This document shows positions 1-64,000 of a stretch of 64,000 bases of DNA, piece by piece. Position 1 is the stretch's first letter. Every line of letters starts with the position of its first letter. The notes beneath the pieces were generated by a model. That model was not told where the DNA came from and made no database searches. It saw only the letters and a list, made by a program, of their open reading frames with translations. Origin of the DNA: Pseudoxanthomonas indica (GTDB taxonomy: Bacteria > Pseudomonadota > Gammaproteobacteria > Xanthomonadales > Xanthomonadaceae); contig NZ_FUZV01000002.1 of the NCBI RefSeq assembly GCF_900167565.1, forward strand, positions 1,240,001 through 1,304,000. Reading direction: 5' to 3'. Both the position numbers and the translations under genes were made by a program.

Positions 1-115
1 GGCCGGGGAAGCCGGCGCGCTTTACAATCGCCGTGGCAGCAAGGACAGTCAGCTGCGTTGAGCGGGGGGCATCGCGCCGTCCGCGAATCGGGGTGATGAC
101 AGGGAAGGGGATGCG
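1..115. other. Leading intergenic segment
   Basis: No coding sequence is visible here. The last bases, AGGGAAGGGG just before position 111, serve as the ribosome binding site of the first gene. I see no convincing promoter. Confidence 0.5.
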
Positions 116-814
116 ATGAGATCTCAGGTGATGGCCGCCTTGCTCGGCGCCACGGTGGTGTTCGGCGTGGGCGCGGCGCGGGCCGTGGATGCCGGCAAGC
201 GGGACCCGCTCGACCAGCAAGTCGCATTCACCCGCGGCGCGGTGGACGGCGTGAGCCTGGGCCACTGGACCGAGCGCTGGTGGCGCTGGGCGGAAACGCA
301 GCCCATCGAACCGTACCGAGATCCCGATGGCCGCTTCTGCGACCTGGGCCAGGACGGACCGGTCTGGTTTCTGGCCGGTACCGACGGCAGTTTCACCGCG
401 TCACGCCACTGCATCGTGCCGGAGAACACCCACCTGCTGGTGCCGGTGATCAACATGATCTACCTGCAGGGACGCAACCGCACCCAGCCCTGCGGCGAAC
501 TTCAGGCCTATGCGGCCCTCAACAATGATCAGCTGGCCAGCGCGGTCGTGGTGCTGGATGGCCAGCCGCTGGGCGATCTGCGGCTGCATCGGGTGCGCAG
601 CGAAGGTTGCTTCCGCATGCGCGAGGGCGACGAGCAGTCGCGCCTGGCGGCTGCCGATGGCTATTGGCTGATGCTCAAGCCACTGCCGCGCGGGCGGCAT
701 ACGCTGGTGGTGGGGGCCAACTACGGTGAGCCGCATTCGCCGCATGGGCAGATGCAGCAGAACTTCGAGTACCGGCTGGACGTGGGCGGCCTGCAATTGA
801 TCAGCGCGCGCTGA
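116..814 (+). CDS. Secreted protein of unknown function
   Basis: A 232-residue protein with a cleavable signal peptide (hydrophobic core about residues 5-20, ending GAARA). The mature part has a Trp-rich stretch (HWTERWWRWAETQP, about residues 49-62) and four cysteines that could form disulfides. The ATG at 116 was chosen because AGGGAAGGGG lies 5-6 nt upstream; the ATG at 111 is out of frame and hits a stop at once. I do not recognise the family. The stop is followed by a 77-bp gap and a small lipoprotein gene on the same strand, so the two could be co-transcribed. Confidence 0.75.
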   Translation: MRSQVMAALLGATVVFGVGAARAVDAGKRDPLDQQVAFTRGAVDGVSLGHWTERWWRWAETQPIEPYRDPDGRFCDLGQDGPVWFLAGTDGSFTASRHCIVPENTHLLVPVINMIYLQGRNRTQPCGELQAYAALNNDQLASAVVVLDGQPLGDLRLHRVRSEGCFRMREGDEQSRLAAADGYWLMLKPLPRGRHTLVVGANYGEPHSPHGQMQQNFEYRLDVGGLQLISAR

Positions 815-891
815 CAGACCGTCGCAGCGGTCCTGTCCGCTGGGCACTGCATCCGCCGTAAGCTCAGGCAACCACCACCACGAGATCGCCC

Positions 892-1248
892 ATGCCGACT
901 ACCGCCTTCCGCCGTGCCCGGTACGGCCTGCTGATCGCCATGCCGTTGAGTCTGGCCGCCTGCGCCAGCGCCCCTGGCGCCAGCGCCAGCCTGCAGCCCG
1001 CGACCGATGTGCCGGTGCAGTTCCAGGTCGCCGATGCCGATGGCAGCCTGCGCGCGCCGCGCGCCGGCGAGGGGTGTCGCAACCCCCTGATCGATCCGCG
1101 CAGCCAGCTGCGCCTGGTATTGCAGCAATCCCGCGATGGCTGGGGCGACTACCAGCTGCCGGCCGGCGCCTACGAGGCGCGCGCGGGGCAGTGGCTGCGG
1201 GTGGACTGCGCCACCGGCAAGCCGCTGGGCCTGGTCGACGGCGGCTGA
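892..1248 (+). CDS. Small outer-membrane-type lipoprotein, unknown function
   Basis: A 118-residue protein with a lipobox LAAC placing the lipidated cysteine at residue 24, after an Arg-rich n-region and a hydrophobic core. The mature part is about 95 residues with two cysteines and no motif I know. It ends 4 bp before the convergent stop of the TPR gene on the other strand. Lipidation is well supported by sequence; sorting and role are unknown. Confidence 0.75.
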   Translation: MPTTAFRRARYGLLIAMPLSLAACASAPGASASLQPATDVPVQFQVADADGSLRAPRAGEGCRNPLIDPRSQLRLVLQQSRDGWGDYQLPAGAYEARAGQWLRVDCATGKPLGLVDGG

Positions 1249-1252
1249 GCGG

Positions 1253-2383
1253 CTAGCGCCGCGGGTCCGCACCGAACAGGCGCTGGCCCTCAATCTCGCG
1301 CGATCGCAGACGCTCGAGCTTGGCCTGGTACTGCGCCTTCTGCGCGCCTTCGGTCAGGCGTTGCGCGTGCGCAAGCGCGCGGCCGGCGCGCCGCGAATCG
1401 CCCATATGCAGGTAGGCACGCGCCAATCCCTGATAGAACCGATGCTCTCCGTCATACAGGCGGATGGCGCGCTGGTAGTAAGTCACCGCCGCCGCGTACT
1501 CGCCCTTGCGTTCGGCATCCAGCGCCAGCAGGAATTGATCGAAGGGGTCGCGCGCGCGGATCTGTTCCAGCTGCTTCTGCAGGGGCTTGGCTTCGGCCAG
1601 CCGCCCGGTCCGGGTGTATAGCGAAGACAGGTTGAACAACGCCGGCGAATGCGCGCTGTCGACCGCCAGCGCGCGTTGGTAATCGCGTTCGGCTTCGGCG
1701 TTGTCACCCTGGCGCAGGTGCAGCACGCCCAGGTTGTTCCAGATCGGCGCGTAGGCCTGATCCAGCGCCAGCGCCCGCGCCATGTAGGCGCGCGCGCCCT
1801 CGATCTGGCCCTTGCCCAGCAGGGCCACGGCGCGGTTGCTGTAGAACAGCGCGAACAGATGGGTGTCGGAAATTTCCTTGGGTTGCTGGCGGGTAATCAC
1901 CTCATCCCAGGCCACGTCCACGCTGAAACGCTGGCTGCGTATGCGGATGCCGGCATTGACGTGGTTGTTGCGATAGACGGTGTTGCCTTCCTGGAACCAG
2001 GTCAGCACGTCCTCGATTTCCTGCGCGTAGGCATTCAGGCCAATGTCGCGCGCCAGCGCAATCACCGTCAGGGTGAAGCTGAGACAGTTGACCCGCCGCG
2101 TGGCGTAGACCTGCTCGACCGTGTGGTTGGCGTCGTATTGATAGGTCAGGCCCAGGCCGCGTTCGTTGTCGAACAGGAAGGCCACCAGGCGTTCCAGCTT
2201 TTCTTCCGGCCGCAGCTTGGCGTCGGCCTGCGTCTGATCCAGCCAGTGCTGGAGATGCGAATGCATCGGCGGAGGAACGGCGAGGATTTCTTCCGGCGAA
2301 GGTGGGGGCGCGATGACTTCCACGGCCGCGATGGGCGGCGTTGGCGCCAGGGCCAGAGCAAGGGCAATCAACCAGGTGGCCAT
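1253..2383 (-). CDS. Exported transglutaminase-like/TPR repeat protein
   Basis: The open frame runs further upstream, but translation most likely starts at 2383 (MATWLIALAL), which gives a clean signal peptide and 376 residues. Residues about 80-160 look like a transglutaminase-like domain with a plausible Cys-His-Asp triad at C100 (NCLSF), H141 (NNHVNAG) and D156 (SVDVAWD). From about residue 170 on there are several tetratricopeptide repeats (AYAPIWNNLGVLHLRQGD, ALFNLSSLYTRTGR and others) ending in a basic tail. Such proteins are annotated as TPR/transglutaminase proteins of unknown substrate. It is divergent from the acetyltransferase gene, with 126 bp between starts. Confidence 0.8.
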   Translation of the reverse strand: MATWLIALALALAPTPPIAAVEVIAPPPSPEEILAVPPPMHSHLQHWLDQTQADAKLRPEEKLERLVAFLFDNERGLGLTYQYDANHTVEQVYATRRVNCLSFTLTVIALARDIGLNAYAQEIEDVLTWFQEGNTVYRNNHVNAGIRIRSQRFSVDVAWDEVITRQQPKEISDTHLFALFYSNRAVALLGKGQIEGARAYMARALALDQAYAPIWNNLGVLHLRQGDNAEAERDYQRALAVDSAHSPALFNLSSLYTRTGRLAEAKPLQKQLEQIRARDPFDQFLLALDAERKGEYAAAVTYYQRAIRLYDGEHRFYQGLARAYLHMGDSRRAGRALAHAQRLTEGAQKAQYQAKLERLRSREIEGQRLFGADPRR

Positions 2384-2509
2384 ACGACCCTCCACGCCTG
2401 CGGCCAAGAACGGTCGCCCCGAGTCTATGCCTTTCCGCGGCCGCCGGGGTGAATCGGCACGCCGCCGGTCAGCGCTCCTGGCCCGTCGGTGCCGGCCATA
2501 ATGCGCGCC

Positions 2510-2989
2510 ATGCAGATCGAGCCCGCCCGCCCGCAAGACTACGAACGCCTGACCGCCATTTGGGAAGCCGCCGTGCGCGCGACCCACCATTTCCTCGCCG
2601 AGTCGGATATCCAGATGTTCCGTCCGCTGGTGCAGGGCGGGTATTTGCCGGCCGCGCCCTGGTTGCGGGTGGCGCGCGATGACGAAGGGCAGCTGCTGGG
2701 CTTCGTGGGTGTCGAGCACGGCAAGGTGGAGATGCTGTTCGTCGATCCTGCCCGTCACGGACGCGGTGTTGGCCGCGCGCTGCTGCAGCACGCGATGGCG
2801 CAGGCGGGCGCGCACAGCGTGGACGTCAACGAACAGAACCCGGCTGCGCTCGCTTTCTACCTGCGCATGGGCTTCGTGCAGGCAGGGCGCTCGGAGCGCG
2901 ATGGCCTGGGCAAGCCGTTTCCTCTGCTGCACCTGCGTCTGGCCACCGGGCAGTCGCCCGAACCGCATCTATTCCGGACACAGGCATGA
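2510..2989 (+). CDS. GNAT acetyltransferase, YjaB-like
   Basis: A 159-residue GCN5-type N-acetyltransferase. It has the acetyl-CoA pyrophosphate loop (RHGRGVGRALL) and a C-terminal block VNEQNPAALAFYLRMGF followed by GLGKPFPLLHL, which closely resembles E. coli YjaB; the N-terminal AVRATHHFL also fits that family. The start at 2510 (MQIEPARP) was preferred because it matches the family's usual N-terminus; ATG 2501 and GTG 2489 are in-frame alternatives and the ribosome binding site is weak for all three. Substrate unknown. Confidence 0.85.
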   Translation: MQIEPARPQDYERLTAIWEAAVRATHHFLAESDIQMFRPLVQGGYLPAAPWLRVARDDEGQLLGFVGVEHGKVEMLFVDPARHGRGVGRALLQHAMAQAGAHSVDVNEQNPAALAFYLRMGFVQAGRSERDGLGKPFPLLHLRLATGQSPEPHLFRTQA

Positions 2990-3077
2990 CCATGGTTGGG
3001 GTGACCGGGCTGGCGCCCGGATGCCATGATCCGGCCTTCGTCCGCAGCCGGCGCACGCGCCTGGAGTTAGTCCGTCC

Positions 3078-4808
3078 ATGAAGATGACCCGTCTGGTTCT
3101 TGCCCTTGGCCTGGCTTGCGCCGCCGTTTCGGCCCACGCCGAACAGCCGGCCCTGACCGCGATGACCGAGGACACCGGCGTGCCGCGCACGCCAGAACAG
3201 GCTGCGGTGGTCTTCGAACATGCCGACCTGGGCTTCAAGGTGCTGCCGGACAGCAAGCGGCTGGAAGGCGACGCCACCTTGACCTTCCGCGCCAGCGCAG
3301 CGCTGTCGAAGCTGGTCGTCGATCTGGATCGCAATTACCAGGTCAGCCGGGTCGAAGTGGATGGCCAGGCCGTGGCCACCGGCGGCTGGCGCAATCCCGA
3401 AGGCAAGATGAGCGTGGACCTGCCCAAGCCGGTGGCGAGCGGCCAGGTCGTCAAGCTGCGCATCGTCTATGCCGGCCAGCCGCACGTGGCCACGCGCGCG
3501 CCGTGGGATGGCGGCTTCGTCTGGGCCAAGGCACCGAGCGGCGAACCCTGGATTGCCTCGGCCGTACAGGGCGAGGGCTGCGATCTGTTCTGGCCCTGCA
3601 TCGATCACCCGCAAGGCGAACCGCTGCTGGTGGACCAGCACATCACGGTGCCGGCGCCATTGGTGGCCGCCGGCAATGGCGTGGCCATGGGCATGCAGGA
3701 AAAAGACGGCTGGCGTACCTGGCACTGGCGCACGCGCGACCCCAATACCTACGCCATTGCGCTGAACATTGGTCCGTACGAGGAAATGAAGGGCGAGTAC
3801 CACAGCCGTTTCGGCAACACGATCCCGCTGCGCTTCTGGCACCTGCGTGGGCGTGAGCAGCAGGCGCGCGAACTGTTTGCCGAATTTCCGCAGGTGCTGG
3901 ATTTCTTCGAACGCAACATCGGGCCGTATCCGTTCGGCGACGAGAAGATGGGCGTGGTGGAAACCCCGCACCTGGGCATGGAACACCAGACCATCAACGC
4001 CTACGGCAACGACTACAAGAAGGACAAGTACGGCTACGACTGGCTGCTGCAGCACGAGTTCGCCCACGAGTGGTTCGGCAACCAGCTGACCAACACCGAT
4101 TGGGACGACATGTGGCTGCACGAAGGGTTTGGCAGTTACATGCAGCCGCTGTATCTGCAGTACCTGCGCGGGGACATGGAGTACCACGCCGCGCTGCTGG
4201 ATCAGCGCGCCGCGCTGGCCAACAAGTTCCCGATCGTCTCGGGCAAGTCGCAGACCGAGGAGGCGGTGTACAACCGCGAGCATGGCCCGGGCCTGGACAT
4301 CTATTACAAGGGCTCGCTGATGCTGCACAGCCTGCGCAGCCTGATCGGCGATGAGGCGTTCTTCGCCAGCATCCGCCGCGCCGTCTACGGCACCGACACG
4401 CCCAAGCCGGGTCAGTTCAAGCCGCGCTATGTGTCCACGCGCGACTACATCGACATTGTCCGCCAGGTCACCGGCAAGGATTACGGCTGGTTCTTCGACG
4501 TCTACCTGTACCGCGCCGCCTTGCCGGAACTGCTGGCCGAGCGTGACGCCACCGGCCTGAGCCTGCGCTGGAAGACGCCGGACGCCTTGCCTTTCCCGCT
4601 GCCGGTGGACGTGCGCGTGGGCGGCAACGACGGCCCCATCCGTACCGTGGCGATGAGTGGCGGACAGGGTCACCTGGCGCTCGCCGCCGGCGAAACCTAC
4701 ACCCTGGACCCGCATTCCAAGCTGCTGCAGAGGCTGCCGCACATCGAGGCGTTCCAGCGCGATGCCGAAGCGCGCCGACAGGCCGCCGAGAGCGCCAGGA
4801 AGAAGTAA
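3078..4808 (+). CDS. Secreted M1-family zinc metallopeptidase (aminopeptidase N-like)
   Basis: A 576-residue gluzincin peptidase with a signal peptide ending AHA near residue 21. The zinc site HEFAHEW is at residues 326-332 with the third ligand E349 in LHEGF, the exact HExxH-18-E spacing of family M1. The exopeptidase loop reads GMEH (300-303) instead of the common GxMEN, and a catalytic tyrosine is likely in DIYYKGS. It lacks the long C-terminal HEAT region of PepN, so it belongs to the shorter M1 group. It probably removes N-terminal residues from peptides in the periplasm or outside. The borosin methyltransferase gene starts 115 bp downstream on the same strand, so a processing role is conceivable but unproven. 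Confidence 0.93.
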   Translation: MKMTRLVLALGLACAAVSAHAEQPALTAMTEDTGVPRTPEQAAVVFEHADLGFKVLPDSKRLEGDATLTFRASAALSKLVVDLDRNYQVSRVEVDGQAVATGGWRNPEGKMSVDLPKPVASGQVVKLRIVYAGQPHVATRAPWDGGFVWAKAPSGEPWIASAVQGEGCDLFWPCIDHPQGEPLLVDQHITVPAPLVAAGNGVAMGMQEKDGWRTWHWRTRDPNTYAIALNIGPYEEMKGEYHSRFGNTIPLRFWHLRGREQQARELFAEFPQVLDFFERNIGPYPFGDEKMGVVETPHLGMEHQTINAYGNDYKKDKYGYDWLLQHEFAHEWFGNQLTNTDWDDMWLHEGFGSYMQPLYLQYLRGDMEYHAALLDQRAALANKFPIVSGKSQTEEAVYNREHGPGLDIYYKGSLMLHSLRSLIGDEAFFASIRRAVYGTDTPKPGQFKPRYVSTRDYIDIVRQVTGKDYGWFFDVYLYRAALPELLAERDATGLSLRWKTPDALPFPLPVDVRVGGNDGPIRTVAMSGGQGHLALAAGETYTLDPHSKLLQRLPHIEAFQRDAEARRQAAESARKK

Positions 4809-4857
4809 CGCCCGCGGCCCCCGGGGCACGCCTGCCGCTGGACCATTCCCGTCGTCT

Positions 4858-4886
4858 TTGCATTACGGCGGGGGCCTCGCTAGATT
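4858..4886 (+). promoter_or_regulatory. Possible sigma-70 promoter of the borosin operon
   Basis: TTGCAT, 17 nt, TAGATT, ending 37 nt before the methyltransferase ATG. The -35 is a poor match, so this is only a candidate. Confidence 0.3.
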
Positions 4887-4923
4887 GCGAGGCTTCTGGA
4901 CGGCAGGACAGCAGGACGGCGCG

Positions 4924-5757
4924 ATGGATGTGCGAGGCAGTCTGGTATGCGTGGGAACGGGGATGATGCTGGGGGCACACCTGGGTCCGCGTGCGCGTCG
5001 CCATATCGAACACGCCGACGTGGTGTTTGTCGCCGTTTCCGATCCGCTGGTCGAGCTGTGGCTGCAACAGATGCACCCGGATGTGCGCAGCCTGCAGCCG
5101 CTGTACGCCGAGGATCGCTCGCGCCGCGACACCTACGAGGCGATGGTCGACGCCCTGCTGACGGAAGTGCGCGCCGGTCGCCACGTCGTCGGCGCGTTCT
5201 ACGGTCACCCGGGCGTGTTCGCGCGCGCTCCGCACGCGGCCATTGCGCAGGCCCGGGCCGAAGGCTTCGACGCGGTCATGGAGCCGGGCATCTCCGCCGA
5301 GGATTGCCTGTATGCGGACCTCGGCATCGATCCGGGCACCTTTGGCTGCCAGCACTACGAAGCCAGTCAGTTCATGCTGTTCCAGCGCCGCATCGATCCT
5401 TCCGCCTACCTGATCCTGTGGCAGGTGGGACTGGCCGGCGATCGCAGCCTGCGACGCACGCACACTTCGCCGGCCGAGCGCCAACTGCTGGTCGACCTGT
5501 TGGCCACCGATTATCCGTTGGACCATGAGGTGATCGCGTACGAAGCCGCGACCCTGCCCATCAGCCAGGTACGTCGCGAACACCTGATCCTGGCGACCCT
5601 GGCGCACGCGCGCCTGGAGCCACACACCACGCTGGTCGTACCGCCTTGCCGTCCGTTGCAGCCCAACCTGGCCTTGCGTGAAAAACTGGCCGCGCTGGAT
5701 CCTGGAAACACCGCTTCCGCACACCCTGCTGTCGCCATTCCGTCCGCCCTTACCTGA
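4924..5757 (+). CDS. Split borosin alpha-N-methyltransferase (SonM-like)
   Basis: A 277-residue SAM-dependent enzyme of the tetrapyrrole-methylase fold, predicted to N-methylate backbone amides of the precursor peptides encoded downstream. The open frame extends upstream into the peptidase gene; the ATG at 4924 gives MDVRGSLVCVGTGMMLG, the usual N-terminus. Seen: SAM-fold motifs GTG (11-13), YGHPGVF (93-99) and EPGISAED (120-127), and active-site candidates Y61, R67, Y71 and Y93, whose spacing equals that of Y66, R72, Y76 and Y98 in the fungal borosin enzyme OphMA. Unlike OphMA there is no fused core peptide, so this is the bacterial split type known from Shewanella SonM/SonA. True cobalamin or porphyrin methylases are unlikely given the neighbours and the EASQFM and YPLDHEV segments shared with SonM. 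Confidence 0.9.
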   Translation: MDVRGSLVCVGTGMMLGAHLGPRARRHIEHADVVFVAVSDPLVELWLQQMHPDVRSLQPLYAEDRSRRDTYEAMVDALLTEVRAGRHVVGAFYGHPGVFARAPHAAIAQARAEGFDAVMEPGISAEDCLYADLGIDPGTFGCQHYEASQFMLFQRRIDPSAYLILWQVGLAGDRSLRRTHTSPAERQLLVDLLATDYPLDHEVIAYEAATLPISQVRREHLILATLAHARLEPHTTLVVPPCRPLQPNLALREKLAALDPGNTASAHPAVAIPSALT

Positions 5758-5774
5758 CGAATCGAGGCCTCACC

Positions 5775-6083
5775 ATGTCCAATGCGATCCGGTTTCTTGA
5801 AAGTCTGGCCCAAGACCCTGCCTTTGCACGTCTGTCCGAGTCGCAGCGGCAAGAGCTGCTCGATCAACTCGATGTGGCGCCCGCCCAGCGCGATGCCTTG
5901 CGCGAGGGTGATGCCGAGTCGCTGAGCCGGCTGCTGGGGGGCAGGGCGCGGATGATGTGCCTGATCATCGCGCCTGGCGACGAGCCCGACAGCACCACGC
6001 CGCCGCCGGATACGGACGAGCCCGGCGAGGCGCCCGACGGTGAGCCGACCGGCTTGCCGGAGCCGGAGCGCGCCCCGGACTGA
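5775..6083 (+). CDS. Borosin precursor peptide A1 (SonA-like)
   Basis: A 102-residue peptide starting 17 bp after the methyltransferase, with GAGG 7 nt before the ATG. Residues 1-55 (MSNAIRFLESLAQDPAF...) form the small helical borosin-binding domain type seen in SonA. After a GGRAR linker comes a hydrophobic strand, MMCLIIAPGDE (60-70), at the position of the methylated core in SonA. The remaining 32 residues are a Pro/Asp/Glu-rich tail. N-methylation of residues in the LII segment is inferred. The peptide is longer than SonA because of the acidic tail. No protease or transporter gene is adjacent apart from the upstream M1 peptidase. Confidence 0.85.
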   Translation: MSNAIRFLESLAQDPAFARLSESQRQELLDQLDVAPAQRDALREGDAESLSRLLGGRARMMCLIIAPGDEPDSTTPPPDTDEPGEAPDGEPTGLPEPERAPD

Positions 6084-6105
6084 CGCTGTCCGAACGAGGC
6101 CGCCC

Positions 6106-8007
6106 TTGAATCCCACCGCCCAGGCGCCACCGCGCGCCACGCATCGCTGGCTGCGCCGGTGCGTGGCGCTGTGGCTGGCGTCAGGCGTCTGGCTGGCGCT
6201 GGCCACGCAGCCGGTGGTGGATCCTTCCGCCCCGGCCACCGCGCAGCAGCGCCAGATCGACGCCGAGATCGAGCGCACCGATCAACTGCGCAGCACCGAC
6301 GCCAAGGCTTTCGGCCAGGCCATCGAACAACTGCTGACCCTGCGCGCCCAGGCCAGTCCCCAGCAACAGGCCAGGATCGAATACCTGCAGGCGTACGGAC
6401 TGTCGTATGAAGGCCGCTACGACGCGGCCATCACCCATGCACGCAACGTCATCGACACCAGCGACGACGTCGACACGCAGTTCCTGGCCGGACTGCTCAT
6501 CGCCAACACGCATACCCTGCGCCGGCAGTTCGTCGATGCCCTGCGCCAACTCGACGCCACCGTGACCCTGCTGGACCAGGTCTCCACCCGCGAACTGCGT
6601 CACCGCGGCCTGTGGGTGGCGGCGTTCACCTACAGCGAAGTGGGCCAGCAGGCGCTGGGATTGACGTACGCCGAGCGCATCCTGGCGGACGAACCCACGC
6701 CACGCACGCGCTGCTTCACCCAGCAGGTGAAGTTTGATGCGATGCAGAGCATCAATCGCCTGCCCAGCGATGACCGGCCCTTGCAGGCGGCCATCGAGCA
6801 GTGCGAATCCCTGCATGAAATCGCCGCCGCCAACGCGGTGCGCATGACCTTGGCGAAGAAGTGGCTGGACGAAGGCAAGCACGCCGCCGCGGTGCAGATG
6901 CTGGAGAACCACCTGCAGGAAATCGAACAGACGCGATATGCGTACCTGATCGCGCAGATCAAAGCCATCCTGGCCGACCAGTTGCTCGAACGCGGGGATC
7001 TGGGCCAGGCGGAGGTGTATGCCAACGATGCCATCGCCCAGGGCAGCGCCGACAACAATGCCTACTCGCTGGCCAGTGCCTACCGCACCATGTTCCGCAT
7101 CGCAGAACTGCGCGATGACAGCGGCCAGGCGCTGGCCTGGTACCGGCGTTACGCCGAAGCGGACAAGACCTATCTCAACGAGGTCAAGGCGCGCGAACTG
7201 GCCTACCAGATGGTGCGCCAGGAAACGCTGGAAAAATCGCGGGTGATCCAGAAGCTGGACAGCCAGAACCAGGTGCTGAAGCTGCAGCGCAACCTGGAGC
7301 TGCAGTCGGCCAAGACCACCCGGCTCATCGTGGTCCTGCTGGTGCTGCTGCTGGCCAGCGCCATCTACTGGACCTACAAGACCAAGCGCGTACAGATGTC
7401 GCTCAAGCATCTGGCCGAAACCGACGCGCTCACCGACGTGTGCAATCGCCACCACTTCCATCAACTGGCCACCCATCACCTGCAGCAGAGCGAAAAGGCA
7501 GGGGCCGAGTGCGCCTTGATCATGTTCGACCTGGATCACTTCAAGTCCATCAATGATCACTTCGGTCACCCGGTGGGCGACTGGGTGCTCAAGCAGGTCG
7601 CGCAGGCATGCCGGACGTTTTGCCGCCGCATCGACGTACTCGGTCGCCTGGGCGGCGAGGAATTCGCCCTGTTGCTGGTGGGCTGCGATCTGCGCGCCGC
7701 CGGTCGCCTGGCCGAGGACATGCGCCTGCGCCTGGGCAATATCGACACCAGCCAGACCGGGCAGACCTTCGTGGTCTCGGCCAGCTTCGGCGTCGCCTCC
7801 ACGTCGCGCGAAGGCTTTGCCCTCGACCAGCTGCTGTCACGCGCCGATGACATGCTCTACCTGTCCAAGTCGCGCGGACGCAACCGGGTCAGTGGCCACC
7901 AGGGCGAGGACCCGCCGCCTCACCCGGGCAACGGGCAGGGCAGGGATCGCTCGGCGCCCGGCGGCCCCGCCGCTCCGGGCCATGCCGCCGCCCAAGGCTT
8001 GGGCTAG
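6106..8007 (+). CDS. TPR-transmembrane diguanylate cyclase DGC1
   Basis: A 633-residue sensor cyclase that should make c-di-GMP from two GTP. It starts at TTG 6106, preceded by GAGG at a 6-nt spacing and lying 22 bp after the A1 stop. Order: N-terminal signal/anchor segment (about 17-34), a periplasmic alpha-helical TPR region (about 50-380), one membrane helix (about 405-427, RLIVVLLVLLLAS), then a GGDEF domain. The active-site signature is GGEEF at 516-520, with an inhibitory RxxD site (RRID) five residues before it, so an active, feedback-controlled enzyme is expected. A Gly/Pro-rich tail ends the protein. It is a clear paralogue of the second cyclase of this locus. The periplasmic TPR domain could sense a peptide or protein; the borosin product is an attractive but untested ligand. 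Confidence 0.92.
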   Translation: MNPTAQAPPRATHRWLRRCVALWLASGVWLALATQPVVDPSAPATAQQRQIDAEIERTDQLRSTDAKAFGQAIEQLLTLRAQASPQQQARIEYLQAYGLSYEGRYDAAITHARNVIDTSDDVDTQFLAGLLIANTHTLRRQFVDALRQLDATVTLLDQVSTRELRHRGLWVAAFTYSEVGQQALGLTYAERILADEPTPRTRCFTQQVKFDAMQSINRLPSDDRPLQAAIEQCESLHEIAAANAVRMTLAKKWLDEGKHAAAVQMLENHLQEIEQTRYAYLIAQIKAILADQLLERGDLGQAEVYANDAIAQGSADNNAYSLASAYRTMFRIAELRDDSGQALAWYRRYAEADKTYLNEVKARELAYQMVRQETLEKSRVIQKLDSQNQVLKLQRNLELQSAKTTRLIVVLLVLLLASAIYWTYKTKRVQMSLKHLAETDALTDVCNRHHFHQLATHHLQQSEKAGAECALIMFDLDHFKSINDHFGHPVGDWVLKQVAQACRTFCRRIDVLGRLGGEEFALLLVGCDLRAAGRLAEDMRLRLGNIDTSQTGQTFVVSASFGVASTSREGFALDQLLSRADDMLYLSKSRGRNRVSGHQGEDPPPHPGNGQGRDRSAPGGPAAPGHAAAQGLG

Positions 8008-8045
8008 AATCGTTACGCAAATCACATCCGGCGGGGAAGCCGGAT
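8005..8045 (+). promoter_or_regulatory. Hairpin leader before precursor A2, with possible -10 box
   Basis: A perfect 7-bp stem ATCCGGC/GCCGGAT (8026-8045, 6-nt loop) lies between DGC1 and the A2 gene. TAGAAT at 8005-8010 overlaps the DGC1 stop and could be a -10 box, but no -35 is visible. The hairpin may set precursor expression or mRNA ends within the operon. Confidence 0.35.
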
Positions 8046-8067
8046 CACCAACCCAAGGGGATTGACC

Positions 8068-8370
8068 ATGTCGAACACCGTTCGTTTTCTGGAAGCCATT
8101 GCACAGGATCCTGCACTGGCCCAATTGTCGACTGCCGAGCGCGAAGCGCTGATGGCCTCGTTTGGCCTGTCCGACGATGAGCGAGCCGCGGTCCGCAATC
8201 TCGACGCGTCCGGCCTCAGCCAGCTGTTGCAGGGACGCAGCAAGATGAGTGCGTTGCAGTTCCCGGGCGATGGCGACGAACCGCAGCGCGATGACGAACC
8301 GCAGCGTGACGATGATTCGCCGGCAGACGATGACGACGACAAGTCGATCCGCCAAGCGTCGCTGCACTGA
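8068..8370 (+). CDS. Borosin precursor peptide A2 (SonA-like)
   Basis: A 100-residue paralogue of A1, starting at ATG 8068 with AAGGGG 7 nt upstream. The leader domain (MSNTVRFLEAIAQDPAL, residues 1-17, helical to about 55) is strongly conserved with A1, including FLExxAQDPA. The putative core differs: KMSALQFPGDGDEP (59-72) in place of the LII strand. The tail is very acidic and holds a duplicated DEPQRD hexapeptide and a run of aspartates. The single methyltransferase upstream presumably serves both peptides. Methylation positions cannot be read from sequence. Confidence 0.82.
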   Translation: MSNTVRFLEAIAQDPALAQLSTAEREALMASFGLSDDERAAVRNLDASGLSQLLQGRSKMSALQFPGDGDEPQRDDEPQRDDDSPADDDDDKSIRQASLH

Positions 8371-8389
8371 GCACGACGCGCGCAAGGCA

Positions 8390-10237
8390 ATGGCCGTGAA
8401 CAGGCGCCTCGGCAGGCAGGCAGGAGGGCTACTGGCCCTCCTGCTGCTTGCGTGCAACTGCCTGGCCGCGCCCGCGGTGAGCGAACTGCTGGAGCAGGCC
8501 GAGACCCTGCGCAGTTCCGATCCCGCGCGCTTTGATGCGCTGCTGACCCAGGTCAGCCAGCGCAAGCAAGAGCTCAGCAGCGCACAAGGGCAGCAACTGG
8601 CCTATCTGCAGGCTTACCGGCTGGCCTTTGCCGGCGACTACGACAACGCGATTCCGCGGCTGAAGAACCTGATTGCCGATTCACCGGACAGCGATACGCG
8701 CTTCCGGGCCGGCGCGCTGCTGGTCAACATCTATACCAAGAGCCGCCAGTTCGCCGACGGCCTGCGCCAGTTGGGCGACACCCTGGTCCATATCGATCAG
8801 GTCCACAACAGCGACATCCGCACCCATGGCTTGATCGAGGCGGCCTACATCCACAACGAAGTGGGCCAGTACCGGCTGGGCCTGCACTACGCCGAACGCC
8901 TCCTGGCCGCCGAGCTTCCGCCGCGCACGCGCTGTTTCGCCGAGTACCTGCGCTACGACGCGATGCAGAACCTGGCCGTGCTGCCGACCTCGGATGCGCC
9001 GATGGAAGAGGCCATCCGCACCTGCGAAAGCATCGGCGAAGTCGTGCTGGTCAATTACGTCCGCACCACCCTGGCCCGCAAATGGGTGGCCGAGCGCAAA
9101 CGTGACGCCGCCATTGTCCTGCTGCAGCGGCATTTGCCGGAGGTGGAGCGCGCGCGCTATCCGTTCCTGACCGTGCAGTTCAAATCGCTGCTCGGCGAGC
9201 TGATGTTCGAAAAGGGCGACATGGCGGCGGCGGACAGCTATGCCTCCGAGACCGTGGCCCTGAGCAGCGCCGTGGGCAACACCTACGCCCTGGTCAGCGC
9301 CTATCGCACGCTTTACCAGGTGGCCGAGCGCCGTCGCGACGACGAGACTGCGCTGGTCTACTACCGCCGCTATGCCGAGGCCGACAAGGCCTACCTCAAC
9401 GAGGTCAAGGCGCGCGAACTGGCGTACCAGATCGTCCGCCAGGAAACGCTGGAGAAGTCGCAGCAGATCCAGCGCCTGGATAGCCAGAACCAGCTGCTGC
9501 AGCTGCAGCGCAAACTGGAACTCAAGTCCGGCCAGAACACCCGCCTGATCATCGTGCTGCTGGTGCTGCTGCTGGCCAGCATCGCCTTCTGGGCCTATCG
9601 CACCAAGCGCACGCAGATTTCGTTCAAGCGCCTGGCCGAGACCGACGCGCTGACCGGCGCCTGCAACCGCAGCCATTTCACCCAGCGCGCCGAACGGCTG
9701 CTCGCACAGGCGGGGCGCACCGGCGAGGAAGTGGCGTTGGTGATGTTCGATCTGGACCACTTCAAGAACATCAATGATCGCCACGGCCACGCGGCGGGCG
9801 ACTGGGTGCTGCGGCGGGTGGTGGAACTGGGTCGTGGGCTGTCGCGCAAGGTCGATCTGATCGGCCGGCTCGGCGGCGAAGAGTTCGCCATGCTGATCTA
9901 CGCCTGCGACTTGCCCTCGGCGACCCGCGTCGCCGACGAATGCCGCGCCCGTATCGCCGCCCTCGACTCGCGCGAAACCGGCCACGTCTTCACTGCCACC
10001 GCCAGCTTCGGCATCGCCAGTACCGCGCAGGGCGGGCTGGAACTGGCGCGGCTGATGTCATTGGCCGATCGCATGCTGTACCGGGCCAAGCACGAAGGCC
10101 GCAATCGCATCTGCGTGTACGAAGGCGGCTATGGCCTGACCGACCACTCGGCGCCGGCCTCCAACGACGGCCTGGTGGAAGAGACCTCGCCGCCGCGCAA
10201 GCCGACCGACGCCGGGGTCGAGCGTCTGGGCACCTGA
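8390..10237 (+). CDS. TPR-transmembrane diguanylate cyclase DGC2
   Basis: A 615-residue paralogue of DGC1 with the same architecture: signal peptide (about 12-25), periplasmic TPR-like helices, one membrane helix (about 385-407, RLIIVLLVLLLAS), GGDEF domain with GGEEF at 495-499 and an RxxD I-site (RKVD) before it. ATG 8390 has AAGG only 2 nt upstream; GTG 8396 is an equally good start. The upstream part of the open frame overlaps A2 in another frame and is not real. The stretch YLNEVKARELAYQ(I/M)VRQETLEKS just before the membrane helix is almost unchanged between the two cyclases, pointing to a recent tandem duplication of the precursor-cyclase module. Confidence 0.92.
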   Translation: MAVNRRLGRQAGGLLALLLLACNCLAAPAVSELLEQAETLRSSDPARFDALLTQVSQRKQELSSAQGQQLAYLQAYRLAFAGDYDNAIPRLKNLIADSPDSDTRFRAGALLVNIYTKSRQFADGLRQLGDTLVHIDQVHNSDIRTHGLIEAAYIHNEVGQYRLGLHYAERLLAAELPPRTRCFAEYLRYDAMQNLAVLPTSDAPMEEAIRTCESIGEVVLVNYVRTTLARKWVAERKRDAAIVLLQRHLPEVERARYPFLTVQFKSLLGELMFEKGDMAAADSYASETVALSSAVGNTYALVSAYRTLYQVAERRRDDETALVYYRRYAEADKAYLNEVKARELAYQIVRQETLEKSQQIQRLDSQNQLLQLQRKLELKSGQNTRLIIVLLVLLLASIAFWAYRTKRTQISFKRLAETDALTGACNRSHFTQRAERLLAQAGRTGEEVALVMFDLDHFKNINDRHGHAAGDWVLRRVVELGRGLSRKVDLIGRLGGEEFAMLIYACDLPSATRVADECRARIAALDSRETGHVFTATASFGIASTAQGGLELARLMSLADRMLYRAKHEGRNRICVYEGGYGLTDHSAPASNDGLVEETSPPRKPTDAGVERLGT

Positions 10238-10317
10238 GGCGTCGTTCCAGGTCGCGTGCCGCGCGAGGTAAGCTGTGGTTCCAGGCGCCACGGGCGCCAC
10301 GACTCAAGGAGTGTTCG

Positions 10318-10662
10318 ATGATCCAGCGTTTCGAAGTGGGCCCCCGCCTGTCCGAGATGGCCATCCACAATGGCGTGGTGTACCTGGCCGGGCAGGTTGC
10401 CGACGAAGCCAGCCATGACATCCGTGGCCAGACCCGGCAGGTGCTGGCGTCCATCGATGCGCTGCTGGCCCAGGCCGGCACCGACAAGACCAAGATCCTG
10501 CGCGCGGAAATCTTTCTCAAGGACCTCATCGACTTTGCCGGCATGAACGAAGCCTGGGACGAGTGGGTCGTCGCCGGCCATACCCCCCCGCGCGCGACCG
10601 TGCAGGCCCGCCTGGCCGATGCGGAGTGGCTGGTGGAAATCGTGATCACCGCGGCGGTCTGA
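10318..10662 (+). CDS. RidA/YjgF family enamine-imine deaminase-like protein
   Basis: A 114-residue protein beginning at ATG 10318 with AAGGAG 6 nt upstream. It shows the YjgF fold pattern: GVVYLAGQVADE, a central DALLAQAGTDKTKILRAEIF helix, and C-terminal PPRATVQARLADAEWLVEI. The Arg of PPRAT matches the family's substrate-binding arginine. It would hydrolyse reactive 2-aminoacrylate-type imines, or belong to the less defined Rid subgroups. It lies 80 bp after DGC2 but has its own good ribosome binding site; a link to the borosin genes is not indicated. Confidence 0.88.
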   Translation: MIQRFEVGPRLSEMAIHNGVVYLAGQVADEASHDIRGQTRQVLASIDALLAQAGTDKTKILRAEIFLKDLIDFAGMNEAWDEWVVAGHTPPRATVQARLADAEWLVEIVITAAV

Positions 10663-10716
10663 GAAAGGGTTTGACCAATCCCGGCCCGGCCGATTAACAT
10701 ACGCGCCCCGAGATTC

Positions 10717-10791
10717 GGGCGGTTAGCTCAGCGGTAGAGCACTGCTTTCACACGGCAGGGGTCACAAGTTCGAAACTTGTACCGCCCACCA
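10717..10791 (+). tRNA. tRNA-Val (anticodon CAC)
   Basis: A full cloverleaf: acceptor GGGCGGT pairing with ACCGCCC, D-arm GCTC...GAGC, anticodon stem CTGCT/GGCAG with loop TTCACAC (anticodon CAC at 10749-10751), T-arm ACAAG-TTCGAAA-CTTGT, discriminator A and an encoded CCA end. It reads GUG codons. Confidence 0.95.
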
Positions 10792-10823
10792 TATAAGCCC
10801 TTGAAGTTCCGGGCCGGTATACG

Positions 10824-10853
10824 AAAAGGCCACTCGAACGAGTGGCCTTTTTT
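10824..10853 (+). terminator. Bidirectional intrinsic terminator after tRNA-Val
   Basis: Nine-bp stem GGCCACTCG-AA-CGAGTGGCC followed by six T, and preceded by four A so that it can also work for the minus-strand hemerythrin gene. Confidence 0.9.
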
Positions 10854-10907
10854 GTTGCCCGTGATGCGGCGGCGGACGCTTGGCTGGCCTGCGCCCCCGA
10901 AGATCGA

Positions 10908-11429
10908 TCAGTGCGTCAGCGCCCGCACCGCACCCTTCATGCCGGCCTTGGCCTTCTCGGCCGCCAGCGTGGCGGCGGCGCCGTCGGAGGTCTTCCACGC
11001 TTCATAGTCCTCATCCAACTGAGCGCGCTCCTCGGCGCTGAACATCTTGCGCGCCATCTTGAACATGGTGTCTTCCTCTTCCTTGGCGTGGTGTTCGATC
11101 AGCTCGCCGAATACCTTGGTGCGGCCGGCGAATTCCGGTGTACCCGGCTCGGCGGCGTGGACCTCGGGAATCACCGAGTTCTCGACCGCGTGATGTTCGG
11201 CCACGGCCTCCGCGTGGGTCTGCAGGCCGTCGCGATCCGCGCGTTCCTTGAAGGCGGGGTAGAGCACCTTCTCTTCCCACTTCGCGTGCGGGATCAGCGC
11301 GGCTTCGATCTGTTCCAGCAGGCCCTGGCGTTTCTTGACGCCGCGATCGGTGGTGGCCTTGAGCTCCTTGAACAGGTCACGCAGTTCGTCGTGTTCGGCC
11401 TTCAGCGTCTTGAGGATGTCGCGCTTCAT
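10908..11429 (-). CDS. Hemerythrin HHE-domain protein
   Basis: A 173-residue cytosolic protein with the metal-ligand pattern of HHE domains: an early histidine in LKAEHDELR, HAKWEEKVLYP, AVAEHHAVE and ELIEHHAKEEED. These would carry a di-iron site that binds oxygen or nitric oxide, or senses stress. The C-terminal tail is Ala/Lys-rich and carries no known domain. It is convergent with the tRNA and shares its terminator. Confidence 0.88.
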   Translation of the reverse strand: MKRDILKTLKAEHDELRDLFKELKATTDRGVKKRQGLLEQIEAALIPHAKWEEKVLYPAFKERADRDGLQTHAEAVAEHHAVENSVIPEVHAAEPGTPEFAGRTKVFGELIEHHAKEEEDTMFKMARKMFSAEERAQLDEDYEAWKTSDGAAATLAAEKAKAGMKGAVRALTH

Positions 11430-11521
11430 CGTTCACCTGCCTGTCTGTTGGATGGGTTGGCTGGGATGAAGATTGCATCCTGAGAGTGGAGATAATGTGC
11501 ATGTTGCATGTTGCATGTCCG

Positions 11522-13056
<1,535 letters not shown>

Positions 13057-13215
13057 CGTGCGTGGATTCCGGGTGAAGGCGAACGGCTGGTCGAGATCAT
13101 TGCGGTTAAGGCTACGGGCCTGGAGCGGCCCGAGCGTTGATCCCGATCAGCCGCCTGCCGGCGCCCGCATGCAATTTGTTGACATCCGGTCCCGCATAGT
13201 CGAGCTCACTACCCG

Positions 13216-13227
13216 GTGGAATTCCAC
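13216..13227. promoter_or_regulatory. Perfect 12-bp palindrome upstream of the KaiC-like gene
   Basis: GTGGAATTCCAC centred 34 nt before the ATG at 13256. It could be an operator; a TTGACA at 13179-13184 lies upstream but no good -10 follows it. Confidence 0.35.
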
Positions 13228-13255
13228 GCTACCTCCAACACGGATTGGGAGCCTC

Positions 13256-14773
13256 ATGCCTAGCAGTTCTGGAACGAACGACATCGTCGAGGCCCGGATT
13301 TCCTCCGGCAATGCCGGCCTGGACGACATCCTGGGCGGCGGATTCGACGCCGATCGCATGTACCTGTACGAGGGCAAGCCCGGCACCGGCAAGACCACGC
13401 TGGCGCTGGAATTCCTGCTGGAAGGCGCACGCCAGGGCGAGAAAGTCCTGTATGTCTCGCTCTCGGAAACCGAGCGCGAACTGCACCTGGTCGCCAACCG
13501 GCATGGATGGAACCTGGACGGCGTGGAGATTTTCGAACTGGTACCGCCGGAAACCACGCTCGATCCGACCCAGGAGATCACCGTGCTGCATCCGGTGGAA
13601 GTGGAACTGGGCGAGACCACCAAGCTCATCCTCAACAAGGTGTCCGAACTCAATCCCAGCCGGGTGGTGATCGACAGCCTGTCCGAACTGCGCTTGTTGG
13701 CGCAGAGTTCGCTGCGCTATCGCCGGCAGGTGCTGGCGCTCAAGCATTTCTTCGCCACGCGCCGCTGCACGGTGGTGCTGCTCGACGACATGACCTCGCA
13801 GCAGAACGATCTTCAGCTGCATTCCATCTCGCATGGCGTGATCCTGCTGGAGCAGCTGGCCATCGAATACGGCGCGGAGCGCCGGCGCGTGCGGGTGGTG
13901 AAGATGCGCGGCATCGCTTTCCGCGGCGGCTTCCACGATTTCAAGATCATCAAGGGCGGGCTGGAGATCTATCCGCGCCTGATTGCGGCCGAGCACCACA
14001 GCAACTTCGTCGGCGACCCCACGCCCAGCGGCAATGCGGAGCTGGACAAGCTGCTGGGCGGCGGCCTGGAGCGCGGCACCAATGCGCTGTTGATTGGTTC
14101 GGCCGGCGTGGGCAAATCCTCGCTGGCGCTGACCTACGCCATCGCAGCGGCCAAGCGCGGCGAGTGCACGGCCTTCTTCGCCTTCGACGAGGGTCGCGGC
14201 ACCCTGGAAGCGCGTGCGCGCACGCTGGGGCTGGATCTGCAGCCGGCGATCGACTCGGGATTGATCCTGTTCCAGCAGATCGATCCGGCAGAAATGTCGC
14301 CGGGCGAGTTCGCCAGCATCGTGCGCAGGCGGGTCGAGAAAGACAATGCCCGCGTGGTGGTGATCGACAGCTTGAACGGCTATCTCAATGCGATGCCGGA
14401 CGGGCGCTTCCTGATCCTGCAGATGCACGAGCTGCTCAGTTATCTGGGGCAGCAGGGCGTGCTGACCATCCTCATCCTGGCCCAGCACGGCCTGGTGGGG
14501 CCGATCGACACGCCGCTGGACATCAGCTACCTGAGCGATGCGGTGCTGATGCTGCGCTACTTCGAACATGCCGGCACCGTGCGGCGCGCGCTGTCGGTGG
14601 TCAAGAAGCGCAGTGGCGATCACGAGCACACCATCCGCGAGTTCCAGCTGAGCAGCAAAGGCCTGGACGTGGGGCCGCCGCTGACGGAGTTCACCGGCGT
14701 GTTCTCCGGCACACCGGCCTACACCGGCGGGGGCGAGCCCCTGCTGCATGGCAGTCAACGTGGCAAGGAGTGA
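13256..14773 (+). CDS. KaiC-like double-domain RecA/ATPase
   Basis: A 505-residue protein with two KaiC domains. The first Walker A is GKPGTGKTT (about residues 37-45), the second GSAGVGKSS (about 281-289), each followed by hydrophobic Walker B strands (VVIDSLSE and VVIDSLNG). The start at 13256 is preceded by GGGAG and avoids an implausible upstream extension. No kaiA or kaiB gene is nearby. Non-cyanobacterial KaiC proteins of this type are linked to stress and to signalling through histidine kinases. Here the last 26 bp overlap the start of a hybrid histidine kinase gene, so the two are translationally coupled and probably partners. Confidence 0.92.
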   Translation: MPSSSGTNDIVEARISSGNAGLDDILGGGFDADRMYLYEGKPGTGKTTLALEFLLEGARQGEKVLYVSLSETERELHLVANRHGWNLDGVEIFELVPPETTLDPTQEITVLHPVEVELGETTKLILNKVSELNPSRVVIDSLSELRLLAQSSLRYRRQVLALKHFFATRRCTVVLLDDMTSQQNDLQLHSISHGVILLEQLAIEYGAERRRVRVVKMRGIAFRGGFHDFKIIKGGLEIYPRLIAAEHHSNFVGDPTPSGNAELDKLLGGGLERGTNALLIGSAGVGKSSLALTYAIAAAKRGECTAFFAFDEGRGTLEARARTLGLDLQPAIDSGLILFQQIDPAEMSPGEFASIVRRRVEKDNARVVVIDSLNGYLNAMPDGRFLILQMHELLSYLGQQGVLTILILAQHGLVGPIDTPLDISYLSDAVLMLRYFEHAGTVRRALSVVKKRSGDHEHTIREFQLSSKGLDVGPPLTEFTGVFSGTPAYTGGGEPLLHGSQRGKE

Positions 14774-16442
14774 GGAAGCCAGCCAACGCGTACTGGTGTT
14801 CGCGCCTATCGGTCGCGACGGAAAATCCGTCTCCGAGTTGCTGATACGGTCGGGCATTGCCACCGACGTCTGCAAGGACTACGACGACCTGCTGCGTGGA
14901 CTGGAAGCAGGTGCCGATGCAGCCATCGTCGCCGAGGAAGGTCTGTTCGGCCAGCCGCTGGACTTGCTGGATGAGTGGCTGGCAAACCAGCCGCCATGGT
15001 CCGATCTGCCCTTTGTCATGCTCACCAGCCACCACGAGGAACCCAACGTAGCCAAGTGGCGGCATCAGCAGATCCAGCGCTTGGGCAATGTGTCGCTGAT
15101 CGAGCGGCCGGTGCAGGCCATCACCCTGCTCAGCGTGATGCGCACGGCGCTGCGGGCGCGCCGCCGACAACTGGAAATCCGCGCGCACATTCTGGCGCGC
15201 GAAGGTGCGGCGGCGGAACTGGAGTCGCTGGTGCTCAAGCGCACCGCCGAACTGCAGGCCGCCAACGTGGCCCTGCGCGACGAAATGAGCGAACGCGCGC
15301 GGGTCGAACAGTCGCTGCGGCATGCACAGAAGCTGGAGGCCGTCGGCCAGCTCACCGGCGGCATCGCGCACGACTTCAACAATCTGCTGATGGTGATTAC
15401 CGCCGGCCTGGAAATGCTGGAACGGCGCAGCGACCCCGCGCGCCGCGAAACCCTGATGCGCGGCATGCGCCAGGCGGCGCAACGCGGTGCCGGCCTGACC
15501 CGGCAGTTGCTGGCCTTCTCGCGCAGTCGCGAACTGCGGCCGGAGTCGGTGGATCTGGCGCGACTGATCAGTGATACCCGCGCGTTGTTGGATCGCAGCC
15601 TGCGCGGCGATATCGAAGTCAACGTGGATCTGGCGCCGGGCCTTTGGCCGGTGATTGCCGATCCCGGCGAACTGGAACTGGTGATCCTCAACCTGGCGGT
15701 CAACGCGCGTGATGCGATGCCGAACGGGGGTGTCATCACCTTGCAGGGTGAGAACGTGGACGATGCCGATGGCCGTGGGGAGTTCGTGCGCCTGGCCGTG
15801 CGCGATACCGGTGTGGGCATGGCGGATGCGATCAAGGCGCGGGTATTCGAACCGTTTTTCACCACCAAGGATGTCGGCAAGGGATCGGGCCTGGGGCTGG
15901 CGCAGGTGTATGGCTTTGCCAAGCAGTCCGGCGGCTCGGTGACGATTGATTCGACGGTCGGGCAGGGCACCACCATCACTCTGTTGCTGCCCCGCTCGCA
16001 TGCACCGGCGCAAGCGCACGGGCCGATGACGCTGGCCGCGGAAGCGAGCCCGCCCCGATCCAATCTGTGCGTGCTGCTGGTGGAGGATGACGGCGAGGTG
16101 GCGGCGCTGGTTGGCGAGATGTTGCACAGCATCGGCTACGAGGTGCTGCACACGGCGAGCGCCGCCGCCGCCCTGGGCGCGCTGGCCAACGGACGGCGGG
16201 TGGACCTGGTGTTCTCCGACATCATGATGCCGGGCGGCACCAATGGCGTGGAACTGGCCAGGGAAGTGCGCAAGCGCCGGGCCGATCTGCCCATCCTGTT
16301 GACCAGCGGTTTTTCCGAAGCGATCCGCAAGGACGCCGACGCGCTCGGCATTCCGGTCCTGAGCAAGCCCTACGGGCTGGAAGATCTGCGCGCCGCCGTG
16401 GAAGCTCAACTGGCCGGGTACGCCGTCGCGACGCCGTCCTGA
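14748..16442 (+). CDS. Hybrid histidine kinase with N-terminal pseudo-receiver
   Basis: A 564-residue cytosolic sensor kinase. Order: receiver-like N-terminal domain (about 14-130, without a clear phospho-Asp), coiled coil (140-190), HisKA with phospho-acceptor H208 in GGIAHDFNNLL, HATPase (N-box VNARDAM, DTGVGM, FFTTK, GSGLGL), and a C-terminal receiver with D491 in FSDIMMPGG. The gene starts inside the end of the KaiC-like gene. The likely circuit is KaiC-like ATPase to kinase to receiver; the output is unknown because no separate regulator is encoded here. Confidence 0.93.
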   Translation: MAVNVARSEEASQRVLVFAPIGRDGKSVSELLIRSGIATDVCKDYDDLLRGLEAGADAAIVAEEGLFGQPLDLLDEWLANQPPWSDLPFVMLTSHHEEPNVAKWRHQQIQRLGNVSLIERPVQAITLLSVMRTALRARRRQLEIRAHILAREGAAAELESLVLKRTAELQAANVALRDEMSERARVEQSLRHAQKLEAVGQLTGGIAHDFNNLLMVITAGLEMLERRSDPARRETLMRGMRQAAQRGAGLTRQLLAFSRSRELRPESVDLARLISDTRALLDRSLRGDIEVNVDLAPGLWPVIADPGELELVILNLAVNARDAMPNGGVITLQGENVDDADGRGEFVRLAVRDTGVGMADAIKARVFEPFFTTKDVGKGSGLGLAQVYGFAKQSGGSVTIDSTVGQGTTITLLLPRSHAPAQAHGPMTLAAEASPPRSNLCVLLVEDDGEVAALVGEMLHSIGYEVLHTASAAAALGALANGRRVDLVFSDIMMPGGTNGVELAREVRKRRADLPILLTSGFSEAIRKDADALGIPVLSKPYGLEDLRAAVEAQLAGYAVATPS

Positions 16443-16529
16443 CAACGGCGATACGTTGCGACGGCGCCGCGATCTCAGCCTCTGCGACGGCGCTGACTTC
16501 TTATTGGCGCCCGTCCCAGGAGTGCGCCC

Positions 16530-18950
16530 ATGTCCGTCCCCGCCCGCGATCTTGTCCGCGCCCATCGCGATCTGATTCCCGCCACCACGGCCGGCGGCGA
16601 TGGCGGACGGCTGGCGGCGCGGCTGGAGAGCAAGTATCCGGACCGGGTCACCGGCAGCTTCACCCTGCCGGGCCGCGAGGGCTGCTACGCACCTTTGCCG
16701 GAAGATCTGCCGGCCGCGCTCGCCAAGGCGCTGCGCGCGCGCGGCATCGAGCAGCTTTACGCGCACCAGGCCGAAGCCTGGCAGCACGCGCAGGCCGGCG
16801 AGCATCTGGTCATCGCCACGCCCACGGCCTCGGGCAAGTCGCTGTGCTACACCTTGCCGGTGGTGGCGGCGGCGCTGGGCGGCACTGCCAAGGCGCTGTA
16901 TCTGTTCCCGACCAAGGCGCTGGCGCAGGATCAGGTCAGCGATCTGCTGGAGCTCAATGCGGCGGGCAACCTGGGGGTCAAGGCATTCACCTTCGATGGC
17001 GATACCCCCGGCGATGCGCGCCAGGCCATCCGCCTGCACGGCGACATCGTGGTCAGCAACCCGGACATGCTGCACCAGGCGATCCTGCCGCATCACACCA
17101 AGTGGGCGCAGTTCTTCGAGAACCTGCGCTACGTGGTGATCGACGAAATCCACACCTACCGCGGCGTGTTCGGTTCGCACGTGGCCAACGTGCTGCGCCG
17201 CCTGCAGCGGGTGTGCGCATTCTATGGCGCCACGCCGCAGTTCATCCTGTGCTCGGCCACCATCGGCAATCCCAAGGCGCATGCCGAGGCGCTGCTGGAA
17301 GCCGACGTCCACGCCATCACCGAGTCCGGCGCGCCCACCGGCGACAAGCATGTGCTGCTGTGGAATCCGCCGGTGGTCAATCCGGATCTGGGCCTGCGCG
17401 CCTCGGCGCGTTCGCAGAGCAACCGCATTGCACGGGTGGCGATCAAGGCGGGCTTGAAGACGCTGATCTTCGCGCAGTCGCGGACCATGGTGGAAGTGCT
17501 CACCAAGTACCTCAAGGACATCTTCGACCACGATCCGCGCAAGCCGCCACGCATCCGCGCCTATCGCGGCGGCTACCTGCCCACCGAACGCCGCCAGGCC
17601 GAGCGCGACATGCGCGAAGGCAAAATCGACGGCATCGTCTCCACCTCGGCGCTGGAGCTGGGCGTGGATATCGGCAGCCTCGATGTGGTGGTGCTCAACG
17701 GCTATCCGGGCGCGATTTCCTCCACCTGGCAGCGCTTCGGCCGCGCCGGGCGCCGGCAGCAGGCCTCGCTGGGCGTGCTGGTGGCCAGCTCGCAGCCGCT
17801 GGATCAGTACGTGGTGCGGCATCCGGAATTCTTTGCCGACAGCCCGCCGGAGCACGCACGCATCGCCGCCGATCAGCCGATGATCCTGCTCGACCATATC
17901 CGCTGTGCGGCATTCGAGCTGCCGTTCCTGGCCGGCGAACGATTCGGGCCGGTCGATCCGGCGCCGTTCCTGGAGCTGTTGAGCGAGGACGCGGTGGTGC
18001 ATCGTGAGGGCGACCGCTTCGAATGGATTGCCGACAGCTACCCCGCCAACGCGGTCAGCCTGCGCTCGGTGGCCGACGGCAACTTCGTGGTGGTGGATCG
18101 CACCAACGGGCGCCAGACCATCATCGCCGAAGTGGATTTCAGCGCGGTGCCGTTGACCCTGTACGAAGGCGCCATCCACATGATCCAGTCCACCCCGTAC
18201 CAGGTGGAAAAACTGGACTGGGAAGGCCGCAAGGCCTACGTCACCCGCACCCACGTGGACTACTACACCGACGCCATCGACTACACCAAGCTCAAGGTGC
18301 TGGATCGCTTCGATGGCAGCCGGGCAGGCGAGGGCACCTGCCACCACGGCGAAGTACATGTGGTGCGGCGCGTGGCCGGCTACAAGAAAATCCGCTACTA
18401 CACCCACGAAAACATCGGCTACGGCCCGGTCAACCTGCCGGATCAGGAGATGCACACCACCAGCCTGTGGTGGCAACTGCCGCCGGACGTGCTGCACGCG
18501 GCATTCGCCTCGCGCCAGCAAGCGCTGGATGGCTTCCTCGGCGCAGCCAATGCGCTGCATATCGCCGCCACGGTGGCGGTGATGGCCGAAGGTCGCGATT
18601 TGCAGAAAGCCGTGGGCGACGGCGATGGGGCCTGGTTCGCCTTGCCGGATACGCAGGGACGCGGGCAGATTCGCGGCGGCGAAGGCCAGCTGATGTCGCC
18701 GCAGGATGGCGACCGCTTCGTGCCTACCTTGTACCTCTACGACAACTACCCCGGTGGCATCGGCCTGAGCGAACCGCTGTGGCACCGCCAGCGCGAACTC
18801 GTGCTCAAGGCCGGCGAGCTCATTGCCGGTTGTGACTGCCGTGCCGGTTGTCCGGCCTGCGTAGGCCCGATTCTGGCGGCAGACGAAGACGCCGAGGTCA
18901 CGCCCAAGACATTGGCCCAGCGCGTGCTGACGCAGTTGGCCAGCGTATGA
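16530..18950 (+). CDS. DEAD/DEAH helicase with C-terminal zinc-cysteine cluster (MrfA/YprA-like)
   Basis: An 806-residue superfamily 2 helicase. Motif I is TPTASGKSLCY, motif II is DEIH in VVIDEIHTYRG, motif III is CSATIG, and motif VI is RFGRAGRR. The C-terminal DUF1998-type region carries CDCRAGCPACVG, the four-cysteine cluster typical of the MrfA family that repairs mitomycin-type crosslinks in Bacillus. ATG 16530 has AGGAG upstream. The stop overlaps the start of the nuclease gene by ATGA, which matches the MrfA-MrfB pairing. Confidence 0.93.
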   Translation: MSVPARDLVRAHRDLIPATTAGGDGGRLAARLESKYPDRVTGSFTLPGREGCYAPLPEDLPAALAKALRARGIEQLYAHQAEAWQHAQAGEHLVIATPTASGKSLCYTLPVVAAALGGTAKALYLFPTKALAQDQVSDLLELNAAGNLGVKAFTFDGDTPGDARQAIRLHGDIVVSNPDMLHQAILPHHTKWAQFFENLRYVVIDEIHTYRGVFGSHVANVLRRLQRVCAFYGATPQFILCSATIGNPKAHAEALLEADVHAITESGAPTGDKHVLLWNPPVVNPDLGLRASARSQSNRIARVAIKAGLKTLIFAQSRTMVEVLTKYLKDIFDHDPRKPPRIRAYRGGYLPTERRQAERDMREGKIDGIVSTSALELGVDIGSLDVVVLNGYPGAISSTWQRFGRAGRRQQASLGVLVASSQPLDQYVVRHPEFFADSPPEHARIAADQPMILLDHIRCAAFELPFLAGERFGPVDPAPFLELLSEDAVVHREGDRFEWIADSYPANAVSLRSVADGNFVVVDRTNGRQTIIAEVDFSAVPLTLYEGAIHMIQSTPYQVEKLDWEGRKAYVTRTHVDYYTDAIDYTKLKVLDRFDGSRAGEGTCHHGEVHVVRRVAGYKKIRYYTHENIGYGPVNLPDQEMHTTSLWWQLPPDVLHAAFASRQQALDGFLGAANALHIAATVAVMAEGRDLQKAVGDGDGAWFALPDTQGRGQIRGGEGQLMSPQDGDRFVPTLYLYDNYPGGIGLSEPLWHRQRELVLKAGELIAGCDCRAGCPACVGPILAADEDAEVTPKTLAQRVLTQLASV

Positions 18951-19831
18951 GTACCGTCGCGCTCGACCGCCTGCGTGCGCTCCGCCAGCAGACCGGCATC
19001 GCACCAACCATCACTCCAACGCCGACGCCACCTGCCCGTGTAGGAGGGCCTGTAGGAGGGACTTTAGTCCCGACCGCAAACGATCCAACCTCGGCCCTGC
19101 GCCGCATGCTGGGCATCCGCGAGCGCCGCAATCCATCACCCTGCGTCGCGCGCTCACTGCAACGCGATCTCCCGGGCGAAGTGATCGCCGATGGCCTGCA
19201 CCTGATCGAACGCGTCCTACCCTGGGAAGCCATGCCCGCCACCCTCGACGGAACCTTCGCCCGCGAAGGCGACCTAGCGCTGGCCGACATGCTGTTCTTC
19301 GACACCGAGACTACCGGCCTGGCCGGCGGCACCGGCACCCGCGCCTTCATGATCGGCGCCTCCGATTTCGTGCCGGACGGACTGCGCATCCGCCAGCTGA
19401 TGATGGCGCACATGGCGGCCGAGTCGACCATGCTGCGTACCTTCCAGAGCTGGCTGACGCCGCAGACACGGCTGGTCAGCTACAACGGCCGCTGCTACGA
19501 CGCACCGCTGCTCAACACCCGCTACCGACTTGCGCGCCACGCCAGTCCGCTGCCGGAACTGGCGCATACCGATCTGCTGTATCCCACCCGGCGCAGATAC
19601 CGCGGCGTGTGGGAGAACTGCAAGCTCGCCACCATCGAACGGCGCGCATTGGGCATCGTGCGCGACGACGACCTGCCAGGCTCCGAAGCGCCGGCTGCCT
19701 GGCTCACGTACCTGCGAGGAGGTTCATCGCATAACCTCAAGCGTGTGCTGGCGCATAACTTCCAGGACGTGGTGACGCTGACGCGGCTGTTGATGCATCT
19801 GGCTGGCACGGATCCCTTGGCGACGGCGTGA
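18947..19831 (+). CDS. RNase H-fold exonuclease (MrfB/YprB-like)
   Basis: A 294-residue protein translated from the ATGA overlap with the helicase gene. The nuclease core begins at about residue 115 with DTETTGLAGG (DEDD-type metal ligands), continues through VSYNGRCYDAPLL, and ends with HNLKRVLAHNFQDVVTLTRLL, the last DEDD aspartate. It fits the YprB/MrfB family, which acts with the adjacent helicase in DNA repair. Residues about 31-44 (RVGGPVGGTLVPTA) are encoded by an inserted REP-like palindrome and are likely a disordered linker. Confidence 0.88.
   Translation: MSTVALDRLRALRQQTGIAPTITPTPTPPARVGGPVGGTLVPTANDPTSALRRMLGIRERRNPSPCVARSLQRDLPGEVIADGLHLIERVLPWEAMPATLDGTFAREGDLALADMLFFDTETTGLAGGTGTRAFMIGASDFVPDGLRIRQLMMAHMAAESTMLRTFQSWLTPQTRLVSYNGRCYDAPLLNTRYRLARHASPLPELAHTDLLYPTRRRYRGVWENCKLATIERRALGIVRDDDLPGSEAPAAWLTYLRGGSSHNLKRVLAHNFQDVVTLTRLLMHLAGTDPLATA
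19038..19077. repeat. REP-like palindrome inside the mrfB-like gene
   Basis: A doubled TGTAGGAGGG with the hairpin GGGAC-TTTA-GTCCC (19058-19071) and a CGACCGC end, the usual form of Xanthomonadales intergenic REP elements. Here it keeps the reading frame. Confidence 0.8.
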
Positions 19832-19901
19832 CAGCGCCAACACATACCTCGCGCTGATGGGGTTACCCTTCGCATCGGACCACCCACCAGGATTCCGCGC
19901 A

Positions 19902-20543
19902 ATGCTCACGCTCTACGGCTTCTCGAAGGTCAACCGGTTTGCACGCGGCAAGACCCGCGATCTGCGCGTCTTGTGGGCGCTGGAAGAAATGCAGCTGCCC
20001 TACCAAATCGCCGGCATGGATCACCCCGCGCACGATTTGAACGCCGAGTCGTATCGCCACCTCAGCCCGTTCGAGCAGATTCCCTCCATCGATGACGATG
20101 GCATGGCGGTGTCCGAGTCCGGCGCCATCCTCATCTACCTGGCGAAAAAATCCGGCCGCCTGATTCCCGAGGATCGCGAAGGCGAGACCCAGGTGCTGCG
20201 CTGGTCATTCGCGGCAATGAATTCCATCGAACCCCCGCTGCTCAACCTGATGGTGTTGGGCTGGACTTCGCCCGACAGCGCCGAGAAGCACCGCGAATTC
20301 CTGCTCGGCTGGTCCCACCGCATGTTGGGCAACCTGGAACGCTGGATGGAAGGCCGCGAGTACATCGCCACCGACGCGTTCACCGTCGCCGACATCCTGG
20401 CCGTCCATGTGTTGTCCGTGGTTCCCGACGAGGCGCTGCTGACCCCGTATCCCCGCGTGCTGGCCTACCGCGATCGCTGCCTGGCCCGCCCGGCCTGGAA
20501 GCGGACGTTCGAGGCGTATTGCGGGCGGGTAGAAGCGGCGTAG
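19902..20543 (+). CDS. Glutathione S-transferase
   Basis: A 213-residue two-domain GST. The thioredoxin-like N-terminal half contains the cis-proline and glutathione-binding residues in FEQIPSIDDDGMAVSESGAILIYLA; the helical C-terminal half contains FTVADILAVHVL, the N-capping hydrophobic-staple motif of GSTs. Start at ATG 19902; an upstream in-frame ATG at 19857 would add an atypical extension. Substrate unknown. Confidence 0.92.
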   Translation: MLTLYGFSKVNRFARGKTRDLRVLWALEEMQLPYQIAGMDHPAHDLNAESYRHLSPFEQIPSIDDDGMAVSESGAILIYLAKKSGRLIPEDREGETQVLRWSFAAMNSIEPPLLNLMVLGWTSPDSAEKHREFLLGWSHRMLGNLERWMEGREYIATDAFTVADILAVHVLSVVPDEALLTPYPRVLAYRDRCLARPAWKRTFEAYCGRVEAA

Positions 20544-20668
20544 CGAATCCTGGCGACGAGCTCATCGACTGCCATCCCCAATCCCGTCAAACATTTGACG
20601 AACGCGCACCCCGAGCCACGCAATCGTTCGCGTAGTGTGAAATACACCGCAGTATCGACATCCCGCCC

Positions 20669-20696
20669 TAAAGAAACCCCACCCATCCGCCGACAT
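20669..20696 (+). promoter_or_regulatory. Weak sigma-28-like promoter before the HDOD gene
   Basis: TAAA, 16 nt, GCCGACAT. One base longer than the other FliA sites in the window and with a poorer -10. Confidence 0.35.
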
Positions 20697-20774
20697 CCAG
20701 ATAGATTTTCGTGCGGGCGTGCGCATGAGGCGCGCGCTGGGTTCACCGGTTGATCTGTCTCTAGGGGAAGTGTC

Positions 20775-21893
20775 TTGCGGATTCTGTACGTAGGCGACAC
20801 CGCTTGTTTGCCTGAAGACCTGTCCGACTACATCGGCGACATGGGCGATGAGTGGAAGGTCGAGTTTGCCGCCGATGGCAACGCCGCCATCTTTGCCGTG
20901 GCCAACTCACCGGTGGATGTCATCCTGACCGGACCGACCCTGCCGGATCTGCCGCCGTCCACCCTGCTGGGCCAGGTGCGCACCCTGCGCCCGGAAACCA
21001 TCCGCATCGCGCTGCTGGAAAACTCCGACGGCAACGCCGCTCCGCCGATCAAGCTGATTGGCGTGGCGCACCGCTTCCTGCCGCTGCCGCTATCGTCCGA
21101 GACCGTGCTGGAGTCCATCCACAGCCTGGAAGAACTGCGCGACCTGCTCGACAGCCCGCGCCTGCGCCGCGTCATCGGCCGGGTCGAACACCTGCCGTCA
21201 CCGCCGCACCTGTACTTCGCCCTGACCCGCGCGCTGGAGGAAGACGACGGCAACAGCACCGACATCGCCAAGATCGTCGCCGGCGACCCGGCCATCGCCG
21301 CCAAGGTGCTGCAGCTGTGCAACTCGGCCTACTTCTCCAACGGCCGCGCCAACACCGACCTGCGCGCCGCCGTGACCCGGCTCGGCCTGGCCACCCTGCG
21401 TGACCTGGTGCTGGCCAGCGAAGTGTTCTCCATCAAGACCGGCAGCAACGTCGACCGGGCCGCCCTGCAACACCGCTCGCTGATTGCCTCGCGCCTGGCC
21501 GCGCGCATCCTGCCGCACTCCAGCGCCGAACTGGGCGCCACCGCCGCGTTGCTGGCCGACATCGGCCTGCTGCTGCCGGGCGTGCGTGACGAACGCGAGC
21601 CGATGACCGACGAAAACGATGATCGTCCCGGCCACACCGAGGCGGGCGCCTACCTGCTCGGCCTGTGGGGCCTGCCGATGCCGATCGTCGAGGCCGTGGC
21701 CTTCCACCGCCAGCCGCAGCGCTCCAGCCTGCGCAGCTTCTGGGTGCCCGGTGCGGTGCACGTGGCCGGCGCCCTCGCCGGCAATGAGAAGGTCGACGAA
21801 AGCTACCTGCAGTCGCTCGGTGTGCTGCACCAGTTGGACAGCTGGAAGAGCATGGCGGACAACCTGGTCGACCGCGTCGCCGACGCCGCCTGA
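20775..21893 (+). CDS. HDOD-domain protein with degenerate receiver
   Basis: A 372-residue protein starting at TTG 20775 (AGGGGAAG 4 nt upstream). Residues 1-125 look like a response-regulator receiver, but the phospho-acceptor position reads VILTGPTLPDL without the usual Asp, so it is probably a pseudo-receiver. Residues about 135-340 form an HDOD domain (LPSPPHLYFAL, KVLQLCNSAYF, AAVTRLGLATLRDLVLAS). HDOD proteins are non-catalytic signalling adaptors that affect motility and c-di-GMP output in Xanthomonas. The gene is monocistronic. Confidence 0.88.
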   Translation: MRILYVGDTACLPEDLSDYIGDMGDEWKVEFAADGNAAIFAVANSPVDVILTGPTLPDLPPSTLLGQVRTLRPETIRIALLENSDGNAAPPIKLIGVAHRFLPLPLSSETVLESIHSLEELRDLLDSPRLRRVIGRVEHLPSPPHLYFALTRALEEDDGNSTDIAKIVAGDPAIAAKVLQLCNSAYFSNGRANTDLRAAVTRLGLATLRDLVLASEVFSIKTGSNVDRAALQHRSLIASRLAARILPHSSAELGATAALLADIGLLLPGVRDEREPMTDENDDRPGHTEAGAYLLGLWGLPMPIVEAVAFHRQPQRSSLRSFWVPGAVHVAGALAGNEKVDESYLQSLGVLHQLDSWKSMADNLVDRVADAA

Positions 21894-21918
21894 AGGTCTG
21901 CGTCCGCGTCACCCTTGC

Positions 21919-21940
21919 ACCGGGCCGGCAGGCCCGGTTT
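21919..21940 (+). terminator. Terminator-like hairpin after the HDOD gene
   Basis: ACCGGGCC-GGCA-GGCCCGGT followed by TT; it lies between convergent genes. Confidence 0.6.
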
Positions 21941-21959
21941 GCATTGAGGCGTTGGCGGG

Positions 21960-23894
21960 CTAGGGCAGCCGTTCAAGCTCCACCGCAATGACCTTCATGG
22001 CTCCTGGCGCTTCGGCCACGGTGCGCACCTCGATCAGTCCCGCGCTCTGTGCCGTATCCACGGCAAACGCGCCGCTTGCTTGTGTTTCTTGCAACCCGCT
22101 GCCCAGCAGCGGAGCACTTTGCAAGACCTGCAAGTCCTGGCCCACCGTGACGGCGACATCCCATCGGCCGACCGGCACGCCAACGGCCTCCTCACTCTCA
22201 TAGCGCACGCGGGCGCGGTAGTTGCCCGCGGGCAGCCGCACATAGGGTCCAAAGCTCAGAAAACCCTGCAGGTCGGGCGCGCGCTTGCCTATTTCGCAGT
22301 CCGGTTCCGCCGTGCCGATCTGGGTGGGCAGATCGCAGCCACGCCAGCGCCGCCGGTCGCCAGGAAGCTGCAGGTCGGCCACGGTACGCAGGCGATTGCG
22401 GCCATAGATCAGCAGCAATCGCTTTCCACATTGCACCTGCGTGGGAGCGGCGCCATTGATGTCTTCCACCCGCGTCAACAGCGGCGATAGCTTGCCATCG
22501 GGCTGCTGCCCAACGATCGCGAAGTCGTAACGCGTGGGGTAGTAGTCGGCCGTGGTGATCCAGCGCATCTCCAGCAGGTTGTCGAAGTACTGGGCAATCC
22601 TGAGCCGATGCCGGCTGAGGTTCTGCACCTGCTTGGCATCCCAGTACTCGGCGATGCCATGGCGGGCATTGCTGGCGCTCAAGGCCTGGTCGATGCAGGC
22701 GATATCGTCCGGGTACTGACGCAGCCGCAGGCCATGGGCCCGGGCTTCACCACCGGCCTGCCACAGCAACGACAGCACCAGCAGCACGGACAGGCTGCTC
22801 GCCACCGGCACGAACACGCGACGAAAGCGCAGCGCGCACAGCATTCCCGTTGCCACTACCGGCCATAGCGCCATCGGGATGACATAGCGCAATGCGACCG
22901 GGCTTCCCTCATGGAGCAGGGTCACCGCGCACGCCGCTGCCGCCGAGAGCAGTACGAAGCCCGTCAACCGCCCGCCCAGATGAATCTCGTCGCTGCCGGC
23001 GCATGCACGCCAGCGCCGTATCGTCACCAGCGCCAGCACCAGGAACGCAACCAGCACGAGCGTGTAAAGCAGGTGGCCGGTGGCCAGTGTGGCCAACACC
23101 TCGGAAAGGAGGCGCGCATTCCGCTCCCATTGCCCCAATCCCAGTTGTACCGGGTAGCGCATCGGGTGTTCCACCAGGGCCGGATACAGAGAAGAGCCCA
23201 CTAGCGAACTGCCCGCCACCGCGATGGCCTGCAGCAGACGCTTGCGGGCAAGGGCGCCATCGCCTGCCGACTGCAGCAGATTGATCGCCAGGAACGGCGT
23301 AACCGCCTGCACCAGAAACAGCTGATCCGAAAAGGTGAGGGCGGCGGCAAGCAGGCAGGTCATCCACAGTGGCACGGAGCGCCAGGACGATCCGGCTTGC
23401 AGATGCGCAAACCATAGGGCCACGCAGGCCAGGGCGCCCAGAAACACACCAAAGTGGTAGCTGCCCACCAGCAGGAACGCGAAGGGTTCCCCGGCATTCC
23501 AGGCCAGCCAACACAGGCAGAGCCAAATCGAGATGGCGGCGGTCCAGGGTGCCCGGACGCGCATGCGCCGCGCCAGCCAGGCCAGAAGCAACAGCGTCAC
23601 CACGACCTGCAACAGGGAGACAACCGAAATCTGCAGGAACGGAACCGACGTGATCAGATAGGCAGGCAGAAACAGCAGGTAGTCCGGAAAGAAGTACGGC
23701 GCTGGCGTCAGATACCAATGGTCCAGTTCGCCGGAGCCTGCCAGGACATCGGCGAACAGCGTCGGCAGATACATCGCATCGGAGTTGAAGAACACGTCGT
23801 CGAGGTCATGGCTGGCATGAAAGCGCAGCGCCATCGCCAGCAAGCCGAACACGACCAGCAGCAGGGAAAACAGGAAGCGCAACTGTCTGCCCAT
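21960..23894 (-). CDS. GT-C-like polytopic membrane protein, putative arabinofuranosyltransferase
   Basis: A 644-residue protein with about 10-11 membrane helices over the first 390 residues and a soluble C-terminal part with a beta-rich end (YVRLPAGNYRARVRY). After the first helix an acidic loop (DLDDVFFNSDAMYLP) recalls the catalytic Asp loop of GT-C glycosyltransferases that use polyprenyl-phosphate sugars. No named family is certain. It is the last gene of the minus-strand operon, 3 bp after the DprE2-like gene, so it is the natural candidate to transfer arabinofuranose from the lipid carrier to a periplasmic acceptor. The function is inferred from context and topology. Confidence 0.65.
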   Translation of the reverse strand: MGRQLRFLFSLLLVVFGLLAMALRFHASHDLDDVFFNSDAMYLPTLFADVLAGSGELDHWYLTPAPYFFPDYLLFLPAYLITSVPFLQISVVSLLQVVVTLLLLAWLARRMRVRAPWTAAISIWLCLCWLAWNAGEPFAFLLVGSYHFGVFLGALACVALWFAHLQAGSSWRSVPLWMTCLLAAALTFSDQLFLVQAVTPFLAINLLQSAGDGALARKRLLQAIAVAGSSLVGSSLYPALVEHPMRYPVQLGLGQWERNARLLSEVLATLATGHLLYTLVLVAFLVLALVTIRRWRACAGSDEIHLGGRLTGFVLLSAAAACAVTLLHEGSPVALRYVIPMALWPVVATGMLCALRFRRVFVPVASSLSVLLVLSLLWQAGGEARAHGLRLRQYPDDIACIDQALSASNARHGIAEYWDAKQVQNLSRHRLRIAQYFDNLLEMRWITTADYYPTRYDFAIVGQQPDGKLSPLLTRVEDINGAAPTQVQCGKRLLLIYGRNRLRTVADLQLPGDRRRWRGCDLPTQIGTAEPDCEIGKRAPDLQGFLSFGPYVRLPAGNYRARVRYESEEAVGVPVGRWDVAVTVGQDLQVLQSAPLLGSGLQETQASGAFAVDTAQSAGLIEVRTVAEAPGAMKVIAVELERLP

Positions 23895-23897
23895 CGA

Positions 23898-24647
23898 TCA
23901 GATATCCAGCCGATTGAAGACTGACGCAGGCAGCGCTGTCAGCACTGCCATGATCCAGCGCCAGCGGGCGGGTGCATAACAAACCGGCTGTCCGCGATCC
24001 ATGGCCTTGACGATGCGGTGTGCAACCTCCTGCGGTGCGGCCAGCGACATGCCCTGCGCGTTCAGGTGTGCGGTCATCGCGGTGGCGGTGGGGCCGGGCT
24101 TGATCAGGGTCACCTTGACCGCAGTGGCTGCCAGCCGATGCTGCAAGCCTTGCACGTAGCGTTCGACGAGGCCCTTGGCGGCGCCATACACGTAGTTGGA
24201 TCGACGCCCGCGGTCACCGGCTACCGAGCCAATCACGGCAAGCCGACCATGGTTCGTCCGCTCCATATGACCCGCGAATGCTTCGGCCCACAGCACCGGC
24301 GACACGGCGTTGACTCTCAGTGCGTGCTCGCCCAACGACAAATCCTGCTGGCAGTCGAGCTGTTGTGGCAGGTCACCATGTGCGATCAATACCTGGTCGA
24401 TGGGGCCCTCTGTGGCCAACGCCTGCGTGGTGGCGTGGATGGCTGCCGGTGAAAGCAGATCCACGCACAGCCACCTTATGGCAACGCCGGGAGCGCGAAC
24501 CGACAGATCGGTCGCAACCCGTTGCAAGCGTTCGTTGCTGCGGCCCACCAGTGTCAGTCGCACTGACTCGCGGGTGGCCCACAAGCGGGCACAGTGTTCG
24601 GCCATCGTCGACGTGGCGCCGACGATGACGATGTGTCGATGGTTCAT
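23898..24647 (-). CDS. DprE2-like short-chain reductase
   Basis: A 249-residue SDR enzyme. The N-terminal nucleotide-binding motif is VGATSTMAEHCA, the catalytic Ser is in IGSVAGD and the Tyr-Lys pair in YVYGAAKG. It ends with a hydrophobic segment (WRWIMAVLTALPASVF). Together with the FAD oxidase encoded directly upstream (TGAATG junction with no gap) it would epimerise polyprenyl-phosphoryl-ribose to -arabinose by reducing the 2-keto intermediate, as DprE2 does in mycobacteria. Confidence 0.85.
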   Translation of the reverse strand: MNHRHIVIVGATSTMAEHCARLWATRESVRLTLVGRSNERLQRVATDLSVRAPGVAIRWLCVDLLSPAAIHATTQALATEGPIDQVLIAHGDLPQQLDCQQDLSLGEHALRVNAVSPVLWAEAFAGHMERTNHGRLAVIGSVAGDRGRRSNYVYGAAKGLVERYVQGLQHRLAATAVKVTLIKPGPTATAMTAHLNAQGMSLAAPQEVAHRIVKAMDRGQPVCYAPARWRWIMAVLTALPASVFNRLDI

Positions 24648-25946
24648 TCAATGGTCCAGAAGACGTTGCGAGAGGGCAGAGCGCAGGCCCGGGTCGCGGA
24701 AGGGCAGGAACTGGGGCAGGAGCGGGTAACCCGCGCGGAACAGGGCGCGCGGCATGCGTGCGTCTTTGGCGGCGTAAAGGCGGCCACCGGCCTCGGCCAC
24801 AATCGCATCCAGCCGCTCGAACAAGCGCAGTGTCGCGCCGCCGCGATTGGGGAAATCCAGCGCCAGCGTTGCACCTGCCATGGGAAAGCTGAGCAGGCCG
24901 GGCGAGCGGCGGTGGCCAAAAGTCTTCAGCACGGCCAGAAAGGATCCTTGTCCGCAACCCGCAATCGTTCGAAGCAGGGCACGCAGCGCATCCTGCTGCG
25001 TCGCGACGGGCAACGCACACTGATATTGGTAGAAGCCGCGTGGCCCATAGAGCCGATTCCAATGGCCGATATGGTCCAGTGGATACAGGTGACTGCCGTA
25101 GTGACAGCGACTGCGGCGCGGCCATCGCTTCAACTGACCATAGGCGAGGTTGAACGGGCGCAGGGTGAGCCGGTTGACCAGCGAAACCGGCGGCACAAAG
25201 GACAGGGCGTGCTCACGGGGATTGGGCGTGGCGCCCTGTTGATCGGCCGCCACCCGTGAGCGCATGAACAGCCCACGGCCGCTGTCACTGGCCAGGCAAT
25301 CGATCCACGACACCGTATGTTCCCAGTCCTGCTCGGAACTGTCGGCCAGCGCGAAGAACTCGTCGAGGTCCGCATGCGGACAGGTCTCGGTGTCCAGCCA
25401 CGGGCCCGGCGTGCGGTGCAACTGCAGTTCCACCTGCACGATCACGCCGGTCAGGCCCAGCCCGCCCACGGTGGCGGCAAACCACTCCGGCAGCCGATCG
25501 GGGCCGCACTCCAGCCACTGGCCGTCGGTCCGGGCCAAACCAATGCGGCGAACATGCTCACCAAACGTGCCCTGCTCGTGATGGTTCTTGCCGTGCACGT
25601 CATTGGCGATGGCGCCGCCCACGGTGATCCATTGCGTGCCCGGCGTAACGGGCAGCCGCCAGCCGCGCGGATACGCGAACTCCTGGATGTCCATGAGCAG
25701 CACGCCGGCCTCGCACACCAGGCGACCGCTGGACTCATCGAAGTGGATGAAGTGATTGAGTCCGTGGGTGAACCACAACTCACCGCCGGGATTGAGGCCG
25801 ACATCGCCGTAGCTGCGTCCCAGACCATGGGCAAGACCGGGCTGGCTGGCGTGGGCGATCGTACGCAGGAGTTCCTGTGGATCGCGCGGCGTTGATGTCA
25901 GGTGCGGATGCGCGTTCAGCCGACCCCATGAGCGGACGATATTCAT
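24648..25946 (-). CDS. DprE1-like FAD-dependent oxidase
   Basis: A 432-residue protein with the FAD-binding PP-loop GLGRSYGDVGLNPGG (41-55), the VGGAIANDVHGKNHHEQGTFG segment that attaches FAD in this fold (about 112-132), and a C-terminal ALO-type domain. Gene order and similarity pattern fit DprE1, which oxidises decaprenyl-phosphoryl-ribose at C2. A sugar-alcohol or L-gulonolactone oxidase is the alternative but does not explain the paired reductase and UbiA genes. ATGA overlap with the GtrA-like gene. Confidence 0.85.
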   Translation of the reverse strand: MNIVRSWGRLNAHPHLTSTPRDPQELLRTIAHASQPGLAHGLGRSYGDVGLNPGGELWFTHGLNHFIHFDESSGRLVCEAGVLLMDIQEFAYPRGWRLPVTPGTQWITVGGAIANDVHGKNHHEQGTFGEHVRRIGLARTDGQWLECGPDRLPEWFAATVGGLGLTGVIVQVELQLHRTPGPWLDTETCPHADLDEFFALADSSEQDWEHTVSWIDCLASDSGRGLFMRSRVAADQQGATPNPREHALSFVPPVSLVNRLTLRPFNLAYGQLKRWPRRSRCHYGSHLYPLDHIGHWNRLYGPRGFYQYQCALPVATQQDALRALLRTIAGCGQGSFLAVLKTFGHRRSPGLLSFPMAGATLALDFPNRGGATLRLFERLDAIVAEAGGRLYAAKDARMPRALFRAGYPLLPQFLPFRDPGLRSALSQRLLDH

Positions 25947-26356
25947 GCGCTCACCGCGCGAAACACGTAGCGCTTGTCGAGGGCGTACTTGAGGCGGTAA
26001 CCCAGCGCCAGGCCAAGTGCGCCGCCCACGTACCGCAGAACGACGCTGCCGAAGAGCAGATGGAAGGCGATTTCAAAGCCCCAGAAGACCAGTGTCGTCG
26101 CAACACCGGTGGCCGCGTAGAGAAGAAAGGTCGCGGTGTCGTGCGCGATGTCGTGCGCTCGAAAATGAAATATGTAGCGCTTGTCGAGCCAGAACTTGAC
26201 CAGCAGGCCGACTGCAGTTCCGAGTGTCAAAGAAATTACAAATCCAACTTGGCCGGCAACTAAACGCGAAGTCAGATCTTGTGCGAGGAGGTTCGTGAGG
26301 ATCGCGACAAGTGCCAAGATGGCGTATCGGATCGCGAGTGGGATGGAGCCGAGCAT
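25943..26356 (-). CDS. GtrA-like four-helix membrane protein
   Basis: A 137-residue integral membrane protein with four predicted helices and two copies of the GtrA signature L-KF-LDKRY-F (VKFWLDKRYIFHF and LKYALDKRYVFRA). GtrA-like proteins help move or use polyprenyl-phosphate sugars at the membrane. First gene of the minus-strand operon; only 30 bp separate its start from the divergent UbiA gene. Confidence 0.85.
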   Translation of the reverse strand: MLGSIPLAIRYAILALVAILTNLLAQDLTSRLVAGQVGFVISLTLGTAVGLLVKFWLDKRYIFHFRAHDIAHDTATFLLYAATGVATTLVFWGFEIAFHLLFGSVVLRYVGGALGLALGYRLKYALDKRYVFRAVSA

Positions 26357-26386
26357 TCAAGTCAATTCAGTGGAGCGCAACGCGCG

Positions 26387-27277
26387 ATGCATCGTACTGC
26401 AACAACAACGCCGCCTGTAACTCAGCTTGCAGGATTGATTAAGCTGATGCGGCCAAGGCAATGGATCAAGAATGCATTCGTGCTTGCGCCGCTGATTTTC
26501 TCGGGTGAGTTCGTGCGCCTGGAGTCTGTGGGCGCTTCGCTTCGCGCCATGCTGCTGTTCTGCATCGCCTCGTCGCTCACCTATGTGTTCAACGATATCT
26601 GCGATGTGGAACGGGATCGCAGGCATCCGGTCAAGTCACGAACGCGTCCATTGGCCAGCGGGAAGGTTCCCATGTCCTGGGCGATTGCACTGGCGAGCGT
26701 CCTGCTGGGCGTGCTGATCATCGGCAGCTTGGCTGCACCTGCATGCTCACTGGTAATCGCCGCCTACCTGCTGCTCAACATCGCCTACTCGGTTGTGCTG
26801 AAGCATCAACCTGTCGTCGACATCTTCACGATTGCCATCGGCTTCGTGCTGCGTGTCGTTGCCGGCGCGGTCGCCCTGCATGTGCCGGTGTCGTCGTGGA
26901 TGTTCATCACCACGTTGTGCCTGGCGCTGTACCTGGCGTCGATCAAGCGACGCCAGGAACTGGGCAGCAACGGCACTGGGGGGCGCAAAGTCCTTGACGC
27001 CTATTCCATTTCGCTGATCGATCGTTATGCCGGCCTGTCGGCGATGGGGGCGCTGTTGTTCTACAGCTTGTATGTATTGTCGGCCAGGCCGGCGCTGGCA
27101 GCGACGGTACCACTGGTGCTGTTCGGCCTGTTCCGTTACTGGTTCCTGGTGGAGTCGCAGAATGACGGCGAGTCGCCCACCGAAGCCCTGCTGGGTGATT
27201 GGCAATTGCTGGCCACGGTGGCGGTGTGGACGGTCGCCTGCCTGTGGGCACTGTGGCCGCGGGTGGGCCTGCCATGA
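26387..27277 (+). CDS. UbiA-type polyprenyl-phosphate phosphoribosyltransferase (DprP-like)
   Basis: A 296-residue UbiA-family protein with about nine membrane helices. The N-terminal LMRPRQWIKNAFVLAPL and the metal-binding FNDICDVERDRRHPVK motif (NDxxD type) match decaprenyl-phosphate 5-phosphoribosyltransferases rather than quinone prenyltransferases. It would join PRPP to a polyprenyl phosphate. ATG 26387 was chosen because TGGAG lies 11 nt upstream and the N-terminus then matches the family. It overlaps the next gene by ATGA. Confidence 0.87.
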   Translation: MHRTATTTPPVTQLAGLIKLMRPRQWIKNAFVLAPLIFSGEFVRLESVGASLRAMLLFCIASSLTYVFNDICDVERDRRHPVKSRTRPLASGKVPMSWAIALASVLLGVLIIGSLAAPACSLVIAAYLLLNIAYSVVLKHQPVVDIFTIAIGFVLRVVAGAVALHVPVSSWMFITTLCLALYLASIKRRQELGSNGTGGRKVLDAYSISLIDRYAGLSAMGALLFYSLYVLSARPALAATVPLVLFGLFRYWFLVESQNDGESPTEALLGDWQLLATVAVWTVACLWALWPRVGLP

Positions 27278-27690
27278 GCCTGGCCTATGCAGCCGTACCG
27301 CTGCTGGCGTGGCTCACCGCCGGTTCGCTGAAGTTTGCGCTGAACTCCTGGCTGCAGCGTCGGCTCGCTTTCGGCGGCATTGGCTACGGCGGCTGTCCCA
27401 GCAACCACAGTGCCATCGTCTGCAGCACCGCCACGCTGGTGGCGTTGCGGGAGGGTGTCGATCACCCGGCCTTTGGTGTGGCCGTCACGCTGGCCTTCAT
27501 CGTGATGCTGGATGCGGGCGGCTTGCGTCGCCAGGTGGGGCTGCAGGCACGGGCCATCAACCAGTTGCAAGCCGGGGATGCAATGTCCGTCGCCCTGCGC
27601 GAGCGCATGGGGCACAGGCGGAAGGAAATCGTGGCCGGGGCCCTGGTCGGTGCACTGGTCGCCTGCTTCGCCCAGGCGGTGGCGTTGTAG
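27274..27690 (+). CDS. Divergent PAP2-family membrane phosphatase
   Basis: A 138-residue membrane protein of the divergent PAP2 (DUF212/YuiD) type, with the acid-phosphatase-like GGCPSNHSAIVCSTATLVAL segment (about 31-50) and RERMGHRRKEI near the end. In this setting it probably removes the 5-phosphate from polyprenyl-phosphoryl-phosphoribose, the step between DprP and DprE1. Translationally coupled to the UbiA gene by ATGA. Confidence 0.85.
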   Translation: MSLAYAAVPLLAWLTAGSLKFALNSWLQRRLAFGGIGYGGCPSNHSAIVCSTATLVALREGVDHPAFGVAVTLAFIVMLDAGGLRRQVGLQARAINQLQAGDAMSVALRERMGHRRKEIVAGALVGALVACFAQAVAL

Positions 27691-27701
27691 GCAAGGCGCG
27701 C

Positions 27702-27734
27702 AAAAAAAATCCCCGGGCGACTTCCACCCGGGGA
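27702..27734 (-). terminator. Intrinsic terminator of the flagellar operon (after flgL)
   Basis: On the minus strand, TCCCCGGG-N9-CCCGGGGA is followed by eight T. It also ends the convergent plus-strand phosphatase gene, though without a T-run in that direction. Confidence 0.92.
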
Positions 27735-27769
27735 AGAAGCAACTCTAACGACAAGTTCGAGCGTGCTGC

Positions 27770-28969
27770 TTACATCATCTTGAACAGACTCAGCTGCTGC
27801 ATCTGCATGAACACATTCTGCGCGGCGGACAGCGCGGTGTTCTCCAGGTTGAAGCGGCCAATGGCCTCGGCCCAGTCCAGATCACGCAGATTGCTCAATG
27901 TGCTTTTCAACGTGACCGAGTTGGCTTCGCGCAGGTCCGCGGCGTTGTCCAGCGCCATAAGCTGCGCGCCGCCGCTGGCGCGTGCATCAATCATCTTGCC
28001 CTGCGCCGTGGCGACGTCGCGCATCGAGGCCTGCAACTGGTTCTGCATGGCCGCGCGTTGCGCATCGGTGGTGGGATTGCTGTTGAGCGCGCCAATCAGG
28101 TTCTGCAAGGTGCCGAAGATATCGCGTGAACCCGAGGGGCCGAGGTTGAACTCGTCGCCGGCATTGGGCTGGCCGTCGATTTTCATCTGCACGCCGCCCA
28201 CCGAGATGCTCTGGCCCTTGGTGTAGGTGCCGCTGGCGATCGGGGTGGGGCCGCCGTCGTAGATGTCGTAGGTATTCGGACCGGTGAAGGCGACGCGGTA
28301 GCTGGCGCCGTTGTAGGTGGACGAGTCGGTGACGCTGAAGTCCATCAGCAGGCCGGTGCCGGTGTTGCCGGTCGCGGCGGCGCCGTCGATGCGGCCATCG
28401 CCGGTGCGCAGGCGCAGGAAGACTTCCGAGCCGGGCAGGGTGTCGGAGACATAGGTGTCCGGCGCCACTTCCACTTGCCGCTGGGTCTGATCGCCGCTGT
28501 AGATGACGCCGCTGCCGGACAGCGCGAACGGCGGGCTGCCGTCGGCGGTGCCGCCAAACAGATAACGGCCGCTGCCGTCGGTGCTGTTGGCGAGATCCAG
28601 CAGGCCCTGGTAGATGGCCTGCAGTTCGCTGCTGATGGCCTTGCGGCTGTCATCGCCGAGCGCGGAGTTGTTGGCCTGTACGGTCAGTTCGTGCACGCGC
28701 GCCATCGCGCTGCCGACCTGGGTGAGCGCGTTTTCCTGCAGGCCCAGGCGATTCTGCACATTGGTGGCGTTGGCAGTGAAACGTTCGAGTTCGGCCAGGG
28801 TGCGGTCCAGTCCGACCGCGTTGCCGGCGGCGACCGGATCGTCCTTGGCGGTGATCAGCTTCTGGCCGGTGGCGAGCTGCTGCTGGGTGTGCGCCAGCTT
28901 GGCCTGCTTGGCCAACATCGTGCTGATCGACTGCTGGTACATCATGCCGGTGGAGATGCGATTGTTCAT
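27770..28969 (-). CDS. flgL: FlgL, hook-filament junction protein 2
   Basis: A 399-residue flagellin-like protein joining hook and filament. The N-terminal MNNRISTGMMYQQS and NAVGLDRTLAELERF helices and the C-terminal LSNLRDLDWAEAIGRFNLENTALSA coiled region are characteristic. Last gene of the flgB-flgL operon, with an ATGA overlap with flgK, followed by a strong terminator. Confidence 0.96.
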   Translation of the reverse strand: MNNRISTGMMYQQSISTMLAKQAKLAHTQQQLATGQKLITAKDDPVAAGNAVGLDRTLAELERFTANATNVQNRLGLQENALTQVGSAMARVHELTVQANNSALGDDSRKAISSELQAIYQGLLDLANSTDGSGRYLFGGTADGSPPFALSGSGVIYSGDQTQRQVEVAPDTYVSDTLPGSEVFLRLRTGDGRIDGAAATGNTGTGLLMDFSVTDSSTYNGASYRVAFTGPNTYDIYDGGPTPIASGTYTKGQSISVGGVQMKIDGQPNAGDEFNLGPSGSRDIFGTLQNLIGALNSNPTTDAQRAAMQNQLQASMRDVATAQGKMIDARASGGAQLMALDNAADLREANSVTLKSTLSNLRDLDWAEAIGRFNLENTALSAAQNVFMQMQQLSLFKMM

Positions 28970-30849
28970 CGGCCGGTCGCATTGAGGAGGGATTGGAACA
29001 GGGTGTCGGCGGTGGCGATGATCTGCGACGCCGCCTGGTAGGCCTGTTGCAGGCGCATCAGGTCAGCGGCTTCCTCATCCAGGTTGACGCCGGAAATGCT
29101 GTCGCGCGCGGCCTGCACCTGGTCCTGGATCACCTGCTGCGCTTCGGCCGCGTAATCGGCCTGGCGCGCGGCCGAACCGATGGTGGTGGTCAGCCCGGAA
29201 ATCGCGCCGTTGAGGGTGAGCGTGCCGCCGTTGAGCGCGCGCAGGTCATCCAGGTTGGCGAGCAGCTTGGCATTGCCGTTGTCGCTGCTGTTGGCGCCGG
29301 TGGGCCCCACGCTGAAGCTGTCGCCGGCAGCGGGCGCGCCGTCCAGGGTAACGCTCCAGCCATTGGCGGTGATCGTCTGCCCCGGCGTATACGTGTAAGG
29401 ACCGGCGCCGTCGACGGTGTAGGTGTTGGGGCCGGTGAAGGCGATGGTCGAAGGCGTGAGCAGGTCGGCGTTGCTGGCATCGCTCACGCTGACCGTGCCG
29501 AGCTTGCCGGTGCCGCTATTGGTCAGTGCGGTGTTGCCCTTGACCGGGGTGGCAGCCGCGACGCGACCGGGGTCGCTGATGGCCACCTTGATCGTACCGG
29601 CCGCGCCTGCGGTGGGCTGCAACAGGAAGCGATCATTGGTGGCCGGCGTGTCACTGGACAGCACCAGTTCCACGCCGTTGACCACCAGCGGGTCGGCGGC
29701 GGTGCCGGTGCCGGTCACGGCGACGCTGGCGCCGGTGTTGGGATCGTTGCCGACCCAGTTGGTGCCATCGAAACGCAGCACCACGTTGCTGGCATTGAGC
29801 GCGGACAGATCGCCCAGCGTCGGCGTCAGCACGGCGTTGCCGGTGTTGGCGGCGTTGTGCGAAATCGTCGGCTGCGGTGCGGTGTAGAAGTCCGCACCCA
29901 TCTGCCCGTACTGATCCATGCCGGCGCGATGCTGGCTGTTGAAAGTCTCGGCCAGCGACATCGCCACGCGACCGAGTTCGGCAATCGCCGGATCCAGCAC
30001 GTTGCTGCGGAATTCCATCAGGCCGCCGATCTGGCCACCCATCGCGCGCTTGTCCAGGGTGACGCGCTGGCCGTTGGTTTCCAGCGCCACCTGCAGGCGT
30101 TCCGGACGATAGGGATCGGCCACGGTCACCAGCGAGCTGTACGCGGTGCCCACCACCAGCGGCTGGCCGCCGGCAGTGAACACATTCATCTGGCCGCCGT
30201 CCTGCTGGATGGCGGTGCCGCCGGTGTAGCCGACCAGTTCGCTGATCAGCTGGTCACGACGGTCGAGCAGATCGCCCGAGGCATTGGCCGCGTTGTTGCC
30301 GATGCGGCCGTTGATGGCGGCGATTTCCTTGGTCAGCCGGTTCACTTCGCTGACGTTGGCGGTGAGGCCGCTGTTGACCTCGCCGTCCAGCTTGTCCAGC
30401 TGCTGGTCCATCTGGTTGAAGCGGGTCACCAGCGCGTTGGCCTGGGCCAGCACGCTCTGGCGATCCGCGGCGCCCGCCGCGCTGGAGGACAGGCCGCTGA
30501 CCGAATCGAAGAACGCCGACCACGGCGCGGAAATGCCGGTGGCCTTGTCCGAGAACATGCTGTCCAGGCGACTGCTGGAGACCGACAACTGCTGCAGTCG
30601 GTTCAATTCGCCGGTGCTGTCGAGCAGGCGCGAGGTGGCCAGCGAGTCGGCCATGCGGTGGATGTCGACCACGCTGACGCCCGAGCCCACGTGGCCATAG
30701 CCGTAGTTGGAACCTTCGCGCGCGGCAAACTCCGCGCGCTGGCGCGAATAGCCCGGCGTGTTGATGTTGGCGACGTTGTGGCTGACCGTGGACAACGCCC
30801 GCTGGAAGGCGAGGAGGGCGCTGCTACCGGTGGCGAGGAGGTTGGACAT
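28966..30849 (-). CDS. flgK: FlgK, hook-filament junction protein 1
   Basis: A 627-residue hook-associated protein. The N-terminal rod/hook signature ALSTVSHNVANINTPGYSRQ and the C-terminal GVNLDEEAADLMRLQQAYQ are diagnostic. The middle variable region has two similar beta-rich segments (AFTGPNTYTVDG and GVELVLSSDTPATNDRF). It starts 15 bp after flgJ. Confidence 0.96.
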   Translation of the reverse strand: MSNLLATGSSALLAFQRALSTVSHNVANINTPGYSRQRAEFAAREGSNYGYGHVGSGVSVVDIHRMADSLATSRLLDSTGELNRLQQLSVSSSRLDSMFSDKATGISAPWSAFFDSVSGLSSSAAGAADRQSVLAQANALVTRFNQMDQQLDKLDGEVNSGLTANVSEVNRLTKEIAAINGRIGNNAANASGDLLDRRDQLISELVGYTGGTAIQQDGGQMNVFTAGGQPLVVGTAYSSLVTVADPYRPERLQVALETNGQRVTLDKRAMGGQIGGLMEFRSNVLDPAIAELGRVAMSLAETFNSQHRAGMDQYGQMGADFYTAPQPTISHNAANTGNAVLTPTLGDLSALNASNVVLRFDGTNWVGNDPNTGASVAVTGTGTAADPLVVNGVELVLSSDTPATNDRFLLQPTAGAAGTIKVAISDPGRVAAATPVKGNTALTNSGTGKLGTVSVSDASNADLLTPSTIAFTGPNTYTVDGAGPYTYTPGQTITANGWSVTLDGAPAAGDSFSVGPTGANSSDNGNAKLLANLDDLRALNGGTLTLNGAISGLTTTIGSAARQADYAAEAQQVIQDQVQAARDSISGVNLDEEAADLMRLQQAYQAASQIIATADTLFQSLLNATGR

Positions 30850-30864
30850 GCGGGTTCAGTTCCT

Positions 30865-31938
30865 TCAGCGACGCAGGAAGCGATCGGCCAATGCCTGGCC
30901 CAGGGTATTGCCGATGGCGCCACCGGCCGGGCCGGCCACGGCCGTGCCCACGGTGGAACCGATGCCGCTGATCACCTTGCCCAGGGTGGGGCCGTTGGCG
31001 ATCGAGGCAATCTTTTTGGCGTAACCGGGATCAGTGGCGTAACCGGCCTGCTGCAGGCCCTTGGCAAAGCCATGGATATCGCGGCCGGCCTTGAGTGCCT
31101 GCTGGTAGCGCGGATTGTTCTTCAACAGGCGCACGTAGTCGGCAAAGCTCTCGGCCGGCGAGGAATAGGCGCGGAAGTCGGCGGTCTCGTTGACGCGCAC
31201 GCCGTTGACGTATTCGTGGGTGCCGGTGGTGGCGCGATCGCCCTTCCAGCCGGTGGCCTTGATGCCGAACAGATTGTGGGCGCTGCCACCGTCATTGCGC
31301 TGGATGCCGCGCTTGCCCCAGCCGGTTTCCAGCGCGGCCTGGGCGACCAGCGCACGCGGATCCACGCCCAGTTCCCTGGCCGCGCTCTGCGCGTGGCCCC
31401 AGATTTCGGCGACGAAGCGTTCGGGCGTGTTCCTGGCGTACTTGGACGGATCCGCGCTGGCCACCTGTTCGACTTCATCGCAGGCATCCTGCGCGGTGGG
31501 CGGGGTGAGGCTGGCCCAATCCAGGTTCGCAAGGCCGCTGGCTTCGCTGTTGCTGCCGCCCGGCTCACGCCCGGCAATCACGTCCAGCATCTGCGAGGCA
31601 CCCTGCGGCATCAGCTGGCGGTATTGCGAGAGCGCGGTGTTGACCGGCGTGGTCGATTTACCCGAATCGGTGGCGCCGAGCTGGCGCGCGATCATCGGCG
31701 CCAGGCCGAGGCCTTTGCCCTGGGTCAGCGCCGTGGCCATCTGCTGGTCGTACATGTCGCGGAAGGTCTGGTTCTCGCCGGGAAACAGCGAGTCGCCAAA
31801 GCTGGCATCGCGCATGCACTTGATCAGCATCTGCGCGAATTGTCCTTCCAGCTTGCGCGACACCTCGTGGATGCGCGCGTTGTCGGCCTTCGCATCGGTC
31901 GTGGGTTTCAGCGCCAGCGCAGGCTGCAGGACGTTCAT
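30865..31938 (-). CDS. flgJ: FlgJ, rod-cap protein with glucosaminidase domain
   Basis: A 357-residue bifunctional protein: N-terminal rod-binding domain (RKLEGQFAQMLIKCMRDA, about 27-100) and C-terminal peptidoglycan hydrolase (about 190-330) with the catalytic Glu in AALETGWGK and the HNLFGIKA motif. It clears peptidoglycan for the rod. Start and the flgI stop overlap as TGATG. Confidence 0.95.
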   Translation of the reverse strand: MNVLQPALALKPTTDAKADNARIHEVSRKLEGQFAQMLIKCMRDASFGDSLFPGENQTFRDMYDQQMATALTQGKGLGLAPMIARQLGATDSGKSTTPVNTALSQYRQLMPQGASQMLDVIAGREPGGSNSEASGLANLDWASLTPPTAQDACDEVEQVASADPSKYARNTPERFVAEIWGHAQSAARELGVDPRALVAQAALETGWGKRGIQRNDGGSAHNLFGIKATGWKGDRATTGTHEYVNGVRVNETADFRAYSSPAESFADYVRLLKNNPRYQQALKAGRDIHGFAKGLQQAGYATDPGYAKKIASIANGPTLGKVISGIGSTVGTAVAGPAGGAIGNTLGQALADRFLRR

Positions 31939-33143
31939 CAGATGATTTCCAGTTCCGCCCGCAGCGCACCGGCTTGCTTCAGCGCTTCCAGGATGGCGAT
32001 CAGATCGCCGGGCGCGGCGCCGACTTCGTTGACGGCGCGGACGATTTCATCCAGCGAGGTGCCGCCTTCGAACTTGAACATGCGGTTGCCTTCCTGGTTC
32101 ACCGTGACGGTGGACTGCGGCACGACGACGGCCTGGCCACCGCGGGTGAAGCTGTTGGGTTGGCTGACCTCGGCCGATTCGGTGATGGTCACGGTCAGCG
32201 AGCCATGGGTGACGGCGGCCGGCATCACGGTGACGTTGGAACCAATCACCACCGTGCCGGTGCGGGCATTGACCACGATCTTGGCGGCGGCGCTGCCGGG
32301 ATTGAGTTCGAGGTTTTCCACCTGGGCCATGAACATCACCCGGCTGCCGGGATCCTGCGGCGCACGCACGACCACGGTAACCGCATCCACCGCCGCGGCG
32401 CTGCCGTTGCCGAAGCGCGCCTGCAGGGCGTCGACCATCCGCGAAACCGTGGTGAAGTCGGCCTGGTGCAGGTTGAGAGTGATGTTGCCGCCGGCGTCTT
32501 CGCCCATCGCATTGGGCACCGCGCGTTCGACGATGGCGCCATTGGGAATGCGACCGACGCTGGGCACGTTGACCGAGACCTTGGAACCGTCGCGACCCTG
32601 TGCGCCGAAGCCGCCGACCACCAGGTTGCCCTGGGCGATGGCGTACACCTCGCCGTCGGCGCCACGCAGCGGCGCCATCAGCAGGCTGCCGCCACGCAAC
32701 GAGGTGGAATTGCCAATCGAGGACACGGTGATGTCGATCGGTTGGCCGGGCTTGGCGAAGGCGGGCAGGTCGGCATGGATCGCCACCGCCGCCACGTTCT
32801 TCAACTGCGGATTGACGTTGGCCGGCACGTTGACGCCCAGCTCGCCCAGCAGGTTCTTCAAGCTTTGCACGGTGAAAGGCGCCTGGCTGGTGCGGTCACC
32901 GGTGCCATCCAGTCCCACCACCAGGCCGTAGCCCACCAGCGGATTGCTGCGCACGCCGCCGACCTGCGCCAGATCCTTGATGCGTTCGGCACGTGCGGCG
33001 GGGATCACCATCATCAGCACCAGCGTCACCCAGGCCAGCAATCCGAAGATCGTGGCGGCGTCGCGGTTGCGCGGCGACATGCCGCGCTCGGCGCTTTTCG
33101 TCTTGACCTTCTTCAGGCGCACGCGTGTCTTGACCCAAGGCAT
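31938..33143 (-). CDS. flgI: FlgI, P-ring protein
   Basis: The periplasmic P-ring subunit, with the family's [26 protein letters not shown] directly after the signal sequence and [34 protein letters not shown] near the C-terminus. ATG 33143 has GAGGA 8 nt upstream and lies 11 bp after flgH, but gives a long basic n-region (401 residues). ATG 33080 (380 residues) gives a more usual signal peptide but has no clear ribosome binding site. Confidence 0.93.
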
Positions 33144-33154
33144 GTCGGCAGTCC

Positions 33155-33853
33155 TCAGTTCGGGTAGACAGGCGAGTTGAAGAACCGGCCCAGCCAGCCC
33201 ATCGAGTTCGATTGCGCGATGGCGCCGCGACCGCCGTAGGCGATCTGCGCTTCGGCGATCTTGCCGCTGGAGATGGTGTTGTCCGGAGAGATGTCGGCCG
33301 GCCGCACGATGCCCTGGATCTGCACCAGCTCATCGCCCTGGTTCAGGCGCATGTTCTTCTGGCCCTGGACCACCAGGTTGCCGTTGGGCAGGCGCTGGAT
33401 CACGGTCACGGTCAGGCTGCCCTGCAGGCGGTTGCTCTGCGCGGACTTGCCGTTGCCGTTGAAGCCGCGATCGCCCTTGACCGAAGCGCTCAGCAGATCG
33501 CGGCCGTTGTAGGTCAGCGGTGCGCCGGCGATGTTGGGTGCGGCCATCGTCACTTCACTGGTCTTGTCGACCTGGGTGGTGGCGCTGGTCTGCGCGGTGG
33601 TGTTCTCCACCAGGTTGATGGTCAGCAGATCGCCGACGTCGCGCGCGCGCCGATCACTGTAGAGATTCAGGCCCGGGCCGGCGCGGTAGATCGCGCCGCT
33701 GCTGGGCGTGGCCACCGGCGCCATCACCACCTGCACCGGCTGCATCGGCGCGTACGGACGCACGTCGCCAAAGGAACGGCTGCAACCGGTCATGGCGAGT
33801 ACGGCGCAGGCCAGGGACGCAATCCGTGCGGAGGAAGGGAAGGAGCGGGTCAT
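33155..33853 (-). CDS. flgH: FlgH, L-ring lipoprotein
   Basis: A 232-residue outer-membrane L-ring subunit. The lipobox AMTGC puts the lipidated cysteine at residue 24. Diagnostic segments are [27 protein letters not shown] and [29 protein letters not shown]. It follows flgG by 11 bp. Confidence 0.96.
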
Positions 33854-33864
33854 GGCAATCGCCT

Positions 33865-34650
33865 TTAGACGTTGTTGTTCAAGTAGCCGAGCATGGAGTC
33901 GGTGGTGGAGATGGCCTTGGCGTTCATTTCGTAGGCGCGCTGGGTTTCGATCATGCTGACCAGCTCTTCCACCACGTTGACGTTGGAGCCTTCCAGCGAA
34001 CCCTGCACCAGCGAACCCAGGCCATTCAGGCCGGGCGTGCCGTTCTGTGCGGGGCCGGAGGCGGTGGTTTCGACGTACAGGTTTTCGCCCTTGGCCTGCA
34101 GGCCCGAGGGATTGACGAAGTCGGTGACGGTGAGCGAACCGATTTCCACCGCGGCGGCTTCGCCGGCCATGGTCACGCTGATGGTGCCGTCGTTGCCGAT
34201 GGTCATCGACTGCGCGCCTTCCGGCACCTGGATGCCCGGCTGCACCGGGTAGCCGCTGTTGGTGACCAGTTCGCCCTGGGCGTTGATCTGGAACGAGCCG
34301 TCGCGGGTGTAGGCGGAGGTGCCGTCGGGCAGCATCACTTCAAAAAAGCCGCGGCCGTTGACCATCACGTCCAGCGAGCGGCCGGTCTGCTGCGGATTGC
34401 CCTGCTGGAAATCCTTGGAGGTGGCGACCACGCGTACGCCGGTGCCGAGCTGCAGGCCGGATGGCAACTGCGTCTGCTGCGAGGTGGAACCGCCCGGCTG
34501 GCGGATCTGCTGGTACAGCAGGTCCTCGAAGCTGGCGCGGTCGCGCTTGAAGGCGGTGGTGTTGGTGTTCGCCAGGTTATTGGAGACCACGGACATGCGC
34601 GTCTGCTGCGCGTCCAGTCCGGTCTTGGCGACCCAGAGTGCTTGGTTCAT
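33865..34650 (-). CDS. flgG: FlgG, distal rod protein
   Basis: A 261-residue rod protein with [19 protein letters not shown], the [18 protein letters not shown] motif and the C-terminal [27 protein letters not shown] sigma-54-type site lies 50 bp upstream, so flgG onwards may have its own promoter. Confidence 0.97.
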
Positions 34651-34699
34651 GTGTGGCCTCTTTGGCGTTTTGGGAGAAAGGGACGTTCTCCTGGACTAA

Positions 34700-34715
34700 A
34701 GCAAGTCCTGTGCCG
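34700..34715 (-). promoter_or_regulatory. Sigma-54-type promoter before flgG
   Basis: On the minus strand CGGCAC-N5-TTGCT, the -24/-12 spacing of RpoN promoters, inside the 126-bp flgF-flgG gap. The first base departs from TGGCAC. Confidence 0.6.
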
Positions 34716-34776
34716 AATCGGGAGGCGGAATGTCGGCGCGGCCAGTGGGGCAGGGCGACAGAATCCTGGCGAGGTC

Positions 34777-35526
34777 TTAGCCGCCCAGGCGCAGCAACTG
34801 GTTCGAGGACTGCGCCATGTCATCGCCCGTGCGGATGACCTTGACCTGCATTTCGAACTGGCGCTGCAGCTGGATCATCTGCACCAGCGCGCCGGCGGCA
34901 TCCACGTTGCTGCCTTCGAGCACGCCGGTGGTCAGGCTGTTGCCCTGCGCCATCGCGGGTTGGTTCTGCGGGTCCACCGGGCGCATCAGGCCGTCGCCGC
35001 CGCGCTTGAGCTGGGAGGAGGGCACGTCGACCACGCGCATCCGGCCCACCATCGCCATCGTCTGCGGGCCTTCGCCCTGCGGGATGATCGAGATGGTGCC
35101 GTCGGCGCCCACGTCCAGCGACTGTGCCGGCGGGATGGCGATGGGGTTGCCGTTTTCGTCGAGCACGGCCTGGCCACCGGCGGTGACCAGCTGGCCATTC
35201 GGGGTGACGCTCAGCTCGCCGTTGCGCGTGTAGGCGGTGCCGCCGTCGGCGGCCTGCACCGCCAACCAGCGGCCGGGCTGCAGGGACACATCGAGCGAGC
35301 GGCCGGTCACCATCTGCGAACCGGCGCGTGCGTCGAAGCCGGGATCGATCAGCGTGGCGTCCACGCGCGAGGGAAACCCCGGCCCCTGGATCTTGAAGGC
35401 TTCCGTACCGGCCAGCGCCGCCTTGAAGCCCTTGGTGTCCACGTTGGCCAGGTTGTGCGCCACCGTGCCCTGCGCCTGCAGGGAAGCGCGGGCGCCGGTC
35501 ATCGCAACGTAAAGGGCTTTGTCCAT
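34777..35526 (-). CDS. flgF: FlgF, proximal rod protein
   Basis: A 249-residue rod protein beginning MDKALYVAMTGARASLQAQ, with the AHNLANVDTKGFKAAL motif and a C-terminal GSNVDAAGALVQMIQLQRQFEMQVK. It lies between flgE (18 bp) and a longer gap before flgG. Confidence 0.96.
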   Translation of the reverse strand: MDKALYVAMTGARASLQAQGTVAHNLANVDTKGFKAALAGTEAFKIQGPGFPSRVDATLIDPGFDARAGSQMVTGRSLDVSLQPGRWLAVQAADGGTAYTRNGELSVTPNGQLVTAGGQAVLDENGNPIAIPPAQSLDVGADGTISIIPQGEGPQTMAMVGRMRVVDVPSSQLKRGGDGLMRPVDPQNQPAMAQGNSLTTGVLEGSNVDAAGALVQMIQLQRQFEMQVKVIRTGDDMAQSSNQLLRLGG

Positions 35527-35544
35527 GGCGGTGATTCCTACTTA

Positions 35545-36765
35545 TCAGCGGATGTTGATGACCGTCTGGGTGATCTGATCCTGCGTGCTCAGCATCTGCG
35601 AGTTGGCCTGGAAGTTGCGCTGGGCCACGATCATGTTGACCAGCTGCTCGGTCAGATCGACCGTGGATGCTTCCAGCGAACCCGAGGCCACCTGGCCGAA
35701 GTCCGACGTGCCCGGTGCGCCGACGCGCGGCTCGCCGGAGGCATAGCTGTGGGTCCAGGTGTTGTTGCCCTGCGAGACCAGGCCCTGCGGATTGGCGAAG
35801 TTGGCCAGCGCCACCTGGCCAATCGCACGATCCACGCCGTTGGAGTAGCGCGCGTAGACCACGCCTTCCGGCGAGACGGTGAACTCGTTGAGCTTGCCGC
35901 TGGCGTAGCCGTCCTGGCGCTGATCGTTCTTGGCGAACGCTTCGCCGTACTGCTTGGTGCCGGTGATGTCCAGGGTCATGTTCAACACGCCGGCGCCGGT
36001 GGTCGGGGTGAACGGGGCCAGGGTGATGCGGCCGTTGACCGGCGCGGTGAGTGCGCCGTTGTTGTCGAACTGCACGGTGGTCGGCGCACCCATCGAAGTG
36101 CCATCCACATACACGTGGGCCTGCCATTCGTTGGGGTTGGCGGTCTTCACGTAATACACCGACTGCTGGTGGGCCACGCCGAGCGAGTCGTACACGGTCA
36201 CCGAGGTGGTCTCGTTGTAGCTGTTGCCATCGGCCGAACTGAACGGCGTGATGGTCGGCTGCGCGGCATTGCCGGGCAGGGTCACGCCCAGGTTGACCAC
36301 CGAAGTGGGCGAGGGCGGGCTGTCGCTGGTGAGCAGCTGCAGATCGACCAGGCGGCCGGTGTCGAAACCGCTGGCGTCCGGACGCGGCGGGAACACCTGC
36401 AGGCGCATGCCATCCGGCGTGGTCACGTAGCCGTTGGGATCGCGCTGGAAATTGCCGGCGCGGGTGTAGACATTGGTGCCGTTGTTGTTGACGGTGAAAA
36501 AGCCTTCGCGATCCACCGCCAGGTCCAGGTAACGGCCGGTCTGGTTGATGTCGCCCTGCGAGAACTGCTGGGCCACGCCGGTCAGGCGCACGCCGGCGCC
36601 GATGCCGTTCTTGAGCAGGCCGTAGCCGGTGCTGGAGAACACCTCGGCGAACTCCGCACGCGATTCCTTGAAACCGGTGGTGCCGACGTTGGAGATGTTG
36701 TGCGAGGTGACATTCAGATCGGCGTTGGCCGCCTTCATGCCGGAGAGCGAACTGTTGAAAGCCAT
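35545..36765 (-). CDS. flgE: FlgE, flagellar hook protein
   Basis: A 406-residue hook subunit: N-terminal MAFNSSLSGMKAANADLNV and SHNISNVGTTGFKESRAEF, a central beta-rich region, and C-terminal LVNMIVAQRNFQANSQMLSTQDQI. Length is normal for a short-hook gammaproteobacterial FlgE. Confidence 0.97.
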   Translation of the reverse strand: MAFNSSLSGMKAANADLNVTSHNISNVGTTGFKESRAEFAEVFSSTGYGLLKNGIGAGVRLTGVAQQFSQGDINQTGRYLDLAVDREGFFTVNNNGTNVYTRAGNFQRDPNGYVTTPDGMRLQVFPPRPDASGFDTGRLVDLQLLTSDSPPSPTSVVNLGVTLPGNAAQPTITPFSSADGNSYNETTSVTVYDSLGVAHQQSVYYVKTANPNEWQAHVYVDGTSMGAPTTVQFDNNGALTAPVNGRITLAPFTPTTGAGVLNMTLDITGTKQYGEAFAKNDQRQDGYASGKLNEFTVSPEGVVYARYSNGVDRAIGQVALANFANPQGLVSQGNNTWTHSYASGEPRVGAPGTSDFGQVASGSLEASTVDLTEQLVNMIVAQRNFQANSQMLSTQDQITQTVINIR

Positions 36766-36797
36766 GGTGGACTCCTGGGCGGATGCCGGATCGTTGA

Positions 36798-37475
36798 TTA
36801 AGTGGTCGACTTGCCGATGCGCAGCACGTAGTCGAGCGGGGCGGTGCCCAGACCGGGCAGGTTGAGGTACAGGCCATCGGAACCGATGGTCACGCTGTCG
36901 ACCTTGGAGTCGACGTAGGTATTGAGGGCGCTGGTCTTGCCCGAGCTGTCGGTGTGCACGGCCTTGATCGAGTAGGCGCCGGCGGCGACGCGATCACCGT
37001 TCTCCTTCAGGCCATCCCACTGGAACGCGGCTTCGCCTTTTTCGGCGTCGATTTCGATGGTGTCGACGACCACGCCGCTGTCATCGGTGATCTCGAACTT
37101 GACCTTGCCGGCACTGGGCGCCATCACGATGCCGGAGGCGCCGCCAGTGGCGCCGATGGCAATCTTTTCCGACGGCACCAGCACGTCGTGGCCGACCAGC
37201 GAGGCGCCCTTGAGCACTTGATCGCCGGTGAGCGCGGAGGTGAAGCCGGTCATGGTGGTGTTGAGATCGGCGATGCCCTGCACGGTCGACATCTGCGCCA
37301 TCTGGCCAATGAACTCGGCATTGGACTGCGGCTTGAGCGGATCCTGATGCTTGAGCTGTTCGGTCATCAATTTCATGAACTCGGCCTGCCCCAGCGTGTC
37401 CTTCTTCTTGGTCGCTGCGGTGCCGGTGCTGCTGCCGTTGATGGCGGCAAAGGGATCGCCGTTGACGGTGGTCAT
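36798..37475 (-). CDS. flgD: FlgD, hook-capping scaffold protein
   Basis: A 225-residue protein with the diagnostic FMKLMTEQLKHQDPLKPQ and FIGQMAQMSTVQG N-terminal segment, a FLIG-like beta domain with WDGLKENGDRVAAGAYSI, and a C-terminal tail. It caps the growing hook and is lost afterwards. Confidence 0.96.
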   Translation of the reverse strand: MTTVNGDPFAAINGSSTGTAATKKKDTLGQAEFMKLMTEQLKHQDPLKPQSNAEFIGQMAQMSTVQGIADLNTTMTGFTSALTGDQVLKGASLVGHDVLVPSEKIAIGATGGASGIVMAPSAGKVKFEITDDSGVVVDTIEIDAEKGEAAFQWDGLKENGDRVAAGAYSIKAVHTDSSGKTSALNTYVDSKVDSVTIGSDGLYLNLPGLGTAPLDYVLRIGKSTT

Positions 37476-37509
37476 GGGTGTGCTCGTTCTTGGTCAGGGG
37501 GCGGGCGCG

Positions 37510-37917
37510 TCAGCGGCCCATCGTCAGCGTGGCCAGGGCCAGTTCCTTGGCGGTGTTCAACACCTCCACGCCGGCCTGGTAGCCGCGCGAGGCGGAAATG
37601 AGGTTGACCATCTGCGCGACCGGGTCGACATCCGGGGCATACACGTAGCCATCCTTGTCGGCCATCGGATGGCCGGGCTCGTACCGCTTGATCGGTGGCG
37701 CTTCGCTCTGGGTGATTTCCTTCACCTGCACCGAGGTCAGCGAGCCGTCGGCGTTCAGCGGCTTGGCCTGGAAGATCGGCTCGATCGGCTTGTACACGGC
37801 CTCGGGCGAGGAGGCGATGGAGTCGGCGTTGGACAGGTTGCTGGCGATGGTGTTCAAACGCACCGACTGCGCCTGCAGCGCGGACCCGGCGACATCGAAG
37901 ATGGGCAGGTTGCTCAT
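37510..37917 (-). CDS. flgC: FlgC, proximal rod protein
   Basis: A 135-residue rod protein: MSNLPIFDVAGSALQAQ, the ASNLSNADSIASS motif and C-terminal NLISASRGYQAGVEVLNTAK. Three bp after flgB. Confidence 0.97.
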   Translation of the reverse strand: MSNLPIFDVAGSALQAQSVRLNTIASNLSNADSIASSPEAVYKPIEPIFQAKPLNADGSLTSVQVKEITQSEAPPIKRYEPGHPMADKDGYVYAPDVDPVAQMVNLISASRGYQAGVEVLNTAKELALATLTMGR

Positions 37918-37920
37918 GGC

Positions 37921-38313
37921 TTATTGACCGGTGATGGCGGTGAGCATGGTGCGCACCTTGGATTCGATGAAACTGAGCGAGGCGCGGTATTCCAGCGCGG
38001 CACGGCCGTAGGCGGCGCGTTCGGTGTCGGCATCCACGGTGTTGCCGTCCAGGCTCGGCTGCACGCCGGCGCGGTCGTAGATCTGCGGGCCCAGGTTCAG
38101 GCCGTTGTTGTGGCGGGCGTCACTGGTCTGCAGCGGGCCCTGCGCGGCGGCGGCGGCATTCTGCAGCGCGGCGGTGAACTCCAGGTCCTTGGCCTTGTAG
38201 CCGGGCGTGTCGGCATTGCTCAGGTTGCTGGCGATGAGCTGCATGCGCTGCTCGCGCAGCGGCAGCGCCGCGGCATGCACGCCGAAGTAGTTGGCAATCG
38301 GGTTGGAAGACAT
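37921..38313 (-). CDS. flgB: FlgB, proximal rod protein
   Basis: A 130-residue rod protein and first gene of the flgB-flgL operon. The open frame extends upstream into repeat DNA, but ATG 38313 (MSSNPIANYFG) has GGAG 7 nt upstream and gives the normal length. The conserved LIASNLSNADTPGYKAKDLEF block is present. Confidence 0.96.
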   Translation of the reverse strand: MSSNPIANYFGVHAAALPLREQRMQLIASNLSNADTPGYKAKDLEFTAALQNAAAAAQGPLQTSDARHNNGLNLGPQIYDRAGVQPSLDGNTVDADTERAAYGRAALEYRASLSFIESKVRTMLTAITGQ

Positions 38314-38346
38314 CGCTGGCTCCGGTGGGACCGTTGCCAGGGGAGG

Positions 38347-38362
38347 TGCAAGACGTATGCCA
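38347..38362 (-). promoter_or_regulatory. Sigma-54 promoter of the flgB operon
   Basis: On the minus strand TGGCAT-N5-TTGCA, ending 34 bp before the flgB ATG. It fits the RpoN consensus well and marks flgBCDEF onward as a mid-class flagellar operon. Confidence 0.75.
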
Positions 38363-38374
38363 ATGGCACTGTTT

Positions 38375-38395
38375 CCTTCCCCCGTCGGGGGAAGG
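38375..38395. repeat. Nine-bp hairpin repeat upstream of the flgB promoter
   Basis: CCTTCCCCC-GTC-GGGGGAAGG, followed at 38412-38460 by a second long imperfect palindrome with TACGGCG/CGCCGTA arms. These intergenic palindromes lie between cheV and flgB and may end cheV transcription. Confidence 0.7.
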
Positions 38396-38476
38396 TGCCC
38401 GCAGGGCGGATGGGGGTACGGCGGAGTCCGTGGCGTCGGATCGCCCACGACTTCGCCGTACCCTCACCCCAACCCA

Positions 38477-38557
38477 CTCCCGGAGGGAGAGGGAGCAAAG
38501 ATGGTCTCTCCCGGAGGGAGAGGGGGCAAATATGGTCTCTCCCGGAGGGAGAGGGGA
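38477..38557. repeat. Three tandem 31-bp repeats, each with a hairpin
   Basis: Units start at 38477, 38508 and 38539 (the last truncated to about 19 bp). Each begins CTCCCGGAGGGAGAGGG, itself a small palindrome, then a spacer with CAAA and ATGGTCT. The first two differ at two positions. They sit just past the cheV stop. Confidence 0.85.
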
Positions 38558-38565
38558 CTGAAGCC

Positions 38566-39516
38566 TTACGCCGCCTTGGCGGCCACCACATGGCGGAGGC
38601 GGTTGAGCACGTAATCCGCCAGCTCATGCGGGCTGTACTTGGCCACGAAGGCGTTGGCGCCCACCCGTTCGACCATGGCGTTGTTGAAAACGCCGGACAA
38701 GGAGGTGTGCAGCAGCACGTACAGGCCGGCCAGACCGGCATGGCGACGGATTTCCGTCGTCAGGGTGTAGCCGTCCATGGCCGGCATTTCGATGTCGGAG
38801 ATGACCATGGCATAGCGATCCGCCGGATTTTCGCCGCTGGCGTGGATCTGCAAGAGGTGTTCCAGCGCCTGCTTGCCGTCGGAGAGCAGCGTAGCGCTGA
38901 CCCCCAGCTGGTCCAGCACGCTGCGGATCTGCGAGCGGGCCACGCGTGAGTCATCCACCACCAGCACCTGCAGGGGCGGGGCGTCGGCAGGCAGCGCCAT
39001 TTCCGGCGCCAGCGGGGCGTCCATGCGCGCGTTGGAGATGTCGGCCAGCACGCTTTCCACGTCGATCACCTGGATCAATTCGCCCTGGAAACGCGTGACT
39101 GCGGTGAGATAACTGGCTTCGGCGCCCAGTTCCGGCGGCGGGTGGATGTCCTCCACCGCGATGTTGACGATGCGCTCGACGTCGCTGACCAGGAACCCCT
39201 GCACCGAGCGGTTGAATTCGGTCACCACCAGGTAGTTGGGCGCGTTCTTCGGGTCCGGGTCGCGCTCGGGATGGCGGATGCTCAGGCCCAGGTCCAGCAC
39301 CGGAATCGAACGCCCGCGCACATCGGCCGCGCCGGCGAACTCACCGGGCAGGCCGGGCAGCTGGAACAACGGCGGCCGCCGCAGCACCTCCTGCACCTTG
39401 AAGACATTGACGCCAAAAAGCTGGCGCCCGCCCAGCCGGAACAGCAGCAGGGCCAAACGATTGTGGCCGGCCAGGCGCGTGCGCTGGTCGATTCGGTTGA
39501 GCAGATCCTGGGTCAT
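38566..39516 (-). CDS. cheV: CheV, CheW-receiver coupling protein
   Basis: A 316-residue chemotaxis adaptor: CheW-like domain (about 20-165; FGVNVFKVQEVL, GAADVRGRSIPVLDLG) and a C-terminal receiver with phospho-acceptor D241 in VISDIEMPAMDGYTL. It links receptors to CheA and can act as a phosphate sink. A perfect sigma-28 site ends only 6 nt before the ATG, which would make the mRNA almost leaderless. Confidence 0.96.
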   Translation of the reverse strand: MTQDLLNRIDQRTRLAGHNRLALLLFRLGGRQLFGVNVFKVQEVLRRPPLFQLPGLPGEFAGAADVRGRSIPVLDLGLSIRHPERDPDPKNAPNYLVVTEFNRSVQGFLVSDVERIVNIAVEDIHPPPELGAEASYLTAVTRFQGELIQVIDVESVLADISNARMDAPLAPEMALPADAPPLQVLVVDDSRVARSQIRSVLDQLGVSATLLSDGKQALEHLLQIHASGENPADRYAMVISDIEMPAMDGYTLTTEIRRHAGLAGLYVLLHTSLSGVFNNAMVERVGANAFVAKYSPHELADYVLNRLRHVVAAKAA

Positions 39517-39522
39517 GCAGCC

Positions 39523-39549
39523 TTATCGGCGTGGACGGGCGGTGCTTTA
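39523..39549 (-). promoter_or_regulatory. Sigma-28 (FliA) promoter of cheV
   Basis: TAAA-N15-GCCGATAA on the minus strand, an exact consensus match. Confidence 0.88.
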
Positions 39550-39573
39550 GTAATCGGGCACTCGCGGACTGCT

Positions 39574-39597
39574 CCCTCCCCCGTAAACGGGGGAGGG
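39574..39597. repeat. Eleven-bp palindrome between cheV and flgA
   Basis: CCCTCCCCCGT-AA-ACGGGGGAGGG, with a partial second copy of the GGGAGGGGGCCAA half at 39626-39638. Same family as the G/C-rich hairpins near flgB and after 42,579. Confidence 0.7.
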
Positions 39598-39693
39598 GGC
39601 CAAGAGCGCAACCTGCCTCCGCAACGGGAGGGGGCCAAAAGCAGCGTCCGCCCTCATGGTTCCCATGCACGGCGGGAAGCGCACATTCAACTT

Positions 39694-39709
39694 AGGCACG
39701 CGGCTTGCA
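39694..39709 (+). promoter_or_regulatory. Sigma-54 promoter of flgA
   Basis: AGGCAC-N5-TTGCA. The predicted mRNA start falls near 39721, which argues for the flgA ATG at 39743 rather than the one at 39722. Confidence 0.65.
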
Positions 39710-39742
39710 CGCTCTGCCGCGATGATCCGCCAGAGCACCGCC

Positions 39743-40414
39743 ATGCGCCTTTCGATTGCCCCGTTTGCCATGCGCCGATTCCTGTTTATGCCCGCCTTGC
39801 TGCTGGCCTCGCTGGCCGCTTACGCCACCGAGTTCCAATCGGTGGACAGCATCCGTGCGGCGGCCGAGGGGGCGCTGGCATCGTCGGGACAGGCGCAGGC
39901 CACGCTGGACGCCAACCTGCGCATGCCGAAGTGCGGGTCCGCGTTGCAGGCCAGTGTGCAGAACGCCAGTTCGGTGGAAGTGAGCTGCCCGCAGGGTTGG
40001 CGTTTGTTCGTGCCGGTCAAGGTGCGGCGCAGCCAGACCGTGCTGGTGCTCAGCCGTGGCATTGCCCCGGGCCAAGCCATCACCGCCGATGCCTTTGTCG
40101 CCGAAACCCGCGACGCCGGCCGTATCAACGGCGCGGCGCTGAGCGACCCGGCCCAGGCCGTGGGGCAGGTGGCGCGGCGGATGCTCACGCCGGGCTCGGT
40201 GCTGTCGTCCAATGATCTGGTAGCGCCGCGGCTGATTCGTCGTGGCGACACCGTCGCCCTGGTCTCGCGCCGGGGCGGCGTGGAAGTGCGCGTCACCGGC
40301 AAGGCGCTGGCCGATGCCGGCGAGAACGAACGGGTGACCGTGGAAAACGCGTCCTCGCGCAGGGTGGTGCAGGGCGTGGTGGGTCCGGGCGGCGACGTCT
40401 GGGTGACCCGCTGA
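39743..40414 (+). CDS. flgA: FlgA, P-ring assembly chaperone
   Basis: A 223-residue periplasmic protein with a signal peptide (hydrophobic core about 11-24, cleavage after AYA) and a C-terminal SAF-type domain (RGIAPGQAITADAFV, MLTPGSVLSSNDL, VTVENASSRRVVQGVV). It helps polymerise FlgI. Upstream in-frame ATG codons exist at 39656 and 39722, but the sigma-54 promoter position favours 39743. Confidence 0.93.
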   Translation: MRLSIAPFAMRRFLFMPALLLASLAAYATEFQSVDSIRAAAEGALASSGQAQATLDANLRMPKCGSALQASVQNASSVEVSCPQGWRLFVPVKVRRSQTVLVLSRGIAPGQAITADAFVAETRDAGRINGAALSDPAQAVGQVARRMLTPGSVLSSNDLVAPRLIRRGDTVALVSRRGGVEVRVTGKALADAGENERVTVENASSRRVVQGVVGPGGDVWVTR

Positions 40415-40434
40415 AAAAAAATCCGCCCGGCCGC

Positions 40435-40461
40435 TAAAGTCCTTGCCAGGGCGGCCGATAC
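40435..40461 (+). promoter_or_regulatory. Sigma-28 promoter 1 of flgM
   Basis: TAAA-N15-GCCGATAC, 118 bp before the flgM ATG. Confidence 0.8.
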
Positions 40462-40521
40462 CGAACGAGCAAGGGATTGGTTCGTGCTGCCACGTCAGTC
40501 AGATTTTGTGCAATCCGTCAC

Positions 40522-40548
40522 TAAAGTTCCTGCGGTGACGGCCGATAA
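40522..40548 (+). promoter_or_regulatory. Sigma-28 promoter 2 of flgM
   Basis: TAAA-N15-GCCGATAA, an exact consensus match 30 bp before the flgM ATG. Confidence 0.88.
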
Positions 40549-40578
40549 CCCCTTTGAACCCGCAACAGGTAGACCGAA

Positions 40579-40884
40579 ATGAGCCAGAAAATCGAAGGCA
40601 ACGTGCCTTCTGCCATCCGCAGCACCGGTCCCATCGGTGGCAAGGTGGCGGCATCCGGCGCCGAACGTTCGCGTCCCGTCGAGGCCAGCGCCGGTGGCGA
40701 CAGCCTCAAGCTGACCGGTGAGGCCACCAGCCTGCAGGCCCTGCAGCGCGAACTGTCCTCGGCTTCGGCGGTGGACACGGCGCGTGTGCAGAGCGTGCGC
40801 GACGCGCTCCAGGCCGGCACCTACAAAATCAATGCCGAGGCGATCGCCGATGGCATGTTGAGCCTGGAACGTCAGCTCGGCTGA
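40579..40884 (+). CDS. flgM: FlgM, anti-sigma-28 factor
   Basis: A 101-residue protein. The unstructured N-terminal half is followed by the FlgM domain (about 50-101; SSASAVDTARVQSVRDALQ, YKINAEAIADGMLSLE) that binds FliA. Two sigma-28 promoters precede it, which gives negative autoregulation. The stop overlaps the flgN start as TGATG. Confidence 0.95.
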   Translation: MSQKIEGNVPSAIRSTGPIGGKVAASGAERSRPVEASAGGDSLKLTGEATSLQALQRELSSASAVDTARVQSVRDALQAGTYKINAEAIADGMLSLERQLG

Positions 40885-41231
40885 TGCCCGCGCCCATGGA
40901 CGATCTGCTGGACACGCTGGGCGCGGCACTGGCCGAGGAACGCCGCGCCATCCTCGACCATGATGTCGAGGCGCTGATGCGTTCCACCCAGGCCAAGCTG
41001 GCCACCCTGCGCCAGCTCGAAGCCCGCGCGCCCGGCGCCGATGCCTCCTTCGATGCCCGCCTGCGCGAACTGTCCGAAGCCAACCAGGCCAACGGCGCGC
41101 TGTTGTCACGCCGCCGCCGCGAAGTGAATTGGGCCCTGCGTCACCTGGGCCGCAGCGAAAGCAGCGGCGCCTACGACGCCAACGGCCAGACCGACACCAT
41201 CAACCGCAGCCGCCCGCTCGGCGTGGTGTGA
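40884..41231 (+). CDS. flgN: FlgN-like export chaperone
   Basis: A 115-residue, mainly helical protein translated from the TGATG overlap with flgM. Size, position and the heptad-like N-terminal helices (LLDTLGAALAEERRAILDHD) fit FlgN, the chaperone for FlgK and FlgL. Sequence conservation in this family is low, so the call rests largely on gene order. Confidence 0.85.
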   Translation: MPAPMDDLLDTLGAALAEERRAILDHDVEALMRSTQAKLATLRQLEARAPGADASFDARLRELSEANQANGALLSRRRREVNWALRHLGRSESSGAYDANGQTDTINRSRPLGVV

Positions 41232-41234
41232 ATC

Positions 41235-41272
41235 TGTAGGTGGGATCTGCAGCTCCTCCTGCAAAGCCTGGG
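41235..41272. repeat. Degenerate REP-like element
   Basis: CTGTAGGTGGGATCTGCAGC followed by TCCTCCTGCAAAGCC; it resembles the GTAGGAG palindromes elsewhere in the window but is imperfect. Confidence 0.45.
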
Positions 41273-41346
41273 CTGCGCTTGCCCCGGGTAAGTTGCATGC
41301 CGATACTGGCAAGCCTGTACGTCGCATCCGGATCCAGGCTGTTCCA

Positions 41347-42579
41347 GTGAGTTCACCCAGCGCCACCCGCGGCAGCGGAGATACCCCTTCCTTCGTCGAC
41401 ATCCAGGCGCTCAGCGAGCTCATGGATGACGGCGTATTGCTGTGTCGCGGCGAAGATCGCCCGCTGCATGCCAACGCTTCGGCGCTTGCACTGATCAAGG
41501 TCGCCAACGAAACCGCCGCGCTGCATGCCCTGCTCGCGCTGGTGCCAGCCGAGGCCCGCCGTGCCGCGCGCGCCACCGGACGCTGGAGTGGGGAACTGGC
41601 ATTCGAGGATGGCCGCATCCTGCAGTTGCGCGTGTACCACCACCATGCCGCCGCCGATGAGGGCTACCTGCTCGCGCTTTTCCACGACATCAGCGAAGGC
41701 CATGCGCGCCAGCAGGAATTGCAGCGCCGGCATGCGCAGCTGCGGCAGACGCTGATTCGCCTGGCCGGCACCCAGGAGCAACTGGTGCAGTCGGAAAAGA
41801 TGGCTTCGATTGGCCAGCTGGCGGCTGGCGTCGCCCACGAAATCAACAATCCCATCGGCTATGTGCATTCCAACCTGGGATCCCTGCAGGAATACCTGCA
41901 CAGCCTGTTCGCGCTGATTGAAATGTACGAGCGTTCCCTGCGCGCACCGGATCCCAAGGCGCTGCTGCCGGAAATCGACGACATGCGTTCGCGCTTCGAC
42001 ATCGACTTCATCTCCAGCGACCTGCCGCAGCTGATGGCCGAGTCGCGCGAGGGCATCGAGCGGGTCACCCAGATCGTGCGCAGCCTGAAGGACTTTTCGT
42101 ATTCCGGGCGCGATGACTCGTGGAAGCTGGCCGATCTGCATCACGGCCTGGATTCCACCATCAACATCATCTGGAACGAGCTCAAGTACAAGATCACCCT
42201 GGAAAAGCAGTACGGCAAGCTGCCGCTGGTGCAGTGCCTGCCGTCCGAGCTCAACCAGGTGTTCATGAACATCCTGCTCAATGCCGGCCACGCCATCGAA
42301 GAGCGCGGGCACATCACCGTCAGCACGGGTCTGAGCGGCGAAGAAGTGTGGATTGAAATCGCCGACACCGGCAGCGGCATTCCCGAGAACATCCTGCAGA
42401 ACATCTTCGACCCGTTCTTCACCACCAAGCCGGTCGGCAGCGGCACCGGCCTGGGCCTGTCGATTTCCTACGGCATCGTGAAAAAGCACAACGGCCGCAT
42501 CGAGGTCAGCAGCGTGATGGGCGAGGGCTCGGTGTTCCGCATTACCTTGCCGGTGCGGCAGCCTGCGAAGGAACAGTAG
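41347..42579 (+). CDS. PAS-type sensor histidine kinase
   Basis: A cytosolic kinase of about 410 residues. A PAS-like sensor region ([19 protein letters not shown] to [12 protein letters not shown]) leads into a coiled coil, then HisKA with the acceptor His in [18 protein letters not shown], and HATPase with [26 protein letters not shown] and [11 protein letters not shown]. There is no membrane helix. The start is uncertain: GTG 41347 is preferred, TTG 41293 lies beside a repeat. No cognate regulator is adjacent. Confidence 0.9.
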
Positions 42580-42678
42580 CCGCTGTGCTCCCTCTCCCGT
42601 TTACGAGGGAGGGTTGGGGTGGAGGCGGAGCGAAGACGGGATCTGAAGGATGCGGACTTCGTTCCGCCCCCATCCCAA

Positions 42679-44379
42679 CTACCGGTGCGGCATCTCGTAG
42701 GTAGTGAACGCCTGGCGGATATGTTCGCGCAGGTCGTCGTCATTCCACGGCTTGGTCAGGAAGCGGTAGATCTCGCCGCGGTTGATCGCCTCGGTGACCG
42801 TGGCCAGATCGGTGTAGCCCGACAGCACCAGGCGCACGGTATCGGGGTAGAGCACGCGCACGCGGCCGAGGAATTCGGTGCCGCTCATGTCGGACATGCG
42901 CTGATCCGACAGGATCACCTGCACGTCGTTGGTGGCCAGCAGTTCGAAGGCATCATTGACGCTGCTCGCGGCCAGGATGCGGTAGCCGTCGCGGCGGAAC
43001 AGGCGCACCAGCGAGCGCAGGATGTTTTCCTCGTCGTCCAGCAACAGCAGGGTGCGGTCCGGCTTGGTGGCGGCAAACGCATCCGAACGCAGGTAGCGCC
43101 GGCGCAGCACCGAGCCGGCGTCTTCGGCCGACATCGGTTCGCCAAACAGATGGCCCTGGAACATGTCGCAATGGTTGCGGCGCAGGAAACCCAGCTGGAT
43201 GTCCGTTTCCACGCCGTGGGCAATCACTTTCATGCCCAACTGGTGGCCCATCGCGATGATCGCGCAGGTGATGGCCACTTCGCGCGCGCTGTTGGGCACG
43301 CCTTTGACGAAGCTGCGGTCGATCTTGATCTTGTCCACCGAAAACCGCACCAGCGAATCCAGGTTGGAATCGCCCATGCCGAAATCATCCAGGGTCAGCC
43401 GCACGCCTTCGCGGTGCAGGCTGGCCAGGGTGCGATGGACCAGGTGGGTGTCCTTGGCCAGCGCGTTCTGGCGCACTTCCAGCACCACCATCTGTTGCGG
43501 AATGCCGGCATCCTGCATGGCTTCCAGGACTTCCATCACGAAGTCCGGGCGCAGCAGCTGCAGGGTGGACACGTTGACCGCGATCTCGAAATCGTCAAAG
43601 CCCCAGTCGCGCCAGATACGCGCCTGGCGGAAGGCATTGCGCAGTACCCAGTCGCCAATCTGCACGATCACGCCGAGTTTCTCGGCCACGTGCATGAAGC
43701 GCTCCGGCACCAGCATGCCCAGCGCGGGCGAATGCCAGCGCAGCAGCGCTTCCATGCCGATCACGCGGCCATCGTGCGCGTTGATCTGCGGCTGGTAGTG
43801 AAGGCGGAATTCGTTATTGGCAATCGCGTTGACGATCTGCCGGGCAATGATGCTGTCGCTGCGGATGCTGACGGCGGCGTCGCGGGTGTAGCGGCGCACC
43901 AGGTTCAGGCCTTCGTGCTTGGCCTGGCCCACGGCGGTTTCCGCACAGGCGAGCAGGCCGCTGCTGGTGGTGGCGTCTTCCGGGCACAGCGCCAGGCCGA
44001 TGGTGGGCGTCAGGAACAGGGTGTAAGGCAACACCGTCATCGGCAGCTCGACGTGGTCGCGCAGCTGCGCACCGAAATCGTCGGGATTGGGGCCGCCCGG
44101 ACGACGCGGCAGCGCGACGATGAACTCATCGCTGCCATGTCGCCACACGCGCGCCTCGCTGCCCAGCTGCTCGACCAGGCGGCGACCGAGCAGGGCCAGC
44201 GCCTGGTCGCCGACATCGGCGCCCATGTTCTCGTTGATCGAACGGAAGTGGTCGATGTCCACGTGCAGCAGCATCAGCGGCGTGCCGCCATTGACCGCTT
44301 CGGCCACCATCGCCTGCAGTTCCGGATCCTGGCCACCCAGGCGCGCGATCGGCGTGGGCGTGCTGCCAAAGGTCGACAT
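42679..44379 (-). CDS. GGDEF-EAL-receiver protein with degenerate active sites
   Basis: A 566-residue response regulator with an unusual order: GGDEF-like domain (signature RHGSDEF, so not GGDEF), EAL-like domain (GMEALLRW) and a C-terminal receiver (phospho-acceptor in VILSDQRMSDMSG, then TKPW, as in RpfG-type receivers). In the EAL part the LE-T-E segment reads LEVRQN and the AEGVE loop reads AHGVET, so metal-coordinating glutamates are changed while DDFG and KIDRSFV remain. It is probably a c-di-GMP binder or regulator rather than a good phosphodiesterase. TGATG overlap with the upstream kinase gene makes the pair a two-component system. Confidence 0.88.
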   Translation of the reverse strand: MSTFGSTPTPIARLGGQDPELQAMVAEAVNGGTPLMLLHVDIDHFRSINENMGADVGDQALALLGRRLVEQLGSEARVWRHGSDEFIVALPRRPGGPNPDDFGAQLRDHVELPMTVLPYTLFLTPTIGLALCPEDATTSSGLLACAETAVGQAKHEGLNLVRRYTRDAAVSIRSDSIIARQIVNAIANNEFRLHYQPQINAHDGRVIGMEALLRWHSPALGMLVPERFMHVAEKLGVIVQIGDWVLRNAFRQARIWRDWGFDDFEIAVNVSTLQLLRPDFVMEVLEAMQDAGIPQQMVVLEVRQNALAKDTHLVHRTLASLHREGVRLTLDDFGMGDSNLDSLVRFSVDKIKIDRSFVKGVPNSAREVAITCAIIAMGHQLGMKVIAHGVETDIQLGFLRRNHCDMFQGHLFGEPMSAEDAGSVLRRRYLRSDAFAATKPDRTLLLLDDEENILRSLVRLFRRDGYRILAASSVNDAFELLATNDVQVILSDQRMSDMSGTEFLGRVRVLYPDTVRLVLSGYTDLATVTEAINRGEIYRFLTKPWNDDDLREHIRQAFTTYEMPHR

Positions 44380-45029
44380 CAGGTCGGCACTCCCCGCCAG
44401 GGCAGACGCAGATCGACCTGCACGTGACCAGCCGTCGAGCGGGTCAGCGCGAGCTCGCCGCCGTAAGCGTTGGCGCGTGCATGCAATTGCGCCAGCAGGC
44501 CGGCGTCGGGCGCCTCGCCGTCATGCTCGATGCGCAGCGCCAGGCAGTCGTCGATGCGGGCGGCGGTGATGGCCAGCCGCGACAGCGCCGTCGGCGCCAG
44601 CAGCACGTCCTGGACGCTGCGGAAGGCGGTCAGCTCGATCGCCGCCGCGGCGCGATCTTCGTCTGCCAGCGCCACCTCGATGTGCGCCGGCACGCCCCAG
44701 CGCGCCTGCCACGCCTCGGCTTCGCCACGCAGCGACGCCTGCAGGCCCAATGCCTCCAGCTGCGGTGGCCGCAGCACGCTGTACAACTCGCGCAGGCGGG
44801 CGACGGTGTCATCGGCGATGCGCACGATCTCGGCCAGGTCTTCGCGCCGCTGGGCGGCATCGTCTTCGTCGCCGGCCAGATGCGCCGACATCTTGATGGC
44901 CGAGACCGCCTGGCCAATCTCGTTGTGCAGAGCGCGCGCCACCTGCTGGCGCAGGGCTTCCTGTTGCGCGAACAAGGCGCGCAGCACGGCGTGATCCACG
45001 GGTGGGGCAGCGGAACCGGAAGCCATCAT
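44379..45029 (-). CDS. Small histidine kinase of the HisKA_3-like type
   Basis: About 216 residues, starting at one of two adjacent ATG codons (45029/45026). The phospho-acceptor region RALHNEIGQAVSAIKMSAH fits the NarX/DegS-type dimerisation domain. The ATPase half is short and lacks clear N and G boxes, so it may be a degenerate kinase or a phosphatase/phosphotransfer protein. No transmembrane or sensor domain is present. It overlaps the GGDEF-EAL-receiver gene and presumably signals to it. Confidence 0.75.
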   Translation of the reverse strand: MMASGSAAPPVDHAVLRALFAQQEALRQQVARALHNEIGQAVSAIKMSAHLAGDEDDAAQRREDLAEIVRIADDTVARLRELYSVLRPPQLEALGLQASLRGEAEAWQARWGVPAHIEVALADEDRAAAAIELTAFRSVQDVLLAPTALSRLAITAARIDDCLALRIEHDGEAPDAGLLAQLHARANAYGGELALTRSTAGHVQVDLRLPWRGVPT

Positions 45030-45081
45030 CGAGACAGGGCAGGGCCATTCATGCGCTGAAGTATGCCATCGCCCGCCACCC

Positions 45082-45105
45082 GCGTAGGAGAGCCCACAGG
45101 CTCGC
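45082..45105. repeat. REP-like palindrome
   Basis: GTAGGAGAGCCCACAGGCTC, with a GAGCC/GGCTC stem, between two minus-strand signalling genes. Confidence 0.65.
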
Positions 45106-45119
45106 CCCCCTGGAAACGA

Positions 45120-45154
45120 GAACGCCGGGATTGCGCGTGGCAATCCCGGCGTTC
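45120..45154 (-). terminator. Fourteen-bp perfect hairpin after the short MCP gene
   Basis: GAACGCCGGGATTG-N7-CAATCCCGGCGTTC, 23 bp after the stop. Only a short T-run (TTT) follows on the minus strand. Confidence 0.75.
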
Positions 45155-45177
45155 GGACGTGCATCAGGTGCAGCGGA

Positions 45178-46365
45178 TCAGAACAACTCGACCGTACCCG
45201 CACCCATGGTCTGCTGCGCCACCGGCTTGTGCGGCGGACGCTCCCACTCGCGGCTCTGGTCGCGCAGGCGATTGCCCAGATGACGCAGGGCCGACAGCAG
45301 TTCCTGATCCATCGGGCCGCCGCTCTTGTGCAGCAGTTCCTGCAGGGCGATGGCTTCGCGGTTGATCGCGGTCAGGCGATCCAGGTGGGTGTTGGCGCTG
45401 CCCAGCGACTGGGTGGCGATGTCTTCGAACTGCAGGGCGCGCACGGCTTCGGCCACGTTGAGGTCGATGGCCTGGCCGCAGGAGGAAATCTCGCGCATGC
45501 CGTCGCCCAGCGAGGCGTTGATGGCGGCCACCTGGTGCAGCATGTTGGCCGCTTCGCCGCGTGCTTCCCGCGAACGGTCCAGATCGCGCGAGGCCATGTG
45601 CGACACGGTTTCGCGGACTTTGGCGATGGCGTCCTTGGAGCTGTGCGCCAGCTTGCGGATCTGCTCGTTGAAGGCGGTGGAACGTTCGGACAGGTTGCGC
45701 ACTTCGTCGGCGACCACCGCGAAGCCGCGACCGGCTTCACCGGCACGGGCCGCTTCGATGGCCGCGTTCAACGCCAGCAGGTTGGTCTGGTCGGCAATCG
45801 ACTTGACGTCTTCCAGCAGCGAGAAGATGCCGTCCAGGTGCTGCGCCATCTCGTCGATATGGTGGACCGTGGTGGAGCTCTGGCCGCTGACCTGTTCCAG
45901 CGCTTCCACCAGCTGTTCCATGCGCTGGCTGGCGTGCTGGGCAAAGCGGGCCACATCGACGCCGCCGCGATCGCCGTCGGCGCGGTCGACAATCCGCGAC
46001 ACCGCCTGGCTCTGCTCGCGCGACTTGCGCATCATCGAGTCGAAGCTGTCACCCAGGCCGCTGACCGCTTCGCGGATCAGGCCGCGGGCGCGTTCGATCT
46101 CGCTGCGCGAACCGTCGATTTCGTTGGCCACGAAGCGACGCAGTTCGTTGAGCAGGGTGTCCTGCTCGCGCAGGATGCTGGCCTGCTCGGGGCTGCGCTT
46201 GTGCGACTGCCAGACTTCCAGGAAGGCGAACAACAGCCAGGCCAGGGTCATCGTGCACAGGAAAGCCCAGCGAATCGGCGACGGCCAGTCGAAGGCAACC
46301 GACAGCGGGAAGACCAGGGTCAGGATCAGGGGGGCGGCAAGGCGGACCAGAATGCGGGAATACAT
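45178..46365 (-). CDS. Short methyl-accepting chemotaxis protein, two membrane helices
   Basis: A 395-residue receptor starting at 46365 (GAGAG upstream and consistent with the sigma-28 promoter 29 bp away; the upstream TTG/ATG frame start at 46386 would leave almost no leader). Two N-terminal helices (about 6-24 and 32-52) have almost no periplasmic loop, so it senses from the cytoplasm or membrane. The signalling hairpin is complete ([36 protein letters not shown]) and is followed by [11 protein letters not shown] and a charged tail. The C-terminus is TVELF, not the WxxF tail of the other receptors here, and matches the VELF end of CheD. Confidence 0.9.
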
Positions 46366-46393
46366 GAGTGCTCTCTGCTGAATCACGGTATGG

Positions 46394-46420
46394 ATATCGG
46401 CGATACCGGGGGGGTCTTTA
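46394..46420 (-). promoter_or_regulatory. Sigma-28 promoter of the short MCP gene
   Basis: TAAA-N15-GCCGATAT on the minus strand. Confidence 0.85.
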
Positions 46421-46500
46421 GCGTGGATGTGTCAGAAACGGGAAATCGGTTCATGCGCAAAAGCCCGTCAAAAAAGCAGCGCCGCGCGATCGCCGATGGT

Positions 46501-46521
46501 CGTAGGGGCTACCCCGACACG
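46501..46521. repeat. REP-like element between cheB and an MCP gene
   Basis: CGTAGGGGCTACCCCGACAC; it shares GGTCGTAGGGGCT with the copy at 59,189. Confidence 0.6.
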
Positions 46522-46552
46522 TTGGCGGGGCATGCCACGGACGCACCCGCAG

Positions 46553-47623
46553 TCAGCGCTGCGCCACCAGCTGCATCAATCGGCCGGCGACCTGATCCAG
46601 CGGCACCATGTCCTTGGCCGCGCCCAGCTTGACCGCGGCGCCGGGCATGCCCCAGACCACGCTGCTGGCTTCGTCCTGCACGAAGGTCGGTGCGCCGGCC
46701 TGGGCGATTTCCAGCAGGCCGCGTGCGCCGTCATCGCCCATGCCGGTCAGGATCACGCCGATGGCGTTGTCGCCGGCGCTGTGCGCCACCGAACGGAACA
46801 ACACGTCCACCGCCGGCTTGTGCCGGTTGACCGCCGGGCCGTCGTCGATCCGGCAACGCCAGCGCGCACCGTCGCGGATCACCCGCATGTGCTGGCCACC
46901 GGGCGGCAGGTAGGCATGGCCGGGCAGGATGGCTTCGCCATCGCTGGCCTCGCGCACGGCCATGGCCGAATGCCGATCCAGGCGTTCGGCGAAGGCGCGG
47001 CTGAAACCGGCCGGGATGTGCTGGGTGAGCACGATGGCCGGCGCGTCGGCCGGCATCTGCTCCAGCACCACCCGCAGCGCTTCGGTGCCACCGGCCGAGG
47101 CGCCGATGGCGATCAGCCGATCGGTGGTGTGGAAACGCAGGGCGCGGCTCACCGATGCCGCCGCCACCACCGCATCGGCGGTGTGCCTGGGCGTCGCGGC
47201 CCGGGCCAGCGGCCGCACCTGCGCGCGCGCGGCAGTCTTGACCTTGGCGATGATTTCCTCGGCGTAGGACTCCAGCCCGCGGGCGACATCGAGCTTGGGC
47301 TTGGAGATGAAATCCACCGCCCCCAGCGCCAGCGCCTGCAGGGTGGTGTCGGCGCCGCGCTCGGTCAGCGAGGAAATCATCACCACCGGCAGCGGCCGCA
47401 GCCGCATCAGGTTTTCCAGGAACGCCAGCCCGTCCATGCGCGGCATTTCCACGTCCAGGGTGATCACGTCCGGATTCAGGCGCTTGATCTTGTCGCGCGC
47501 AATCAACGGATCGGTGGCCACACCCACCACCTCGATGCCGGGATCGCCATCCAGGATCTCGGTCAGCATCTGCCGCACGACCGCGGAGTCGTCGACAATC
47601 AGGACACGCACTTTCGTACTCAT
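46553..47623 (-). CDS. cheB: CheB, receptor methylesterase/deamidase
   Basis: A 356-residue protein: receiver with D57 ([11 protein letters not shown]), a linker, and a CheB catalytic domain with the triad S176 (GASAGG), H202 (TQHIPAGFS) and D298 (GMGDDG). It removes methyl groups from MCP glutamates for adaptation. Start overlaps the cheD stop by one base. Confidence 0.97.
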
Positions 47624-48228
47624 CAGAACAACTCCACACCACCACTGACAGGGGTGCGCGACAGGCGCGCGCGGGCAGCGGTTTCAGCAGCCACCACTTC
47701 GGCATCGTGGGCGTGCGGCAGACGCTGCACGACGACCCGGCCGGTGGCGGGAAAGAACCAGACCTTGCGCGGATGGATGCCGCGCAGGTCTTCAGCCATC
47801 ACCGGGATGCGCTCGGCCTGCAGATAGGCCAGCACGAACTCGGCGTTGCGGGTTCCCACCGGATTGCTGGTGAAACCCTTCAACACATTGGCGCCGCCGA
47901 AGACCTTGGCCTCCAGCCGATTGCGCGCGGCGCCGCGCTTGAGCAGATCGTTGATCAGCAGTTCCATCGCGAAGCTGCCGTAGCGCGCAGGCGCGCCGTC
48001 ACCGACATTGCCATCGGGCAACAGGAAATGGTTCATGCCGCCCAGCTTGAGCAGCGGGTCGCGGATGCAGGCGCACACGCACGAGCCCAGCAAGGTCACC
48101 AGGGCGGTGTCGTCGTCGGCCACCATGTACTGGGTCGGCAACAGCTTGGCCGCTTGGGTCTGGAAGCGCGCGTCGTGGTAGCGCAGCACGCTGCCCTCGG
48201 CGAACGCCAGTGCGGCGGCGGAACTCAT
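47623..48228 (-). CDS. cheD: CheD, receptor glutamine deamidase
   Basis: A 201-residue protein with catalytic C50 ([10 protein letters not shown]) and H67 (GGMNHFLLP), the 17-residue spacing of Thermotoga CheD. Amidates on MCPs are its substrates. ATGA overlap with cheR. It ends in GGVELF, a tail shared with the short MCP encoded downstream. Confidence 0.95.
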
Positions 48229-49124
48229 TTCGCGCTCCGGGTCCGGCGATACAGGGTGCGGCCGCAGGGCTGGATGACGTCGGCCGCGTGCAGGTAGTTT
48301 TCCGAATGACCGGTGTAGAGCATGCCGTCATCGGCCAGGTGCGGCACCAGCCGCGACAGGATGCCGCGCTGGGTGGGCTTGTCGAAATAGATCATCACGT
48401 TGCGGCAGAACAACGCAGTGTACGGACCGCTGACGTCGTAACGCGGCGCCAGCAGGTTGAGCGGGCGGAACTCGATCAGTTGGCGCAAGGCCGGATGCAC
48501 GCGGCAGAAGCCTTCGTGCTGGCCGGTGCCACGCTGGAAATAGCGGCGGCGCACGGCGATATCGATACCATTGACGCGATCGAGCGGATACACGCCGCGG
48601 CCGGCGGTGGCCAGCACCTGGGTGTCGACATCGGTGGCAAGGATGCGCACCGGCGGGGTCAGGGTGCCGAACGCCTCGCAGGCGGTGATGGCCATGGAGT
48701 AGGGCTCTTCACCGGTGGAAGCGGCGCACGACCACAGCGCGATGGGGCCGGCATCCACGCGCTGCTCCAGTTCCGTGCGCAGGCGCTCGAAGTGGTGCGG
48801 CTCGCGGAAGAACGCGGTCAGGTTGGTGGTGAGCGCATTGGTGAAGGCCTGCCACTCCTCGCCGCCTTCGCGTTCGAGCAGGTCCAGGTAATCCTTGAAG
48901 CTGCGCAGGCCCAGCGCACGCAGGCGGCGCGACAGACGGCCATAGACCATGTCGCGCTTGCCGTCGGCCAGGGCGATGCCGGCGCGCTCGTGGATCAAGT
49001 CGCAGACGCGGCGGAAATCGCGATCGCCGAATTCGAACTCGCGGCCACCGGGACGGCGGACCTCGTCATGGTCGGCAGCGGCTGAAGCGGCGAGGGCATC
49101 GCGTGGGCGGGACAGGACGGACAT
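48225..49124 (-). CDS. cheR: CheR, MCP methyltransferase
   Basis: A 299-residue SAM-dependent methyltransferase: N-terminal helical domain, then [17 protein letters not shown] (SAM site) and [15 protein letters not shown]. The ATG at 49124 (MSVLSRPRD) replaces an upstream frame extension. Adaptation enzyme for the WxxF-tailed receptors. Confidence 0.96.
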
Positions 49125-49152
49125 CGTGGACTCGAAAGAATTGCTTGTTCCC

Positions 49153-49184
49153 GGCAGCGGGCGTCGTTGCCGACGCCCGCTGCC
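49153..49184. other. Perfect 14-bp hairpin between an MCP gene and cheR
   Basis: GGCAGCGGGCGTCG-TTGC-CGACGCCCGCTGCC. No T-run follows on the minus strand, so it is more likely a pause site, mRNA stabiliser or partial terminator than a full terminator. Confidence 0.7.
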
Positions 49185-49206
49185 ACGCGTTGTTGCACCG
49201 GCAGGA

Positions 49207-51456
49207 TCAGAACTCCTGCCAGTCATCCCCTTCAGCGGCCAGGGCGGCTTCGACGATCGCGGCAGGCGTGCTGCGCAGCGTCGCCTTGCCGGCGGCCGGC
49301 TTGGCCGGCGTGCTGCGGGTGGCCGCGGCGGCCGGAGCCGCCTTGGTCACGACCGCCGCACCGGCGCCATCGATCTGGAACACCGACACCGCATCGGCCA
49401 GGCCCTGCGCCTGCTCTTCCATCGAGCGGGCGGCAGCGGAGGCTTCTTCCACCAGGGCCGCGTTCTGCTGGGTCGTTTCGTCCATCTGGGTGATGGTCTG
49501 GTTGACCTGCTCGATGCCGGCCGACTGTTCCTGCGAGGCCGCCGAAATCTCGGCCATGATGTCGGTCACGCGCTGCACCGAGGAGACGATCTCGCCCATG
49601 GTGGTGCCGGCCTGGTTGACCAGGCGCGAACCATCGGCCACGCGATCCACCGAGGCTTCGATGAGGCCCTTGATTTCCTTGGCCGCCTGCGCCGAACGCT
49701 GCGCCAGGGTGCGCACTTCCGACGCGACCACGGCGAAGCCGCGGCCCTGTTCGCCGGCACGCGCGGCTTCCACCGCGGCGTTGAGCGCCAGGATGTTGGT
49801 CTGGAACGAGATGCCGTCGATGACCGAGATGATCTCGCCAATCTTGCGCGAGGAGCCTTCGATTTCGCGCATGGTGGTGACCACCTGGCCGACCACCTGG
49901 CCGCCGGTGGAGGCCACGCTGGCGGCGCCGATGGCGAGCTGGTTGGCCTGGCGCGCGGACTCGGCGTTCTGGCGCACGGTGGAGGTCAGTTCCTCCATCG
50001 AAGCGGCGGTTTCTTCCAGGTTGGCCGCCTGCTGCTCGGTACGACGAGACAGATCCGAGTTGCCCGAAGCAATCTCGCCAGCGGCCGTGTTGATGGCGGT
50101 CGAGGCCTGCTGGATGCTGCCAACGATGTCGGTCAGCTGCGCCACGGTGGCGTTGGCATCGTCGCGCATGGCGGCGAACACGCCGTGGAAATCGCCCTGC
50201 ATGCGCACGGTCAGATCACCGCGGGCAATGGCCTGCAACAGGTTGGAGACTTCCGACAGGTTCTCGTCGGTGGTTTCCATCAGTCCGTTCAAGCCGGCCA
50301 CCATCGCGCGGAAGTCGTACTGGTAGCGGTCCAGATCGCCACGCTGGCTGAAGTCACCGGCCGCGGCGGCACTGGCCAGACGCTTGATTTCGGCGTTGAT
50401 GGCCGACAGGCTGGCCTTGGTCGCGTCCATGGCGTCGGTCAGCGCGGCCTTCTCGCCGGGCAGGCGATCCATGTCCACCGACAGATCGCCCAGCGCGTAG
50501 CGCTGGGTGATTTCCACCAGCTTCATCTTGACGGCGATATGCGAGCCCACCAGCGTGTTGGTGTCGCGCACCATGCGGCCGTAGTCGCCGGGGAACTTGC
50601 TGTCGTCCATGCGGTAGCTGATCTGGCCTTCGTCATGGCGCGCGGCCATGTCTGACTGCGCCGCGATCACCGACTGCACCTGGTGCTGCATGCGCTGCAT
50701 GGCGGTCAGCAGGTCGCCCACTTCATCCTTGCGCGAAGTGTCGATCTTGCCGTCCAGCTTGCCGTTGGACACATCGTTGGCCACGCGCACGGCTTCACCG
50801 ACCGAGCCGGCGATGGCGCGGGCGAAGAACCAGGCCAGCGCCAGGCCACCGCCGATGCCGGCCAGCAGCATGATCAGGATCAGCATGCTGGAGGACTTGA
50901 AGGTGCTCTCGGCATTGGCCGTGGTGATCTTGGTCTGGCGGTCGACTTCGGTGATCAGCGCCACCATGGTGTCGGCGGCCTTGTTGTGCAGGTCGCGGGT
51001 TTCACCGATGAAGGTGTCGACGGCGTCGTCTTCCAGCTGCAGTTCGAGCATTTCGTTGACGGATTCGTAGGACTTGTCGGCCTTGGCCCACTCGGCCACG
51101 AACTGGTCATACAACTTCTGCTCGGCGGCGCTGGTGATCAGCGGCTTGTAGGCGGCGATGGCCTTGTCGACCTGGACCTTGATGCCCAGCGAACGGTTGC
51201 GGGCGTCGGCTTTGACTTCGGCGGACGCACGCACCATCGAACGGTAGGCGGCGCTGCGGTACTCGCCAATCAGCGCACGGATGTCGCCGGCAGCGCGCAC
51301 GCTGGTCAGGGTGTTGCCGGCCATCGTGTTGGTGACCGTATTGAGCGACTTCAGCCCGTAGAAGGCAAAGATGCCCTGCACCAGCATCAGCGTGATGACC
51401 ACGCCAAAGGCCAGCATCATTTTCGGGGTCAGTCGGAGATTCTTGATCCACTGCAT
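49207..51456 (-). CDS. MCP with four-helix-bundle-type sensor domain
   Basis: A 749-residue receptor: membrane helix 1 (about 13-33), a periplasmic helical domain of the 4HB type, membrane helix 2 (about 190-212), several HAMP units ([16 protein letters not shown] and later repeats), and a signalling domain with [26 protein letters not shown] split over the hairpin tip. The tail WQEF is a CheR/CheB tether. It lies 82 bp downstream of the OB-fold-like gene and is probably co-transcribed with it. Confidence 0.95.
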
Positions 51457-51538
51457 TTAAGTTTCCTCGGTCCGGGCGGTCGCCGTCTCGGGCGGAGTAG
51501 GGAGGCCGGCGGCGCAGGTCACCGCCGGCCAGGGAGCA

Positions 51539-51940
51539 TCAGCGCATTGCGGCCAATTTGAGGTTGGACGGCGAGGTGACCACGATTTCGGCGCGCGAGC
51601 TGTCGCGCTGGATGTCGCCGATCACGCAGACGTCCTTGCCTTCCAGGGTTTCCGGCGCCGGCTTGAACTTGCCGCGGTCTTCGCCCGGGATGCGCGCGGT
51701 GAAGGTGTGGCGGGGGAAGTCGCCGCCCATGTACAGGAAGGTGGGCGTGCCTTCGGAGTTTTCTGCAAAGCGGGCCTTGCCCACCTTGCCGCACACCACG
51801 CCCGGGCGACCAGCAAAGCGCACGGCCTTGTCGGCGGGGATGGCGTCGGTGATCTGGGACTGGCCGACGGCGCGGTCAGCAGGCAACAGGGTGGCGCCGA
51901 TGGCAACGGCGGTCAGGCTCAGGATGGCGGCAAATTTCAT
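51539..51940 (-). CDS. Secreted small OB-fold-like protein
   Basis: A 133-residue exported protein (signal peptide to about residue 26) starting at ATG 51940 with GGAG 6 nt upstream. The mature part has the alternating pattern VCGKVGKARF, TFLYMGGDFPRHTFTARIPG, LEGKDVCVIGDI, EIVVTSPSNLKL of small OB-fold proteins; two cysteines are present. Function unknown. It has a sigma-28-type promoter and precedes an MCP gene, so it is likely part of the flagellar/chemotaxis regulon. Confidence 0.75.
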   Translation of the reverse strand: MKFAAILSLTAVAIGATLLPADRAVGQSQITDAIPADKAVRFAGRPGVVCGKVGKARFAENSEGTPTFLYMGGDFPRHTFTARIPGEDRGKFKPAPETLEGKDVCVIGDIQRDSSRAEIVVTSPSNLKLAAMR

Positions 51941-51990
51941 GGGTGGCTCCGTCAGGATCAGTAGATGGCGCACGCGGCGCGTCCTGGCTG

Positions 51991-52017
51991 ACATCGGCCT
52001 CAGTGGGGCGAACTTGA
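51991..52017 (-). promoter_or_regulatory. Sigma-28-type promoter of the OB-fold gene and MCP
   Basis: TCAA-N15-GCCGATGT on the minus strand, 51 bp before the ATG at 51940. Confidence 0.65.
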
Positions 52018-52462
52018 GAAGACTTTGGTTTGATCACTGCGTGATCGCGGCATGCGTCACAGTTTTTTGGTTGCTGGCTTGTTGGAGCAAGAAGCGGCGG
52101 ACCGCGCGGGAAGCGGGGGGAGAGCCTGTTGAAAGGGCCTGGAACTTTTGTTCCTGCGACCTGTGCCTTCTTTAGTAAGGGCTCCAGTCCCTTTCAACAG
52201 GCTCTCCACCCGCTTCGGACACAAGGTCGGTGCTCACGGTGCGCCGGTCCTAAATGGGGTGGAAAACAGGGGGCAGAGTGCCTTTTCGCTTTTCAATCAG
52301 GCGTCGGCACACTTCGGGGAGAGGGAGCAGGCCCTGCGCAATAGCGACTGGAGCCCTTACTAACGAAGGGTCAGGTCGAAGGAACAAAAGTTCCAGGCGC
52401 TATTGCGCGGGGCCTGGTCCCTCTCACAAGCGAAACCTGCTCTCCGCGAGAAGCTGAACGAA
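52018..52462. repeat. Non-coding region with two inverted copies of a 51-nt core inside unrelated hairpin arms
   Basis: Copy 1: perfect 19-bp arms GGAGAGCCTGTTGAAAGGG (52119-52137) and its complement (52189-52207) enclose a core at 52138-52188. Copy 2, on the other strand: 28-bp near-perfect arms (52319-52346 and 52398-52425, containing GCGCAATAGCG) enclose a core at 52347-52397. The cores are both 51 nt and differ at only four positions, including GGAACTTTTGTTCC. The arms share no similarity between copies. No gene was found in this 445-bp stretch. Confidence 0.85.
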
Positions 52463-53965
52463 TCAGACAGCGCCCTCAGGCGCCACCATCGTGGTCAACA
52501 CCCACCCCCCGTTGAAGCAGGTCTCAATCCCGCGAAACCGCTGGCCATCATGAGTGACCACCGGAAAGATCCGACGCGGCTTGCTGCGGCGCTGCTGCTG
52601 GATGTCGCTCAACCACACTTCCACATCATCCACCCCCAGGTCAGGACCGAAGCGCTGCGCATGGGTGTGGCGGATGATGTCCTCGAAGTGCTCGACCCCC
52701 GGCGGAATCGCGTGCAGTCGCACGTAGGCCTCGTTGGCCATCACCAGCTTGTCGTCCGGGTCGTACATCGCCACCGGCGTGTCGGCCACGTCGATGCCCT
52801 GCAACAGCTGCGACAGCACATCCGGATTGCGCGGCGACAGCACCGGCCGCAACGGGCCGGCACGCCGCGCCGCAGGCGCAGTGGCGGTGCTGGTGCCGCG
52901 CTCGGCAATCCGATCGCGGCCGTCGTACTTGGCCCGGTACAGCATCAGGTCCGCCTGGCGAATCCACGCATCGGCGCTCTCGATATCCGCGCCCAGTTGC
53001 GCCACACCGAAGCTGGCCGTGATCGTGCGATGGCGCGAAAGCGGCGCCTCGTGCAGGCGACGTTGCAGGCGCCGCATCACGTCCGCCGCTTCGGCCGACA
53101 AGGTGTGCGGCAGCAGGATGCCGAACTCCTCGCCGCCGTAGCGGCCAGGCACGTCGATGTCGCGCAGATCGCTGCGCAGCAGATCCGAGAAGCGGCGGAT
53201 CGCCGAGTCGCCTTCGGCATGCCCGTAGAGATCGTTGATCTGCTTGAAGTGATCCAGGTCCACCAGCACCAGCGTGGCCGGCTGGCCGGTGCGGCGGCAG
53301 CGGGCGAACTCGGCGCGCACGGTTTCTTCCCAGCGGCCGCGATTGAACAGGCCCGACAGGCCGTCGTGCCAGCCGCGGCGTTCCAGTTCGACCCGGCGCC
53401 GGCGCAGGTTCTGGATGACGTCATGGCTGGTGTGCAGAATCCCCAACGGCAACACCAGCGCCATCGGCAATGCGGCCAGGGTCAGTGCAAGTTCCGGCGG
53501 CGGCGGCACATGCATGCCGAACACCAGCACGCCCAGCACCAGGCCGGCCAGTTGCGCCAGCCAGCCGCGGGTGAGCAGCGGCAGTCCGCCGCCGATGACC
53601 GCGCACAGATTGGTGATGGCCAGCAGGGTCAGGCTCGCGGCCAGGCTGAATTCCAGCATCGGCAGGGCCAGGCCGACGAACGCGCATTCCATCAGCAGCG
53701 TCATGGCCTCGGTGCGATTGGGATCGCGGGTCTGCAGATAGCGCCACCACGCCGCATGCGGCCAGGCCAGGCCCATCACCATCAGCAGGCCCCACTGCCA
53801 GGCCGGTGCCTGGATCTGGTGCATCACCGGCAGCGTCGCCAGCAGCGCAAATGCGCAGCCCAAGGTCCGCAGCAGATACAGCCGGCGCGGGAAAATCAGG
53901 TGCGGCGCCAGCGGGTAGTGTTTGGAAACACGCGATAGCGGCGGCGTGCGGCGACGCTCGTTCAT
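52463..53965 (-). CDS. Membrane diguanylate cyclase (GGDEF) with C-terminal PAS-like domain
   Basis: A 500-residue protein starting at ATG 53965 in an ATGA overlap with the GGDEF-EAL gene. The N-terminal half has about six membrane helices of the MASE2-like kind (residues 30-180), then a GGDEF domain with an intact GGEEF signature (RYGGEEFGILLPH) and an RxxD inhibitory site (RDID). A PAS-like segment (VAMYDPDDKLVMANEAYVRLH) ends the protein, an uncommon order. It should be an active cyclase, opposite in activity to its coupled partner. Confidence 0.92.
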   Translation of the reverse strand: MNERRRTPPLSRVSKHYPLAPHLIFPRRLYLLRTLGCAFALLATLPVMHQIQAPAWQWGLLMVMGLAWPHAAWWRYLQTRDPNRTEAMTLLMECAFVGLALPMLEFSLAASLTLLAITNLCAVIGGGLPLLTRGWLAQLAGLVLGVLVFGMHVPPPPELALTLAALPMALVLPLGILHTSHDVIQNLRRRRVELERRGWHDGLSGLFNRGRWEETVRAEFARCRRTGQPATLVLVDLDHFKQINDLYGHAEGDSAIRRFSDLLRSDLRDIDVPGRYGGEEFGILLPHTLSAEAADVMRRLQRRLHEAPLSRHRTITASFGVAQLGADIESADAWIRQADLMLYRAKYDGRDRIAERGTSTATAPAARRAGPLRPVLSPRNPDVLSQLLQGIDVADTPVAMYDPDDKLVMANEAYVRLHAIPPGVEHFEDIIRHTHAQRFGPDLGVDDVEVWLSDIQQQRRSKPRRIFPVVTHDGQRFRGIETCFNGGWVLTTMVAPEGAV

Positions 53966-56577
53966 GGCGGCGATGCGCCGGCGGCATCGGCCGGCATCTC
54001 CACATAGTCGTTGCGGCTCAGCCACTGCTCCAGATCACCGGGCGGCAGCGGCGCCGAGAACAGGTAACCCTGCAGCACCGGGAAGCCCTGTTCGGCCAGG
54101 AACGCGTGCTGGGCGTCGGTTTCCACGCCTTCGGCCACCACCTTCATGCTCAGGCTCTCGCCGATGCGCAGCACCGAGGAGGTCAGGGTGCGGGCAATGG
54201 CGCTGCTGTCGATGTCGCGCACGAAGCTCTGATCCAGCTTGAGTTCGTAGATCGGCAAACGGTGCAGATGGCTCAGCGAGGAATAGCCGGTGCCGAAGTC
54301 GTCCAGCGACAGGCGCACGCCCATCACGTAGATCGCCTCGATGTTCTCCAGCACGTCCGGATTGGGATCGAGCATGACGCTCTCGGTGATCTCCAGGATC
54401 AGATCATCCGGCTTGAGGCCGTGCACATCCAGGCAGCTGGCGATCTGCAGCGACAGATCCGGGTCGCGGAAGTTGATCGCCGAGACATTCACCGCGATGC
54501 GCGGAATCGGAATGCCGCGGCGGCGCCAGTCGGCCATCTGCGTGCAGGCATGTTCCAGCACCCACAGGCTGAGATCGGCCATCAGCCCGCATTCCTCGGC
54601 CACCGGCACGAAGCGCGCCGGCGGCACGTTGCCCAGCTCCGGGTGTTCCCAGCGCAGCAGTGCTTCCACGCCGTAGATTTCGCGCTCGGCACGGCCGCTG
54701 ACCTGCGGCTGGTAGTGCAGGGTGAACTGATCCAGCTGCAGGGCCTCGCGCATCGCCGTTTCCAGCGACACGCGTTCCTGCGCGACCCGGTTCATGTCGC
54801 CGCTGAAGAAGCGCACGCTGCCGCCGCCGTCGGACTTGGCGCGGTACATGGCCATGTCGGCATGGCGCAGCAGCAGATCGATGTCGCGGCCATCATCGGG
54901 GTACATGGCCACGCCGATGCTGGCGCTGGGATGCAGGGTCATCACGCCGGCGGCGGTGGGGCGCGAGATGGCGCCGAGCAGGCGCTCGGCCACGCTGGCC
55001 GCTTGTTCGGTGGAGCACTGCGGCAGCACCGCCACGAATTCGTCGCCGGCCTGGCGGCCGATCAAGTTGGCGCCGGGCATTTCCTCGACCAGGCGCGCGG
55101 CGATGTCGCGCAGCAGGCCGTCGCCGGCGGCATGGCCCTGGGCCTCGTTGACGCGTTTGAAGCGATCCAAATCGATGAACAAGACGGCCGCCTTGCTGCT
55201 CGACTGGCCGGCATTGGCCAGCACCTGTTCGGCCTTGGCGCTGAACATGATGCGGTTGGGCAGACCGGTGAGGGTGTCGTAGAACGCCAGCTGGTGCACG
55301 CGTTCATTGGTCTGCTCGCGCTCCATCGCCAGCGCGCACAGGTGCAGGCAGGTGTCGACCATGCGCAGGTGCAGATCGTCGGCAGTGGTATTTTCGCGGT
55401 AGTAGAAGCTGAGCGTGCCGAGCACGCGGCCGCTGCTGGACTTGATCGGGCTGGACAGGCAGGCACGCAGGCCGTGTTCCAGGAGGGGTTCGCGATACGG
55501 CGCCATCAAGGGATCGCTGGCGATGTCGTGCACGTGCACGGCACGGCCGCGCCAGGCGGCGGTGCCGCAGGAGCCCACGCGCGGGCCGATGGCCATGCCA
55601 TCGATGGTCTGCACCAGGCCTTCGGGCAGGCTGGGCGCGGCCAGCGGACGCAGGCGACCTTCGCCGTCCACCGCCAGGATCGAGGCCACGACTTCCGGCG
55701 CCACCCGCTCGACCTCGCGGCAGAGCATGGTCATCACGTCGGTCATCGGCAGTTCGCGCACCATCGCATCCAGCACCTTGTGGTGCAGCACCTGGTGGGT
55801 CTTGGTCTGGGTGATGTCGGTCAGCACGCTGACCATGCCGATGGTGCGGCCGTCATCGTCGAGCACCGGATTGATCGCCGCCGATACCCACAGCGGTCGT
55901 CCGCTCTTGGTGTACAGCAGGACTTCGGTCTGCAGGCCCTCGGTGCGGCGCAGGGCTTCTTCGATGCTTTCGCCCAGTTGCGGATCGGTATGCGGCCCGG
56001 ACAGCACCTCGCTGGGCTTGCGCCCGCGCAGGTCTTCCAGGTCATAGCCGAGCATGCGGGTGAAGCCGCTGTTGACGTAGACCACGTTGCGGTTGGAGGC
56101 GCTGACGAAGATCGCGTTGTCGCTCTTGTCCACCACCATCGACAACTGGCGCATGCGTTCCTGCTGCAGGCGGATGTCGGTGAAGTCGCGCAGGAACGCG
56201 GTATAGAAGCGGCGCGCGCCCAGCTGGATCTGCGACATCGACAACGAGGCTGCCAGCCGACGGCCGTCGCGACGGGCGATCACGATGTCACGTGCGCTGC
56301 CGAGCCAGTGTTCGGCGCAGCGATGCTCACTGTCGTTGCTGTCTTCGGTGCAGGCCAGGAACTGGCCCAGGCCATGGCCGAGGGCTTCGTCGCGGGGCAC
56401 GCCCCAGAGCTTCTCCGCCGCCGGGTTGAACAGCAGGATCGTGTCGTCTTCGTCGATCACCAGCACCGCGTCGACCGATTGTTCCAGCGTGCCGAACAGC
56501 AGTTCGTACGCCTGGTCCGGCGTGGTCGATGCGCGCAGCAGGGTGTTGGCGTTCAAGGCGTGACGCGGCACGGGCAT
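53962..56577 (-). CDS. PAS-GAF-GGDEF-EAL c-di-GMP phosphodiesterase
   Basis: About 871 residues. Order: PAS (DAVLVIDEDDTILLFNPAAEKLWG), second PAS (DNAIFVSASNRNVVYVNSGFTRMLG), GAF-like region, GGDEF domain with altered signature AGDEF and no I-site, and EAL domain with YGVEALLRWEHPELG, LEITESV, DDFGTGYSSL, KLDQSFV and AEGVET intact. It should hydrolyse c-di-GMP. The start is uncertain: ATG 56577 (GGGAGG directly adjoining) or TTG 56646; the sigma-28-type promoter allows both. Translationally coupled to the cyclase gene. Confidence 0.92.
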   Translation of the reverse strand: MPVPRHALNANTLLRASTTPDQAYELLFGTLEQSVDAVLVIDEDDTILLFNPAAEKLWGVPRDEALGHGLGQFLACTEDSNDSEHRCAEHWLGSARDIVIARRDGRRLAASLSMSQIQLGARRFYTAFLRDFTDIRLQQERMRQLSMVVDKSDNAIFVSASNRNVVYVNSGFTRMLGYDLEDLRGRKPSEVLSGPHTDPQLGESIEEALRRTEGLQTEVLLYTKSGRPLWVSAAINPVLDDDGRTIGMVSVLTDITQTKTHQVLHHKVLDAMVRELPMTDVMTMLCREVERVAPEVVASILAVDGEGRLRPLAAPSLPEGLVQTIDGMAIGPRVGSCGTAAWRGRAVHVHDIASDPLMAPYREPLLEHGLRACLSSPIKSSSGRVLGTLSFYYRENTTADDLHLRMVDTCLHLCALAMEREQTNERVHQLAFYDTLTGLPNRIMFSAKAEQVLANAGQSSSKAAVLFIDLDRFKRVNEAQGHAAGDGLLRDIAARLVEEMPGANLIGRQAGDEFVAVLPQCSTEQAASVAERLLGAISRPTAAGVMTLHPSASIGVAMYPDDGRDIDLLLRHADMAMYRAKSDGGGSVRFFSGDMNRVAQERVSLETAMREALQLDQFTLHYQPQVSGRAEREIYGVEALLRWEHPELGNVPPARFVPVAEECGLMADLSLWVLEHACTQMADWRRRGIPIPRIAVNVSAINFRDPDLSLQIASCLDVHGLKPDDLILEITESVMLDPNPDVLENIEAIYVMGVRLSLDDFGTGYSSLSHLHRLPIYELKLDQSFVRDIDSSAIARTLTSSVLRIGESLSMKVVAEGVETDAQHAFLAEQGFPVLQGYLFSAPLPPGDLEQWLSRNDYVEMPADAAGASPP

Positions 56578-56666
56578 CCTCCCGGAGTCCCGGCGGTCGG
56601 GTGGGGCTGGGGAAAGCGGGTCGGGGTGGGGCTCATGCGTCGCCAAATCTGAGCTGACTCGATCGG

Positions 56667-56693
56667 GTATCGGCCGCGCTCGCCCGGACTTGA
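56667..56693 (-). promoter_or_regulatory. Sigma-28-type promoter of the EAL/GGDEF pair
   Basis: TCAA-N15-GCCGATAC on the minus strand. Confidence 0.7.
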
Positions 56694-56822
56694 GCGGTCC
56701 GTCGCAGTTCCTGGCATCGCGGGCGGGCGGGTCGGGCGGTGCATGAGGTCATCCGTGGGGTGGGTTGGGTACTGCGCGGCGTCGTGCGGTGCGTTCCGGG
56801 AAGAGTGCTGGCGTGGTTCGGC

Positions 56823-59087
56823 TCAGAACTCCGCCCATTCCCCTTCCGCGAAGGCGGGTTCGGAAGCAGCGCGGCGAGTTTTTGCTTGCGCAGGCACGGC
56901 TTTCGCCACGGCGGACGCTTTCGCTGCTTCGCGGCTGAAGCCGCTCCTACGGGTGGCGGGGGCGGTGTTCGATTCGCTGTCCAGTCGGAACACCGAGACG
57001 GCTTCGGCCAGGCCCTGTGCCTGTTCTTCCATCGAACGGGCGGCGGCGGAGGCTTCTTCCACCAGCGCGGCGTTCTGCTGGGTGGTCTCGTCCATCTGGG
57101 TGATGGTCTGGTTGACCTGTTCGATGCCGGCCGACTGTTCCTGGGAGGCTGCGGAAATCTCGGCCATGATGTCGGTTACGCGCTGTACCGAAGAGACAAT
57201 CTCGCCCATCGTGGTGCCGGCCTGATTGACCAGGCGCGAACCGTCGGCGACGCGATCCACCGAGGCTTCAATCAGCCCCTTGATTTCCTTGGCGGCGGTG
57301 GCCGAACGCTGCGCCAGCGTGCGCACTTCCGAGGCCACCACGGCAAAGCCGCGGCCCTGTTCGCCGGCACGCGCGGCTTCCACCGCGGCGTTCAAGGCCA
57401 GAATGTTGGTCTGGAACGAGATGCCGTCGATGACCGAGATGATCTCGCCAATCTTGCGCGAGGAACCTTCGATATCGCGCATGGTGTCGACCACTTCGCT
57501 GACCACCTGGCCGCCTTGCGAAGCAACCGTGGCGGCGCTGACCGCCAGCTGGTTGGCCTGCCGCGCCGAGTCGGCGTTCTGGCGCACGGTGGAGGTCAGT
57601 TCTTCCATCGAGGCGGCGGTTTCTTCCAGGTTGGCGGCCTGCTGCTCGGTGCGTTGCGACAGGTCGGCATTGCCGGAGGCGATTTCACCGGCGGCGGTGT
57701 TGATGGCCGAGGAGGCCTGCTGGATGCGGCCGACGATATCGGTCAGCTGGGCGACGGTGGCATTGGCGTCATCGCGCATGGCGGCGAACACGCCATGGAA
57801 ATCGCCTTCCATGCGTACCCGCAGATCGCCGCGGGCGATCGACTGCAACAGATCGGAGACCTGGCCGAGGTTGTGGTCGGTGGTCTGCATCAGCGTGTTG
57901 AGGCCGGCGACCATCTCGCGGAAGTCGTACTGGTAGCGATCCACCTCGCCACGCTGGCTGAAGTCGCCTGCGGCAGCGGCACCGGCCAGGCGCTTGATTT
58001 CGGCGTTGATGGCCGACAGGCTGGCCTTGACCGCATCCACGGTCTGGGTCATTGCGGCCTTCTCGCCCGGCAGGCGGGCGATGTCCGGGCTCAGGTCGCC
58101 GATGGAGTAGCGCTGCATGATCTGCAAAGCGTCCTGGATCGCGGCGATATGCGAACCGACCAGGGCGTTGGTCTCGCGCACCATGTGGCCGTACTCGCCG
58201 GGGAACTGGCTGTCGTCCATGCGGTAGCTGATGCTGCCCTCGTCATGGCGGCGCGCCATGTCGCGCTGCGCGCCAATCACCGACTGCAGCTTCTGCTGCA
58301 TGCCGCGCATGCTCACCAGCAGCTGGCCGGGTTCGTCGCGGAACTGTTCGCCGATGACGTTCTCCAGCTTGCCGGCGGCGATGGCTTCGGCCACGCCGGT
58401 GGCCTGCTTCAACGGCTCCACGATGCGCGTGCCGATGGTCCAGCTAAGCGCCAGCACGATGATCACCATCAGGCCACCGGCCAAGGTCATCACGCCGGTG
58501 AAGATCAGCGCCTGGTTCTGCACTTCGTCCATGTACACGCCGGTGGCGATCACCCAGCCCCAGGGCTTGAACGGGGCCACGTAGGCAACCTTGGGCACCG
58601 GATCTTCCACCCCCGGCTTGGCCCAGCTGTAGCGGATGTAGCCGCCGCCGGTGCGGGCGGTGTCCACGCTGTCCTGGAACAACGCCACGCCATCCGGGCT
58701 CAGGGTCTTGCCGATGTTCTGGCCGACCAGATCCTTGCGCATCGGGTGCATCAACATCACCGGCTGCATGTCGTGCACGTAGTAATAGTCCACGTCGCCG
58801 TTGCTGCGCATCTGCGACAGCGCCTTCAGGGCGTTCTCCTGCGCGGCGGCGGTGGGCAGCTCGCCGGATTTCTCCACCTCGGCGTAGTGGTTGAGGATGC
58901 CAAAGGCCTGCTCCACCTGCGCTTTCAGCGCGGCTTCGCGGGTTTCGTACAGGTCCAGGTACTGCATGCGCGCAGCGACGATCGACAACAGCACGATGCC
59001 GACGGCGATCAGCGCGGTCAGCAGGTTGAGCTTGCGGCGGACCGAGATGTTGGAGATGTGGCGGGACAGGGCGGCGAAAGGATTCAT
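56823..59087 (-). CDS. MCP with single-Cache sensor domain
   Basis: A 754-residue receptor: membrane helix 1 (about 20-40), periplasmic sCache-type domain ([24 protein letters not shown]), membrane helix 2 (about 200-222), HAMP units and a signalling domain almost identical to those of its neighbours. It ends EWAEF, the CheR tether. A REP-like palindrome inside the gene adds RRSGFSREA to the linker before the tail. Ligand unknown; sCache domains often bind small organic acids. Confidence 0.95.
56931..56950. repeat. REP-like palindrome inside an MCP gene
   Basis: On the minus strand GTAGGAGCGGCTTCAGCCGC, read in frame as RRSGFSR. Confidence 0.85.
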
Positions 59088-59150
59088 GGTGACTGACTGC
59101 TGGGTACTGGAAGGCTGCTGCGATGGAGGAATGTGCTTGCTTCGATAGCG

Positions 59151-59177
59151 CTATCGGCGGTCGCGACCGTGGATTGA
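59151..59177 (-). promoter_or_regulatory. Sigma-28-type promoter of the sCache MCP gene
   Basis: TCAA-N15-GCCGATAG on the minus strand. Confidence 0.7.
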
Positions 59178-59188
59178 GCGGGCAATGG

Positions 59189-59209
59189 TCGTAGGGGCTG
59201 CCCTGACAC
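59189..59209. repeat. REP-like element between cheW and an MCP gene
   Basis: Begins TCGTAGGGGCTGCCCTGACAC; related to the copy at 46,501. Confidence 0.55.
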
Positions 59210-59318
59210 GCAGACCCGGCTGACCGCGGCGCGCGCGCGCCAACGCAAGGCAGGCGGGCGCCTCCCTTGCGCAGGTGTGTCCGGGTTTGGCGACGCGACC
59301 AGGCCGCGCCGGCGTGGC

Positions 59319-59795
59319 TCAGGCGGCTACGGCGTCAAGCGCGTGGTTGGTCAGGTCGGCGCTGTTGATCAGCGTTTCGATGTCCAACAGGATCAGCATG
59401 CGCTCGTCGACCGTGCCGATGCCCGAGATGAAGCGGGTATCGACGCTGGCGCCGAATTCCGGGGTCGGGCGGATCTGTTCGGCATTGAGCGGGATCACGT
59501 CGGACACGCTGTCCACCACGATGCCGACCACGCGGTCTTCCACGTTCAGCACGATCATCACGGTGAACGCGTCGTAGCGCGCGTCCTTCAGGCGCAGCTT
59601 CAGGCGCAGATCAATCACCGGCACGATGGTGCCGCGCAGGTTGATCACGCCCTTGATGTATTCGGGGGCGTCGGGCAGGCGGGTCACGGCGTCGTAGCCG
59701 CGGATTTCCTGCACCTTCAGGATGTCCACGCCGTACTGCTCTTCGCCCAGCGTGAAGCTGAGGAATTCGCCGGCCGTGGTCTTGTTGTCGCTCAT
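59319..59795 (-). CDS. cheW: CheW, chemotaxis coupling protein
   Basis: A 158-residue single-domain CheW: FTLGEEQYGVDILKVQEIRGY, GVINLRGTIVPVIDLRL, VVDSVSDVIPL. ATG 59795 (MSDNKTT) has GGAG 8 nt upstream; the upstream frame extension is not needed. It bridges MCPs to CheA, which lies outside the window. A perfectly spaced sigma-28 promoter precedes it. Confidence 0.96.
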   Translation of the reverse strand: MSDNKTTAGEFLSFTLGEEQYGVDILKVQEIRGYDAVTRLPDAPEYIKGVINLRGTIVPVIDLRLKLRLKDARYDAFTVMIVLNVEDRVVGIVVDSVSDVIPLNAEQIRPTPEFGASVDTRFISGIGTVDERMLILLDIETLINSADLTNHALDAVAA

Positions 59796-59849
59796 TCGCT
59801 TGCTCCAGGGGGTGGCTGGTGGCGCCATGGGGGCGCCGGGTCGCTAGAA

Positions 59850-59876
59850 ATATCGGCCTGGCCAGGGGGTTCTTTA
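59850..59876 (-). promoter_or_regulatory. Sigma-28 promoter of cheW
   Basis: TAAA-N15-GCCGATAT on the minus strand. Confidence 0.85.
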
Positions 59877-59908
59877 GGCGCCGATTCGTGCCCGCAGGGG
59901 CCGTGCTC

Positions 59909-60691
59909 TCAGCCGACCCCGCGCTCGCGGGCACTGCGCAGGCGTTCCATCCGGAAGATGTAGCGCTGGATCACTGCATCGGCGCCGCGCGGCAGGTCGG
60001 TGAACTGGCAGCCGGCACGCAGGCTCTCGCGGCCATTGGGCTGGCTCTGGCGGAACACGTTCTTGACCATCAGACGCACGCTCAGCGCGTCGCCCTCGGG
60101 CATCAACAGGCGGCAGTCGGCGTATTCGCGGTAGGGCCGGAACTCGGGCCGATCGGCCGGCACTTCCACCGCAATCCCGCCGCCGCTGATGTCCAGCACG
60201 CGGAACTCGACGCGCTTGACCTCTTCCTCGCCCACATGGAACGGAATCAGGCAGCGCACCGGCTGGGCCACCGGCACGCGCAGGCGGAAGAACTCGCGCC
60301 GCTGCAGGCGCATCAGGCGATCCGGGATGGGCGCGCGGAAGGCCACCTGGCCATCGAGCTGGGTGCGCTGGCAATCGCTGAGGGAAAACTGCACGTGCAC
60401 CCGCTCCAGCTGCGCCACACAGACCACCAGCTGGCCTGCTTCCTCGATGCCGCGGTTGATGGAGTCGCTGGCGCTGCCGTCGAACAGCAGGCTGCCATCG
60501 TCTTCGTCCACGCTGATCAGCGCGGTCGGAAAGGTCAGCCCGCGCGTGCTCAGGTGCCCGCTGATCAAGGCGCGCTTGTCGATCAGCTGCTGCAGCACCT
60601 GGCGGATGTCGCGCGGATGCCGCAGGAGGTATTTTTCCTGCTCGTCGAACCGCACCGGTTCGGTGGCCGCGGTTTCGGTCTGGTCGGACAT
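59909..60691 (-). CDS. ycgR: YcgR-type PilZ flagellar brake protein
   Basis: A 260-residue c-di-GMP receptor with an N-terminal YcgR/PilZN domain (residues 15-125) and a C-terminal PilZ domain. The c-di-GMP motifs are RRxxxR at R131, R132 and R136 (QRREFFRLRVP) and DxSxxG at 167-172 (DISGGG). With c-di-GMP bound such proteins act on the flagellar motor to slow swimming, the likely link between the cyclases of this window and motility. Confidence 0.93.
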   Translation of the reverse strand: MSDQTETAATEPVRFDEQEKYLLRHPRDIRQVLQQLIDKRALISGHLSTRGLTFPTALISVDEDDGSLLFDGSASDSINRGIEEAGQLVVCVAQLERVHVQFSLSDCQRTQLDGQVAFRAPIPDRLMRLQRREFFRLRVPVAQPVRCLIPFHVGEEEVKRVEFRVLDISGGGIAVEVPADRPEFRPYREYADCRLLMPEGDALSVRLMVKNVFRQSQPNGRESLRAGCQFTDLPRGADAVIQRYIFRMERLRSARERGVG

Positions 60692-60745
60692 ACGGTCTTC
60701 GTGGACAAAGGGGCCTGGCCCCGCGCGTGCGGGGCGTACATCGAT

Positions 60746-60772
60746 ATATCGAACCGCGTCACGGAATCTTTA
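60746..60772 (-). promoter_or_regulatory. Weaker sigma-28-type promoter of ycgR
   Basis: TAAA-N15-TTCGATAT on the minus strand; spacing is right but two -10 bases differ from GCCGAT. Confidence 0.5.
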
Positions 60773-60812
60773 ATACGGATGGCGGACGAACGCAGGTCGG
60801 CGCCGTAGAACC

Positions 60813-60886
60813 GAAAACAGGGGTCAGAGCAGGTTTTTCAGCGGGACGATGCCGACCGCCGGAAATGGTGCTCTGACCCCCGTTTC
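60813..60886. repeat. GGGGTCAGAG inverted-repeat element, copy 1
   Basis: Arms GAAAACAGGGGTCAGAGCA (60813-60831) and TGCTCTGACCCCCGTTTC (60869-60886) around a 37-nt centre. It ends 5 bp before the stop codon of the adjacent MCP gene. Confidence 0.85.
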
Positions 60887-60891
60887 CACGA

Positions 60892-63561
60892 CTAGAACTC
60901 AGCCCACTCACCCTCCGCCAATGCCGCCTCCGTCTTGTGTGTGCGGGCGGATGCAGCCGGGCGGCCAGCCAGGGCCGGTCTGGTGGATGCTGATGCACGG
61001 GGTCTGGCTGCCGATCGGGTCGCGCCAGTCCGCTCCTGCCGGGCAGCGACCACAGTCGTTTTGCCGCGCGTATCGAGCACGAACACGTCGACCGCTTCGC
61101 TCAGCGAGCGTGCCTGTTCTTCCATCGAACGGGCGGCGGCGGAGGCTTCTTCCACCAGCGCGGCGTTCTGCTGGGTGGTCTCGTCCATCTGGGTGATGGT
61201 CTGGTTGACCTGTTCGATGCCGGCCGACTGTTCCTGCGAAGCCGCGGAAATCTCGGCCATGATGTCGGTGACCCGCTGCACCGAGGTGACGATATCGCCC
61301 ATCGTGGTACCGGCCTGGTTGACCAGGCGCGAGCCATCGGCCACGCGGCTGACCGAGGCCTCGATCAATCCCTTGATTTCCTTGGCGGCGGTGGCCGAAC
61401 GCTGCGCCAGCGTGCGCACTTCCGAGGCGACCACGGCAAAACCGCGGCCCTGTTCGCCGGCGCGCGCCGCTTCCACGGCAGCGTTCAAGGCCAGGATGTT
61501 GGTCTGGAACGAGATGCCGTCGATGACCGAGATGATCTCGGCAATCTTGCGCGACGAACCTTCGATGTCGCGCATCGTGTCAACGACATCGCTGACCACC
61601 TGGCCGCCCTGCGAAGCGACCGTGGCGGCGCTGACCGCCAACTGGTTGGCCTGCCGCGCCGAGTCGGCGTTCTGGCGCACGGTGGAGGTCAGTTCCTCCA
61701 TCGAGGCGGCGGTTTCTTCCAGGTTGGCGGCCTGCTGTTCGGTGCGGCGCGCCAGATCGGCGTTGCCCGAGGCAATCTCGCCGGCGGCGGTGTTGATGGC
61801 CGAGGAGGCCTGCTGGATGCTGCCGACGATGTCGGTCAACTGCATCACGGTGGCGTTGGCGTCATCGCGCATGGAGGCAAACACGCCGTGGAAATCGCCC
61901 TGCATGCGCGCGGTCAGATCACCGCGGGCGATGGCCTTCAACAGCGTGGAGACTTCCGACAGGTTCTCGTCGGTGGTTTCCATCAGCCCGTTCAAGCCGG
62001 CCACCATTTCGCGGAAGTCGTACTGGTAGCCTTCGACGTCGCCGCGCTGGCTGAAATCGCCCGCGGCGGCAGCGCCCGCCAGGCGCTTGATCTCGCTATT
62101 GACCGCCGACAGGCTGGCCTTGGTCGCGTCCATGGCCTGGGTAATCACCGCCTTCTCGCCGGGCAGGCGATCCATGTCCACCGACAGATCACCAATCGCG
62201 TAGCGGCGCATCACCTCCACCACGCGCATTTTCACCCCGATGTGCTGCGCGACCAGCGCATTGGTTTCGCGCACCATGCGGCCGTACTCGCCGGGGAACG
62301 CGGCATCGTCGATGCGGAAGCTGATGGCGCCCTGGTCGTGCTGCACCGCCATTTCGCCGAGCGAAGCGAGCAGCGACTGGATCTTGGCCTGCATGCGCTG
62401 CATGGCGCCCATCAGGTTGCCCATTTCATCCTGGCTGCGATGGAGGATGCGATGGTCTAGCTTGCCCTCGGCAATGGCGTCGGAGACGCGCACGGCTTCG
62501 GCCAGCGGTTGCAATACCTGCCGGCGCACCAGCACATACAACGCGGCACACAGCACGGCGGCGGCGACCATGCCGACCAGCAGGATGGTCCACAGCAGCG
62601 TGCGGGCCTGCGCCATCACCACGGCCGTCGGCACGACCACGCCGAGCGCGAAGCGCTGTTCGGCGCGGCCGATCTTCAACGGCACATACGCTTCGACCAT
62701 GTCCGCATCGGACTGGGCGTCGTGCACTTCGCGGAATACGGTCTGATCCTTGCCCACCTGCGCCAGCACCGCGCGGGTATCGGCGTCTTCCAGCTTGCTG
62801 CCAACCTTGCTGGCATCGCGATCGGCGACCACGGTGCCGGCTGGCGAGAGCAGGCGCACATAGCCTGCGCCGAGCGGGCGCAGCTTGGAGATGGATTCCT
62901 GCAACGATTTCAGGGCCACATCGATGGTGACCACACCGAGGAATTTGCCATCCTCCACCATCGGCGTGGCCATGGTGGTCATCAGGATTTTCTGTCCGCC
63001 AATCTCGTAGGTATACGGATCGATCACGATCGGTTGTTTGAGCTTGCGTGGCAGCACATACCAGTCACCGTTGCCGGGCACTTCGTAATCGCGCAGCGGC
63101 TCCTGCATCGGCTGGCCGTTGCTCCAGGCCCAGTAGCTCATGAAGCGGCCGGTGGCGTCGTGGCCTTCGGCATCGATGAACTCGGCGTCCTTGCCGTCGT
63201 AGGCCTGGGTTTCCCAGATGGTGCCTACGCCGGTCCACTCGGGATGGGCGACGAGTTGGTTGTGCATCAGCATGCTGGCGCGCTTACGTTCCAGGCCGCC
63301 ATCGGCGCGCTGGGTCAGCAGGGCGTTCGCCAGTGCGTCGTTGGTATCGAAGGCGCGGGTGAGGTCGCTCGAGATGCGTGCGGCTTCCAGCTGGGCCAGG
63401 TTTTCCAGGCTGCCGTGGGCGCTTTCCATTAGCGCGTTGCTGCTCCTTATGTAGGTAATCCCTGCGGTGGCGCCGAACGCCAGGACCGCGATGACGGCGG
63501 TGCCTGCCATCAGGCGGGTGGCGATGCTTCTGGAGAACAGGTGGCTGAAAGAACGAATCAT
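60892..63561 (-). CDS. MCP with double-Cache sensor domain
   Basis: A receptor of about 889 residues starting at ATG 63561 ([12 protein letters not shown]). Membrane helix 1 (about 16-36), a large periplasmic dCache_1-type domain ([49 protein letters not shown]), membrane helix 2 (about 312-335), HAMP units and the shared signalling domain follow. Tail EWAEF. Ligand unknown; dCache_1 domains often bind amino acids. The gene is flanked by two copies of a GGGGTCAGAG inverted repeat. Confidence 0.95.
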
Positions 63562-63618
63562 GTTGGCTGCCTGATTGGGAGTGACGTGGCCAGGCCGGTG
63601 AGGCGGTCTGCCCAATCG

Positions 63619-63645
63619 TCATCGGCAGTTGCGGAGCAGAAGTGA
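63619..63645 (-). promoter_or_regulatory. Weak sigma-28-type promoter of the dCache MCP gene
   Basis: TCAC-N15-GCCGATGA on the minus strand. Confidence 0.45.
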
Positions 63646-63724
63646 GGGGGTGTGAGCGGCCAGATGCTCTTTGCGTGACGTTGCGCACGTTGTGGGGTGG
63701 GGGAGGCCTTTTGCTCGTTCGTAC

Positions 63725-63796
63725 AACCGGGGTCAGAGTACGTTTTCTCAGTCAAGCGCTTGCGCATGGTCGCAATGGTGCTCTGACCCCGGTTTT
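63725..63796. repeat. GGGGTCAGAG inverted-repeat element, copy 2
   Basis: Perfect arms AACCGGGGTCAGAG (63725-63738) and CTCTGACCCCGGTT (63781-63794). The centre keeps GGT-rich positions and AATGGTG of copy 1, so the two are homologous. Confidence 0.88.
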
Positions 63797-63805
63797 CAGA
63801 CTTCC

Positions 63806-63842
63806 CAAAAGAAGAAGCCGGCCCCAGGGAGACCGGCTTCTT
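63806..63842 (-). terminator. Terminator of the truncated MCP gene
   Basis: Ten-bp stem AAGAAGCCGG/CCGGCTTCTT with an 11-nt loop, followed on the minus strand by TTTT. Confidence 0.8.
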
Positions 63843-63864
63843 CAAGCAGCAGGAGAGAAAGGGC

Positions 63865-64000
63865 TTAAAACTCGGCCCACTCTCCCTCGGCCATGGCCGG
63901 TTCCGGCTTGGCAGCCTTGCGGGCCACCGGACGTGCGGCGGCGGGCTTGGCCGGCGACTTGGCGGAAGCAAAGCTGGTCGGTGCCGATACCGCCACCGAC
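63865..64000 (-). CDS. MCP, C-terminal end only (cut by the window edge)
   Basis: The last 44 codons and TAA of another receptor; the rest lies beyond position 64000. The Ala/Pro/Lys-rich linker ends in AEGEWAEF, the same CheR tether as the two preceding MCPs, so this is a fourth member of the tandem receptor array. Confidence 0.88.
   Translation of the reverse strand, partial: SVAVSAPTSFASAKSPAKPAAARPVARKAAKPEPAMAEGEWAEF

Follow-up and report, generated by a model that had tools for sequence, protein, structure and literature searches.

The closest described relative of this locus is SonM/SonA of Shewanella oneidensis, a type IV split borosin system in which the methyltransferase and its precursor are separate proteins (PMC8429565). 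According to that paper, the SonA binding domain is formed by five helices in residues 1 to 53, the methylated residues are L63 and I65, and backbone N-methylation is said to favor membrane permeability. That description of type IV split borosins linked none of the pathways to a final natural product, and the main text makes no mention of GGDEF, cyclase, or c-di-GMP. A GGDEF domain is, however, listed in the legend to a 2024 figure of borosin architectures (PMC11395268, Fig. 1), so that some link between borosins and GGDEF has already been published. The proposal in the initial annotation that no borosin system with cyclases had been described is thus too strong, and the association by itself is not entirely new. 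A search of the open literature retrieved no paper joining a borosin with a diguanylate cyclase or c-di-GMP. It also retrieved none that treats borosins as receptor ligands, with key borosin papers lying outside that search. What may be new here is the receptor reading; the borosin-GGDEF association itself is partly known.

The window, a 64,000-nucleotide stretch of the Pseudoxanthomonas indica genome, holds five genes on one strand at 4924-10237, in the order M (methyltransferase), A1 (precursor), D1 (TPR-GGDEF protein), A2, and D2. The tight same-strand order first proposed is borne out by intergenic gaps of 17 to 60 nucleotides (M/A1, 17; A1/D1, 22; D1/A2, 60; A2/D2, 19). The features are as follows.

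4924..5757, + strand: M, predicted borosin-type peptide backbone N-methyltransferase, 277 residues (SonM, 7ltc, E 3e-82; TP_methylase, PF00590; Y61, R67, Y71, Y93)
5775..6083, + strand: A1, predicted precursor, 102 residues, with five-helix binding domain (1-53), hydrophobic core, and acidic tail (family profile versus SonA, E 4e-5; AlphaFold2 helices 3-53)
5943..5984, + strand: A1 candidate core, residues 57-70, RARMMCLIIAPGDE (from sequence; putatively methylated)
6106..8007, + strand: D1, predicted membrane TPR-sensor diguanylate cyclase, 633 residues (GGDEF, E 3e-40; sensor profile); the TTG start is our choice, and the listed frame begins with GTG at 6040
6256..7227, + strand: D1 sensor domain (sensor profile, E 3e-119)
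7324..7374, + strand: D1 predicted transmembrane segment, residues 407-423 (hydropathy)
7414..7887, + strand: D1 GGDEF domain with GGEEF and RxxD (domain match, motif search)
8068..8370, + strand: A2, second predicted precursor, 100 residues (family profile, built with A2 included; alone weak versus SonA, E 0.3-0.9)
8236..8277, + strand: A2 candidate core, residues 57-70, RSKMSALQFPGDGD, without Cys (from sequence; putatively methylated)
8390..10237, + strand: D2, predicted membrane TPR-sensor diguanylate cyclase, 615 residues, with a hydrophobic N-terminal segment (GGDEF, E 1e-38; topology)
8480..9448, + strand: D2 sensor domain with C182 and C212 (sensor profile, E 2e-127; the profile includes D2)
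9545..9595, + strand: D2 predicted transmembrane segment, residues 386-402 (hydropathy)
9635..10108, + strand: D2 GGDEF domain with GGEEF and RxxD (domain match, motif search)

Compared with SonM/SonA, the window carries two A-D units and a different core, followed by an acidic tail. D1 and D2 are 50% identical, and A1 and A2 are 47% identical over 72 residues, consistent with duplication of an A-D unit. Scanning for promoters and terminators yielded about as much as shuffled sequence, or less.

Sequence comparison supports the prediction that M is a borosin N-methyltransferase of the SonM/OphMA type, as had been proposed. The match to SonM covers residues 5 to 256, and OphMA-type enzymes match at E-values of 1e-43 to 1e-48. 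Residues Y61, R67, Y71, and Y93 align with SonM Y58, R67, Y71, and Y93, the residues tested in the SonM study (PMC8429565), and an alignment of 17 sequences shows the four residues of M to be invariant. The claim that these candidate catalytic residues keep the OphMA spacing also stands: by numbering, the spacing equals that of OphMA Y66, R72, Y76, and Y98 (residue names from PDB titles). M thus presents the Tyr/Arg/Tyr/Tyr active site of split borosins, with A1 and A2 encoded as separate genes. The Pfam and NCBIfam labels for M are generic only. The host genome holds a single such M, the sole other match being partial (131 residues, 37% identity).

The precursors are nearly matchless when searched singly; thus, a family profile was needed to reach SonA. 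A1 alone retrieved no match among PDB sequences, and A2 alone retrieved SonA rows that ranked below unrelated YfhM rows (E 0.17). A profile of 32 family precursors matched SonA across its binding domain; the same profile matched a designed repeat protein at a similar E-value, from many weak stretches. The AlphaFold2 model of A1 places five helices in residues 3 to 53, followed by a less confident tail (pLDDT 61 to 77). Searched with Foldseek, this model retrieved SonA/OphMA proteins as the top rows and in 38 of 49 rows, none with an E-value below 0.69; because these values are not significant, we relied on rank, TM-score, and the profile. The profile and the five-helix model both point to a borosin-binding domain like that of split-borosin precursors, in keeping with the earlier suggestion that A1 and A2 are substrates, which we retain as a prediction. 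By eye, most listed family members have the binding domain followed by a short hydrophobic core and an acidic tail. L63 and I65 of A1, and L63 and F65 of A2, carry the same numbers as the methylated SonA residues, and A1 and A2 may therefore be methylated at positions 63 and 65.

In D1 and D2, Pfam detects the GGDEF part strongly and the TPR part weakly. AlphaFold2 confidently predicts an all-helical repeat fold for the D2 sensor (pLDDT 96.7), and this model resembles the TPR peptide receptors Rap and NprR. Two cysteines (C182 and C212 in D2) are kept in all 122 sensors collected, and hydropathy predicts a membrane segment in 122/122 of the sensor proteins, with an extra hydrophobic stretch inside the sensor in 13/122; the sensor domain is predicted to be periplasmic. 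RRNPP receptors (Rap, NprR, PlcR) are cytoplasmic and have phosphatase or DNA-binding output. The D sensor shares their TPR fold, but we rejected membership of that family, given the predicted membrane segment and the GGDEF output. Likewise, Rap-Phr and NprR-NprX are cytoplasmic systems, whereas the D sensor is predicted to face the periplasm and is joined to a GGDEF or kinase output. Both D1 and D2 carry a GGEEF active site and an RxxD I-site and are predicted from these motifs to be diguanylate cyclases that synthesize c-di-GMP. Among the 122 sensor proteins, the GG(D/E)EF motif occurs in 121 and the I-site in 66. When the host genome was searched with D2, 24 of 26 matches began at residue 368 or later and thus covered the GGDEF part alone; taken together with the survey of sensors and M below, the sensor looks like a borosin-linked domain rather than part of a common TPR-GGDEF protein.

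Of 68 related loci taken from named records, 65 show the order M-A-D on one strand, which excludes chance adjacency of the three genes and answers the neighborhood check called for in the initial annotation: the cyclases are conserved beside the precursors. Of the three exceptions, two end too soon and one (L063) lacks A by profile; in L063, a short frame with an acidic tail is present by eye. These loci were retrieved with patterns derived from M of the window and are thus its nearer relatives; two loci of the host genome itself (L001 and L002) are excluded from the 68. The A profile was built iteratively from these same loci, E-values of the profile searches refer to small sequence sets, and in five loci (L018, L025, L026, L035, and L037) the profile matches mainly core and tail. 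Among the matches listed for 200 genomes of the order, 107 genomes have the sensor and 95 have M; 91 have both, 16 the sensor alone, 4 M alone, and 89 neither. The genome surveys score part of the first-look candidates, making the M-without-sensor count an upper bound, and Fisher's test for co-occurrence ignores shared ancestry. A listed sensor lay within 3 kb of M in 95 of 124 M matches (80 downstream, 15 upstream) and on the opposite strand in 0/95; the other 29 include some fused loci. Among scored candidates from 369 genomes of the class, 3 genomes gave the sensor, all with M, and 9 gave M; in 398 genomes of the phylum, candidates scored for M gave 15 genomes. Twelve stretches from ten M-bearing genomes of the phylum comprised nine with sensor-GGDEF beside M (in one, L151, A and D are transcribed divergently from M), one with a TPR kinase, and two with neither. 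The pairing of each precursor with its own cyclase applies to the window but does not extend to every related locus, as copy numbers of A and D are unequal in some.

A and D probably also form a functional unit, as they often remain paired where M lies elsewhere. In the survey, among the matches listed, 33 stretches had sensors away from M, and in 16 of these an A-type gene lay directly before the sensor, ten at E-values of 2e-5 or better and six weaker. One of the ten (L105) lies at the edge of its contig, and M may be lacking for that reason; two of the weaker six (L115 and L118) are beside M fragments. The remaining 17 of 33 gave no A by profile; some sensors scored as away from M are near contig ends, and M was possibly cut off. 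Sensor, GGDEF, and M are fused into a single protein of 846 to 863 residues in four loci, each with a SonA-like precursor gene immediately upstream. In three others (L137, L143, and L157), a TPR region followed by a hybrid histidine kinase is encoded beside a SonA-like precursor; the sensor profile spans almost the full domain in L143, where a sensor-GGDEF gene is also present, but only part of it in L137 and L157. The arrangement reaches close homologues of the described system: in L150 (SonM, E 1e-135; SonA, E 7e-26), a TPR-GGDEF gene adjoins the SonA homologue on the same strand, and two loci of the same bacterial family (L153 and L154) are similar. The tie to c-di-GMP that had been suggested gains from the conserved neighborhood and the sensor-GGDEF-M fusions but proves too narrow, since some loci encode a histidine kinase.

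Other genes also accompany M. An acetyltransferase gene lies on the strand of M in 55 of 69 loci, a count that includes L001, and within ∼2 kb of M in 54. A pepsin-like protease gene lies upstream of M in 12/69, and three tested members of that protease family contain PF00026. These enzymes could cap or cut the peptide. Bacterial pepsins known as shewasins share PF00026 with these three members, and none of six gene-neighborhood terms occurs in the text of the shewasin paper (PMC4814920). By profile search, neither the acetyltransferase (GNAT) family nor the pepsin-like protease family was found in the window; its GNAT gene (2489-2989) and M1 peptidase gene (3078-4808) match neither respective profile and were rejected as cluster members. 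Beyond these two families, none occurred in more than 7/68 loci. Two opposite-strand clusters overlying M and D were taken as antisense frames.

We propose, with a probability of about 0.45, that the cluster is a peptide-signaling system in which the neighboring D, through its periplasmic TPR domain, would recognize A or a product of A and adjust its synthesis of c-di-GMP accordingly. M would methylate the backbone of A1 and A2 in the cytoplasm, with a single M serving several A-D pairs. Either a core freed by a protease or the whole of A would then act as the ligand, travel to the periplasm, and bind in the TPR groove of the adjacent D, altering its c-di-GMP output inside the cell. Beyond the homology of M and A to SonM and SonA, we infer each step. 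Because many bacteria share this layout, the peptides probably act as signals and not as antibiotics.

The co-variation analysis bears most directly on where A would make contact. Across 83 pairs (88 minus L032 and the four fused loci), core-sensor co-variation failed to support direct recognition (partial r, -0.04 to 0.08), whereas core distances follow GGDEF distances (partial r, 0.26 to 0.32). This is the strongest result against the TPR-ligand reading and favors contact on the cytoplasmic side, where M-modified A would bind the GGDEF domain or the membrane-proximal helix of D and the TPR domain would sense another envelope cue. Unequal copy numbers of A and D in some loci also count against the TPR-ligand reading. 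A, M, and GGDEF are all predicted to be cytoplasmic, and in the four fused loci M follows GGDEF, as such a partnership would allow. Nevertheless, the three loci beside A that keep the TPR region and have a histidine kinase in place of GGDEF speak against it, and the core distances are noisy because cores are short, with shared ancestry not removed; we regard a cytoplasmic partnership as unlikely.

The same exchange of GGDEF for a kinase counts against a secreted borosin with some other job, in which case D would only link the making of that product to a signal from the envelope, by way of c-di-GMP, without touching A directly. So do the A-D pairs that remain where M is distant. The operon-like layout with enzyme genes would suit such a product, a redox role is possible for the two invariant cysteines, and MFS transporter genes adjoin M in two sensor-less loci (L139 and L140); on balance, we regard this account, too, as unlikely. 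A drift of M to some other tetrapyrrole-methylase-like reaction, leaving A unmethylated, would accord with the generic Pfam and NCBIfam names and with an activity that is predicted from sequence. The SonM match, the four kept residues, and the adjacent precursors with their binding domains make such a drift very improbable.

If the peptide-signaling reading is extended beyond this locus, we suggest more tentatively that a widespread form of Gram-negative signaling may use backbone-N-methylated ribosomal peptides, able through that modification to cross membranes, as ligands of dedicated periplasmic TPR receptors with an exchangeable output (diguanylate cyclase or hybrid histidine kinase). In that case split borosins, including SonA, would serve as pheromones or as messengers inside the cell and not as antibiotics. 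The neighborhood offers split borosins a testable role, that of ligand for a membrane receptor. For a group of TPR-GGDEF proteins it points to a candidate ligand in the adjacent gene, and for the pepsin-like proteases that some loci encode beside M, to a candidate substrate.

A GNAT acetyltransferase gene lies on the same strand as M, the SonM/OphMA-type borosin N-methyltransferase gene, in 55/69 of the related loci (68 loci from other genomes plus that of Pseudoxanthomonas indica itself). This gene mostly sits directly upstream of M or in the interval between M and A, the SonA-like precursor gene, and suggests an acetylation step. The window itself carries a GNAT gene and a peptidase gene upstream of M, and this GNAT gave no match to a profile of the related-locus GNATs.

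2489-2989, GNAT acetyltransferase gene, upstream of M
3078-4808, M1-family peptidase gene, upstream of M

The methyltransferase domain also occurs in longer proteins. At four loci (L130, L131, L132, and L133), a single protein joins the predicted periplasmic TPR sensor, GGDEF, and M, with a SonA-like precursor located 5' of each. Two further open frames extend beyond the M domain.

L158 2343-5873, M domain in a 1177-aa frame with a long C-terminal part
L135 1493-2869, M domain in a 459-aa frame with a C-terminal extension

Separately, L144 encodes a 545-aa protein (3829-5463) with two tandem M domains, preceded by a short precursor and followed by a TIR-TPR protein (1241-3907). One or two internal stop codons interrupt the M genes of four surveyed genomes (G028, G148, G187, and G192), all from a single family (f8) of the Xanthomonadales.

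Other loci place different proteins beside the precursor or M: hybrid histidine kinases that carry a TPR region adjoin borosin precursors, and MFS transporter genes adjoin M at loci lacking the sensor.

L137 5871-9128, hybrid histidine kinase with TPR region
L143 5777-8746, hybrid histidine kinase with TPR region
L157 1275-4502, hybrid histidine kinase with TPR region
L139 5898-6812, MFS transporter gene
L140 4523-5764, MFS transporter gene

A 7TMR-DISM-GGDEF protein (L145 5948-7771) was also observed close to an A-M pair without a TPR sensor.

Finally, a pepsin-like aspartic protease family is encoded 5' of M, on M's strand, at 12 of the 69 loci (L009, L012, L017, L036, L049, L050, L055, L057, L061, L062, L064, and L065). 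PF00026 was found in all three family members tested. Borosin precursors may be substrates of bacterial pepsins.
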